Assembly: GCA_009192285.1 (NCBI GenBank)
Contig: CM018606.1
Span: forward strand, 2,036,081-2,100,080
DNA: 64,000 bases
DNA from: Morchella semilibera
Lineage: Eukaryota; Ascomycota; Pezizomycetes; Pezizales; Morchellaceae
Reading direction: 5' to 3'
Shown here: in pieces, positions 1-64,000 of the stretch
Layout of the letters: every line of letters starts with the position of its first letter
Numbering within the stretch: the first letter of the stretch is position 1
Translations under genes and position numbers: made by a program
Notes under the pieces: model-generated
The model's database searches: none
What the model saw: the letters and a program-made list of their open reading frames with translations, nothing else
Told to the model about the DNA's origin: nothing

Positions 1-127
1 TATACTCGTCACTCGTAGCCAGTCGACATCTCAGTCACTAGTCCCTCTCTCAATCTCACTACCAACTGATCAATCCTTCACACCGCCACCAGCTGCAGCA
101 TCGGTTTGTACATCACAGTATCCCTAC

Positions 128-421
128 CTACTGTACTACACATACCCCCTCCAACTTCGCACCTTGCTGACCCTCCTGCCCTGCCCTTCCTTCTCCTCTG
201 GCTTCACCCTCACTCTTAGCACCAGCAACAGGTCGTTTCGCCGAGCCCCCAGTGCGGCGGAAACGAGATCTTAAATATGCAGTCCCAGAAGAAGGTGAGG
301 CCGGCTCGTCCGAGAGAACGTAGCTGTATGTGAATGAAGCGGAAGGTGGGGTAGTGGTGGTGGTAGCGGTGGAAACTGTAGGGGTGCTTGAGCTTCTGGG
401 GTCGGAAGTGCTAGTCGACAT
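128..421 (-). CDS. Possible small Ser/Thr-rich protein, start of a minus-strand gene
   Basis: An open frame of 97 codons begins at the ATG on the minus strand at 421-419. The first 35 residues are dominated by Ser, Thr and Pro, and the rest is Arg/Gly/Glu-rich (an RSRFRRTGG-type stretch followed by a Gly/Glu-rich tail). No family is recognised. The frame stops at 128, but an intron could extend the gene leftward out of the window. The low-complexity composition and the lack of a known domain mean it may be a chance frame, so it is listed only as a candidate. Confidence 0.25.
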   Translation of the reverse strand: MSTSTSDPRSSSTPTVSTATTTTTPPSASFTYSYVLSDEPASPSSGTAYLRSRFRRTGGSAKRPVAGAKSEGEARGEGRAGQEGQQGAKLEGVCVVQ

Positions 422-2647
422 TGTACTGATGTTTGAAGATGAGATAGGGCTAGCACTTGGACAGGTGATTGGGTGGGTAGATGGGCGGAGAGAGGGATAT
501 TAGTGAATGGTTCCCAAGCTTTAAGTAGCCGGGGTGGACACGTCTTAAGGGAAGTACATGTATATTAACTTGCTGTCCGTTATAAATTGACATTGTTGGC
601 TTCATAGATGTTAGACAGGTACCATATCTACGGAGAATTATCCAGCGATCGGATAGATCTTTCAGTTGAGCGTTATGTGTCCAAAAGTGTCCCCGTTATC
701 GAGCCTCGTCTAAACCAAATATTGGTTTCTTGGGAACAGGGTGCTGTTTGGCCCCTCGAGGACAGATATATCACCATCCGGTGATTACGCACGAGTATAC
801 AACAGCCTTGTGGTGTTCTATTGGGACGATTTTTGCAAAAATCAGGATTTTAGACATCTGAAAACGCCCATGATCGGATGGATAAGCTTAAGGCCCATTC
901 ACGAATCATGTTTCCAGATGGCGCATATGTCATCCTCGAAATGCTAGGATATATATACAGGCTTGTCTAAGCCACCATAATTTATCTAGCCCTTTATCCA
1001 TATTTATTTGGAGCGCGATGGAAACCGTGGGGAATATTCTCGATCTTCATCGATGTCGCTCAAACACCAGCATTCTACGACCCGGAGATCTCTACGATAG
1101 CCGAAACCTTGGCTCTCGATACGGAACCCTCCCATTTAAAAAGTTGCAAGGGTCTTGACATGCGATGACGCCCCCCCCAAGTGTCATAGACATGTCATTC
1201 AACCGTACCTGCGTGGATCGTGTCATGTCCTCTGTCCTCGCGTGACGTGTTGTACAGACATCGAGTGATAGCCCGTGATGGGGACATACATAACAGGGAT
1301 GACCCTTACTAACAGCGAAGAGCACGAGTGACATCCCGTGCAAAGCACAGGCGCGAAAGGTTTTTGAAACGCCCAGAAGGACAGATCTTATCAACCCCCG
1401 GTCCACCTGCTGCCCTTGCCAAAAGGTATCGGCACAGGTTGTCCCCATCTGGAACTTGTCCAATCTTCCAGAACAATGAAATGTCTCAGAGCGGACGGTA
1501 GAAGGAGAGGGTTAGGGCTTTTCACGTGCTAGAAAAGATTTTTTTTTTTTTTTCCCTTGTCACATGTCGCGAACCACTCAAAACTCAACTCAACTTCGCC
1601 CCCCTCCCCACACACACAGCCCCTGACTAATAACCAATACCAGCAATAACTAAACCAAACAGGCAGCGTAAATGACGCACTGTACTGCTGTGTAAATCTC
1701 TGCTGGCGGGTCAGTAAGGTTCCGTTGCCGTGCTGGGCTGGGCTGGGGGGGTGGTTGGGGGCCGCCGGTGGTTAGGCCGAATAGAAATAAAGGGATCGAG
1801 GTTTTGTGCTGTGTATTTGGAGTTGGACTGGGCTGGGCCGGGCTGCGTCGCGTTGCGTCCTGGAAACGGGGATTTGGAGATCTGTTCTGTTCTGTTCTGC
1901 GTCTTCTCTACATAGAGTAGATATATAATTCTGATTTACCTACTCTACTTAGACTGTCGTTTGTTTGTTTGTTTGCGGTTGTGCATGTTGTTGCTTGTAT
2001 TTCTTTCTATGCGCCACAGCATCATTATTACACTCTGTTGATCCTTACCCTTTCTCCCAAGGAAGCTCACCGCAGCACACAAGAACAGGTCTTCATCTGA
2101 GAGGTTACGAGTCAGTAAATACAGTTGTGTTTTTTTTTCCCTCTCTCTCTCCAACTCATTCTTTTCTTCTTTCTGCCTCGGCTGTCTTAGGTCTCCACTT
2201 TTTTTACCCTCTCTCCGCGAAAGCGAAAGAAAAAAAAAAGGGAAAGAAGAAAAAAAAAAAGGCTTCGCACTGCACTTCACTTTGGGTTGTTGTCAGTAGT
2301 ATAGTAGTCACACTACCAACTAACTACAATAATAATAATACCCTTTATCCAGCTAGTGAGTAGCCTTCCTCTCCCCCTCCCTCTTTCTCCGCTCTTCTTT
2401 CTTACCTTTCATAGTCATCGCACACACCTCCTCCCTCCTCCTACCCTTCTCAGGACACTGTTCCAGAAACAATCACCCCTTGCATCGACCGCATCTCACC
2501 ACCACAACCACCACAACCATAACCACAACCCACACAACCAATAACTACTACCACAAGACTTAATACAAGAAAAAATACAAAAAAAATCCTTCATTCGCCA
2601 ATAGAATCGAAACTCTTCTCATAGAAGAAAAAGAAAAGAAAAAGAAA
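422..2647. other. Intergenic region with the CT-rich leader of DGK1
   Basis: I see no convincing gene here. The last 500 bases (about 2110-2647) are strongly pyrimidine-rich, with CT runs, CCACAA repeats at 2500-2540 and an A-rich stretch just before the DGK1 ATG. This is the usual look of promoters and 5' leaders in filamentous ascomycetes. One TACATGTA octamer lies at 555-562 and a T tract at 1540-1554. Open frames at 1092-1463 and 1945-2363 are low-complexity or unlike any family I know. Confidence 0.6.
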
Positions 2648-3720
2648 ATGTCCTCATCACTCGAGTCTTCCCCCGCCTCATCCTCCACTTCTCTCAACAA
2701 TGTCGCAAAACTAGACTCCCACAGTACAAGCGACGGTGGCTACAACTCGGACACCTCTGCGACCTCCTCCGATAGTATATCGCGCGCGCGATCCCGTTCC
2801 CCTCTCCACAAACGAAAAGCGCCTCCCGTGCCACTAGAGACCGTCCCAAGTAACAGCTACCTCTCTCCGCCCACGCCAGCCAGCGTATGGCGTAACTTCT
2901 CGAGGAGTCCGAGTCCGCTCGGTCTGATCCCCATTCATCGAAAGTTCTCATCACTGGTAAAGAACAATCACCCCCCCGTATGGCTGGATAGAATAGCTGT
3001 GGTGCTAACAACATATTAATTCAGATTCACCGCCATGAGGTGCCCCGGAAGCTCCTCCATGTCTCGATCGGCTTCATTGTGATGCACCTGTATCGCACAG
3101 GCTACCAGCCCGCGACGCTCACCCCCCCGCTCGTAACGGCGCTCATCCCTATCGCGAGCGCCGATATCCTGCGCTTCTACTCGCCCGAGTTCAACAACTT
3201 GTACATCCGTTGCCTCGGCGCGCTGATGCGGGAGTCTGAGGTTGCCGGCTGGAACGGCGTCGTGTGGTACCTTGTCGGCACCATCACGGTGCTGACCGTC
3301 TTCCCCAAGGATATCGCCGTACTTTCTATTCTCCTATTGTCGTGGTGCGATACGGCTGCGTCGACAGTCGGCCGCGCGTGGGGGCGGTATACTCCTCGCA
3401 TCAGGCGCGGAAAGAGCTTGGCGGGTAGTCTGGCGTCGTTTGTTGTTGGCGCGGTGACGGCGGCGATGTTTTTCGGGGTTGTGGTGCCCGGGACGCAGAG
3501 GTGGAGCGACGACCCGGTGAATGCGGTGACATGGGCAGGGAAATTGAGTGCTGGTGGGGTGGAAGTTGAGGGTGGATGGGCGCTGGGTTTGATGAGTCTG
3601 ATGACGGGCTTGATTGCGAGCGCGAGTGAAGCGGTCGATGCATTTGGGTTGGACGATAATGTCACAATTCCAGTGCTGAGCGCGGTGGGCGTGTGGGGTG
3701 TTATGAAGTTGTTTGGGTAG
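2648..3720 (+). CDS. DGK1: CTP-dependent diacylglycerol kinase DGK1
   Basis: Predicted 334-residue integral membrane protein in two exons, 2648-2956 and 3025-3720. The intron (donor GTAAAG, branch GCTAAC, acceptor CAG) joins in phase 0. Exon 2 opens with IHRHEVPRKLLHVSIGF, the hallmark of the DGK1/dolichol kinase/phytol kinase family. It then has several hydrophobic spans and conserved segments such as SADILRFYSPEFN and SWCDTAASTVGRAWG with the CTP-binding-type RRGKSLAGS. In yeast Dgk1 uses CTP to phosphorylate diacylglycerol to phosphatidate at the ER/nuclear membrane, opposing lipin. The first about 100 residues are Ser/Pro/Arg-rich and probably disordered and cytosolic, as in other fungal members. 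The HEVPRK context favours DGK1 over SEC59. Confidence 0.9.
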
Positions 3721-6253
3721 TGTTTTTTTCTTTTACTTTTTTTTAGTCCCTTTTTTAGTGGCTTTCCTATATATTCTTTTCACTGTGTTTTCTTCTTTTG
3801 CTCTCTATATTTTGAACGCTGTAAGGGCTGGAGGAGTTGGGCGTGGGTTTTTATTACTATTATTTTCTATAAGTCTAGGCTGTTATGTGTCTGATCAGTG
3901 TTCTGCACTACGTGCTTGGACCAAACTCCCTTATTTTCTTATCAATCTCTATATCCTTCTCCTCGTTATCTATTCTGTCTACAAAGTTAAAATACTGCTC
4001 TCCCCCCCGCTTCTCTATCCTATTATATTCTTGCTCTTTTTTCTTCTTCTCTCTCATCTATCATGATCAGTCCAATCTTTGATTATGGATTTAATCTTCT
4101 TTTTTTTCAGTTTCCCTTTCTTTTTCTCTGATGCTGTTACGAAGAGGCGACTCTGGAGAGTTACTATTTATCTTATCTGATAAACACGCATGTAAAGTCG
4201 TATATTGTTGGGGGGGGGGGGGCATACTTTTACCATACCATGCTTTTACTATCTATCTATCTATATTACTACTTCTCCTCTCCACTAACTACACAGCTAG
4301 CTAGAGCTACATACACGCCCCCCCCCCCTCTCTGTGTTGTGTTGTGTTGTGTTGGTATTGTATCATCTTGTATGTACTGTACTGTACTTGTACTGTATAT
4401 TTTAGATGTACCTACATGTAATCCACAAAGAGACAAAAAGCGGAATAGATCTCAGTGCGGTTACTGGTTGTAGTTTCCTTTTGTTGTTTTTATTTTCATT
4501 TGGAGGGGGCGGCGGTGGTGGTCGTTGGCCAAACCGTGCCGTGATGGTCTACGCAGGCGCCCAAGAGATGACCCTCCATCCACGACGCTTCCGTTCCTCG
4601 CCGCCGCCTGCCGCGTAGATCATAGGTTCTCACTCGGCGGGAGGCTTGGTAAGTCTCGTGGACATGGAACATCTCTAACTACATGTACATAGCCAACACC
4701 CCCACCCTCCTACTAGCACGCAGTAACTAAACAAAAAACTTCTTTATACATAGACAGAGAGCAGACGGGCCCACCTGCTGGTAGACGGGGTAGTTACATA
4801 CAGAGAAGGGGTGGCGCTGCAGGTTTGTCGGGGGTGCTAAAAGCAGTGTCTCGGGGTGTGGCGGTCCTGGTATGTATACTAAGGACTGGGCTGCCGGGCG
4901 GGTGATGCCCTCCTCACCACGCAGTCGGCACATACTGGCTGGCAAATTGCGCCTACAGAGTAGTGGGGTGCTCCGGGATCCCAGTATGCACGATGGAGTG
5001 GAGAAACCATAACCCTATAGATACCGGCTGGTGTATAGAGCCGAGCCCCCGGAGAGGGCGGGGTACTAGCTAGAACCTATTTTATTTTATACAAACTGGA
5101 AATGGGAAGAGACAGAAACAAGAGACGGGAACAAAGGGCGGGGCCTTTAAGCTGGAGAGAGAGCTCTCCCACCCCCACCCCCACCCCCAGCAGGGCCATA
5201 CTTAGGAGGAAGCGAAAAAAAAAAATGGTTAAACTTGGCCATGGGTGTTGAGTGGCATCTGTTTTCTGGGGGGAGTTCTATGCCCTATCTCCAGTACAGG
5301 GAGGCTAAGTGTCTTTCGGGTTGCATGGGACATGACAACTTGGGTGTACCGCATGAGTGATAGCTCGTGATGCAACAATCGAGTCTCCATCACCGCAGCG
5401 CAGGTGCATCTGATCCTAGCCCTACAGCTAAGAAGTACATGTATATACATGTATGTAAGGGGCCGTACCGTGATGTAATTACACACATTGCATAACTGGC
5501 ACCCCATGTTTTCAAGACGATGATTTCCTTTTTTTTATCAATGCATACAGAGCTAGTCCAGTACCCACTCCCATGCGCGGCTGGGGAACCCTCTCCTCCA
5601 CGACCACCCCATTTCCTCCACCACTAACCCGGCCTCTCAACGCACGGTGGTAGCAGCCTTCTTGGCCGTTTTAACCTCACTTGCCTATTTGGGTAAAGAA
5701 AGGAAAAAAGAACCCCACAGGCTATCAACTCTTTATAACAGATACCCTTATCCCGTAATCTATCAAATACTAACCCCCTCCCCAATAATAATGAAATTGA
5801 ATTTGTATTGGAGATAGATCTATTATTTGATAATGGAGATTTATTTGATCTGGTAGTAAAGCCACACAAGATTTGCTTCTTCTTGGGGGGGTCAGCGTTT
5901 TACTGACAAAGGATACAGTTTCTGCGCGTTCACCAGGCTCTGTACATGAATAACAACGAGCCCTTAGCACGATAGTGATAACCCGCCAGGACTAGGAACT
6001 AATTGGAAGCAGAAACTGTCATTCTAGTTAAGCTTTCCCTTGGAAAAAAAGATCCAAAAACTCCAAACGTGAACCCCCCCCCAACCCCCACTAAAAACTA
6101 CCATTAAAGAAAGATATATATACAAAAAGATCTAAAGAAAACCAGGTGATTAGATCCCCACCATAGAGAGGGAATGTGTGTGTCCTATGTACTTGTGTAT
6201 ATCATGTATCTACAGTAAAATAATATCATACAATCGCCCGCCAGTTCATCAAC
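3721..6253. other. Intergenic region between DGK1 and the F-box gene
   Basis: No supported gene. The stretch holds T-rich sequence after DGK1 (3721-4140, likely 3' UTR), a 13-base G tract at 4210-4222, a C tract near 4318-4327, GTGTT repeats at about 4333-4352, CCCCCA repeats near 5170-5187, and TACATGTA at 4413, 4680, 5436 and 5446. A small repeat element (listed separately) lies at 5770-5905. Short frames here are not protein-like. Confidence 0.6.
5770..5905. repeat. MITE-like repeat, copy 1 (CTGACCCCCC ends)
   Basis: This copy matches a second one at 60113-60225. Both start with CTRACCCCC, share TTTGTATTGGAGAT, then TATTTGATAA and GGAGAT, and end with GGGGGGTCAGCGTTTT followed by RCTRAC. 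The ends are inverted relative to each other (CTRACCCCC..GGGGGGTCAG). There is no coding capacity and the copy is about 126-136 bp. Small size, inverted ends and dispersed copies fit a miniature inverted-repeat element. The copy is diverged, so it is not recent. Confidence 0.55.
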
Positions 6254-8835
6254 TCACCGGCTCAGCGCGGGCATACCATCATCCCAATGCCTATACGCCT
6301 GCCCACCTCTCTCCCTCTCCCTCTCCCTGCCCCCCGTGTCCACCTTTGGCAGAAACCTCCCGCCCCTATGCCTCATCAAATCCCTTACCTCTGCCCACGT
6401 CCTCGTCCCCTTATCGCACGCAAACGCCCTCGAGAGCGCAAACTCCCTCAGCACCGTCTTCCCCGTATATGGCTCGGGCCTCCGCTTACACTTCTTGAGA
6501 TAATGCCTGACGCCCTGCGCCGTCAGCTTCGGGCACACGGGCCACAGGGACGTCTGCGAATACCGCGCGTTCGTCAGAAGCGGCGGGTACTCGATCCACG
6601 CGGTAGCCGTGTCCCCCACGAGTACGGTCTTGTCCCATGCCCGGAGCACTAGTCGCTCCAACCGCTCACACGGGCTAAACATCTTAGAGAGGTTCGAGTC
6701 ACGCACGTCTTTAGTGGAGAGGCATATATCGACGGTTACGATTGTGCTGCGCATCGCGCGCATGACGTCGCGGGTGCGGTCAGAGAGGAGCCACACGGAC
6801 ACGTCACCGGACAGCACCAGTGTCTGCAGCTTAGTGAGCGCCTCGAGCGGCGAGCGCGGGAGGACGGTGCTGCGAGGGTAGCGGATGGCGCCGGGGCGGC
6901 TGTCGGCGCTGGTGTCGTTGAGCTTTAGGCTTGTCAGACTGGCGCCGAGGGAGGGGAGGACGACCGTGAAGAAGCGGGTGTACGTCTTCTCGGCAGCGCC
7001 TAGGTGCTTATCCTCCCAGGCCAGATCGAGCTCCTCGAGCTCCTGAGTATGGTACGTGTATGAGCATCTTGAGCGTGTGTCGTCGAAGCTGTTCACGCTC
7101 TTCGCCTCGACGGCTGCAGATACCAGGCCAAACATGCCTGTGAACCGCTTGCACTCGAGTGTTCTTAGGTTACGCCAAAACTGGGGAGCAAAGGTCCAGC
7201 CGGAAAAGACCTTGCTTTCCGTGGCGCTGTCCTCCATGATGAGATCTATGAGCTTTAATGCCTGGGGGACGAAGCCGGCGGCGCCCATGTCAACGAGCAT
7301 TCGCCATAGCTTGAAGGAGCCACAGGACATGCGGGCAAGGCGCAGGGCCGTGATGCTCCCGCTCTGGCGGGCTGTGAAAGGGATGGCGCCGAGGTCCTTG
7401 CCTGGCAGACGGGAGTATTGTATGTTGAAGTCAAGGTCGAGAGACGTGACCGAGTTCGGGTTTAGGGCGTCGAAGAAGCGTTCCAGGGCGCCCGCAGACC
7501 AGTTTGAAGTGTCTGCCCGGTCGCTGCTGCTGCTGCTGCCGCTGCTGCTATTCCAATCGTCATCACGGCTATGGCCAATCGGGTCATAGTGCGTCTTGAA
7601 GCGCCAGTCGAGGATTGTCAGGCAGAAAGTGTCGGCCTTGACCTTTTGTCTACCGGGGCGTGAAAAGCTGCGGTTCACCAGCGTGGGGCGGATCTCCGCG
7701 ATAGCCTTTCCTAGCTCCGGGCATACCATCCAGCCGGAGGAGATGACGAGGCGGGAGAGGTTCTCGAGGGAGCATATGAGCGATATTGGGTGCGACATAC
7801 GGACCGGATCGAGGGTGCGGAGCTGCCCTAGCTCCGGGATCGTGAAGCCCTTGAGATGATGAATATGCGGATACAAGACTACACTCCTCAAACATAGCCA
7901 ATCGTCAGCACACTCTCACCCACTCCTAAAATACAGAGGGAACTCAAGAACTCACAATCCATAATCATCAGCGCTGTATCGCCCACAAAGATCTTGACAT
8001 CTCTTCCATATACTGGACTCTTCGTATCGTACTCTGACCCTCCCACAATCATCCTATCGCCCCTTAACGCACCCGCAATCTCCAAACCGCCCAACAACCC
8101 CCCAAAGAAGTACTCAGCCACCCCTTCGCCCAACGCCGTCTTCACGCCCCGCTGTGACTTCATGATCTCCGTCAGAACCATGACGAGCGTACGGGCATCG
8201 AGATGCGTGACATAACTGATATACGGGTACTTTGTCGCACCCGTTGATTCGGACCTCGAGCTCCGCGAGACAGTAAAGCAAGATAGCAGTAGAGTGCGCC
8301 ACAATCGCATCATCCTTCTGTCCGCCGCGGTGCTCCAAAAATCGACTTTCCGCGATATAGGGAAGTACCCTGCCCCTAGCTCCATCCCCGAGGAGTCGGG
8401 CATGAAGACGCCGTAGCCGTGTGTTTTGTAAAGCATTGGGATCGCCATATATGACCATTGCTATAACCCCCCACAGACGAACGAACAGTTAGCCCAGGAA
8501 AATCCCACATGTAAACGGTGTATAAAACTTACCCGACAGGTGAGTGCGCAATTCAGTAGGTTCTTCAACGGTGGGTAGGAATCATCTCTTAAACACGGTG
8601 CCACAAAGCCAAATATCAATTCCCATAGCTCAAACGGTATCCTTTCTATCGCCGGTGGCAGTGGTTCTATGTCGGAAGGTTCGGGTGTGCTAGACCTCGA
8701 CTCGTCTTCGTGTTCGTAGTAGAAGGTAGAGCCCTCGACATCGTCCTCATAGTATAGCTCCGCGCCGCCCATTTCGTCATCCTCTGATTCGGGTGAAGAC
8801 GACTCCTGATCGTAGAAGGAGAACAGCAGGGACAT
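6254..8835 (-). CDS. F-box domain protein
   Basis: Three exons on the minus strand: 8835-8533, 8460-7956 and 7878-6254, giving 810 residues. Both introns have consensus ends (GTAAGT..TAG; GTGAGT..CTGAC..TAG) and keep frame. The N-terminus is acidic and Ser-rich (residues 1-55), followed by an F-box at about residues 56-100 (LPPAIERIPFELWELIFGFV, then LLNCALTCR). The long C-terminal part (after residue 270) has repeated Leu-rich segments such as LEELDLAWEDK, SLTSLKLNDTS and LQTLVLSGDVS, suggesting irregular leucine-rich repeats as the substrate-binding surface. F-box proteins link substrates to SCF ubiquitin ligases through Skp1. The substrate cannot be deduced. The start is the ATG at 8835; an upstream in-frame non-ATG extension is less likely. 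Confidence 0.8.
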
Positions 8836-11800
8836 GACAGGAGGTCTACTACATATGTGCCTACAGTGAGCTTTAATTAATGTCAACGTATACTATCGAT
8901 CGAATCTAGGCGGCCTGGGTATTAAAGCTTCAATATATCGCATGGCATGTAGAGCTCTAGGTGTAGTCAAGTAGGTAAGTTAGCTAAGTAGTAGCTAAGA
9001 GGGCTTTGGGGGTGAGGTTACGGTTTGTGGTATTTATTGGGTCTGTGGTCTAGCCCTGGGGCCGTCTCATATCTGCCGTTTAACATTTAACAACGCATCC
9101 TATTGCCCCCTCACTCCACTCTAACTCTTAGGTGCACAGATGGAATAGTACATACATGTAGTACATCTTGGTGGATGGTAGAGTAGATAGCATGTAAGTG
9201 CATACATACCTTGGAGACGTTTGTCAATTGGGTCCACATTGGCGTAGGGTAAGCTTAAACCCGGTTGGCCACACATCAAAGTGATTGTTTAGGCGCTTTG
9301 GGGAGAGAGGGTCCAGGGTCCCCCCTTCTTTGGCTCAGTTTGAAACCCCCAGCCCGGTTCGAAATCCACCCCCAAATGGACCACCACGTCGACAGCTGTG
9401 AAAAAGAAGGAAAAAAAATAGCCCCCAAGATGTGGAACACTTGCCTTTGAATCGCGTAACCCCGCTCCATACTCTACACATTGATGTCAGTCATCGTCAA
9501 ACCACATTCCAAGCGAGCAAATGGCACTTTTTATGTCACAATCATTCGAGGTGCGAAAGTCACCTGTTGGGCCCTTTTTGTTCGACACACACGATCTCTG
9601 GGCGTCGGCTTGCCCCCCGAGAGGAGATCATTTGTTCGTTCGTTCAGGGTCAGTCAGGGCCAACGTCAGGAAACAAGCTAAAGTAGGTACCCTACAAGCT
9701 ACAGCCTAGCTACCTACTCTAGGTCGAGTTTTCTACACTTGGATCCATCCAAACAATCTTGGCACATAATCTACCCCGCCAACATTTGTTTGGAAAAGTT
9801 ATGTTAGATTGGGCGGCAGACGCGGTGGTGCATACTCGAGGAATCATGATCGGAACGCGGATCAGATCTATCGAGGGTAGGCATATCAAGAAACAAGTTA
9901 CACCCCCACAAACAATAACGACATGTTCATCAAAGATTAGCCAAAAAAACAGCCAATCACACTGCGAGGCGTACATATAGCATACCAAGATCAGATCAGA
10001 GCCTCCGCCTTCAAAGATATCAAAGGCAAGAACATAGTGGGTCGTTATGGACGAGTATCCAGCATCAATCAAAGAAAGAGAAAGAAAAAAAACCCTTTGG
10101 CACTACGGTCGTCGATGTCCACACCAGCATCTCAAACATACTCTACTGATTGGTTCACCAATCGTGTACCTGGATCTCATAATCTACTCAAGAACCTGTC
10201 GGAGTATTGAATATGGGAAGAGATACATGATACATGCCCTAAGTATCTCTCGGATATGACATTCTTAATTGGGTCGCTGCGTGCCCTATGCTTGTTTACC
10301 GATCATGAGGTCTCACTCGGTAATTAAAACCAAAAAGGGTTACCCGGTAATGATTTCTTTTCCCATGGGCCATGGGAACCTGTCCCAGGTTTCTCGGCTG
10401 GCAGCCGAAAAAACATTTGGAATCTCCGAAGTAACTCTAGAAGGCGATATCTACTGTGTCATGAGTGGGACAAGGGACTCTATATTTGAACCCTGCTTCG
10501 GAGCTAAACCAATTTTGGATTGTTATATGGTGATCTTGTCCGGATAGGTCCTAGGTGGGCTCGTGGATCAGCACTTTAAGGACATTCGCCCTTGTGGTTT
10601 AGTTGCCCTGTGCTCATGGATCATGACGGGTGGCAGGAAACAAGGCGTCTCGAAACTCTTTCCCGAGAGCGGGTGCATGGTGACTTGGGATGTCAATTAC
10701 ATAGATAAGACAAAGTCTTTCGGAGCTTTGGGGCCCATCCATCGACAGGAGACTTCGGTGGGTACGATGGAATCGGCTGTCTAAAACATTAGAAAATGCC
10801 TTCCTCCCCTTCCCTTTTTCCTTCTTTCAATCCCTGAGGAATCAAGTGGATACCTTACACAGTACTTTAGAAGGCAAAGCCTCATGCCCTAAAGATATCT
10901 GTTACCCCCACCTCAGGATCGGCGATACTCGCAATCGCGGCTTTCGATTCGCCTCGTTTAGATCTGACTATCCCCACGACAAGGCTGGCCTTATTATTCC
11001 AGCCCGTGTGTGACAGGGGCCCGGAGGGCTCGAGATACCCAAAGCCTCGGTATATATGTACGTACCTACTTTCGCTGACAGGTAAGCTCACGGTCACCCA
11101 ACTCATGATCATAGTGCACTCTCTGTCTTACCACACCATTTCAAAGTGCCCATGTGATTTGGAATCTCATCTTTGGAATTCTCTGTCACCCATAGCCCTA
11201 GGCTCGTACGATTCTCTCTAGAATTTGCTAACGGAAACTGCTTCTGATGGGCGTTGGTGGTATGTAATGAGCTGTAGGTGCAATTTGACACCGGAATGTG
11301 TGATAACACATATGCCATAAGAACCCTAGCCTTAACACCCTCAACCCCACGTGCAGTAACTGGCGGGAATATCTATAGTCTTGAGTAGTTGGTTTGGGGG
11401 GGGGGGGGGGTGGGAGGCTTAGGGGGAAAGATCCTGACCCTCTTGTAGAAATAGTACAGTGCCAAGAATACGTGATCTTCAACTCAAAGCACGCTAGTAC
11501 GTGTATTTGGCCGGAACGACGCCCGTCCAGTCTATAAGTACAAGCGCTGCTGTTGATGATCATTGCGGGCCGACGTCGAGAAATCTCTTCTGAGCATATC
11601 TCATCGTGTACGTTTAATGGTTTAGGATGGCTATTATGTATGAGCGGAATTTCCTTGGCTTTGTCGCCTTTCAGGCCTGCTTAAATGCACGTAAGAGTAG
11701 AGCTGTAGGATAACCTGGTAGGTGGATAATTGAAACCAAGGACAAAATATCCTGGTGTGGAGAGAAGGAGGGAAACTCGTCCATTTCTGTCTTCTGTTAA

Positions 11801-13036
11801 TACTACATGTAGTAAAAGTACATGCAGTAGTACGAATATGGGAAAACAGAAGCCTCCGGAATTGACCTCCAAGAATCCCACACAAATATTCATGTACCTA
11901 CATGTAAGTATGACCCCAGACCGCCACATGTGCTACATGTATGGACAAGAATCCTCAAAGTTACATGTACCTTTTGCTGCGTCGGATAACAGGGACGACG
12001 TTAGTGGCTTTGTGCTCAAGTACATGTATACTCGCAATCACCAACCCTTCCATCTGGCGTAACAAAAGCACTGAGGTCCTTGACTAACTGGGAGTTCTCT
12101 AACCCTGGCAAATTCCGTCCCTGCGTTTGGGCCACTACAAGCAGTCCGGGGGCCATACCTGTTAGGGTAATATGATATCTTTCCGATATAGATTCAGAGC
12201 TCTTAACCTCGACCCCCTGGCCAGCTGCAGACCCGGGGGGGGGGGGATTGAAACTCAATGACCTAAAGCACCTGTCGATTCAACCCGCTCTATCAACCGA
12301 GCATTAGGTGTAGAGTTTGGGGCCCAGAAGCTGACACTGTTGCCTAATCACTGCTTCCACCCCACTATCACGGAAGCCAGCGAGGAACCAGAAGCCATCG
12401 TACAAAAACTCTACTAAGTTGGTCCTTGTTCTACATCCAGGTCGACGATGAGCGTTCCATATTCCAACACACAGAGGACAGCATCAGAAAGTATATGTAT
12501 GTACCTTGATTCACACACACAAGCCGCGAGTGATGGTCTATGAAGCCGGCGTGCTTGCCATCTCCACTCTGTGGAGACAAGAAACCCTAAACTTGTGAGA
12601 CCTAACCCCTCCACCAACACCCTCGTAGACAAAGTATATCTACATGCTTTTTACTGACCTGGACGCAGCCCTATAGTTTAACTTCCAGGTCTGGGCCGTG
12701 GTATTCCAAGCCTTTTCCGGGTTTTTCGTTTTTGTGCTTTGTGTACTCGCGCATTAATTAGGTAGTTGGATATCATTGCAACCAAATGCTTCAATTTCAG
12801 CAAATTTTGTTCTCCGGCTATCATACAACCACAGGACCCTGAAAACAAAAGAAATAACGGAAACTGGGCAAAGGAGAGAAATATAACGAAAGAACAGCCC
12901 CAAGGCGTCGGAAATCTTAGAAAGTATAGTAGAACTAAGGATTAATAAAACAAGGAAAACGCCAAATCATCTCCCCCCTGTTAAACATAAACCCACACAA
13001 ATCGCTAATATAGGGACGTACAGACACATACAGACA
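8836..13036. other. Gene-poor 4.2-kb intergenic region
   Basis: I find no frame longer than about 120 codons that resembles a protein, on either strand. The region has six TACATGTA octamers (9153, 11804, 11899, 11934, 11962, 12021), a 15-base G tract at about 11396-11410, a 12-base G tract at 12235-12246 and a tRNA-like remnant (listed separately). The frames at 10269-10547 and 10563-10784 lie in one stretch without stops in a single frame but show no known motif. Confidence 0.55.
12236..12310 (-). other. Degenerate tRNA-like sequence
   Basis: Read on the minus strand, the segment has a perfect D-arm-like hairpin, GCTC-GGTTGATA-GAGC, matching an internal A box. About 35 bases later comes GAGTTTCAATCCC, close to a B box. 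The anticodon arm and acceptor stem do not fold properly, and the B box runs into a 12-base homopolymer. It is therefore not a working tRNA gene. It could be a tRNA pseudogene or the head of a tRNA-derived SINE. Confidence 0.3.
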
Positions 13037-14366
13037 TTACAGTTTGACCCCACTCCCGTTGGTCACTACTACTAACTGATCCTGCATCACCATGTCCTCC
13101 ATGACATCGCTAGGCTCACCACTTTGGCCACCATCTCTGCCTTTGTGCCCCCCGCCAACACCCTCGATCAGTGGGCGTTCCTCTTCACCGCCGCTGCCCT
13201 CTTCAAGGCCGCTCCCCTCGTCATCACTGCACACCCTGCTTCCGGCGCCGCTGCGGCTACCTCCAAAGTCGCGCCCTGCCTCGATGACTTTAAGTTTGTC
13301 TCGCAAAGTCTGAGCGTTAACATCCTTGGCTGAGAACCCATTCTTAGGGTGGTTGCACCCGTTTACGCAACCACCATATGTCAAGCGGGCGGCCATGGCG
13401 GCCTCGAGCTTCTTGATCTCTTGAGGAACATCCTTGGCGCGCTTTTCTTCCTGCTCTTTGCGGTAGGCAGACCATGTGCGTAGCTTATTCTGAAGGATGT
13501 ACTTGTCGGTTACAGGATCCTTCTCCATCAGTACGAACTCGCAGTGGTTGACATTGCGGAGATCCTCAAAGTGCTCGACGGAGTAATGGTACCTTTTCGC
13601 CTAGTTAGCACTAGCCCACACAACACTTAACGGTAGGAACGCAAACAAACCATTTCATCAAGAAGATTCTCGTCATAAGGCCGTGAGTCACAAGCACCAA
13701 TACACTTGGGAAGTCTTCCTCTGCAAACTGTCTCCAGAGACTTTCATTGAACCCCGACACCCGATCGTAGGCATCCGCAGCGCTCTCGCCATTCGGAATG
13801 CGATAGAAGAAGTGACCATATGCTGCGCGCTCGTGCCACATCCGCTCCATTTCCTCGCTACATGGTTGAAAATTACCAAAGTCTTGCTCGCGAATGCGGG
13901 GCTCTTCGTAGACCTTGATAGTACTGCTGTTGGGGTGTGGTGTTAGAGATTTAACGATTCCGGCGGTGGTCTCGCGTGTACGGGTGTAGGGAGAGGTGAT
14001 GATCTGGACGGTGTCTTCGGGACGGAGGAGTTTGAGGAGGCGATCGCCAGCTTCGAGGGCCTGGAGGGGGTTAGTGAGGTTAAAGTGGGGAGAACTAGGG
14101 GACACGAGAGGTACGTACCTGACGGTTACCTTCCTTGGTGAGCTTCACACGGTGGTCAGGGACAACTTGGTGGATTGCACGGTTCTCTAAAGAGGCTGTT
14201 AGTGGCTCATTGTAGGCCTTTGGATGAAAGAGGACGTACTGTTTCCTTCGCTCTGAGCATGGCGGACTAGGATGATGAGCTGTTGCCACCGGGAGGGGCT
14301 CTGGTTAGCTACTAATCATTTTAATTGGTGGCCGAGAACAGAGTAACTCACTCTTGGCTTGCCCAT
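13037..14366 (-). CDS. DET1: DET1-type histidine acid phosphatase (phosphoglycerate mutase fold)
   Basis: Five exons: 14366-14352, 14279-14240, 14186-14119, 14060-13651 and 13592-13037, total 362 residues. The spliced N-terminus reads MGKPRLIILVRHAQSEGN, with catalytic His12 in the RHG-type motif. Later blocks are EPRIREQDFGNFQ, YGHFFYRIPNGESAADAYDR and VLVLVTHGLMTRIFLMKWY with the second catalytic His. This block order matches the yeast Det1/YDR051C branch of the histidine phosphatase superfamily; Det1 affects sterol transport from plasma membrane to ER. The last about 130 residues are an extension rich in Glu, Ser and Gly (EEGSGGEEERPLIEG) that is probably disordered. The first exon codes only five residues. 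The choice of donor GTTTGT for intron 4 is fixed by restoring MKWYHYSVE. Confidence 0.85.
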
Positions 14367-17252
14367 GGTAGTAGTTGTTTGAGGTAGTAAGTGGTTGTTT
14401 ATTGGGATTGTTAATTAATTGGCTGTAGTTGGATAGTTTGGATGTGTTGTCGTTTATCGTGGGAGAGTCTAGTAGGTAGGGGGGGGTATCTAAGGGTAGG
14501 CTCGGTAATATAGCGGGAACACCGGTTGAGATCTTATCGTACGTTAGCTGGATGTTAGGGCTGAAAAGCACCCCTTCCTTGCTTATCAATGTGCTTGATA
14601 AAATTGGCGAAATAGGAATTTGAAGTGGGCCTTCTGTTAATTTATCATGCAAGGGCTTGAGTAATCCAGGGAGACGAGGAAAGGGCCTGAAGAGATCCAA
14701 TGGCGATGACAGATAAAAACAAACTGACAGCTGGGAGCACTCACTCTTAAGTAGTATTTCTGTGATGCGTTGGCGCCGATGTTCTGATTCTCGGGAGTGG
14801 GGTGATGCTTGTAGGCCGGAGGTTGTTGCAAAGAATGTTGTTGGTCTCTCACTCTCACTTTGCTTACTGTTTCTGTATCTGTAGTGTTTGACTGATACAA
14901 CTAGTGGGTCCCCTCGTTTATCATTTATCGAGTTTAACTCAGTGCAATTGCGATTTCTAATATTGGCAGGGGCATTGAAGCTCTTCTGCTGACGGATCTT
15001 GATTTTGACTGAAAAACACATTGCAAACAAACAATTCATGGCCGCACTAGCACATGCCCTCTGTATGCAATGTAGATCTACATACTAGCGAGACCTGCTT
15101 ACTCGAACTCAGTGAGGGAATGGGGCAATGCTTACGGGCACCACCACTCAGTACCAAATCAGATTGTGCATCTGTAACCGCCCAATTGAAAAAAGCAAAA
15201 AAAAAAACGGAGGTACATGCATGTACCTAGGTACAACACAGTTCAAGTATTCCACATGTTACGACGAGGTGGAAAAGTAGCAAAAAAACACGCAGATATG
15301 ACATTACTAGAATACTGAGGATGCCCGAGGCCTTTCTGGGGGAAGAGACACGTTTTTTTCAACTGCCATATTGTTCCGGCGGCCAATTTATGCCAGCGCA
15401 CGAACTGCGCTGATGCAACATCTGCGATTTCTCGGGGGCCGATGAATTTTGTTTTCCCTCTTTTTTTTCTTTCTCCCGGTTCAATCCCCTATGCGCAGGA
15501 TCGCAACTCAATTAATCGTCTTCCTAGAAGTAGTTCCTCGATTCCAATTCCATGTGATTGAATACCTGACGCAGATGTAAAGGCTAAAACATTCACCCCG
15601 TAGTCTACAAGGGGCGATAAAGCTTAAAAATCAATATTAATCACCACGTGCTGTGCTACATGCAGCTACATGTATGGAAGTGGCTGCTCAGGCTGTCTCA
15701 TAATACTAGGCTCAGGATGTTGCGATGCATACATGTACGTACATACACGTACATGTAAAAGGGAAAAAGGATACTCTATTAGGCAAATCAACAGCTTGGC
15801 GGCATTTTTGATAGCCTGATGAGGCTATGAATCTACTGCTTCGGTGTGAAATATATCGATCCACTGAGCCTAGTATTAAGAGAATTGCTGTAATGATTGG
15901 GGGGGGGGGGGGCGTATATCCAGGCTTTTGGATAATGGTAGTTTAGTCAGCCCTTAGGACGATATTCAGGTTGCCAAGTCAATGATTGGGACAGGATAAT
16001 CGGGGGGATTTGCAATTTTTGCGTATGAAACGGCGATGGTGTTTTCGGGACGAATTAAACCTCATGCAGGGCGATCACAACCTGCGCTAGTAGTCCTAGC
16101 CTGCTTGGGGTGAGTAAAGAGCCAAAGTCTGGATTGAAATCCAAACTCTGAGTGGCCATATATTTGGGAGCCTGCTCATCTGGATGATTTCCGCTGGCCG
16201 TACGTACGTTCAGGCACTGATCGGCTGTGCTGGGAATATTTGAAAGATGCATCATCGCAATTAACACACTTCAAAACTCTAGATGTCGCGAGCGTAGATG
16301 AGCACAGCCGCCTACCTCGACGACGGAGTGGATTTAAAGTTCTTTTTTTTTTTCAACCTGTAAATATCACATACACCCATTATATTCCGTAGATATGCAA
16401 TACCAATTGCGATGTTTTACGGAGCATTCGTGCAGATCTGCACTTCTATAATCAAACCATTTGAGTATCAATATGTCTCATTCGAAGCCCCTGGGATATA
16501 ATTTTTCATCTCATCATATCAGTTCAGCTACGTATACAGCAACTCTCACTCGATTGGTCCTTGCGATTCAGTCATAGTGGCCGCAGCCGCACGCCATGGC
16601 TTACCTAGTTTACTACATGCATGTATATATGTACTTAGTTAATGGACTGCAAGTTAAATAATCACCTGTCTAGCTTCGTGATATTCACCCTCTCGTGTAG
16701 ATACGTGTGGAGGCGCTAGGCTGGGCGCGCGGGCTTGATACATATGATGTGCTGTTATATCCCGAATGAATTGGCCGGTTGCACAAGGCACACACAACTT
16801 TTAAAAAAAAATCCCCTGCCCTTGTGACCGGTCAAAACAGCGAATCATATGTCGGGAAATGCTAGCATCGAATATCTCCGATGCCTTAGTATAAGCCCCG
16901 CCGAAGCACTGAAGTTTCGATGATCATCATTAGATTATGTATGATTATACTGGGAAGTTTGCGCTAGAAGGTAAGATTGTTTCGGGTATAAAAACAAAAC
17001 ACCGTACACATGAGGGACTGATGGCTGGTACGATGGCAGAACGTGGGCTTCCGATACGGGTACACGTGGGAGACGTAGGCGCAGTGCAGGAGCATCTGTT
17101 GTGTATCCGAGTGATAATTGGTGATGAAAGTACATGTACTGATCGATCGATTAATTCATTAAGTTGATGAATAGTATCCAACAGTGCACTCTTTAACCAC
17201 GCACTTGTAGATCGGCGAGTGTTGCGCGTTAGGCGTTATTATCAACTGGCCT
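14367..17252. other. Intergenic region between the phosphatase and PUS3 genes
   Basis: No supported gene. A minus-strand frame at 14305-15039 (244 codons) overlaps the phosphatase start, has low-complexity sequence and no domain, and is treated as chance. The region contains TACATGTA at 15667, 15730, 15750 and 17131, several related GTACATGCATGTAC-type palindromes, a 14-base G tract at 15899-15912, and an imperfect hairpin around GGATTGAAATCC at about 16131-16142. Confidence 0.55.
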
Positions 17253-19001
17253 CTAGTCTATTTGGTGCTCTTCCGCGACCCCATCTCCCTCTTCTCTCTC
17301 CTTTGCCTTCGCTTTCCTCGCTTCAACCCTCCTATTCCTATTTTCTGCCCAATCCCCCTTCTTGTCGACGTATCTTTTATTGATTACTTCCACCTCCTCC
17401 ATTCTTTTTCTCTTCATCACGGGCATATACTTGCCCCTCAGTAGTGCAGCGTGCCCACCATCTACAATCACCTGGCTCTTTTTTGTGCCCTTTAGATCCC
17501 TACTCGCAACTCTGGTCCCGCCACTAGTAGAGATAACGTCCAGCAGACCTCCTGAAAGTACCTCGTCCACGGCAGCCTTGTGCCAAATCTTCCACACGTC
17601 CCCAATGAGTTCTGCTCTACTCTCGTATTCCCACTTTAACATTCCCTCAGGAAATATACAATCCCATAATACAAGGCAGCGATCGTTTGCCATCTCATAG
17701 TGAGGCTTACATGGATTAATTTTTGTGTCTAGGAGTTCTGTGATGACCGATGGCTCCTCGAGTCCCTGACCCACAAGGAATAGCATTGCTACCATGTGAC
17801 GAACCTGATGCCATAGAAATGCGGATCCATGGAGTTCGAAGTAGTAAGTCTTTGGGCGCCCTGTTTCTGCCACCTCAGGAGCGTGAATGGGAGCAGCGCC
17901 GAACGTCGGTGCCTGCGGGGTGACCTCATTTATGGAGGCATGACGAATAATGCGGTCGAACCGGCTGATCTGCTTGCTAGCATCGATCTTACAGAAGTTT
18001 CTAAAATCGTGATCACCGACATAGAGCGTAGCGGCCTCCCGCATCTTGTCGATATCTAGATTAATGCTTTCTGGCGTTGTTCCAACAGTCCCAGGGGGGA
18101 TTGGGGGGTTGGTGAAGAAGTAGCGATAGCGGCGCTCCTCGCAATTGAAGCGGGCGCTAAAGCCTTCCGGAGGATTAGGGCACCAAGCGAGGACCCGAAT
18201 ATCGGGTGGAAGAAGCCTATTGAGAATTTGTGGGTAGAGGAGCTCGTCAGCGTCGGAGAATTCGGGAGTGCTAGGCCTATCGGTCTCAGCGGTTATGCCG
18301 GGGCCGGGGATGTCATCTAGAGCGGTCGCGGCGGGGTCTTTAGTGGTTTCGGCGGGCGGGGGAGAGCGGGGAGCTGTGGGGAGTGGTCTGTTACTGCGCA
18401 CACGCACACCAATAACCTGACCGAACGCTGAAACTCCCCTATCGGTGCGTCCACACTTAGAGTACTCCACCGTCTCGTCTCCAGGCCAGCCTAGCACTGT
18501 TTCCTCCTCCCCCGGTAGTCCGTTGTGTGGGACTAACCGGCTTTTTAGCAACGCCTTGAAGATCTGCTCTTCAACAGTAGGTATGCTGAAAGGGTTGTTA
18601 GCGTGGTACTCGAAACCTCCGTAATTTGCACCGAGATAGGCGATCTTCAGTGCAATATGGCGAGTTGAATAGGCTGAAGAGTTGAATGCCTTTTTGACTT
18701 TTCGAGGTTGCATCTGTTTCACTCTGTGAGGATATGTTAGTCCTTAGGGTTGATGAGCTGGGAGGGGGCTTACTTACTTTTCCTGGGACTTTTCGAGTTC
18801 GAGGATGCGAGTGATGAGCTCAGAGTGCGACCATTTTGAGTAGAGCTGCTCCCGCTGTTTCTCCATTTCCAAACGTTTAGATTCAAGCGCGGTAGTGTTA
18901 AAATTGCGACAGCGGATGTGAATAAGAAGGGTTGTGGTGATGCATAGAGGATTGATGAGTCGAAAGACAGTTTGTGAGCTGTTGAGCCGCAGAGTTGTCA
19001 T
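17253..19001 (-). CDS. DEG1: tRNA pseudouridine(38/39) synthase
   Basis: Two exons, 19001-18778 and 18723-17253, give 564 residues. The intron (GTAAGT..CACAG) joins in phase 2 and yields EKVKQMQPRK. The TruA-family core includes ALKIAYLGANYGGFEYH and KCGRTDRGVSAFGQVI, whose Asp (residue 169) is the catalytic nucleophile. It is followed by SARFNCEERRYRYFF, the DFRNFCKID block and WHQVRHMVAML. The FCKID signature and the WSHSELITRILELEK helix near residue 60 point to the Pus3/Deg1 subgroup, which modifies positions 38 and 39 in the anticodon arm of many tRNAs. The basic C-terminal tail fits RNA binding. The first 45 residues before Met46 resemble a mitochondrial presequence (Arg/Ser/Thr/Leu-rich, no acidic residue until Glu40). 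Confidence 0.9.
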
Positions 19002-20829
19002 TACCCCTCCAGTAGTAGGGACATGTATGTATATAACGACGATCCAATTTCAGATGTATTTCTGGATGCAAACTTGACAGGGGAATTGAAACAAACGGCT
19101 GTATCTAAGACAAGTTTTTTCTCTCTTAGTATTGGTGTTATATTGGTAACAACTTTGCAAGTCAAAGTACGTACGTGAGTGACTGTTACTTATTTCCATC
19201 CGAACTTTTCTACAGCGGGACTTCCCGCGCACCGCCACACCAGAGGTATCCACAACGCCAGCCACAAGCGCTCGAGCTTGAAGGAAACCTCCATGGATCA
19301 ATGGGGAACGAGCAACGCAACGTGTCCTTGGGGGATAACTCTCTGGAGAGGGGAAAGAGGGGGAATAGGAGGAGGAGGATGGGGGGAGAAGAAGAAGAAG
19401 AAGGGTGTGTGTGTATGTGCCGAGTGAAATGATCATGAGGATTAGGATATTGCTTAAGTGCCTACAGAAACACTGGTGGTTAGGTTAGGTATATGTGAAT
19501 ACTTAGCAGACCCTGGTATGATGTGAAGATGTATGTATAAAGATGTAGAGTTGAGAAGGGCAGGGGACAGAAAGATATTCAAAACGTGCCAGGATCCGTA
19601 GGGCTGGGATTGGACGGGGTCTGACGCGAAATTAAATCTTTCCTTACACACATGCCTAGAGTACAACATACATGTACGTGAGAACTCTACTTACATGTGC
19701 CTTACACCTACAACTTTACTTTCTCTCTCTACCTCTACAACCCCCCCCCCCCTCCTTAATTCTCGGGTCCTACCTCTCCTTCTCGTTATTATTATCATCA
19801 TCATCATCAGCAAGATAGAGGGTAGGAGGTTTATATACCTGGATACATCAAGTACGTCTAAGAATTAATTGCCTATTGCACTTTACATCATACTACCTAT
19901 TATATTATTCCTCTCGGCCATCCATCCATCCAACCAGTCAGTCTCCCGCCAACAAAAAAGACTTGTCCCACCCTTCCCCCCCTCCCCTAAGAGCCTCAAC
20001 GCCTCAAAACCCCCACAGCGCGTCATCCATCACCTATCGTACACCCAGCCATACATATCAGACCTGTCTGTCAACCTACATCACCCATACTACACTCCCA
20101 CAATATAGATGTTTCTCCGGGAGCTCTAGCGGTACAATTACTTTTTTTTCTTCTTCTCCCACGGCAAAACCGCAGCGAGCGATCACTACCACCCCCCGAC
20201 TTGGTCACAGTTCTTCCATGATTAGCTGCTGTTCATGCGGCCTCTGTCAGTACCCTTCCCTACCTAATTATCTGCCTCCTATTCCACTCGCGCACCCAAT
20301 GCAACAAAGGTTAAACTAACAACAATCAAACATTAAAAAAAAAAGGTTATTGGCGATCTTGGTTTTCATTGCCGGATACATTACTGCGCGCTTCTCACTA
20401 ATCACACAGGCGATTGAATTAGCATACTTTGCTTGGGACAACGGTGTTGTCGTAAATACTCCCTTCCTCCTGAGACTGCCAACCCCCCCCCCCCCGTGTC
20501 TTGGCTTGAAGCTTATTCTCACTTCTCTTTACCTCTCTACCCTGTTAAGCTAACTGGGGCATGTGTCTGGGCGTGTGCGGTACAGGGGCGAGCAACAAAA
20601 GGGTTCCTTATACTATCATTATTCTTCTTCCTCTTCTTCATCCCTATCGAGCGCATCGCATCACGGGAGGCAAGTTTAGTTAGTAGTCAATTCTGCAGCT
20701 CCCTCCTCCGGTCCGGCGGTTGCTAACCAAGATACACAAAACACAGCAAACACGAAGCGGTAGCGCAATCTCGGCGCGCGAGCAGCTCCGTCGGCGCGGG
20801 AGCTTCTACTAACTGCTGCAGCGCCAACT
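19002..20829. other. Intergenic region upstream of GPI1 and PUS3 (divergent promoters)
   Basis: No supported gene. This is the shared upstream space of divergent PUS3 (-) and GPI1 (+). It has a GA-rich tract at 19350-19400, a C tract at about 19740-19752, ATC microsatellite repeats at 19790-19810, another C tract near 20485-20496, and one TACATGTA at 19671. Frames on both strands are low in complexity. Confidence 0.5.
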
Positions 20830-23119
20830 ATGACCAACGGCAACGGGAACGGGCTGATGCGGATATTCTGGCCGCTTGACTTTCCGCGCAGCAGCGAGCC
20901 GGGGGTATTGGTGGGATGGCGCAACTCAGAGCTTGATGTGTTTGTCGTGGATGTGCTGAATGGTGTTGATGTGGGTCTTCCTGTGTTTCTAGTCCCCGGC
21001 GCATTGGTGACATGGTATCGGTCGTGGATGTTGACGGAATTGAGAAACAGAGCAGACGAATCAGCCGGGACCTCACATCAACGAACCTCTACCGGAAGTC
21101 TCCCCACTCCGCTGTTCGTCTCTTTGAGCTCTGCGGTCAGAGCGCTCTCCATGTCCTCGGAAACGTCAATGAGCCTGCAACACCGACGGAAACATTCGAC
21201 CCATCACACATCTATGCATATACACAAAAGACCAACCGCTACCCGCGCATCCACTGTCCATCTTCCAGCGGCATTGCGATCCAAGTAATTCTATTCGAGC
21301 GCCCTCACCCACACCGCATGCAATACCTATCTCTGCGGCCCATATCATTAGCGCTTGAGGACCGCGCCGAGGACTTGGAGGGGAGTGAGGCTGACGAAAC
21401 GGGTGAGCGGAGACGTCGTGAAGGGTTGGTACAGAAGCTGCGGCTACACTCGGTGAGGCGGCCGCAGCCGACGGAGAAGGAAAGAAGTCTGCAGATGATA
21501 GTGGACCAGGTAAATTGCTCGCATGAGATGCGGCTATTACTAAAGGAGAACATCAGCTTGTTGGTTGGCAGGAGGAATAGGAGGGCGCTGAGCGTGAGCG
21601 AGAGAGTGGTGGAGGGGGCTACGGGCTTGTGGAAGGGCTTTTTGGATGCGTTAATGAGGGCTGTCTGGGTGATGTGGCCACTGGTGACGAATTGTATCGT
21701 CGTGCTGATTGTAGTATGGAGGTTGGTCGCGGAGACCATATTGAAGGTATTGGAGTGGAGGCTGAAGCCGGATCTGGCGGCGCTCAAGGATATTTCGGCG
21801 ACTGGTAAGCTTTTTTGGTATGATGTGGCTTGGAGAGGTTATTGACGATGATGAGAATTTTAGCACAGCAGTTTGATATACGCCTGCAGCAGTTCTGTTA
21901 TTGGCCTATACAGTACGTGACACTCCGACGGCGAAAAAAGGACTGGGAGAGTGTCACAAGTTCGCACCCAGATTATATCCGGTTTTATAATAGTCTTTGG
22001 CTAGTTGCCAATGATGTGATCATCGGAATCGCTTTAGGGTCTTACATAATAGAGAACGCCCACGTCGTAGCCCATCAGATTGATTTCTACCTTCGTGTAT
22101 GTGACCCCATCATTACCCCTCACTCGCTCCCCACTAAAACAGAATTAGGCCTACACCGTTGAAGGAATGAAAGGCATGATCTCCTGGCTCATGAACCTTC
22201 CTGGTGGTCTCAAACTTAATCAAGAGCTCGGTTCCTTTCTCGGTGATCTATTCCTTTGGGTAATTGACTACTGGGCCGACACTATGACTAGTATCCGCCC
22301 ACATCTTCCACGCGTCATATACGCCATCGGGTTTTCTTCTTTTGCGGTGCCTCTATGCCTATAGCCCTATTCTCGGATCTTCTCTCCATATTAACACTCC
22401 ACATATACTCCTTCTATATCGCATCAGCTCGTATCTACAACTGGCAGTTGTCTATCATAATATCGCTCTTCCACCTCTTCCGCGGTAAGAAGCGGAACGT
22501 GCTGCGGAACCGAATTGATAGTTGTGATTATGACCTTGACCAACTGCTGATTGGGACAATACTCTTCACGCTGCTGATATTTCTATTACCAACGGTATTG
22601 GTATTTTACCTCACATTCGCAAGCGCGCGGATGGCCATCATCATGCTTAAAGCGACGCTAGAAATGCTCCTGGCATGTTTAAATCACTTCCCACTCTTCG
22701 CACTTATGCTTCGCGTTAAAGACTCCAAGCGCCTCCCTGGTGGGATCCGCTTCGAGCTCAAGAACACCCGCGCCATTGTCGCTGCCTTTGACAATAGCAC
22801 TGATACCACTACCCCTATATCATATATCCATCTAAAAGTATTTCTGCCCTCCCCCCTTTCTCACCCCCTTCTGTTTGGCTAACCGGGGTAAACAATAGTC
22901 AACGCCCCTCCCTTCCGCGCAATGTTCCATCAATACTTCCAGCTCGGCCAGCGTATACGGAAACACTATGTGTCACCACACGTCATATTATGCCTCATGA
23001 CAGGCCAATTCGTACCCCCAATCCACCGCCGGAATCTGTACAGCATGCAGTACAGCATGCTTCCGACGAAGCGTGCTGGGCCATGGGAGCTATGGGGGAG
23101 GTTAGTGGAAGGGAAGTGA
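20830..23119 (+). CDS. GPI1: GPI-GlcNAc transferase subunit GPI1 (PIG-Q), with two apparent frameshifts
   Basis: Subunit of the ER complex that adds GlcNAc to phosphatidylinositol, the first step of GPI-anchor synthesis. Exons: 20830-20970, 21051-21804, 21864-22096, 22149-22837 and 22899-23119; all introns have consensus ends. Early residues include GVLVGWRNSELDVFVV. The conserved core includes QQFDIRLQQFCYWPIQYV, then SLWLVANDVIIG, LPGGLKLNQELGSFLGD, LHIYSFYIASARIYNWQL and FRGKKRNVLRNRIDSCDYDLDQLLIGTILF. The C-terminus has MFHQYFQLGQRIRKHY. Hydrophobic spans run through the middle. Two places need one extra base to keep the conserved frame: a T-rich tract at about 22331-22343 and a C tract at about 22904-22912. 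Both are in homopolymers, so assembly error is the first explanation; a decayed gene is the alternative. Confidence 0.85.
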
Positions 23120-24968
23120 TGTAGCGGGGCGTTTGGACTTTTTTGCGTATCTTTTTTATTTTATTTTATTGTAGCGCGGTTGATAGATTTGGTCGGGTGG
23201 GTGGCGGTAGGTATTAATGAGGACTCGGTAGAATTGGATACGATGCATGCGTGCTTGGGATTGAATTTTGCTTCTATGTGGCAAGCTTGATGATGTGATG
23301 TGAAAAAGTTTTTTTTTTTTAGCCTGTAGGTATTTTGGGTTGCGGGGGGGAGTGGGAGGTTAAAGTAGTTATTTATTCTAGGGAACGGGCTTTGAGGTGC
23401 GCTCAAGGGCTTTGTGTGTGTATGTTGTTAATTGGCGCTCAGTGTGTGTGCGCATTATTGAGCTAATGTAAAAAGTTCGTACACGTATTCAGTGCGTTCC
23501 GCACTCGCTGGGACCCGTGTTCAAAATATAACCTGCCTGGCCTTTTTGTGTGCCGCTTGGCACTGCCTCCTCAAATATTGTTTACTGAGCCTGTCCTCGG
23601 CCAGTGGAGGTCCGGGGCGGGTTCATATCGAGTGATCATCTATGATGGATATAATCATGAGTAATCACTCGTAGAGGAAAAGTCTCCATCAAGATACGGG
23701 ACTACATGTACTTTACAAGTGAATCTGGGCCTATGGATTAGCTTTATATTGTTTGTAGTGGAGGTGTGTATGTATGTAGTAAGGTGGAGTGGGAGGCTCG
23801 TAAGGTTAAATACTAAACCCTAGCTGGACGTGCGCGTGTCCTTCCCCCCCCCCTCTCTCCTCTCTTCTGGCCATCACCTACCCTTAGCTCCCCTTCAGTC
23901 TTTTGGTAACCGTTTCACCGGCTCTCATATCAAAGCTCTATAAGTGTAGTGTGTTGTTGTTCGCTGCAGCTGTATCCTCTTGTAGCTGCGTAATGATTTT
24001 TATCTACCCTACAGGCATAAACCCAACACTTGCACCTTTCAAAGCGGCCCCGGCACTCGATATACAAGGTAGGGAATAGCAAGCTTCAGGTAAGTGCATG
24101 TAATCTAATACTCTGAAGGTTAACGGAGCTAAAAATACGTACCTATTTTATGTCATCGAGGCCACCCCCCTCCCCCTTATACAGGAAAGATATTTTCCTG
24201 GTCGCTCCCCACCCATGGATGGATATCGCGGTTTTTGGCAAGTTGGAGCGCGGTGAGCCCCAAGCAAGATCGATCTCACGACTGATATCAATGCTATACT
24301 ACCCCCCCTCCCTGTCAAAGTCGAGTACCTTGGTATAGCACAGGAGAGTTCTGGCCCGCCCCGCTAATCCGGAACCCCTAAACTGGTTGTTTCGAGCTCG
24401 GGTCGTGGGACCTCCGGATATCTGGCCCGAGCGCGTGGTAAGATTCCAATAGTGGCTTTCAGGTCTCAACATCCGTGGGGCGAGAGAATATTTCCAGATC
24501 TTTGCCTATCCGGGTCAGTCGTTGCTTCATCTCACTCCCGGGAACACAAACTCACCTGACTCCTATAGGGCTGTTTTGCCTGTTATAACCCACGTTGTGC
24601 TGCTGTTGTGGGATGATGGGGTAATAACACCTGCAGCTGCTTTGGTAGCTGTCTCAGTAAAGCCCTCAGGCCATCTAGATCGGGAATGAGAGAGATTCTC
24701 GGGGTCTCCTTGAACAATGACCATGGACTCGGCATAGTGTGGAGGAATCGAGCTAAAAAGAAAAGAAAGAAAGAAAGAAACCGCCCTCTATGGGGGGCTC
24801 TACCCATATCTAGGCAAATACGGGTTTGCTCCACACGCAGTTCCGGAGGGTTCTGGTTTATATGCACGTGCAGTTGCATTACATGTAGAGTAGAGTGAGG
24901 TGAGCCAGAGCTCGGTACACTGCCGAACCAGGGTTCCCTCTCTTGTCAGCTCACTGTGCCCCGGATTA

Positions 24969-25077
24969 GAGACTTTGCGCAAATAGAGCCAGCCCCATTT
25001 CCCGGTAAACTGATTGACCCATAGCCTACCAACCAGATAATCGAAATATAGAGCTGGCTCCGTTTGCGCAAAGTCTC
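24969..25077. repeat. Short element with 27-bp terminal inverted repeats
   Basis: The left arm 24969-24995 and right arm 25051-25077 are near-perfect inverted copies. The common sequence is GAGACTTTGCGCAAA, then YRG, then AGCCAGCYC, with about three mismatches over 27 bp. The spacer is 55 bp without coding capacity. Length and structure fit a MITE or a foldback element. No clear flanking duplication is visible: TTA lies next to the left arm and three bases away from the right arm. Confidence 0.55.
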
Positions 25078-25508
25078 GCTTTACGAATCATGAGCTTTTA
25101 CCTTCGTCAACTAGGATACATACCGATATACGCCCTCCCCTAAAAAACCCTCCAGGATTTTGGATAGCAGTTGTGATGGTCTCCGAGATCCCCTGGCCAC
25201 TTCAGCTGGGCACACATTCCACCGTACGATATCATAATGAGTTAAACATATGTGGCAGTGATAGGCATATCAACGTTGCCTACATATACAATGTACATTG
25301 CATATGTCTTAAACAGCTTCAACTCCCAGTCTACAGTTAAAACCTGTGTAACCAATTTGCGCACATACGGGATGAATCAGAATCTCTTGAGTTACATTGG
25401 TTGGACGAAGTCTCCTCCTGGGGTTTATCTGCACATAGATGCCTACATGTACTTTATTACTCAACTGTGTCGGCGTATCCTATGGTGCGGTAAATGTGTC
25501 AAAAGTAG

Positions 25509-25792
25509 TTTTACCACTGGTGGTGAAAACAATACCAATATTTATACCTTAAAATGGATAAAAGTACAGACCCTTTGGTCAAAAGGGGCTATATAATGCC
25601 AATTTATGAGTTCAATTGTCCACCTGTGGCAAGCATTTTACCACCACCGGCGGGAAACCATAAGTATTGGCACTAATGAATTAATATAATAGCGCAGCAT
25701 GAAGACTGAAATTCAGCATTTGTATTGGCACAAGGACTGAAATTCAGTACTTATACCACCGGTGGTAAATTATTTTATCATCGTTGGTAAAA
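25509..25792. repeat. Array of diverged palindromes (TTTTACCACCGGTGGTAAAA type)
   Basis: Four related palindromes occur in 284 bp: 25509-25529 (TTTTACCACTGGTGGTGAAA), 25636-25658, 25751-25770 (ACCACCGGTGGTAAAT) and 25773-25792. Between them, a second palindrome, CTGAAATTCAG, occurs twice (25706-25716 and 25737-25747), and GTATTGGCAC also occurs twice. The local sequence is AT-rich. It may be a degraded nested MITE or a protein-binding array. Confidence 0.5.
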
Positions 25793-27282
25793 TTACTTTT
25801 GGCACATCTACCACTCCATACGTATCAACTAGTCTATTGGAATTCAAAGAACTCGATAGTTGAGTGCTTAAGGTGTTACTATCCAAGTTACACCGTGCTT
25901 AGGGTTATGAAAATCGCTATAATTATCCATGATATATTAGTACCCAATTTCAAGCTAGAAGCTACGAACACAAGAGGGGATAAGGATATCATTGGAGAGG
26001 ATGATTATCTTGGCCTAAAAAGCGAAAAAATAGTTTTTACAACAGTGATTTCCTATATTGGTAGGTATTGGTGGTTTTAACGAGCGGCAAAAGACTCACT
26101 CATACTCCCCACTTCTCTATTACAAGGATAACAGCAGCTCACGGGGACTGACAACTACTTGAGGTAGCATCGAAACGTGCACCTGCAAGAGCCAACAAAT
26201 AAACAGTTTGATCCCTGAAATTTTTGACGCCAAGTAGAGAAACCCGAACTCTTATAAACGACTTGGTTTTGATTAGCCGCGCAACCAATTATCAGAAATG
26301 CTTCAGGTGAGATTATGAGCTTCGACACATGCATACGCATTGTTTTCGTGACACCTCATGTAGACTTTACCCAAAATATTATGATCCTTGCTCCGATGTT
26401 GAGCATGCGCTAAAAGGTACTTTACATACCTTGAGTATTGTTCGAAGTTCAAACACACACGCAAAAAAAGCAATTATATATAAAGGATCGTTCAGCTGTA
26501 AGACAGGAGACGGAGTTCCCAAGAGTCAACGCCTAACAAAAAAGTAGCTTTCACCCTAAGTGCTCCCCTTCAGTGGGTGAGCCTCGGGAACGGGAACGGG
26601 AACGGGAACGGGGACCAAAATTTCCCCCCCGTGACCATCCCTGTCTGCGCCCTAACGAAGCAATGACAGTTGGCTAATATACGTAGTATATGTACTTGCG
26701 CCTCGCAGAGTCTCATATCTACATTTATCCCATACAATAGATGCTCCTCCAGCAGGACTGCTTTTATTTACACTACATGTAGTATAATTTAAATAATGAT
26801 ACTGGAATACTAGAAAGAGAAGAAGACCCAAGAAACATATACATGGAGGTGTGATACGTTCTCATGTTGCTAAATGACATGAGATGATCTGAGGAGGGCA
26901 TACGATGTGCATGGTTAATGAGGTAAGGAAGCCGGTACTTTAAAGGAGCGCATCTGCTTTCTGCACAGTTTGAGAGAAAACGGTTTATAGTGGAGGTCGG
27001 TTAAGTTATTGAACTAGTGTTCGTATTATTTACATGGGTTGAACTATATGTTTTTAACATTTCCGATTGGCCGAATTACTTGCTCCTTTTATACTAATAT
27101 GTACATGTACCTACCATTCTACACCCCATGTTCGCGAATTCGGTAAGAGTGAGAGAGGATACATGTATGTTACTTAAGTGCGAGGCCTGCCGCTTAATCT
27201 TTGGTTTTTCTCCGTCTTCCCAACAGCCCTAGAAATTAGTCCTTCTTGATTCCACACACTTACTTCCACTAAAATATACGAA

Positions 27283-28829
27283 ATGTCCGAATCACCCAGT
27301 GCTAATGCTGAATCACCCAGTGCTAATGCCGAATCACCCAGTGCTAATGCTAATGCCGCGAGCTCCGCACTTCCTGAACTTGATGTGGATTCTGGAAACA
27401 CAACTGATGACTATTCTGTCTATTCCAGTGGAGTGTGAGTTTAAGCTGTCGATTGTGTGCGATTATTGCTGATACAGATACTTTTTTTTTAGAGAGAGCG
27501 CCACTACATCCTTGAAATCCAGTGTTCTAAAGTACAAGTAAGCGTCTTTTGACTCTTATAGGAATATATAGATATTTCATAACAAAGAAACATACTGACT
27601 AGTATTCGCCTTCAGATACGAACATGGAAGAAGATATCACGCCTATAAAGAAGGTGCCTACTATGGGCCCAACGATGAGGCTCAAAACGAGCAGCTAGAC
27701 ATCTTCCACCACTACTGCACCCTGGCCATGGATGGGAAGCTTCATTTCGCACCCATCGGTGATAACCCGCAGAAGATCCTAGATATTGGCACTGGAACGG
27801 GGATTTGGGCCATCGACTGCGCGGATGCCTATCCCTCCGCTCAGGTCAGTAAATACTCGAAAGGACCAAACATGTAAAAAGAATCATAGTAACAACTCTC
27901 CCTTAGGTTATCGGCAATGACCTTTCACCAATCCAACCTTCATGGGTACCTCCAAACTTGCAATTCGAGGTTGACGACCTAGAGAGTGATTGGGCAATCT
28001 CATCAAACACATTTGACTTCATCCATATGCGATACATGCTCGCCTGTGTCAGTGACTGGCCCACTCTCTTCCAGAAAGCATACATGTAAGCTCTCCTCTT
28101 CCTTCTACCATTTGGTCTGGGCAGGCCCTAACACATCACAAACATGCAGCACAACAAAGCCCGGCGGATACTTTGAATCGCAGGAGCCAACCTTGCAGAT
28201 TTTCTCAGACGACGGCTCCCTCCCACACGGCTCACCAATCGACATATGGGTTGATAAGATGGGGGAAGCGGCAGAAAAGTTTGGAAAGCCCGCCCATATT
28301 GCACACCGAACAAGGGACTGGATGATTGAAGCTGGCTTTGAGGATGTCCATGAGAAGGTTATTAAGCTTCCATTGGGCCCGTGGGCGAAGGATCCGAAAA
28401 TGAAGGAGATTGGCAAATATGCACTGCTGAGTGCGTTGACAGGGTTGGAGGGATTCACGATGGCGCTGTTTACCCGGATTTTGGGGTATGTTCCTATGCT
28501 TCTCTGGGTCGTCTTTTTAAGTGGTTAATTGTTTGCTTCTTGCAAATAATTCTTGGCGCTAGGCTAGCAGCACCGATCAGCCAATTGGTAACCTACACTA
28601 AGGATATACGCTAACATTCTTTCTTAAAATTCTAGATGGTCGAGTGGAGAAGTAGTGACCCTCTGCGACAAGTGCAGAGAGCAGCTCATAAATAGAAAGA
28701 CACACGTGTATCAGAACTAGTAAGTGACTTCCTATATCATTGAACTTTTTTTTTTGGTTACAGAAACTAAAATATATACCTACTTCTAGTCATATCGTCT
28801 ATGGACGTAAGCCCGAGAAGGACGAGTAG
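27283..28829 (+). CDS. LaeA-like SAM-dependent methyltransferase
   Basis: Seven exons: 27283-27434, 27493-27537, 27616-27844, 27907-28085, 28150-28485, 28636-28719 and 28790-28829; 354 residues. The fold is the TAM/LaeA-like class I methyltransferase. It shows YEHGRRYHAYKEGAYYGPND, the SAM-binding loop ILDIGTGTGIWAID (Asp122 to Trp130), NDLSPIQPSWVPPN, FDFIHMRYML, KPGGYFESQE and the late GWSSGEVV block. Proteins of this type include the secondary-metabolism regulator LaeA and many of unknown substrate. This copy is closer to the generic fungal family than to LaeA itself. Residues 4-25 hold three ESPSANA repeats from a 21-base tandem repeat. All introns are short with consensus ends. Confidence 0.88.
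27291..27353 (+). repeat. In-frame 21-bp tandem repeat, three copies
   Basis: The unit GAATCACCCAGTGCTAATGC plus one base occurs three times back to back in exon 1 of the methyltransferase, coding ESPSANA each time. The copies differ at one or two bases, so the expansion is recent. The length is a multiple of three, so the frame is kept. Confidence 0.85.
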
Positions 28830-30258
28830 ATTTGACCTTAGCCGATATATGAATGCCTGGGGGGGGTTGGATACAGTTCGTTGTAAATTGTAGTTTTATT
28901 TAGCAAAGCATAATGAAGTATTACGAAGCCACACGAAACCTGCACTTATTCAGTAGGGAGGAAGCCTATAGTAGATCATTAGCCTTCGAAACTCAAGATA
29001 CTCCTAGGGTGTGGGTGTTGTTTTAGTGTAACCCGGAAAGAGATATATATATGGAGAGATCCAGTGCCTAAATGTCCTAATTCTTGAATGTACCTGTCGA
29101 TCATCTTGCCTTTTATACTCTACTAGTTGGTATGTGTGCAACCCTCCACTATTATTTCTTCAGTACCCTAACTTAAGAGTATTCTCGAAAGTTTAAGACT
29201 TACAAGGTTGCCCCCGTTGACCACAAGGTGCTGTTAGGGCAGGGTTCAGGCCAGATAGAATTATTTACCTCCACTCCCGCATACAGGATATATTTTTCTA
29301 GGCTCAATTCGAGCGGCAGATCTCGAGAAGTCACCGTCATACCGTCCAATGACAAAATGACACTCCAATAACTACAAGCGTGTCCTTGAACCTAAGAGAG
29401 TCGGCAATTCTCTTTATAGAAGGTAGTCAAAACCCAATTTCCTCTGCATTGTCCTCGGGGGGGGGGGGGTGGTTGTAACCTTCGGCGGTGAAAGATTGGT
29501 GACAATCGGGGCCACATTAGAGACATGAACCTTGAGGGGTACCCTTGCATGTAGAGAACGGTATGTGTTTATGACGGAATCTGTTCTCCTGGCTATGTTA
29601 CCGGCCTAAAATTGAGCTCTGCCAAGAGAGGAGGTTATAATGTAGGCACGTTCGGTCGGCAGAATGTTAAATACGTGCGTATTAGGAACTCCAGCCCGTG
29701 TCTCTCGAAGAACTACTTATGTAGGGTACATGTACCCAAGTAAAACTTGACAAAGGAAAATATGGCCATAGACTCAGAGGCATATAAAAAGGCTCGAATC
29801 AAGGCAGCGCAAGGCAGCAGGCAAGCCACGCTCGGCCGTATCGGCACCCATTTTAGCGGTACCACATTTACTCATCGCGTAGGTTGTCTGGGTAAAAAAC
29901 TATACCGCTAGTGATCTAGGATACTTAGCGCCATGTACTATACTAGTACGCCACGCGTTCCTCCGTCATTCCACTTGCATGCCGCCCCAAGAGTCTTGGA
30001 CAAAGCTTGTTTCCTCACGTTCTACCCAGACAAGACAAGATGATCAACCTCTTCACACATACCATTTCGTCATTCCCGCAAACAAGGATTTGGATCAAGA
30101 AATGAAACCCTTAGATGCTGAAGCTGTGACGTGGGATATCTACTCAGTTGCGCATAAATATACATGTTCACGCCACCACGATATAGTCTTTCTAAATCAT
30201 TTACAACAAGCAATATATATCCAATTCTCAAAATAACATTTTCGATACTTCCCTTGCA
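28830..30258. other. Intergenic region upstream of the PAP2 phosphatase
   Basis: No supported gene. It has a 13-base G tract near 29457-29469 and one TACATGTA at 29727-29734. A TATA-like CATATAAAAAGG lies near 29780, too far (about 480 bases) from the PAP2 ATG to assign with confidence. The frame at 29979-30236 has no known motif. Confidence 0.5.
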
Positions 30259-31407
30259 ATGGGGCTATTCTCACGCAACGCTGAGCCTGCAGAACCAACT
30301 GCCAATGGTAAGCACCACCATCGGCGCTCCAGCTCCAGTGGCCACCACGGGAAGCACAGACCAGTACTTGCAAGACACATGAACGAGCGACCCACCTTTG
30401 GCGAATGGCTCCGCACTATCTGGCTCGATATTCTTACTATGGCGTGTCTTGGAGCCGTCGGTCTTGGTGTTTATATGGCACCCCCAGCGCCCTCACGATC
30501 ATTTCCCGTCTATTTTCAGGACGGTGAAATCGTTTACCCTGAGTTTGCGTACCCACTTCGCAAGAACATCATCCCTATCTGGCTCGCTGCATTTCTTGCC
30601 TTCTTCGTGCCGTTTATATTCTTCGTTCTGTTCCAGATTCGTGTCCGTAGCTTTTGGGATTTCAACGCTGCAGTTGTTGGCCTTCTCTATTCGCTCATCA
30701 ATGCCGCCGTTTTTCAGGTATTCCTCAAGTGGCTCATTGGTGGTCTTCGCCCACACTTCCTCGCAGTTTGCAAACCGAACCTCCCAGACGTTGGAATGAA
30801 TACCGGTAACGGTCTCCGCCAAATCATGTACGACCGCAGCATCTGCACAGGTGACGAGAAAGAAATCAACGACTCTCTGGAGTCATTTCCGTCGGGGCAT
30901 AGCACCGCTGCCTTCGCAGGTTTCATTTTCTTGTATCTGTACTTCAACGCGAAGATGAAGATCTTCTCCAATTACCACGGTGCCATGTGGAAGCAGACAC
31001 TGCTATATGCGCCCGTACTTGGTGCTGTGCTGATTGCAGGCTCGCTGACGATCGATGAGTATCATAACTATTATGATGTCCTTGCGGGTGCGGCTATCGG
31101 GACCATGTTTGCGTTCTCGTCTTTCAGAATGGTGTATGCTTCGGTATGGGATTTCAGATTTAACCATATCCCCCTGCCTCGTGGAAGTGGGACAATGGGA
31201 TTCTCCTACACGGATTCGGACGAGATGAGGAGCTTCCATGATGCTATTGCAACGAGAAAAGCTGGGTGGGGAACATTGGGTGGTGGGTTGACGGGTGCAC
31301 CATTCGACGCAACAACGGCGGCTGTGGATTTGGCGGATCTTGGAGTTGGAGGGTCTGGAAGGGGCGCCAGGATGGGCGGGAGGAGGAGGGGTGATAATGT
31401 TGTTTAA
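30259..31407 (+). CDS. PAP2-family lipid phosphate phosphatase (DPP1/LPP-like)
   Basis: Single exon, 382 residues. A basic His/Arg/Ser-rich N-terminus (1-45) precedes about six membrane spans. The PAP2 motifs are KWLIGGLRP (Lys157 to Pro165) and the PSGH signature (211-214, followed by STAAFAGF). The third motif, SLTIDEYHNYYD, carries His269 and Asp273. Enzymes of this type dephosphorylate phosphatidate, lysophosphatidate or diacylglycerol pyrophosphate at ER, vacuole or Golgi membranes without Mg2+. The third motif normally reads SRxxxxxHxxxD; here Leu263 stands in the place of Arg. The C-terminus is a Gly/Arg-rich tail. Specific substrate cannot be told from sequence. Confidence 0.85.
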   Translation: MGLFSRNAEPAEPTANGKHHHRRSSSSGHHGKHRPVLARHMNERPTFGEWLRTIWLDILTMACLGAVGLGVYMAPPAPSRSFPVYFQDGEIVYPEFAYPLRKNIIPIWLAAFLAFFVPFIFFVLFQIRVRSFWDFNAAVVGLLYSLINAAVFQVFLKWLIGGLRPHFLAVCKPNLPDVGMNTGNGLRQIMYDRSICTGDEKEINDSLESFPSGHSTAAFAGFIFLYLYFNAKMKIFSNYHGAMWKQTLLYAPVLGAVLIAGSLTIDEYHNYYDVLAGAAIGTMFAFSSFRMVYASVWDFRFNHIPLPRGSGTMGFSYTDSDEMRSFHDAIATRKAGWGTLGGGLTGAPFDATTAAVDLADLGVGGSGRGARMGGRRRGDNVV

Positions 31408-31922
31408 TTACCTGTTTCCTTCGCTCCAGCACCCCACCCTTTCTTCATTTCCCATTTCTTTTCTTCTTTAATATTGTTATGCGATTATGAACTTTATTTG
31501 TTTCTGTTATAATGACGAGGTTGAGTACCATTTTTGATCCCTGCGCCAGGGGTTACATCTTCTTTAGTTAGTTCCTAATGAATCAATACTCAGTTACCTG
31601 TATGTAAGTCAATGTATTTATTATGTTTATCTTTTTCCGCGAGTGAATGCATCGGTGGAATCTGCAACAATGATCCTTTCTTTCAGCAGTAGTAATACTG
31701 ATCTTAAACAGACCCCCCGGCGCACGGCTGATAAAACACTACCGCAGAGAACTCGTGATTAATCCGCGGACCCTTAATCACATAATATCACTCGCTCCAA
31801 GGCCGTCGACAATTACTAAACGCCTGATCGATTGATTGATTGATTTATATGCTATCAAACTTATTTTAAGCACTATCAAATTAAAACCCTTTTCATCAAT
31901 TTCCGTCTAAGAAATTCACGTA

Positions 31923-32880
31923 CAGTCGCGTCCAACAAGTTTTGGCCGTTGGGAGGACTTAGCGACGGCGCGACACCCCACAAATATCAACAGAAAAATC
32001 AAATGATAATATATTTAATAGATAGGATATAGGGATGTTTTACAGGGTATAAGTAAATTAAATATGTGACCAGAATTTAAAATATCTATTGTTTGCAATC
32101 AAAAATTCTCCATTTCCTTTTAGTCATGAATCCAACAACTCATTCACCTTTGATGGGAAATTTATACCCCGACTCTACAGAAACTAAAATTTAAAACATA
32201 TAGTGAATATAAGATGCTCTCTGACTACAACTTTATAGCATTTTCGAAGGTGTGTTATATGTTTTCATATATGGATTACAGGGTCGAAATCTGTTGATTT
32301 GATATTAGGAATTTTGTATTATTAGTAATTGAAGCATTTCTGAAAATAAATTAAGAATATATACAATTATATTAATATCTTTAGTTTCGTAATAGTCTAG
32401 CAAGTTCTAATATATATTCTCAATTGAATATATTGATATTTAATTTTATGCTGCTACTTTTAGTATTTTGATAAAGATGTCACAAAACGACAAAAGTTAA
32501 TCACTATCTTTTATTATTATGCCACACATATGAAAACACCTACGACAACTCTTAAAATATTAAAAAGTTATATATAGGGATTTTCTTATAATGAAGATAA
32601 GCTCCGAGTCTTTATTACAGTTCTAAATGATAAGGGCTAATTTTTCTATAGAAAGGTAAATAAGTTGGCAAATTCCTTACCAAAAATAAATGTACTATTT
32701 CTGGCATTAGCTGGAGGGTACAGCAAATTCTGGTCACATATTTGATTTCCTGATATTTTATTAAATACTACTATGTATTCTCTATCAAATAGCTTGCCAA
32801 TTGATTTATTCGTTGATGTTTTGTGGGGTTCACGGGTTGCCGCCGCCACCAAAACAGCCAAAAATTGTTGGACGCGACTG
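31923..32880. mobile_element. Non-autonomous Tc1/mariner-pogo-type DNA transposon, TA flanked
   Basis: The ends are inverted repeats. The left starts CAGTCGCGTCCAACAA and the right ends with its complement. The first 24 bases match with one mismatch; similarity resumes after a diverged patch (CCCCACAAA, ATCAAC) and again further in (AATATGTGACCAGAATT at about 32061 and, inverted, about 32730). A TA dinucleotide flanks each side (31921-31922 and 32881-32882), the target duplication of the Tc1/mariner superfamily. The interior is very AT-rich and has no transposase; the longest frame (minus strand, 32646-32918) has no known motif. It may be a deletion derivative or a large MITE, possibly further altered by C-to-T repeat mutation. 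Confidence 0.8.
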
Positions 32881-32971
32881 TACCTTAATACACCTACCGG
32901 AAAGGGGTTATTTAACATGTTCTAGGTAGAATAGCAACCAAGAACCTTGATAACATCTGGTAAGTGATTCT

Positions 32972-33021
32972 TATATCGAGGCCCAACCTAAACCCATATA
33001 TCGAGGTCCAACCTAGACCCA
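32972..33021. repeat. 25-bp direct tandem duplication
   Basis: Two adjacent copies of TATATCGAGGYCCAACCTAR plus ACCCA occupy 32972-32996 and 32997-33021, differing at two positions. They begin 90 bases after the transposon end. There is no coding capacity. Confidence 0.75.
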
Positions 33022-34836
33022 TAAATAAATTTTCGATCGATGATTCACAAGAATAAATTGACTACACATGTTTCTATGCAACTGTAGGTACATGTAGCTA
33101 TTTGGGCGGATATCTACGGCGTATGAACGATCAAGTAGGCAAACCAAAATTACATGTAGGTCATGTACATGTAGGTCCAGGGGCTTAGCTTAGTCCGAAA
33201 GGGCGCGATGTAATTCTTAATGTTAACTCATAATTATAAGCCGGCCTTAGGCGGAACCAAGCTCGCTTTAAATCACCCGAGGATACACTTTGTAATCAAT
33301 CAATCTTTCCGGTCCGGTGATACGTGTGGCCTTTACATCTAATAATCTACATGTACTTACATGTAAGTATCTGATGGGACTATAAGCAGCAAACGCGGCC
33401 TCCTCTTCCTGGATTTCAAATTGTAATATTCATTGTCTGGCTCGATTTTCTAACTCTGGGGCAGTACAAGTACATGTATGCTGTATGCTGTATCTTATAA
33501 ATCCCATATACATTTATGAAGTCAAGTGCATGTGCCAGTACCGCACGCACTCACACGCTTAGGTACACACCCACTCATATTCGAAACTTGACCGATTAAC
33601 CCTACTTGTCTTAAAACTCAAGCCCGGCAAAGTATGGTACCAAGATTCAACACCAAATCCCTTGACTTACGTACATCAGTGTTTGGTGAGCTGACATGGC
33701 CATCTTATGTCAAACACCTTGGCAGCCCCAAAGAAGAGTTGGCCCGGACACAACCCACAGTGTAACCACTGCTAGTGAACGCCGGCTTTGTTTCAGATAC
33801 AATGTTTTTTCGTACTGCGATTGAGATAAACTCCTGAATAAAGTTATAAGTGGGGGGAGGTACAGTTCTCAGGTCCATGTCGCAAGGAGCTCTCTCAACA
33901 AGAACTGTATCGTCTCAAATCGACCATAACTACATGTATGTCGTATTGCAAAAGCTTTTAATCGCTGCTTGAGGTCGATGAGACCCCACGAGGCGAAACA
34001 GTTATTAGCAAATGGTAACCCATGGCCGAGTGGTTGGACCCGACTAGTCTGGAGTAAAGAAAAGGAGTTACAGTTGCATCGTGCAAGTACTAGTACATAC
34101 TAGCATGAGAGCAACCTTACTGACAGTCGTTTAGCTCTCGCGCGTAGCTATCGCAAGGCATCTCTACTGGGTTTGTGACAACTCAATTTACACCATTTCC
34201 GTGAAGCTTAGTACTGATTATTCCACAAGCCTAGTAGAGAGTATATGCAGAGAATGAGAATCTAGAGGCGTCTATGTCTTAGAGCCCCGACCTCCTGGCT
34301 GCATACGGGGGTGGTTGGTCGAGGTGCCACATTGAAACGCGCGCGGGTTCGGGCGGCGGTTCCAACACCGTCGCGTGGGACCCGTTGATGAGCCAAGCCA
34401 ATATTCAACTTCCTACTCTCGGAAAGGGCTTGGGCACTAGGGCTTGTCTCAATGTGCAGACTTTACCCTCGTATATGTTGGCGGCACTATATGTTCTGAA
34501 GCCTGGCGCGTGAAACGCCACAGAATATCAAGGTGTAACGCTCACGATTGAACATTTTTTCGCCCCGATGAGACAGGAGAAGCAAACTTGGCAGCGGCGG
34601 CTCAGCTGCGAATTGACACATAAAAGAATCAGTGCTCGGCCGGTCCTCAACACAAGATTCAGTACTTTTCATAATACTCCTAGTACTTGCAATATCCACG
34701 ATATCTATAAAAATTCTCATTTTCATTTTAAACATTTTTAAATTTCACCACTTATTCTCTCAAAACTGGATTTTGAGGACCCTTAATCAATATATCTATA
34801 ACCTCTTTCAAATACACATATCTACTTAAACCAACA

Positions 34837-37800
34837 ATGTCAAATAACAGTTCGAGATGCCCTATTAGCGGTAATTCCAACGCCTCTGGTTCTTGTCCTG
34901 GTTCAAGAAGCTCCTCTAGGATGGGGCCTAGAGGATGCGCTTTTTCGGGCTTCTCTCACAATGCGCAACAGGTTCTCTATGGTGTAAGTAGTACTAGAAT
35001 CATTGGAAGCGTCCTTTTAACTAACCATGATTTTAACATTGTCCCAAATAGGCACCCCAAGGCCCCAACGCACCCGCCATAATCCACGAGAACGAAAGAC
35101 GTACAATGGTTGATGTCCTCCTCCCCACTGCACCATCGAAAGAACAAACCCGTGGACTGAAAAATGCCGACATCCTAACTCCCTCGAATGAAGATGTTCT
35201 CGCTGCCGCCTTAGGTGCACCCGCACGCCGAGTCCTGCAACGTGCAGAATCTATGGGCCCTCGGACAGGTTGGAGGGACGGCTATCTAACCAGTTCACAT
35301 GGATTCTGCCCTCCTGACCCTTCAGCCTCTCCAATTGCATTGTCTTCCAGTCCAGGGCGGGTGTGGAGCGACTTATGTGCTAGAATGCCGGGACTAGTCG
35401 GCCGTGGGAAAATCAGGGAAGCTATCCTTGAGCTACCGCTTATTAGCGGCGGGTCTGATGTTATTCCTGACCAGGCACTATGGGCGGCCACAGTATGCCT
35501 AGGAATATTGGCAAGTGTCTATCGTTATGAAGAGCGAAACGATGGACATGAAGGAATTATAGCTGGCGCACACGCGTCTGCTTTCCTAAATGCCACTGGA
35601 GATGCAGAAGATGAAGAGGAGGAAACAAAAGGAATACCGCGAAACGTAGCAATTCCACTTCGAACTGTGTGTACGAGAATGGGAAGGCCGCTGCCACATC
35701 TAACTCAGTACGATGTGTCAATATACAACTATAAACTGAGGGATCCGACTAGTGTCTATCCGTATGTGGAGCGGTTCGAGAATATGGACCTAAGGTGGCC
35801 GGTGTTTCAGGACCTAGCGGAGCGTGGGTTCTTGATATGTATGGCCGCTAGTCATGGTTGTTTCACGCCGGGAGTGGAGTTGATCGCGAGGTGTCAAGAG
35901 ATGGTGATGGATAGGTATAATTCTTTAAAGTTTCACGGAATATGAGAGAACTTTAGCTAACTATAGGATCTATTTTAGGGATAATGAAGGGTTACTAAGG
36001 GAACTTATTGCCTTGAAAGAGGTAGTTGATCAGCTAGGCTACGTTTTCCATCAAATCAGTGTTAATCCAGGTTCCGGAGAGAACTTTTCTAACCCAGTAA
36101 GTTTCAAAGACTAAACTATTTTCAATTATTTATCTTAACGAGTCCTAGGTTGAATGGGGCCAAAGATATGCCAAATTTTCAGCGCCCCTGTCAAAACGAG
36201 TGCCGGCTTTATCGGGACTAGCATTGCCGCTTTTCCAACTTATGGACGCCTTCATAGGTCGCAAAAAATACGACTCTTTTCTTGGACTAGAAGCATTACA
36301 TCTAAGGGCTTGGCTACCGTTGAATATTAGGGCGTTCATTACAGCAGTAGAACAATATTATTCGGTACCCGAGTATGTAAAATCTACTGGCGATTCGCGA
36401 TTGATGGGTGTGATGGAGGGGATCGTCGAGTCTTATACTGGAGAACGAGGCTTTATGGGAACACACAGATGTGAGTTTCATACCCTTCACCATTAATTTC
36501 CTACTAACATACAGTAGACAAGGTATATGGATTCCTTGAAGTAGTTGCAAAAACTGGGCGCACAGAAACAAATGGTGGGGCCGGAGCCGCAGATAACCAA
36601 GGCCGTCCATGGGAAGAGGTCCACAAGACCCTTTCAGATTCGATGATTGAACGTCTACAGCCTTTTCGGGAAAACATATCGCGGAAACCTCATGAAATGA
36701 GAGGGTGTTTTGAGGAGTGTCGTTTCAAAGCAAAGATCGCACGCCGCTCATTTATTGATAATGATCCTGATAGAAGTACAGCCAAGGTTACAGTGGATCT
36801 CATGCAATCCGGTATTACCTTTGGCCCTGGAGATCGCCTTGCGGTTATGCCACTAAATGGGTGGAAGGAGGTAGTAAAGTTGGCGGACGTATTGAGCTTG
36901 ATAGAAAGGTTAGAAGAGGTTGTCTCGTTGGAGAGGTCTTCCGAATGGAAGAGATATGCACACCATGAGGCAGCAATTTCGCGTGATAAATCCGCAGCAG
37001 TATTGAGGATTAAGGATATTCTTAGAAAAGGCCATCTCTCGCCTCTTACGAAGGAAACAGTCATGCAGGTGGGTTTGTGTAACTCTTCAGCTCTCAGGGG
37101 AAAAAAATACTAATAATAAAATTTAATAGGTTCACGTTCTTCTTCGGACATCATCATCCACTGTTATGAAGGTGCTTGCATCGGAAACATGGCCAGTTAG
37201 AGGGTCACTTGGTGACCTTTTGTCTGCTGCATCTGCCGAAGTCACTTCGGAGGTGTGGGATAAGGCATTCAATCCAGGAGATCTATCTTGGCTAGTAAAG
37301 CTTATCCCAATCGAAGTCCCGAGGACATATTCGATTTCGAGTTTTTCTGATGAGCTACTTCCATCCTCATTAGATCTGACAGTATCACGTGTGGAGCATG
37401 ATATATCGCCTGTCCTCAGTCCTAATATGGGTAGAAACCCATCATACTCTGGTGTGAGTAGCGGGTTTCTCAATCCACACCCGGAGGAAGAGAGAATAAT
37501 CAATGAAATCCCTGGATTTGCGAATCTCGAGGACACTGTGCTCGTCGGTGTCTCTCGGCCACTAAACTTCCAACTTCCTATTTCTCCAGCAGCCCCAGTT
37601 GCAATGTTCGCTGGTGGATCCGGAATCGCGCCCTTCAGGAGTTTCTGGGCGAAACGTATCTTATCTGGGGCGGTCGGGCGGAATATATTATTCCTTGGAG
37701 TCCAATCCCGGAAGAAGTTTGTTTATGAGGAAGAGCTCCGTGATCATGTCCGGTATAATAACCTTGAGCTGCATACAGCATTTTCACGGGACCGTAAGGG

Positions 37801-40011
37801 TCTTATGTATGATCCTTACCTCCGTGACTTAGTGGAGAAAGACATGGATCCTAGGTATCTTGATGTGGCAATTGTCGAGAACGGTAATACTGTTTGTGAC
37901 GTTGTAATGTCAACAAAACTTGGTGGGTTGGGCGGGTACCTTTATATCTGCGGTTCAGTTTCGGTATATGAGACTGTCATCTCTGGTATCAGGAAGTCGC
38001 TCTACACTAACCGAGCAGTGACCGCAAAATCTGCAGATGATCTATTGGCTACTGCGTTTGCAGAACGAAGATTCATGTTGGATATATTCATGACACCAAA
38101 AGCGATGTCATTCAAGGATCCAGTAATATCCATCTCAGAACTCTCACGGAATACAGGCCATCGGGAAGGCTCAAAGACCTGGATTGGCGTTCATGGTGCT
38201 GTATATGATGTTACCGATTTTCTACCCATCCATCCTGGGGGGTCGCTCATCGTCGCCGCCAGCGCCGGTTTAGACGCTACAAAGACCTTCGATGATCTCG
38301 CTCATACATCCAACCCAGAGGTTACAAGTCTCCTTTCAAAATGTTTTATTGGGTATATGGCCCCAAAGCCGCATCTACAATCCCTAGAGTTATCAGCATT
38401 ATATGATGGGTGGCAGGATTATCTCCGTACATGTGTGGAAAGTTTAACAACCCTCTCATTTGAGGTAAAGTCACTCATGAAGGATGAACATATTTGGTTT
38501 TCTGGTGGTATGTTAAATATGGGAGGAGTCCGTAAATTCTATCAGGTATGTGATTATAATCCGTTTACCCTTCCCCCGCCGAAGAAAAACCTGCTAAGAC
38601 AATCATTTCCACAGTTTCAATCGCGCTTAATGCAAAATGCATTCAGCGATTTATTCGGCACAAAAATGCAAGAGTTATACCTCAAATTGACATTCAACCT
38701 AATGGCCCTCCAAAACAATGGATCACGCTTCCCTGATGTCATGGGGATTATATCTCGCGCGCAGTCCTCCCAGTCGGCCACTAGAGCACAGAAGGAAATT
38801 GCCCTGATCGGAGATATGGTCTGCAATAGTGGGGCAGCACAGTCTATTGAGCGTGGTTTGATACGATACGCCCAGTCTGTAACTGAATTAGATGTCCGTT
38901 TTCTTGAGCAAATTCGGGAAGAGATTTGTACAGGTATGGATGGGTTCGATTTAGTGGCATCAATGAAGACCGCAACCAAAGAAAAACAGGTATGCTTTCT
39001 TTCAATTACCGGTTACTGGATTTTCTAACATGTAGTCTTTGCTAGCGACTGTTTAAAGTATCCGCTTTTCTGATCTCACTGCTTGAAAGAGTTGCTGAGC
39101 GGCTTGAAACTTTCTACGCCGAGATTGCCCAACAATCCATCTATCACCCTAAAATTGAAGAAAACCCTGCTCGAGCCCGATGGAGGCTTGTAAAACGTCG
39201 TATCTTCGATGGCAGCTTCTTCCTATTTGCTCAAGATGTGTCTCTTGAAAACCAGCCAGTCGATGAGATCGGCGAACCCATGTCACCGTTCCAGCCGCTA
39301 CGACAGGCTCGCATGCGCCAAAGTGTATCGTTTAACCAGATTGTGTCGAATGCGAATGATATGGTTAACCGATTGAACCATGGAAGAACCATTGAAAGTT
39401 TCCTTCAATCAAAACCAAACCCTGAACTGCCTGGAAATCCACCTGCAAAATCTCCCCGCAGATTGGCAGATATGCACACCACCCGAGCGGCAAGGCCTGA
39501 GAACCCAAAGTCGAGCTATACCGAGCATCTAGACCGGAAAGCTGCAAGCAGAATGACAAATTTCATGTCAGAAAACGTGAGAGCTCTTCGAAGACTCAGT
39601 CGCATTCCTCTGGATATCGATCCAGTTGCCATGCAGCATGCAATGAGTGTCTATGGTGGCTCAAGCCATGGGGGCCACTCCAGTCATGATAGTAGCGGTA
39701 GCTCCGCGCGCAGAGTAGAGAGAGCATTAATCCTCGGAGAAGGTATTAACAGCCGGGCTAGTTCTCGGGATAGAAGCAACCGATCAGTACATATGGAGAG
39801 CTTAGAAACGCGATCTGCATCCGCAAGGCCGAGCCATACCCGTGCCGAGAGTGTTGCGTCCCGATTCTCACCGGCACATGAACGGTCTTCTTCTACAGCG
39901 CCTACATCAAGGCATCATCGGAAGGTGTCGACATCTTCTATTCACTCAGTGAGTAGCGACCCGATGAGTAGAGGTTTAGAGGCATTGAAAAAGAAGTTTG
40001 CTGCTACATAG
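34837..40011 (+). CDS. Fusion: IDO/PrnB-like heme domain + P450-reductase-type FAD/NADPH domain + cytochrome b5
   Basis: Eight exons: 34837-34983, 35052-35914, 35979-36096, 36149-36470, 36518-37068, 37130-38545, 38615-38989 and 39046-40011; 1585 residues, all joins in frame. Residues about 60-535 resemble the indoleamine 2,3-dioxygenase/PrnB heme fold: LEALHLRAWLPLNIRAFI, VPEYVKSTGD and GTHRYKVYGFLEVVAKTG. His482 is the likely proximal heme ligand. Residues about 555-970 match the FAD/NADPH half of P450 reductase: RTYSIS at 732-737, FAGGSGIAPFRSFW at 827-840 and YICGS near 940. No flavodoxin (FMN) domain is seen. Residues about 997-1083 are cytochrome b5: HPGG (His1035) and FDDLAHT (His1059), the usual 24-residue ligand spacing. 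The region after 1090 is unrecognised and ends in a Ser/Arg-rich tail. Inferred role: a heme dioxygenase, perhaps on tryptophan or an indole, fed by its own reductase. Confidence 0.85.
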
Positions 40012-41406
40012 ACTGTGGCTTATAGATGATGAACGCATGGCTTTGGGATATGGCATTTTTTTTAATGATTTGAATTTTACCTTTTTAGTAGATTAATGTA
40101 CTTTGATAGATTGTTTAACAATACTAAGCAAATTCATGAAACACTCTAATACAATCAATGGTGTAAACAAAAAAAATGAAACACTCTATATCAGAATTTA
40201 TTTCTCACTACATGCATTCAACAGATAAAAAATCCTGTGACAGTGGCTATGAAAGCTTACTTACATATCCAACCTGCGGGTTGCATGCATATATAAAGTA
40301 TAAAAAAAATTATTATTTACGTGTCATCACAATATATCACTCGCGCTCGTATCGTTCCTTCAGATCCTCGGAAGAGCGGGCCCAGGCCCCCCTACCCAGG
40401 CCCCCCTACCCAGAGGTATAGAGCCGCCAGCTATACATCGAGTTTATCAACTTGTAACCTGCTTAATCTCTATACCTTCTAGATAAGGTTGATTTTTATC
40501 GTGGTATTTCGGCACAACTATTTACTTTACATCATAGTTCATGAGTATCAAGTTTATATACATGTAGTGTAAACACCTAAGCACGTACATACATGTACAT
40601 GTACTTAATACATGTAGCCATTATAATTTAAGGTCAATGACCGAAACACGCCTTATCACTTCCTCTTGGTGGTGTCCTTTTCAAGGCTAGACCTCCTTAT
40701 CTATCTTAAATTCAAGAAAACCGGTATGGTCCACCCCCCACCCTGTGTCTATCAATGCCTTCTACAAGGTTTCTCAAAACCTGAACTAGGCCATGCGATG
40801 ATATCTTATATATTAGCAATCACCAGTTATCACTCGATTTCGGTGACAGCCGTTATGTATGCGCCACCAAGCTGCAGCTGTCATCGCGTCCCCGTTACCT
40901 CTTCCACTTGTCCGGCCGGCGGATAGCCATGCAGGCGGGTGGAGCCGACGAAGATAAAGCAGCGAAAATCATTGTTTGCATTAAGTGGGGGGCGGGTTGA
41001 GGCGTTTAATCTTGCACAGCGTTCAGGTTACTTATACGCTTGTGCGTAGTATGTATGAATAAATTTTTCGAGAGGAAAAAACCCCGGTTCTATTAGACTA
41101 CACATATTTACCAAGAAGAGAAGTTGAAGGGAAAAAAAACGAATTGCCACTCCATCTAACCATAAAAAACAAAAAAAAGAGATGACCAACCCTTCTGCTT
41201 GGTGTCTCCATACAGCTACTAGCGAATTGCGATCCCGGCTCAAAAAAGAAAGAAAGAAAAGCCTCCATACAGCAAGCAAAAGCAAGGCTTGCAGCAGATG
41301 AGTTCAGGGCAAGCCTAAACATCAACCCGATCCAAAACAACTAAGATAAAGGATGGGAGAAAAAGGAAAAAGGAATAAGGAATAAGAAAAAAGGAAAGAA
41401 AAAAAC
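40012..41406. other. Intergenic region between convergent genes
   Basis: No supported gene between the 3' ends of the fusion gene and the perilipin-like gene. It contains a 14-bp tandem pair CAGGCCCCCCTACC at 40383-40410 and four TACATGTA octamers in 58 bases (40559, 40590, 40596, 40609), the densest cluster of that motif in the window. A-rich sequence at 41340-41406 is probably the perilipin 3' UTR. Confidence 0.55.
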
Positions 41407-41994
41407 CTAATTCCTCTTGGCGTCATTTTTGATCTCCTCAATCTTTTCATTGGCCTTCTTGCTCTTCTTTCCCAGGTACGACGCGATGTAGCTCATCAAA
41501 TCAGAGCTAACTACTAATCCTGTCGTCACACCTGCCTTCGCCATAGGGATGTATCCCTTCTCGCCAGATCCTTGCCTGTTGAGCTCCTCGCCATAGATGT
41601 TAAAGACATACTCCTTGGTGTCCTTTGCAAGCTCTGTTCCACGTGTGTAGACCTCGCCAACAAGCTTCTTTGGGTATCCAACGACCGAGTTCTTGATGTT
41701 CTCAGTGGGCTCTTTAACAATGGGGAAGCGCTCCTCAAACTTTCCGAGGCCAGTCTCGGCGAGGTCATCGGCTCGGTTTACAAGTGGGGCAGCCTTAGAG
41801 AGGAATGGCGAGAATGGGGCGATGACGGTGCTGAAGGTGCTGTATGCAGAGTGTGTGATGTTGATGGAGCGCTGGCCAAGTTGATAGCCTTTGAAGGTGG
41901 TGATGGAGTCAGAGATTATTGGGTACGAGGCAAGGTGGTCGAGGGACTTGTAGGTGACAGTCTCGCCGTTGGTAATGGTCTCAGTGGTAGACAT
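41407..41994 (-). CDS. MPL1: Perilipin-like lipid-droplet protein (CAP20/MPL1 type)
   Basis: Single exon of 195 residues. It has the fungal perilipin signature: HLASYPIISDSITTFKGYQL near the N-terminus, then a hydrophobic stretch ending FLSKAAPLVNRADDLAETGL and the ERFPIVKEPTENIK block. The C-terminal half has amphipathic helices and a Lys/Glu-rich end. Members such as Metarhizium MPL1 and Colletotrichum CAP20 coat lipid droplets and help store lipid used for appressorium turgor. The length is typical. A TATATATAA box lies about 90 bases upstream on the minus strand (near 42086). Confidence 0.88.
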   Translation of the reverse strand: MSTTETITNGETVTYKSLDHLASYPIISDSITTFKGYQLGQRSINITHSAYSTFSTVIAPFSPFLSKAAPLVNRADDLAETGLGKFEERFPIVKEPTENIKNSVVGYPKKLVGEVYTRGTELAKDTKEYVFNIYGEELNRQGSGEKGYIPMAKAGVTTGLVVSSDLMSYIASYLGKKSKKANEKIEEIKNDAKRN

Positions 41995-42426
41995 TGTGAT
42001 GTGTGATAGGGTTGGTATAGATGACTATGGGATTTTATTGGAGATGATGAGGCTGTAGGGGCAAGGCGAGTTAGTGGAATGTTATATATAACAAGACCAG
42101 AAAGGTATAATTCCTAAAAACTATATGGGCTGAATCTATGAGGATAAACTTACTATGTAGTGATAATGAGGTAGAGCGCAAGTGTAGATAAAGCAATGAG
42201 CAGGATTAAGAGACAAGTAAAAATCAGGGCAGATGAAGGGGGGAAACCGTCGTATTTGTATTAGAAACATATGTACCTCAGACCGTATCCACCACCCAAA
42301 GGATAGAGATAAGTATGTACCTATCTGCGTCTACGTACGTATGCAGCAGCAACCCCTCTCGTCCCCTCCGCCGCGCCGCAAGTGGAGGACTTTGGCCTCC
42401 TCATTTTTGCCTGACATGTGAAAAGC

Positions 42427-42457
<31 letters not shown>

Positions 42458-44620
42458 ACCTCGATATGGTCTTATCAAACCCAAGTCTTGTTGTTCATTG
42501 GACTGGCTTGTCATGGGTGTGCTTTCCGATATCGTAAATCTGCCGGTATCTTGTCCGCAAATCGCTAGATTCGAGGACCACAGCTTCGACGATAGGTTGT
42601 GAGTCGTTTGGCCGTATCTGCAGCTGCATGTCGTTATAGATTTTAACCGTTTCTCCACTTTCCTGTCAACTCCTCTTCTTCAACCTCTCGATAGAGAAGG
42701 TATGCGGTCAATTAACTTTCAAATACTCTAAAACCGCCAGAGTTTCATCCAATTAACCCATTACAACTCACACGAAGTGGTCTTTTGATCACTCGCCTTC
42801 AGGAGCTCAGGTCTGATGCGTTGCAAACGTCTCAAGGGAGAGAGAGGGTGTCTTCGCATGTGAAAACCGCTCGCAGCTCGAGCAATCGCGCCAAAGATAA
42901 CCAATCCGCGGAAGGGACGATCAGTGTGAGAAAAGACAAGGATTAAAGCTCTCTCGGAAACCCAACACACACAAGAACTTCTCGCTTGCGGCCGCCACAT
43001 GCATCGTCAGTGTCAGCCCTGTGGCGGAACCGTTCCCTTGAAGTACCTAGCCTGAACTCATACCAAGAGCAATACTGGTCGAGATCGAACCTTTTTTCCC
43101 GGGCTTCAATTTCTACGAGTAGGAGCCCTCTTCTCATTCCCGTGTATCCGAGGTTCGTGAAGGTTAGGAATGAATGAAATGGCATGAGGCTCAATTAAAC
43201 CAGCCTTCCACCCCCAAGCATGTGTCCGCCAACACCAAATTTCTGGTGTTGCAAAAGGTCGTGTCACATGCGAAATGTTTAAAATAGTCAACACCAGATA
43301 CTTTTTTCTCGGAAGAACTTTCAACCCCCCTAGTCCCTGTTGACAGAGCTTAGAGTTACTACTAGAGTGGTGTATTCCCGCTCCTTTATAACCCGGTAAT
43401 TGGATTATATGACGCTAGAGATATTCGACTCGAGCTGTTTGATTAAACATTAGAGATAGCTATTCCGTGATCCTTCAACAAGCGCCCAATTGCGTGAAAT
43501 GACTTGTGATGGCGCTCAGCTATATTATTACCTACATGCTGTAGCTGCTACCTACCCACTTCATCGCCAGGTGAATCGGCGATGTCCGTGCTGTGGTGCA
43601 TGGCATCTTATTATCGTCTCCGAAGCTTTCTTGTTCCCTTCATTTCCTCCACAGGAAGGGTTCCCCCCCCCATCGATCTCATTTTCTCTCGGGTGATTCG
43701 TTTCATTGATGGATACGTGTTTTCCCCCGCTCCATCTCCCCACTTCACGAGCATCAGTGTCCGATCTGCTTGAGCTCGTGAAGTCATCCCACAGGTATAA
43801 TGGATATTAAATTTACCCGCCCCGCCCTATCCTTCACCATAATGTAGTGGGCCATTAGTACCGGTACATCATGGCTATTTTCAGGCTTTTTGTTTTTTTC
43901 GATCTCGACAGGACGACGTTAGAGATATGCGCATGTAACAGGGATCAGATAGAGCATGTATAGTAACGGTAGAGTACTTGTAGTATTCTACTGCATTTGC
44001 ATACATGTTCTGGTAGTACTTATGGAAGTGATCGGGTTATATGATCTCAATCAGCATGTCGAGGTAAGCTTGCTCTAGGCAGCTAAACACGGGCCGAGGG
44101 TCTTCTCAAAAGTGACTGTTTTGTAGATCTGACTGACGCCGGCCGGGTATACTCTATCTACATGCACATACACGTGTCTCAGGTACTCTAGACTGCTCAG
44201 TTGAGCTGCTATCTATCTCAAAAGTCGGCATCTGACTGGTAAATTACCAGATTCCTTCTCTGCAGAAGAGAGAGAAAGCAATGAGAAGGCCGGGGATCCG
44301 GGGATGCAACCGGATGTGCAGTACATAAGGTACGGTATACATAAGCGGGGGATTTCACCCAATATACCCGCCTTGCAAGTTCATCGCTTGTTTGGATCAA
44401 TAGATGGCAATAAGTTACATAGACTAGAAGGGAGAAAGATGATGGGGAAGGATAGGATACAAATAGGTGGCCGGGTGAACGAGTAGAATTCCTGAAAGAA
44501 AGAGAGAGAAATGCTGTATTTCATTTCCCATTTACTACGAGGATAATATCTGCGAACGGGTAAGTACTTAGAGCTACAAGTTCATTCCAACCTGTAACAT
44601 GCCACCGAATTAGTTTCATG
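41995..44620. other. Intergenic region between the perilipin and ESS1 genes
   Basis: No supported gene. It holds a 20-base A tract near 42428-42447, a perfect 11-bp inverted repeat at 43742-43784, and short frames on both strands without known motifs. There is no TACATGTA octamer here, although related words such as TACATGTTC occur near 44003. Confidence 0.5.
43742..43784. repeat. Perfect 11-bp inverted repeat (hairpin)
   Basis: ACTTCACGAGC at 43742-43752 and its exact complement GCTCGTGAAGT at 43774-43784 are separated by 21 bases. This would form a stable stem-loop in DNA or RNA. There is no nearby gene end within 700 bases, so a terminator role is unlikely. Confidence 0.6.
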
Positions 44621-45512
44621 CTATCTACACTTAAACCTGGGATATCGGGTGGGGGAAAAAAGCAGGCAGGTAAAATGAAAATAGGAAGGAAAGCGCATAC
44701 CTTTCGATGAGATGGATTCCAGAAGCAGTCTCCACAGCATGGCTCATTTCGCCGGGTCTGAGCTCGAAGGCGGCGTCCTCAAACTCCTTCTGCATTTCGC
44801 CCCTTCCAAAAAACCCGCTGTTCACTGTCAGCGCTGGGAAGGTAATGTGTGATAGATATATGAAGGGGGAACCAACAGATCACCGCGCTTCCTCGCACTG
44901 CTGCAATCGGACTCGGTGAGAGCTAAATCAGCCAAGCTAACCCCACCACTTCTCACGCGCGCCTCAAAGCCAAGAATCATTTTCATAGCTTCCTCCTTTG
45001 TCCTGGTAATTTTGGCCTACACTTTAATTCAGCGCGAATCGGGGGCTAGGGGAGGCGGTAGAACAAACCTCCTTCCATGAGCTAGCCCTCCTGCTTCCCT
45101 CGTGTTTGACAAGCAAGTGGCTGCATCTGATCTTCCCCGCCTGGCCACCGCCCTCCGACGGCTGTAGAATTGTGGCAGGGAACTCATTTGCCATATACAC
45201 CTTTAGCTTCTCAGTGTCTGCATCGGGTGGAGGAGCCCATTGAGATGCGCTGGTAGAGGTGTTAAAGTAGTAGGGGAGGTTCTTGGACTTGGAGAACCGC
45301 ACGGTCCAGTGAGCGGGGAGACCAGTTTCGGTAGACTAGATACCGTGTATTAATATCGTATCATGGCCCATGCAGTCTGCATTTCACTTCACTTCACTTC
45401 ATCTCTCCCGGCGGGTATATATATCTAGTTGCTCACCGCGGCAGGGGGTAGGAAGGGACGGGAGCGAAGGGGGGGAGGGGGGGTGGCATAGATTAGGTTG
45501 CATACATACCAT
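44621..45512 (-). CDS. ESS1: Peptidyl-prolyl isomerase ESS1/PIN1 (WW + parvulin)
   Basis: Five exons: 45512-45510, 45335-45069, 45016-44877, 44817-44701 and 44636-44621; 180 residues. It begins [17 protein letters not shown]. The WW domain uses Trp11 and Trp34. The parvulin domain follows from about residue 70: [19 protein letters not shown] with the phosphate-binding SRR loop, [18 protein letters not shown] with the active-site Cys, and [17 protein letters not shown], ending HLIERFKCR. It isomerises phospho-Ser/Thr-Pro bonds, notably in the RNA polymerase II C-terminal domain, in the nucleus. SRRASSW has Ala where most homologues have Pro. The first exon holds only the ATG, followed by a 174-nt intron. 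Confidence 0.9.
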
Positions 45513-47593
45513 GACTGTTCAAAAGCAAATCGATTTAAACACTAGGTGAAATATCAAGTAAGGTATTGGGGACTTTAAAAGGGTGCGAGTTTCCTCGAAT
45601 GCTACTGCTAGCGAAGAGGTGATGAGGGGTTGGCAGTTGGGAAGTTACTGTTGCTGCTGTTGGTTTGCGTAACTAAGGTCATGCGCCGAATTAGCCGAGC
45701 CCGCGGATTGTGGGGTTATTGATGTCCGCACCCAGGATCCTAGTTGTATTCGAGTGATATATTGTGACCTAAATATCCTATGCATATATCTTAATCTACT
45801 CAGGGCTCTTTTATGTGGCTATATTTTCTTTTGGTAATCATTAATTCTAGGTACAGAGCACTGCACTCAGTCATATACTATGGTATGTGGCTATATACTG
45901 CCTTTTATCGTAATTAAGTGAGGTAGTCCCGTACCAATCCCCGGCCCTACGAGTAGCTTACTACTAGCCGTATAGGTACGAGCCTAGTATAGGTACTCCA
46001 ACCATTAGGTGTTAATTAAGTTATCTAATTCCTAATCCTTGTTGATCTCACTAACTGGCATAAGAATTATACTTGTGTGTAGTTCTGTATCTTTAGGATT
46101 TCCTCCAATCCGTATTTTTCCTCGCACAAACAATATATTAGACGCTATAGTGCCTCTTTAGTCTGCAGTATACATGTATGCATGAACCCCTTTTGTCTTC
46201 ATAAGGATTACTATTGCGGGTAAATCAGCCATTACCAGTTAAACGGCCCTCATCCGAAATTTCTAATCTGCGCCTACTACTAATCCGTCATGCAATTACA
46301 TCTACACTCTAAGAGTATCTTCAATTCGTCGATAAGTGGCCTTAGGAAGCTATTAATATCACTAGGCTTTCTAGGCCCAGGAATTACCCCCAAAAGAATC
46401 ACATTTCCTTCTTTGCTCTCTCGGCCAGGGTATATTCAATGCAGATAACGGCCATACGTCGTATGTGTCAATCCTGAATAGTTGCAGTCCGTCGGTAGAT
46501 AAGCTCAATTCTATATATAACTTAGAGGTTAAATGGTAATATCTAATAAACAGTAACGGAGATAGTGTGAGAGCAGTCTAGCTAGCTACCGTAAGGCGGA
46601 TTATACCCCATAGTGGCGCGAGTGCTGCGCGGGGGGATTCGGCGATTACGTCCAAGTGCTCTACTGTACCGTGCTACATACCCTCGGAGAGTTCCCGTAC
46701 TTATCTTCTATAAAACAATATCTAGTATCTTAATTCTCTATATATTTACTACATATCCCAATCCAATAATTATTTCCTCAATTCACATCATAAACTCTCA
46801 CTCGGAATCAGTTCAGAGGTTGGATTCTACTCAATATCACTAATATTAAAAACTGAAAAGGTGATAAAAATGCTAAAGACCCTCTTAACAGATTGTAACA
46901 CTACTATTGAAAGAAGCTCCGGTACTAGACATAAAATTAGATTGAACTTCCCCAAGCAACCTCCCTTAAGGGGATAGGTTTGGTGCGAATCTTAGGCCTT
47001 CTCACACGCTCGCGGGTACTGTATCATCCGGGTAGTAACGACATAGTTTACTCAATCAATCAGCATGGTCTACTCACATTATATCACTCGGGCCGCTCTG
47101 TTTCCGTATTGGGTTGTCGTCACTAGTAGAGCTATTGGTTCCCACGAAACCGATTGTGTCCAGACGAAACCCGGGGCGCATGGGAACACTCAATCTCTAG
47201 GTCATACCATGCCCCGGCCCCGCTATTGCTGCCGGGCTCAAGACCCCTCTTGCACATTTTGACGTATGTACTGTCTCGGCAGCTGTTTCTCTTCGAACAA
47301 GGTTTAAGGGTATAATATCCTTCATTCCATTGCACTAACCCAACCAAACCTTATCATGCGGATATTCATTAGTACATGTATATCTATTCTAAACAATACC
47401 TCACGCAAGAATGGCAGTCATAGTACAGTAGAAATAATTTGAAATGATATGAAATAAAAGCCCATGGCCGACAATCCTAAGTTCATTCTCGTCATCAATT
47501 TAAGTGGGAGAAAGTACCAGACTCGCTATTCTATTAATTCATGAACTCCAAAAATTTCCCCAGAGCTCCTCCGTCTACTAGTTCTGGTCCCGA
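45513..47593. other. Intergenic region with a transposase remnant
   Basis: No host gene is supported. The middle part (46290-46530) is a decayed DNA-transposon fragment, listed separately. TACATGTA occurs at 46171 and 47373. The rest has no recognisable content. Confidence 0.5.
46290..46530 (-). pseudogene. Remnant of a tnp2-type (CACTA/Plavaka-like) transposase
   Basis: On the minus strand two neighbouring frames give pieces of the tnp2 transposase core. One reads LSLSTDGLQLFRIDTYDVWP (from about 46506 downward). The next frame reads GNVILLGVIPGPRKPSDINS, then FLRPLIDELK. In intact elements these blocks are adjacent (S.DGVQ.F, DvWPi, IPGP..P.d.nsfL.Pl..EL). The fragment is only about 240 bp, needs a frame change between its blocks and runs into stops on both sides. 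No terminal repeats are visible. It is an old, dead piece of a plain DNA transposon. Confidence 0.65.
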
Positions 47594-49919
47594 TCAATCG
47601 ATACACTGGCACCTCTCATCTGGATCCGTTTCCCTCCTCCTGTCGCCCAGAGTTGGACAGCTTTGCGCCAATCGAGGATCAACGCACTTGAATGCAATCA
47701 TCCAGCTCTTTTCCATAACACGTCCGAAGGAAGGGTGATCAGGTTCATCGATACTCTTGGCCTCTTTATGGATCCAGTGTTTTTTGTCGCTTTCCAGTAG
47801 GGTTTTTAGGTGTTCGTAAGCATGTTTTGGTGTTCCTCTAACGCGCTTGGCAGAGACTATGAATTGACCGGAAGATGACAAAAGCACATTGTAAGGAGGG
47901 CAGAGCTCTGAATAGACGGCGGAAAAGATACCAGGTACACGGCTCAGATTATCGTTACCCCACGGGTCCTTACACGAGTCACAAGAGCAACTGCCGTATC
48001 CGGCACTTAAGGAGAGTACGCCGGTGTTGGGCTTAAAGAAGTCCTCGATACGAGCCTTAACCCCTGGGAGGTCCTTGAACGCGCCATTGAGAAACAATGT
48101 GTGTTCCGCAAGATCGTCCCATTGCTCCACAATGTGTGAAAGATAGGTATCATCATCCCCTCCAACACTTCCCAATCCCCTTACTGACGCCGCATCAGTA
48201 TTTTTCTTGACAGATAGTTGATCCAATTTTGGGTTCCTAAAGTAAACGACAACATTCGGGTCAAGCCCAGAGAATGCCTTGATAGCCCTGATTTCTTTTA
48301 GACTCCAGCCAACCTTTGCTGGCTCTTCGGAATTTATGCTGACGACAATGTCAAGCTTTCGCTTAGGCTTGAAATTTTGATCCGGAGTGCTAACTGGAAG
48401 AACGCCTGGTAGGACTGCCGACGAATCGGATAAACGGACACCCGTGTATGTAGTCTCAGCGCTGCTGCCCCCATACAAAGATCCCAGACCTAATAGTAAG
48501 AAGATGATAGTTGCGCCAATAAGAGTAACTTTCCGCAATGCCGGGTACTTATCCCCAAAGTTTCGCCATGTCTCTATGCCATCGTTACGAAACTTGATAT
48601 AGGTCTCCCGGAGTTTGTCCGCTCCGAGCTTGTAATAAACAAGACCTCCCAATGCAATACTGTAGCCGAACATCTGGAGACCACTAAGTGGGTCTGCCCA
48701 AATAAGAACCGAGGCAACAACAAGGAGGATGTCCTTAAGCACACCACATAAAGTAAGAACCAAGGAGGATGTTTTTCCGATCTATCGTTACATTAGCTAG
48801 TTCACATCAGGCATCAACCGGTGAGACATACCAAAAACACGACAGAAACATTCAAGCCAAAGGCTACCATAGCATTTGCCAATAGGGTGAAGACACCTAC
48901 TCGGAAAATGTCGGAAGATCCCAATGTTGTTGCTTCGAAAATGAGAAACATAACGAAGTTCATGCCTGCACAAACCGGAGCGAAATAATACAACGATACC
49001 AAGGGGTCCATCTTGTATTCTGCCGAAGATAATAGTCTTTGAACCATGACGAGACGTGTAGCCTCGAAAGCGATACCAACGATTTGGTAAACAAATCCAA
49101 CAAGGTCGAAGGCAATTTCTCCATATGATGCAATCACGACACCAATGACGATGAGGGAAACATTCCCCAGGACCCTGAAGTTGGGCGAATCAACCCCCAA
49201 CCCCCACCCCGCGAGAAGTACAGCTACTGGAGTGGTTGCCTGCGGAATTATCGTAAGTATCGATAGACCTGGTCTTGTCGCTAGGTAAAAGATCTTACCT
49301 TCAACATTTGAATGAAAGAAACACTAAGATAAAGATACGCCTTATTCCCACAAATCAAGCTTAAGCTGAAAAAGAACCCAATGGGCACAATCGCCCGCAA
49401 ATAGATCCGTCCGGTCATTTTCACAGTGTGACGACCATCCAGAAGGGTAGAAGTCCTCGCGAGAATCTGCGTCGCGATAGTCGCAAAGACAAGATGCCAT
49501 GTGGTTAAGAAAATTGCTGTATTGATAATAAAAAAAAATTGAGATTTAGCTCAGGCCTCGGAAAATGCGCGCAATATGGGGGGAGGGGGGGGGGGAATTG
49601 AGTATCTAGCTTTTGGGGTCTTACGAAATCCTATAAAACAAAATGTCAGCAATTAAACCTCACATTGTACTTTTGGCGAACTTACGAAATTCAAGGCTGA
49701 ACAGTATCCATTTGTTAAATAAAATTACTGACGAACTCAAACCAATCCAAACTCTGCGAGAAAACCCGTTAGTCCCTGACCATGTATTTGTTGAAATTCA
49801 GGGACCTACGCTACATAGACTGCCGGGTGTAAAGAGGGTTTGGGAGGTGATGCGGTATTCGGTGCAGGTAGTGAACCCGGAGAATCGACATCCCTCCTGT
49901 CGGAGGAATCGGCGGCCAT
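47594..49919 (-). CDS. Triose-phosphate/nucleotide-sugar transporter fused to DUF3431
   Basis: Six exons: 49919-49810, 49753-49686, 49630-49625 (6 nt), 49516-49299, 49239-48832 and 48781-47594; 665 residues. The spliced N-terminus reads [20 protein letters not shown], then [20 protein letters not shown], the standard TPT/DUF250 start. TPT membrane spans continue to about residue 325, including [15 protein letters not shown]. Another span lies at about 360-380. From about 410 a soluble DUF3431 domain follows: [43 protein letters not shown] and a Cys-containing [12 protein letters not shown] loop. TPT proteins move sugar nucleotides or phospho-metabolites across Golgi/ER membranes. DUF3431 is a fungal domain often likened to glycosyltransferases, so the fusion may couple donor transport to sugar transfer, which is inference. 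Confidence 0.85.
49625..49630 (-). other. 6-nt microexon of the TPT transporter gene
   Basis: On the minus strand TTATAG|GATTTC|GTAAGA gives a six-base exon between a 55-nt and a 108-nt intron. With the flanking exons (ending TTTC, starting CAATTTTC) it codes the Arg-Phe of LEF-RF-PIFLTTWH. Skipping it would give LEF-PIFL in frame, so the conserved spacing of this transporter block is the evidence for inclusion. Confidence 0.75.
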
Positions 49920-51242
49920 GACTAAAGTTTAATGCTGATGTGAACGATGGTTATGAAGAAATGGTAAAAAGAGCGACAGCAAATAGAGAAGTATACCAGG
50001 ACACGAGGTACCTGGAAGCAAAGAACACTGTTGAGAAGAAGGATGGGGGGGGGGGGGGTGGCGGAGAGCTGGCTCTACGCTGACTGTTCCCAAGCAGGGA
50101 GAATGCAGCAAAAGGTTTTATTTCGATCCACAACCACACATAGATCAACGTGCTACCCAGACGATACGCTATCGTCTTCTGAGTAACCCAACCCCTATTC
50201 AAAAATTCGGATACGATGATCACCCCTGGACGAAATTCCCCTAGACGCAACAATTTTACACCGCGGCCCCGCAGATGTGCAGATGTGACTCTGAAACGTG
50301 AGCGATAGGAAAAACAAAGACACTACAAAGCTTATCGTTGGGGAAACCTACAGCGCCGCCAATGGTCACGGTACATGTATACTTAAGTACAGTACTGTAG
50401 TTTCAAAAAGAAGTTTTTAGGTGCCCGTCATGCACTCTACGTTGAGATCTGAAGTAAAATGCCAAGCAGACAGGTACTCTATGTACTACTCTAGAATGTC
50501 TGGGATCTACGACACTATGTATTCCTCGCGATTCCATAGGGTGTTTTGATGCCCCATGGACAAGATTTTTTGCCCAGAAACCTAGCTTAGATCCCTGCAC
50601 GATAATTATGAGGCTCAAATAAACATTTGCGAACCCCGCCAATGGTAGCTAATCAAAAACATAGGCTGTGTTGCGCATACTGAGAATTAAGTATGGATGC
50701 ATGCGTCAAGTATAGACCTCGATATTTCGAGAACAGAATATCTAGCTCCGGAAACCTAGGCCTTCGAATACGTCGCGTTTGAAGCTTGACCTCCCCGTTC
50801 GAGTTCCTGGAAAACGACACGCGTAAACAACCCTTGATAAGCATGTCGGAAGTGAGTCCGTCTAGAAAGACGTAAGCAATCAGGATACCTAAATGATTGA
50901 AGCACCAACGATTGGTTTGATGATCTTGTATTGTGTTGATACCCGGTCCTGCCGTGTGGACCCTAATTTTGGCTGCCACAACTACATGTAGGAACTGGTA
51001 GAGTACATGTAGAGTAGTTGAGGCTTATCCCAGGGCCTCAGTCCAGTTTCAAATCTCGTAGCTAAGTTGTGTGTGCACAGCGCGCGTCTCCCCCCCCTTT
51101 CCCCCTAACCCCCCTCTTCCCCTACCCCCCCTACCCCCAAGTATAGAAAGCCTCTCCGATAGACAATTGACTCTCTATCCGTTTCAATCGCACTTTTTTT
51201 CCCCGCTGAGTTTATAAACAATTTTTACTTCTGCTAGTTATT
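49920..51242. other. Intergenic region between TPT-DUF3431 and UGM (divergent promoters)
   Basis: No supported gene. It has a G tract near 50045-50058, TACATGTA at 50372, 50983 and 51004, and a striking C-rich tract at 51090-51138 (runs of 4-8 C separated by TTT or TA) about 105-150 bases upstream of the UGM ATG. The tract could act as a promoter element or form an i-motif/G-quadruplex. Frames on the minus strand have no known domain. Confidence 0.5.
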
Positions 51243-53240
<1,998 letters not shown>

Positions 53241-54175
53241 GAGTAGATTACTACATTTTCTTACTGGTTCTTTTTTTTTTTTGGCGGGCGGCTTGGGGGG
53301 GGGGTCAAGGAATACCTTTTTGTTTTAGATTCTAGATCTATACCCTTCAAACATATATATTGCACAAATGTTATCCCAAAAGCTATATAGACCGAGCCGA
53401 GTAAATCCATAAGATCCCTTACATAACTGTTGCCAAGACCAGCCCCTGTTCACATGTCGAATACATACTTGCATACATGTAGTAATCCCTACATGTATGC
53501 TATTACATGATGTATGTATCTACCTCCTAGTTGGTAGATCACGCAGACCACATATTGTTTAGCGAGGATGGTTTTATCAGAGACTGCCAGAGTTCTATTG
53601 AGTCGATGAGTAAAGGGAAAGGTTCGATCATGATGCATCACTCGGAATTATGCGACCTGGCCCACAACCACATCCATAACCCCAGCTAGTAGTGCAGGGA
53701 AATGAGATGCGCGCGGGATCTGATCTACAAGCACTAGCAGCCACCTTTCATCGACTGAATCCCAAAAGAAGGTAGGGTCTCGGATGAAACAATTGCCCCT
53801 CCCTCTCCCGACAAAGCGCTAGGTGTGGCTTTTGTACGCTGTAACGGTTGAAATGTCAAATGAGAATTTTTAAGTTGCGATTGTAATTGAATAACTACGG
53901 CTATGGCCTGCAGCTATGACTATTGAACAGAAAGAAAAAAAGTCTAAAATACTAAATATAAGAAAAGAAAAAGAAAAAGCTCCCAGCTTTGCCTCTACTT
54001 CCCGGGCTAGACCTAGCCCCATAGATAAATAACCCTTGCTTTCCCGAAAAGAAAAAACACGACCAGAACGTAACAAAACAAAACGGATATGATAACGCCC
54101 GAATAAAGACTTCCCTTAACCATTATGGCTCCCAAGAAAAGAGAAAGGAGAAAGAGAAGAATAAAGAAACATCAT
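53241..54175. other. Intergenic region between convergent UGM and HAD genes
   Basis: No supported gene. It has a T tract (53271-53282) and a G tract (53295-53303) in the UGM 3' flank, two TACATGTA octamers (53474 and 53490; these are the last in the window), and A-rich sequence before the HAD gene stop. Confidence 0.55.
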
Positions 54176-55696
54176 CTATTCAATGGCGGAGACACCGGCA
54201 CCAGCCAGTACGGGGTTCTCCATGTCAAACTGGAACTTGAAGTCATCACCCAACTCCTTTCTCATGACGGTTACAACAGCGTGCAGGACGTTCTCAAATA
54301 CACCCATGCTCGCTGGGTTTTCCTTGTCGTTCTCATTGCCCTGGTGCACACCGGTTTTGACCAGACAGGTGTTCCAGCCGTAAAGGTTTCCACCAATGAT
54401 ATCGGACTGCGGATTGTCTCCAATCATGTAGACATTCTGGGGGAGAACCTTCTCAGAGTGGATCTCCTCCATCCAGGAGGTGAGGCACTCGTCGGCGTAG
54501 GTGTAAGTAGCCCTCTCAGGCTTGCCGTAAATGGTACGTTCGAGCTCAACGCCGGTGATGGCTTTGTACATGGCCTCGAGCGCGAGACGGAAGGTACCCT
54601 GGGACATACGGGGATATTTGTGCTCAGTTGGGCAGAGGAGATCGCCTACAGGTGATGTTAATATAACTATTCATGAATTGTGTAAATATCTTAAGGATTA
54701 CTGACCATGTGAGAAGTAGATAGGGATACGCTGACTGACAGGGTCCTTGGCCTTGGTGCCTAGACGACCATTCTCGGACTGCAGGAGATCCATGATGATC
54801 TGTGCATCTGTGGCGTAATCTCTTGAATCAGAGAAGACAAGGATAGCATCAATGTTGTGATTCGCGAAATCCCTGGGGCGTGCAGAAGCCCTCTCCCATG
54901 TTCCAAAGGTTCGGTATGGGGCAATGCTCTCGTCCCAGGCGACAATGTCATTGGGAACCACAACGTCCTTGAAGCCATATTGCTCGGCAACCTCTCGGCA
55001 ACGGTAGCCCTCGCCACCAACTACTAAAACGGTGTTGTAGTACTCTGCCAAGGCAGACATGGGAGTGTGAGACTGGATGAACTGGTTGGTGGAGATGGGC
55101 GAGTTCAAGATCTTGCTGAGCTGGGCACAACGCTCCGCCTCGGGCTTTCCGGAGCCATTAGTCAAGAAGATGTGAGGAATCTTGAGGCCGAGCTCGTTCT
55201 GGCCATTCAGAATTTCGAGGGTCTTTGCCCCCTCGGGGATGACACGGTCACCGTGAACAAGGACACCATCGATATCGAAGATGAAGGCAACGTTCTTGGC
55301 TGCTGAGACTTTCTCCTGGGCGAGATCTTGAGCCTTGGCGGCGAGAATGTCGAAGGAGGGTATTGAGGCGGGAAGGCCAGGGCGGAAGTGGGATTGACGC
55401 TTGACCCGTGGGATGGGAAGGGAGGCTCCGAATGAGTTTCTTGATCCGCGGCGTTCTCGTTGGGAGGGGGCAATCGAGAGCGGGTGCATCAACTTCTCGG
55501 ATTCTCCGAGGGCAGAGCGAGTGGCTTCAATTTCGATGACCTCAGAGTTTTGAGATCCAGGAACGGGGAGTTTGTGGTCACTGAACAGGTTAGAAACATG
55601 GTGTCAACGTGTTAAGAAATTATATTCGAGGAATTCTTACGTCTTCCTTGAAGTACCGTTGGTGTTCTCGATGCTGGACATGTTGGAGGTAGTCAT
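54176..55696 (-). CDS. HAD-superfamily IIA hydrolase, CECR5/YKR070W type
   Basis: Three exons: 55696-55641, 55580-54706 and 54645-54176; 466 residues. After a Ser/Arg-rich N-terminus (1-110) comes FIFDIDGVLVHGDRVIPEGA, with nucleophile Asp121 and Asp123 in motif I. Next are IFLTNGSGKPEAERCAQLSK (motif II), DAILVFSDSRDYATDAQIIM, the Lys-containing IYGKPERATYTYAD, and YMIGDNPQSDIIGGNLYGW (motif III acidic loop). Domain order and the PTEHKYPRMSQGTFR block match the CECR5/YKR070W family, thought to be mitochondrial in yeast, substrate unknown. The N-terminal segment is basic and Ser-rich and might be a targeting sequence. A general phosphatase of the 4-nitrophenylphosphatase class is the alternative. 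Confidence 0.87.
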
Positions 55697-57559
55697 ATTG
55701 AAATTGCGGTAATAAGACTTAAATAATTGAGTACCAAATAAAATATGTTGTTGTGTAGTAGTGAGTGTAGTATGTAGTGGGTTTGAGATGATTTTGAGAG
55801 GGACTTGAGGGGAGAGATGATATGGTATTTATGTTACCATTTCTTACGCCCGGCCTTGATCATCGAATGTTCGAAATGGACACTAACTCCTTCTCGAAAC
55901 CCTTCAACCGCCAAGTTTGGATATAGTTGCTCAATGGGTCTAAAGTTTCCGGGAAGCGGGTGCCGTACAACAGTGTACATGCTTGTTACAAGAGGGTTTT
56001 GAAGATGATCCTTTCACTCGGCTGCAGTACCTAGGCCAATCTATCGATGGTGTAATTACCGATGAATGAGTATACAAGCTAGGTTATGTCATGAGAAGGA
56101 ATGGGAAAGGTTGGGGGGGGGGGAGGTTCTCCTGCTAAGATGGTGCTAAGAAAGAAAGAGATTAAAGACTCAATGAAAAGAATACGGGTAGAGGGATCTG
56201 CAGATAAGTATAGGTTTAATTTCTTGTTTACTCACAAGCTGTCAGTTCACTTGAGTCGATATCCTCTTCAATTTTCTCATTAGCAATTGAGGATTATCTG
56301 TATAATTTGATTACATATTTCTCAGAGTAGTATAATGTTATCTTCGTTTTTTGCCCTGCGTATATTAGTTGCAGGGCCTTTTCTCTAGCTTCGATCACGC
56401 CTAAAGCGCTTATCAACTAGGTATGTTGATGGTCTGAGAATTGATCATTGATTAATAGTCCTCACGTTTTGGACTCTATTCAATCCGTTCAAAAACAACA
56501 GGGGTTTAACCGGAGCTTTATTGGTCAACAAGTGGAAGGACTGAATTAACTATGAAGGCCGAGGGGGGGGAAGAAGGCCTAGAATGACTTTTTTTTTTTT
56601 TTGTAACCATCGAGAAAATCTTCCTTTTGGGTTCCTACGTCTTTGAGGAATCCAATTGCTAATTGACCAACAAAGAATTCTGAAACCAAACATGAGGGCC
56701 TTTGATGAAGTTGACTGATTGAATACTATGGATCTCTATTAGCGTTGTCGAGTACTGATGGTGACATCCTTGTTCCCAGCATCAAGCGGCGGGTGGACGT
56801 CAGAGATGTCTCGGGCTGGTACGTTCTCGGAAAAACTTCATGCAGCTAAACCTTAGTCGCGCCTGCACGGAGGCGGCCGGAGGGGCGCGTTGGCATTGCG
56901 TCATACTTTCGGCACTCCTGAGGGTATGAGAGAGGGTTAACCATCTCATCGGACGTAAGGCCGGCAGCGAAACCAGGCAATGAAATTCCCTCGGTCGGAG
57001 CCCTCTCTAGACCCCTTCCGACACTCGTTGTCATTTTCGGGGGTAGTCGAGCATGGATCAAAAGATTTCGAGCCCTTCCGAAGGAAGATCGGCAGAGCTG
57101 AACCTGCATAGGCGGCTGGAATACGGCCTTTTCGGTTAACTTGTCGATGAATCCGTAGGCTTGGAGGCGGAACAACCCTGGCGAAACATGCACGGCGGTT
57201 TAGAAGTGAAGGGAGAGAAAGGCGAAAGGATGCTGTGCCAGATGCTAGTAATCTTCTACCGCCCAGATCTGCGCGCTGAAAAGACAGTTTCGAGGGAAAT
57301 TCATTCGATGACATCAGTGCGGGTACTCTTCATCGGGAGAAAGTAGTTTGTTCAAGAGGGTATAGTATCAAAGTAGATAATAGAGCGCTGTGGGCCGACT
57401 GATAGAAGGATCATCTCACCTTCTGAAAAGAAAAAAGATAGATTGCAAGACCTAGAAATATACAATTCTCAATTTCTAAACACCCTTTTTTTTCACAATT
57501 TCTACCTCTTTACTCAAGCACAAGCCTCTCTCTCTTCAAGAACAACATCACCAGTCATC
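55697..57559. other. Intergenic region upstream of the aldo-keto reductase
   Basis: No supported gene. It contains a G tract at about 56114-56124, a T tract at 56590-56602 and a GC-richer block at about 56760-57340 with open frames on the minus strand (56846-57193 and 56946-57314) that overlap in different frames and show no known domain. The 130 bases before the reductase ATG are CT-rich, as expected for its leader. Confidence 0.5.
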
Positions 57560-58658
57560 ATGTCTTTGGGAAGAACCTTCACCCTACCCACAGGAGCAAA
57601 GATTCCTGCTGTCGGATTCGGAACCTTCGCCAACGAAGGCTCGAAGGGCGAATCCTACAAAGCTTGCATCACAGCATTGAAAACTGGGTATAGGTAATCA
57701 TCAAATCTCTCTTCGAGTATGTACTTCAATCATCAAAAAACTGATGCCGGGCCTATAGACATCTCGATTGTGCCTGGTTCTATCAGAACGAGGGGGAAAT
57801 CGGCGATGCAATTCACGACTTCCTCAAGGAAAGCAACGGGGCCGTCAAGCGTGAGGAAATCTTTGTCGTCACTAAAGTGTGGAACCACCTGCATGAGCCG
57901 GAGGAAGTGAAGTGGTCAATGGAGGACTCCTTGAAGAAGCTCAGGCTTGACTATGTCGACCTGTTCCTTGTCCACTGGCCCATTGCCGCAGAGCGGACTG
58001 ACGACTACAACCCCAAGATTGGGCTTGATGGCAAGGTATGATGATTAACCCTGTTCTCATGAAACTAAATAGATAATTAATGATTCCTCTACCTCTCCAG
58101 TATGTGATCAAGCAAGGTCTCACCGAAAACCCGGAGCCCACATGGAGGGCCATGGAGGAGCTCTATGCTACAGGCAAAGCCAAAGCTATCGGTGTCAGCA
58201 ACTGGACCATCCAAGGACTCGAGCAGCTCCTCGGCTTTGCAAAGGTCAAGCCTCACGCAAACCAGATAGAGATCCACCCCTTCCTGCCCAACGAAGAGCT
58301 CATCCAGTACTGCAAGGAGAAGAACATCCTCCCTATTGCCTACTCGCCACTTGGATCCCAGAACCAGGTCCCCTCGACAGGCGAGAAAGTTTCCGAGAAC
58401 AAGACCCTTAACGCAGTCGCTGGGAAAACGGGCCACACGCTGGCGCAGACCCTGATCTCGTGGGGTGTCAAGAGGGGATACTGTGTCCTCCCCAAGAGCT
58501 CCAACCCCACACGAATTATCAGCAACTTCGAAGACTACGACATGGGCGAAGAGGACTTCCAGGCAATCAACGCTGTTGCGGAGGGAAGGCATACAAGATT
58601 CGTAAACATGAAGGATACCTTTGGCTACAATGTCTGGGCGGACGAGAAGGACGAGTAA
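57560..58658 (+). CDS. Aldo-keto reductase
   Basis: Three exons: 57560-57693, 57759-58035 and 58101-58658; 322 residues, the usual length. The strand order is typical of the AKR fold: TGAKIPAVGFGTF, then TGYRHLDCAWFYQNEGEIG with catalytic Asp and Tyr, FVVTKVWNHLHEPEEV with catalytic Lys, DLFLVHWP with His, AIGVSNWTIQGLEQLL, ANQIEIHPFLPNEELIQYCK, YSPLGS and the NADPH-binding VLPKSSNPTRIISNFEDYD. It reduces carbonyls with NADPH in the cytosol, in the style of yeast Gcy1/Ypr1 or fungal glycerol and xylose reductases. The exact substrate cannot be read from sequence. The motif here is HLDCAWFYQNE where many homologues have HIDTAxxYGNE. Confidence 0.92.
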
Positions 58659-61093
58659 ATTTTCTTTAGGACTTTTGTTTTTTGTTTTAGCTAGAATAAA
58701 AATGAACCGAATTCGGCGTTGCCTTGAAGTGTGTCGTTGGTTATCGTGCATGCAGAAGCGGATCATTCCTTATCACTCGCCCGGTTTATCGTGCTTAGGC
58801 GCCAGCCCTACCAACAGAAAACGTTTTACAGCCGCCCGCCGCTGTCAAAGTTTAGCCTCCCGCATAGAAAAACCCTAACCCTCACGATCCTTCTTCTGAT
58901 CTCCAACGTGGCAGACCAAGCTTTTTCTGACTAAACACACCCACGCAACTGAAATGGATTAGTAATCTCCACCTCAGAGTACAAACCTCTCTCCATTTTT
59001 TTTTGTTTATACTTGGCGAAGAGAATCCCTGTTAAGGCCAGATATGTATTGTTGAGCGGTAGGGTTGGCGAGAGGGCGTTTGTGTGGGTTTGCCTTTTTG
59101 AGGCTCCCCTTCCAAAAACCGTCCCGAGTCCCGACCGTATCTGCACGTGCAAAAATTGCGTATCTGTATCTAAACGAGATGAACATCTCTTCTTGCCCTT
59201 TATGGCGGGGGTTGACACATAGCGGAGGATTATCAAACACATGACAACGGTAGGTCTGCATGGAAGAAATTATTATCCGGGCTGTAATCATGCGTAATGA
59301 AAAAGAAAAAGAGGAAAAGAAGAAGGGGCCATTCCTGGCCATTTGAGCCGGTGTTATGGTAACTTTGTGAAGGATACGTCGGAATCGAGTGATACATAGT
59401 GACTCAACCGAGATATGTGCCTACGTTGCCGCGTTACCCATAGGGCTGTGATTATCTCCCAGTATAGATTTTCCAGTGTGCTTCTTCTGCGCGGTAAGCC
59501 ACTACATCATGGGTAAATCAACTCAGGTATGCTACCTGCTAATGTTTTAATAATCATCGATGATTTGCATACACGCATTATCGCGGTAATTTGAGTGGTG
59601 GAGGTGGTGGTGGTGGTGGTGGACATGCGTGGATTTGTGAAGGGAGCGTCGAAGGAGGGATCGAAGACCTATGATGTATGAAGAGCAACAAAGCTTCCAA
59701 ACCAAGCTGATACACCACCTTTTGTTCCCGCCTACACATTTTCCCTGCCAGGGTTGGGGTTCTATGTTTGTCTACAGCGTTAGCAAATGTGGTTGGTTCG
59801 CGACCTCCAGACCCCCCAAGCATCCCCAAGTCACTCACGGCGATTTTCGTATCTCATTTCGACCCACCACTCATTATGGCGCTTGATTCAAGTTGGCAGG
59901 ATGAGCAGGCGGGTCGCTAACAGCCTCTCAGGGACAACCCTGGAAACCCCGATACCTGGTACCCTCCCCTGGGATGAGCTAGTCTACCAGCCGGCCAATC
60001 TTGCGCAGATCAACGGGAGGCACATTTATGAGTCCGGTTTCGGCAAATATATTCGTTCTAGCTCCTGGCGAATATCCTCTCGGGTGTATGGTAATCCCTT
60101 AAGCTGCCAATACTGACCCCCCCCCCTATAATAGAGGGTTGGGGTTTGTATTGGAGATCAATTATTTGATAAGGGAGATCTGCTAGCAGCTTTTGCTTTT
60201 TCCTGGGGGGTCAGCGTTTTGCTAACGGCTTAAGGGGATAGGTGTATGCTAGTCTTTGGCACCCAGGCTTATGTTGAAATATTCTCAGCAGGGTGAGATA
60301 GCGCGAAAATCCGGTGGGGTCGATAGTATTGCTATAGAGGGTGGGAATGAGGAGTATGGGTGAGGATGAGGATGAGGATGAGGGCGAGGATGGGGTTAGG
60401 GCAGTGGTTGGGTTTCCACAAGAAATGTAATTTATTCAGACTTTAGTACGGAGGGCCCGTTCTAGGCAGAACAGCATTGAACCCGGTCGCATTAATATTG
60501 GATTGTGGTCGTGGACCAACCAGGTCGCTCTATCTTCGAATCTATATTATAGCCTCTCTTGCCTCTTATAGGATATACAAATGACAGGATAGCTATAGTA
60601 GGTATCCCTTTCTAATTCACAAAGTCTTAGTATAGACACACGAGCTCGGCGAGATAAGTAGCTCCCAACTTCAGTTGCTTTACCTTCGGAGATCCGCTGT
60701 CACAGCCGGTCACTCGCCTTATGATGAACAAGGGTCGGCGTGTGCTTAGTGCTGGCATCTATATGTTGATAGTTGCATATCCAACCACACCCAAACTAAA
60801 AACAAAGAAAATATAAAAGATACGTTCCTGTGACAAATAGAAAAGAAAGAAAAGGGAAAAAAAGCGACGAAAATCCCGTGAAAACGAAAATAAAAACGAA
60901 AATAAAAAACCCACTGCGTTGATTAAACCAATTCGATTCCTATTTCTCCGCCCCACTGAAAGAAGAATAATATGTGAAAGAATACCAGGTGGGAAAAAGT
61001 TCAAAATAAAAACAAGAAACTAGCCATTTTTTTATCCCGCCAGCACCAATTGCCTCTACACCACTAACTATGCCGCTTTTCGCCGCCAACCTG
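58659..61093. other. Intergenic region between convergent AKR and DIL/ankyrin genes
   Basis: No supported gene. It includes a GGT microsatellite (59594-59622), a second copy of the small MITE (60113-60225), a GAGGAT repeat near 60361-60380, and A/T-rich sequence (60790-61040) that is probably the 3' UTR of the DIL/ankyrin gene. No TACATGTA occurs here. Confidence 0.55.
60113..60225. repeat. MITE-like repeat, copy 2 (CTGACCCCCC ends)
   Basis: The left end CTGACCCCCC at 60113-60122 is the exact complement of the right end GGGGGGTCAG at 60205-60214, so the core element is 102 bp. The interior shares TTTGTATTGGAGAT, TATTTGATAA and GGAGAT with the copy at 5770-5905, and similarity continues past the right end (CGTTTTRCTRAC). 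There is no coding capacity. The interior deletions relative to copy 1 show independent decay. Confidence 0.6.
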
Positions 61094-63930
61094 CTAATCC
61101 TCATCATCCCAACCCCCACCAAAATTGTTGACACTGTTACCCCTTCCTTGCCCAAAATCTAGTTTGGCCAGAAACTCTGGTGGGACGCTGGGTTGATATC
61201 TTTTCTCTCGTTCTCTGTTTGTGCCGCCTAGTCCTGCGCCGTAGCTTAATAACATATCTGTACTCGTTGGCAGCGAGAAAGGTAGCATGAGTGCAGGGTC
61301 GAGGAGAAGATTTTCAGGCGCGTTGTTATCTTCTTCTTCGTCTACTGGCTCAGATGTATGGAGACCGCCAGGGGATGTAGCCGTGATAAAAGGTGGGGTT
61401 TTCGACGGGGAAAGTGTAGTACTTGAACGGGAGCCCGTAGGAGTAGTGGGAGTTTGTGCTACCGAGCGGCCACCTGCAGATGTATTGGATGTTGATATAG
61501 ACACACTACGGGATTTTCGGCGTGCCTTAGAATCAAAAAATGACACGTTAAGATCGAGAAGATATTTCATTCCTTCCCGGTTCAGTGTCTTTTCACCAAC
61601 TTCAGGCCTGTAGTTCTTGGTCGCGTGTAGAAGCTGCTGTGGGTTGAGTCGAGTAAATTGCTGTGTTGTGGACTGCAACGCACCAGGGTCTTCGCCCAGG
61701 GAGGTGAAGCATTGTAGCCACTGGAGTAGCTGGACAACTGGTACCAAATGCCGTCGGGCAGCTTCGATGGTATTCTCGCCACTTGTTGTCAATGCACCGG
61801 ATTCGTAATGTTCGGGTTGTCTATTATTTGCTCGTGCCCAATCCTCAAGTGTGGAGACATTGAGACGAATCTGCATCGCTTTCGTTCGGGCAAGGTATTT
61901 ACGGTTTGACATGATGCGATTAAAAAGTTCTGCGCCAAGCCAATAGAACAGCTGGCTAAGAACCTGGGAGATGATTACTGAATGAATGTCATACAAGTCC
62001 AGTACAAACAATGTCGACGAGAGCAAAGATGTTATATTTCTTGGACTCGGCTTTGCGCGCTGTTTTGGGGAGGGAGGACGGAACCGCCGTTCCCCTGCTG
62101 GCTCGGGGGATTTCTTTTTAGTCTTAAATAACCGCCATTCGTTCTGGAAATGAACGTCTTCAAACCCAGGGATGGTTTCGTGGTCAAGCATGGCCTGATC
62201 AAGGACCCTATCCATCCTCCGCTCGGCATCCCGGATGATGAGGATAAAGATCTCGTTGATTAGCTCCGAGAGATTCTGTTGGAAACTTATTGTTGCGCCT
62301 ACGAGACCGGCATCTTTCTTGAGATAATGAAGGAGTAGGGTTGCATTAGAGATCCAGAATGCAAGGATCGTCATGTCCCATTGATGCCGCTCAACTACAT
62401 TATTGATCTTTTCCGTTGCCGAGAGAAGTAACCGAGAGAGAAGTTCCTGAGAACTATGATAATGGGCATACCGAGCGGCCAGAAAAAGTACATTCGCAGG
62501 TACTGGCTTTTGACTAGGTGATCGTTGCGGTAGCATATTGGTGATTACAACCTCAAGCACTCGATCTAGCTCATGCTCTTGAAACACAAACATTTGATCA
62601 TTCAAGCATCTATCCCACACAAATTCTTGCCCTTCCTCTTCTTCTTCTGATTCAGGTAGCTGTCGTACGTCAGGAATCACACCCTCCGGCATATAAACAG
62701 ATACCCGCACTCACCTCTTGCTGCTCGTCCAGCCCTAAACTTGATAAATCTACCTCTAGATTTATCGCACTTTCCATCATCATCCGTCTCTTGAGCTCAT
62801 TCTCCGCCATCTCCTCTTCAAACTTGTCCTGCGCCAAGCCTGTGTCGTAGAAATCATCACCGACCCCCGCCGAACCAATATACCCGCTCTCGTGCAAGTA
62901 GTCCGAAAGCTCGCTATTTGGGGGCATAAAATCAAACGCCGTCCTTCCTGAAGAGCTCTTGATCTCTCCCGATGCTCCGTGGTCTAACAATAGCTTTGCT
63001 ATCCCCTTATGGCGATTTGTCATGGCCCACATCAATGAGCTCCACTGGTGCCTGTCCTGTTGGTCTACATTTGCACCAGCGCCCAAAAGCGCAGAGACAA
63101 CATCTTCATGTCCCTATCGCAAATTCCACCCCAAATTCAGCCATGATACCTCCTACCGGCGTTGAGTAGAAAACTAGAAAAACATGACTTACGAAGCAGC
63201 TCGCGTATATTAGCGGGCTAGTTCCCTCCTCATCCGGCGCGTTAACATCAATGTATTTTCTCCCTTTTCCTTCTAGTATTCTCCGGCACTTTTCCTCGTC
63301 CCCGTTGCTAGCCGCCATGTTGAGCGCACGCTGCAGATGCTCCATTTTCTCCTTGTCTGACAAATTGGGATTTTCGGCAATCTCATCCTCATCCTCCAAG
63401 CCCGACCCATCGTTGAAGGCAGCCTGGGCGGCCAACATAGAGACTAGGCGTGTGTCGCTGTCCGCGATTCCCTTTACGTCATCGTCTTCATCGTGAAAGT
63501 CGGGATCGAGGTTGAAGTTTAACCTAGCAGGCACCGGCGCGGTGATGAATTGAGGCTCACCTGTAAACCGAAGATGGGGCATCAACGCTCCGTCAGTACT
63601 ATTGGTCACCAATATATTCCTAGGTTTGCGTCTGGAGTCGCCAGGAGATGAGGAAGCAGAAGAAGAGGGGGGAGTGAAAGAGGAATAAAAATCATCTTGA
63701 TCATAGGGATTGTGGTAGTGCTGGGGCGGGAGGTAAAAGTCCCGAGAGTACGGGGAGAGTTTCGAATCGGAGGATGCCATACCACCTTGCCAGGCGTCGT
63801 AGACTTCGGTCTCGGTAGTGAGTGGAGGAGTTCTTCGTCGGTCGTCTAATGACGTTGGAAGATCTGCGGGGAGTACTCTAGGGACTTTGGGGGGAAGCTC
63901 GAAGCCTTTGAGCGGGTCACCTAAGTCCAT
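61094..63930 (-). CDS. DIL (dilute) and ankyrin-repeat protein
   Basis: Three exons: 63930-63193, 63113-62715 and 62659-61094; 900 residues. The second intron is only 55 nt, with CTGAC before its CGACAG acceptor. Residues 1-190 are Pro/Ser/Asp-rich and probably disordered. Ankyrin repeats cover about 200-330 (LNMAASNGDEEKCRRIL, GTSPLIYASCFGHEDVVSAL, WSSLMWAMTNRHKGIAKLLL). A coiled acidic segment follows, then a DIL domain at about 400-700 (WDMTILAFWISNATLLLHYL, IISQVLSQLFYWLGAELFNR, LNVSTLEDWARANN). The DIL domain is the cargo-binding fold of class V myosins. This ankyrin-DIL combination without a motor is known in filamentous fungi; its job is probably in vesicle or organelle tethering. The C-terminus is Ser/Thr-rich. 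Confidence 0.9.
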
Positions 63931-64000
63931 TAGGGGGGGAGGTGGGGGGGAAGAGGAGATATAACAGAAAAAAAAAAACGAGGGCTGCGGATATTGTAGT
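63931..64000. promoter_or_regulatory. Immediate upstream region of the DIL/ankyrin gene
   Basis: These 70 bases are the 5' leader of the minus-strand gene. On the minus strand they read as a T-run, then CT-rich and CCCCC-rich sequence just before the ATG at 63930. This is the pyrimidine-rich leader typical of these fungi. No TATA box is visible in this short stretch. Confidence 0.4.

Follow-up and report, generated by a model that had tools for sequence, protein, structure and literature searches.

The window analysed here is a stretch of 64,000 nucleotides from Morchella semilibera (assembly GCA_009192285.1, contig CM018606.1, positions 2,036,081 to 2,100,080 of the forward strand), and all positions below follow its own numbering. 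It carries a gene predicted to encode one protein in which an IDO-type heme domain is followed by an FAD/NADPH reductase module and a cytochrome b5 (Table 1). After removal of seven introns, all of them GT..AG and in order 68, 64, 52, 47, 61, 69 and 56 bp long, a single frame runs from the ATG at 34837 to the TAG at 40009-40011. Two acceptors are possible for intron 4, and the later one was used (44 bp plus 3 bp, giving 47 bp). A single spliced frame with seven introns had been proposed in an earlier note on this DNA, and comparison with deposited sequences argues for it. When the query was aligned with five homologs, the frame was in register at all seven junctions, with P0012 gapped at three of them and P0003 at one. 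The motifs picked out in that note also lie where it had placed them and are conserved (His482, RTYSIS at 732, GGSGIAP at 829, HPGG with His1035, and His1059).

Table 1. Features of the fusion gene, in window numbering.
Feature	Residues	Position	Strand	Basis or remark
Whole gene	1-1585	34837..40011	+	8 exons, 1,585 aa; open spliced frame, junctions agree with homologs
Exons 1-4		34837-34983, 35052-35914, 35979-36096, 36149-36470	+	
Exons 5-8		36518-37068, 37130-38545, 38615-38989, 39046-40011	+	
N-terminal motif CP...CP...GPRGC-F (Cys8, Cys20, Cys34)	8-38	34858..34950	+	
IDO-fold heme domain	about 107-535	35223..36672	+	Three introns inside
Candidate proximal heme ligand (GERGFMGTH)	His482	36464..36466	+	H in 120/121 sequences, R in one
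FAD/NADPH reductase module, P450-reductase/sulfite-reductase type, no FMN domain	about 545-987	36700..38089	+	Pfam, Foldseek
Cytochrome b5 domain (His1035, His1059)	1011-1077	38159..38359	+	Pfam E 3.6e-14; PDB cytochrome b5 matches
C-terminal all-helical domain	1088-1330	38390..39243	+	Conserved
Ser/Arg-rich tail, poorly conserved	1331-1585	39244..40008	+	Low conservation after about aa 1325; composition

Domain architecture

A Pfam search of the whole protein returned four families, each exceeding its own curated cut-off: IDO at residues 129-364 (E 5e-15), FAD_binding_1 at 553-755 (1.8e-9), NAD_binding_1 at 826-891 (5.7e-7) and Cyt-b5 at 1011-1077 (3.6e-14). Since no other family appeared at E<=1, we conclude that there is no flavodoxin or FMN domain. 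The profiles agree with the combination described earlier, namely an IDO-like region, an FAD/NADPH module without FMN and a cytochrome b5 in one polypeptide. NCBIfam gave nothing over cut-off for residues 1-540, P0121 and P0126.

The IDO family (PF01231) scored 55.6 bits against a cut-off of 26, with only profile positions 8-211 of 412 aligned. Structure prediction was performed on a homolog, using an alignment (A1) of 50 of the 120 homologs that did not include the query. The predicted model contains the complete two-domain helical IDO fold, in keeping with the earlier assignment of the N-terminal region, and the 50 entries shown by the fold search were all IDO1 or IDO2. The hhalign profile comprised 118 of the 121 sequences, the three shorter than 400 residues being omitted, and five of the ten plasmid IDO records were retrieved. 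The region had also been called PrnB-like, but this reading found no sequence support: at E<=1, Pfam matched no PrnB model to the whole protein, and the IDO-domain profile, which picked up 41 PDB sequences at E<=10, picked up no PrnB chain. The fold list does not bear against PrnB, because IDO1 and IDO2 can fill all 50 places. We know of no fused redox partner in PrnB. According to an excerpt of one report, PrnB falls in the same broad superfamily as IDO (PMC11791213), and it is through IDO that the fusion shares this superfamily with it. The same excerpt describes that cytochrome b5 or P450 reductase added to PrnB in vitro yielded no product (PMC11791213), which indicates that activity may stay hidden even when redox partners are supplied.

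His482 is likely the proximal heme ligand, as had been proposed, and its conservation (Table 1) supports this. Its register against canonical IDO is ambiguous, however: in a mixed alignment of 25 of the 121 family sequences and six stand-alone IDOs, the canonical proximal histidine, His346 of IDO1, falls at Val486, one helical turn past His482. The distal loop keeps its SG, with Ser398 and Gly399 present in all 120 sequences that have a residue there. The QSS that follows in stand-alone IDOs (S-G/A-x-Q-S-S) is not kept, the loop reading SGLALP here and SGLQFP in one representative of the second paralog; nor is the distal-helix IE of stand-alone IDOs (25 family rows compared with the six). The IDO domain is about 20% identical to IDO1/IDO2 and to fungal and prokaryotic IDOs. 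In contrast to these, the fusion has a short insertion before the histidine, lacks the QSS and IE motifs, and adds a reductase, a cytochrome b5 and a C-terminal helical domain. The IDO part is conserved about as strongly as the reductase part.

Foldseek matched the reductase module to the FAD domain of P450 BM3 (E 4.4e-17) and to SiR-FP (E 1.0e-16). The SiR-FP alignment runs to the last residue of SiR-FP at residue 987, its final piece alone scoring just 2.4 bits. Features of the P450-reductase/SiR type are present, including the fold, the RxYS FAD motif, a conserved flavin-site cysteine and aspartate, and a complete C-terminus; the FAD module also matches neuronal NOS reductase. The cytochrome b5 has both heme ligands, as the earlier note had read it. 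These axial residues lie 24 positions apart, and both are invariant (His1035 in 119/119 sequences, with two gaps, and His1059 in 121/121).

Family distribution and genome context

The fusion is not a singular protein but a member of a widespread fungal family. All four domains were found in 114 of 120 homologs among the matches listed (308 matches in all; counted by eye), and the homologs listed span Ascomycota, Basidiomycota and a chytrid; one of them, P0083, is from Podospora comata. This recurrence of the architecture rules out an artefact of splicing or assembly. The exceptions are without NAD_binding_1 (P0002, P0029), Cyt-b5 (P0042), FAD_binding_1 (P0043), both FAD_binding_1 and Cyt-b5 (P0049) or IDO (P0075). 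In a tree of 57 of the 121 sequences, grouping largely follows class and phylum, and some ascomycetes possess two paralogs. The IDO-domain search gave 155 matches, of which 120 were listed, and the search with the C-terminal domain gave 66; the lengths and domains of apparent stand-alone homologs suggest that these are exon or contig fragments of the same family. Homologs are filed as sulfite reductase, NOS-related or nitrate reductase, all misleading names. Searches with exact short patterns confirmed no bacterial, archaeal or viral relatives, and such patterns could miss distant ones.

A search of the genome itself with residues 1-1329 (E<=0.001) produced matches along the whole query at this locus only, with no second copy; 8 of its 15 matches are exons of this gene, and the other 7 fall on single reductase or b5 domains at other places. 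Contig C8 of the same genome encodes a separate, ordinary IDO. Among neighbouring ORFs, 20 of the 36 listed were scanned, some of the 36 belonging to the fusion gene. Their Pfam matches, which include perilipin, PAP2 phosphatase, Gpi1, tRNA pseudouridine synthase and aldo/keto reductase, suggest no pathway context. No description of the fusion was found among open-licence PMC papers judged by title and the start of the abstract.

Possible function and mechanism

The most economical reading of these observations, to which we assign a probability of about 0.68, is a soluble IDO-fold heme oxygenase that would be self-sufficient in catalysis, electrons passing from NADPH through FAD and cytochrome b5 to an IDO-type heme. 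A self-sufficient fused chain had been suggested before, and on paper it is complete (IDO fold, FAD-NADPH module, b5 ligands); from these parts we infer electron flow and turnover. NADPH would reduce the FAD of the P450-reductase-type module. The fused cytochrome b5 could then act as a one-electron shuttle in place of an FMN domain, by analogy with nitrate reductase, where FAD and b5 serve a third catalytic centre and b5 is the one-electron shuttle. Single electrons from b5 would reach a putative histidine-ligated heme in the IDO domain. There O2 would be bound and activated on a small substrate, probably of aromatic or indole type.

Partial parallels exist among known proteins. P450 BM3 (CYP102) and nitric oxide synthase likewise hold a heme oxygenase and a P450-reductase-type FAD-NADPH module in one chain, but the fusion has an IDO fold where those have a P450 or NOS heme domain, and it uses a cytochrome b5, placed after the FAD-NADPH module, rather than FMN. 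Nitrate reductase and fusions of b5 with b5 reductase also unite FAD with cytochrome b5 within a single polypeptide; by contrast, the reductase here is of the P450-reductase/SiR type, the catalytic part has an IDO fold and the domain order differs. The heme oxygenase-1/P450 reductase fusion listed by the fold search (PDB 6j7a), an engineered construct, likewise joins a heme enzyme to a P450-reductase module, but its heme domain is unrelated to the IDO of the fungal fusion. An excerpt of a further report mentions fungal b5 reductases with an N-terminal b5 (PMC4557397).

Since the genome encodes a separate ordinary IDO, the fusion is probably not a routine tryptophan dioxygenase. It could still be a genuine 2,3-dioxygenase of tryptophan or indole. 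The reductase and b5 would then serve just to hold the heme in the ferrous state or bring it back there, with no electrons consumed in each turnover. This alternative shares the core of the preferred reading, and their odds overlap and do not sum to one; we consider it unlikely. The predicted IDO fold and the retained SG would suit it, and human IDO is reportedly reduced by cytochrome b5, but the ordinary IDO and the loss of both QSS and IE argue against it. Conservation of the fusion across fungal phyla, the presence of an ordinary IDO and the altered distal loop make use of electrons in every turnover, in monooxygenase-like or mixed chemistry, more likely in our view than mere rescue of oxidised heme.

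Flavohemoglobin combines heme with FAD/NADPH, and a comparable layout built on an IDO-fold heme domain could make the fusion a handler of gases or radicals, such as an NO dioxygenase, an O2 reductase or a heme or redox sensor. The name 'related to nitric-oxide synthase' is attached to some relatives, and both the match to neuronal NOS reductase and the N-terminal CP motif fit this idea. However, the Pfam scan found neither a globin nor a NOS oxygenase domain, and the NOS names probably reflect the reductase only; we regard such a role as improbable. NCU05185 and NCU05006 of Neurospora are P450-reductase fusions. In an excerpt of a study of Magnaporthe, they are given as the best Neurospora matches of the NOS-like NOL2 and NOL3 (PMC4948021). 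Equally doubtful is a pseudo-oxygenase, in which the IDO domain would be a scaffold or ligand binder and the enzyme would work as a cytochrome b5 reductase serving an acceptor outside the protein: the uncertain histidine register and the changed distal pocket are compatible with it, but His482 is kept in 120/121 sequences and the IDO part is conserved about like the reductase.

As a natural one-protein chain, the self-sufficient oxygenase that we favour would offer a direct test of how IDO-type hemes stay reduced, and would let electron-consuming chemistry by an IDO fold be tested. A fungal family that is widespread and carries misleading names also gains a defined hypothesis from it. The protein is probably soluble and could be a ready-made NADPH-driven biocatalyst.

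Flanking regions

The earlier note mentioned neither the conserved domain at residues 1088-1330, after the cytochrome b5, nor the N-terminal Cys-Pro motif. For the C-terminal domain, PDB and fold comparison gave no significant match. Forty-six of its positions are conserved in at least 115 of 121 sequences, with no histidine or cysteine among them. Comparison with family profiles produced a MiaE-like match in one of seven members (E 0.019), a reading rejected given that single match, the missing conserved His/Cys and the fold result; ACAS_N, Pullulanase_Ins and Vts1 also appeared as weak names. The N-terminal motif was counted in the 98 of 121 sequences with at least 60 residues ahead of the ALGAPAR motif: at least one CP is present in 84, at least two in 77, and the GPRGC pattern in 77. 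The helical domain probably docks or regulates, and the Cys-Pro motif may be a sensor of heme or of redox state. More tentatively, and at rather less than even odds, the IDO/TDO superfamily would have in this fusion its first self-sufficient enzyme of natural origin, a representative of an old fungal family of NADPH-dependent monooxygenases that use electrons in every turnover under the control of the undescribed helical domain and the N-terminal motif. The tail that follows the helical domain is probably disordered.

A spliced gene for a protein with four Pfam domains

Our analyses have shown that the gene, which lies in an assembly of 56.8 Mb in 23 contigs, contains seven GT..AG introns, and that joining its exons yields one frame of 1,585 residues. 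Two in-frame acceptors are possible for intron 4; the second (CAGTAG) gives THRYK, as the homologs read. When the query was compared with five homologs, the reading frame was in register across each junction, with gaps in homolog P0012 at three junctions and in homolog P0003 at one. This agrees with the earlier note, which had described a single spliced frame across seven introns.

The profile search proposed in that note was also performed, and IDO, FAD_binding_1, NAD_binding_1 and Cyt-b5 were each matched above their cut-offs; no further Pfam family was found in the whole protein at E<=1. Sequence matches in the PDB (the best 60 of 151) included cytochrome b5, SiR flavoprotein, P450 reductase, NOS reductase and IDO1. 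Two other conserved stretches were observed. One is an N-terminal CP...CP...GPRGC-F motif, conserved in the query's family, which we take to resemble heme regulatory motifs. The other, C-terminal to cytochrome b5, is an all-helical conserved domain that gave a significant match neither in Pfam nor in the fold search.

Positions of the fusion gene, its domains and motifs, and other loci
Feature	Position	Strand	Evidence or remark
Fusion gene	34837-40011	+	Seven introns
IDO	aa 129-364		Pfam, E 5e-15, above cut-off
FAD_binding_1	aa 553-755		Pfam, E 1.8e-9, above cut-off
NAD_binding_1	aa 826-891		Pfam, E 5.7e-7, above cut-off
Cyt-b5	aa 1011-1077		Pfam, E 3.6e-14, above cut-off
CP...CP...GPRGC-F motif	34858-34950		Conserved in family
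All-helical domain	38390-39243		Conserved
Perilipin_2-type ORF	41410-42024	-	Pfam, E 9e-9
Ordinary IDO (L001)	contig C8:371425-372872 of own genome assembly (G000)		Three exons

The electron-transfer modules and a possible reaction

The reductase region was compared with known folds by Foldseek, using the predicted structure of a homolog. The top match was the FAD domain of P450 BM3 (E 4.4e-17, TM to target 0.78), and SiR-FP and P450 reductases were also among the first ranks. The SiR-FP alignment reaches the C-terminus of SiR-FP at query residue 987, the final piece alone scoring only 2.4 bits, and the cytochrome b5 follows directly after the reductase module, past this residue. In the family alignment, Ser735 is kept in 120/120 sequences and Cys941 and Asp985 in 121/121; we take these as equivalents of the Ser, Cys and Asp at the flavin site in P450 reductase. 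Ser886-Arg887, presumably the NADPH 2'-phosphate pair of P450 reductase, is likewise kept in 121/121, and the two heme ligands of cytochrome b5 are invariant where aligned (119/119 and 121/121). Since the flavin-site, 2'-phosphate and b5-ligand residues are conserved, the flavin and b5 parts are expected to be functional and to use NADPH instead of NADH.

The simplest reading is that electrons would pass from NADPH to FAD, to b5 and to the IDO-type heme, which would then act on O2 and a substrate. To judge by a title cited in PMC5350241, there is an earlier precedent for cytochrome b5 reducing IDO. PMC11791213 reports that PrnB, of the same broad superfamily as IDO, yielded no product in vitro with cytochrome b5 or P450 reductase, so success is not certain. 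An ordinary stand-alone IDO, L001, is present in the same genome. This separate enzyme, together with the altered pocket of the fusion, would argue against a role for the fusion in routine tryptophan degradation. Further, the long persistence of the fusion would argue for electrons being consumed in every cycle.

Distribution and inheritance in fungi

At least 308 proteins matched at E<=0.001 (8,000 candidates scored; 120 listed). By eye, all four domains were counted in 114 of the 120 listed homologs and the IDO domain in 119. The closest among those listed are from Pezizomycetes (Kalaharituber, 67%; Ascobolus, 66%), which suggests that the source organism probably belongs to this class as well. 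A search of its own genome with residues 1-1329 (E<=0.001) showed one copy of the fusion gene. Listed Ascomycota include Pezizo-, Eurotio-, Leotio-, Dothideo- and Sordariomycetes as well as Geoglossum, with classes assigned by us from organism names. Rhizoctonia, Ceratobasidium, Serendipita, Volvariella, Marasmius, Moniliophthora and Mycena represent the Basidiomycota, and Gaertneriomyces is a listed chytrid.

A quick tree was built from 57 rows, namely the query and 56 hand-chosen members of the 120 listed homologs, and rooted at the midpoint. The eight basidiomycetes form one group (support 99). The chytrid is joined to them (support 99) and the query groups with other Pezizomycetes and homolog P0047 (support 94, fork drawn open), the chytrid, P0047 and Geoglossum having long branches and unsure placement. 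A second clade of 25 rows contains Sordario-, Leotio- and Dothideomycetes. Both clades contain Lentithecium, Periconia, Amniculicola and Leptodontidium, which therefore carry two paralogs. This pattern is consistent with mostly vertical inheritance following an old duplication. Because the tree is midpoint-rooted and places the basidiomycetes within a clade shared with Pezizomycetes, transfer is also possible.

Source names of the homologs include 'NADPH--hemoprotein reductase', 'sulfite reductase flavoprotein alpha-component', 'Nitrate reductase [NADPH]' and 'related to nitric-oxide synthase'; a few are named 'indoleamine 2,3-dioxygenase'. No description of the fusion was found in searches of the open-licence PMC literature, which leave aside subscription papers and preprints. 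The architecture is already visible in public protein records; what is new is its recognition and the hypothesis.

Neighboring genes and related loci

Pfam scanning of 20 neighboring ORFs (of 36 listed) gave mainly housekeeping-type matches or none, and gene position therefore points to no pathway. A Perilipin_2-type ORF lies downstream of the fusion gene on the opposite strand. In two haloarchaeal plasmid records, L005 and L007, IDO adjoins kynureninase, a small tryptophan-degradation pair; on the L007 plasmid the IDO is annotated 'hypothetical protein'.
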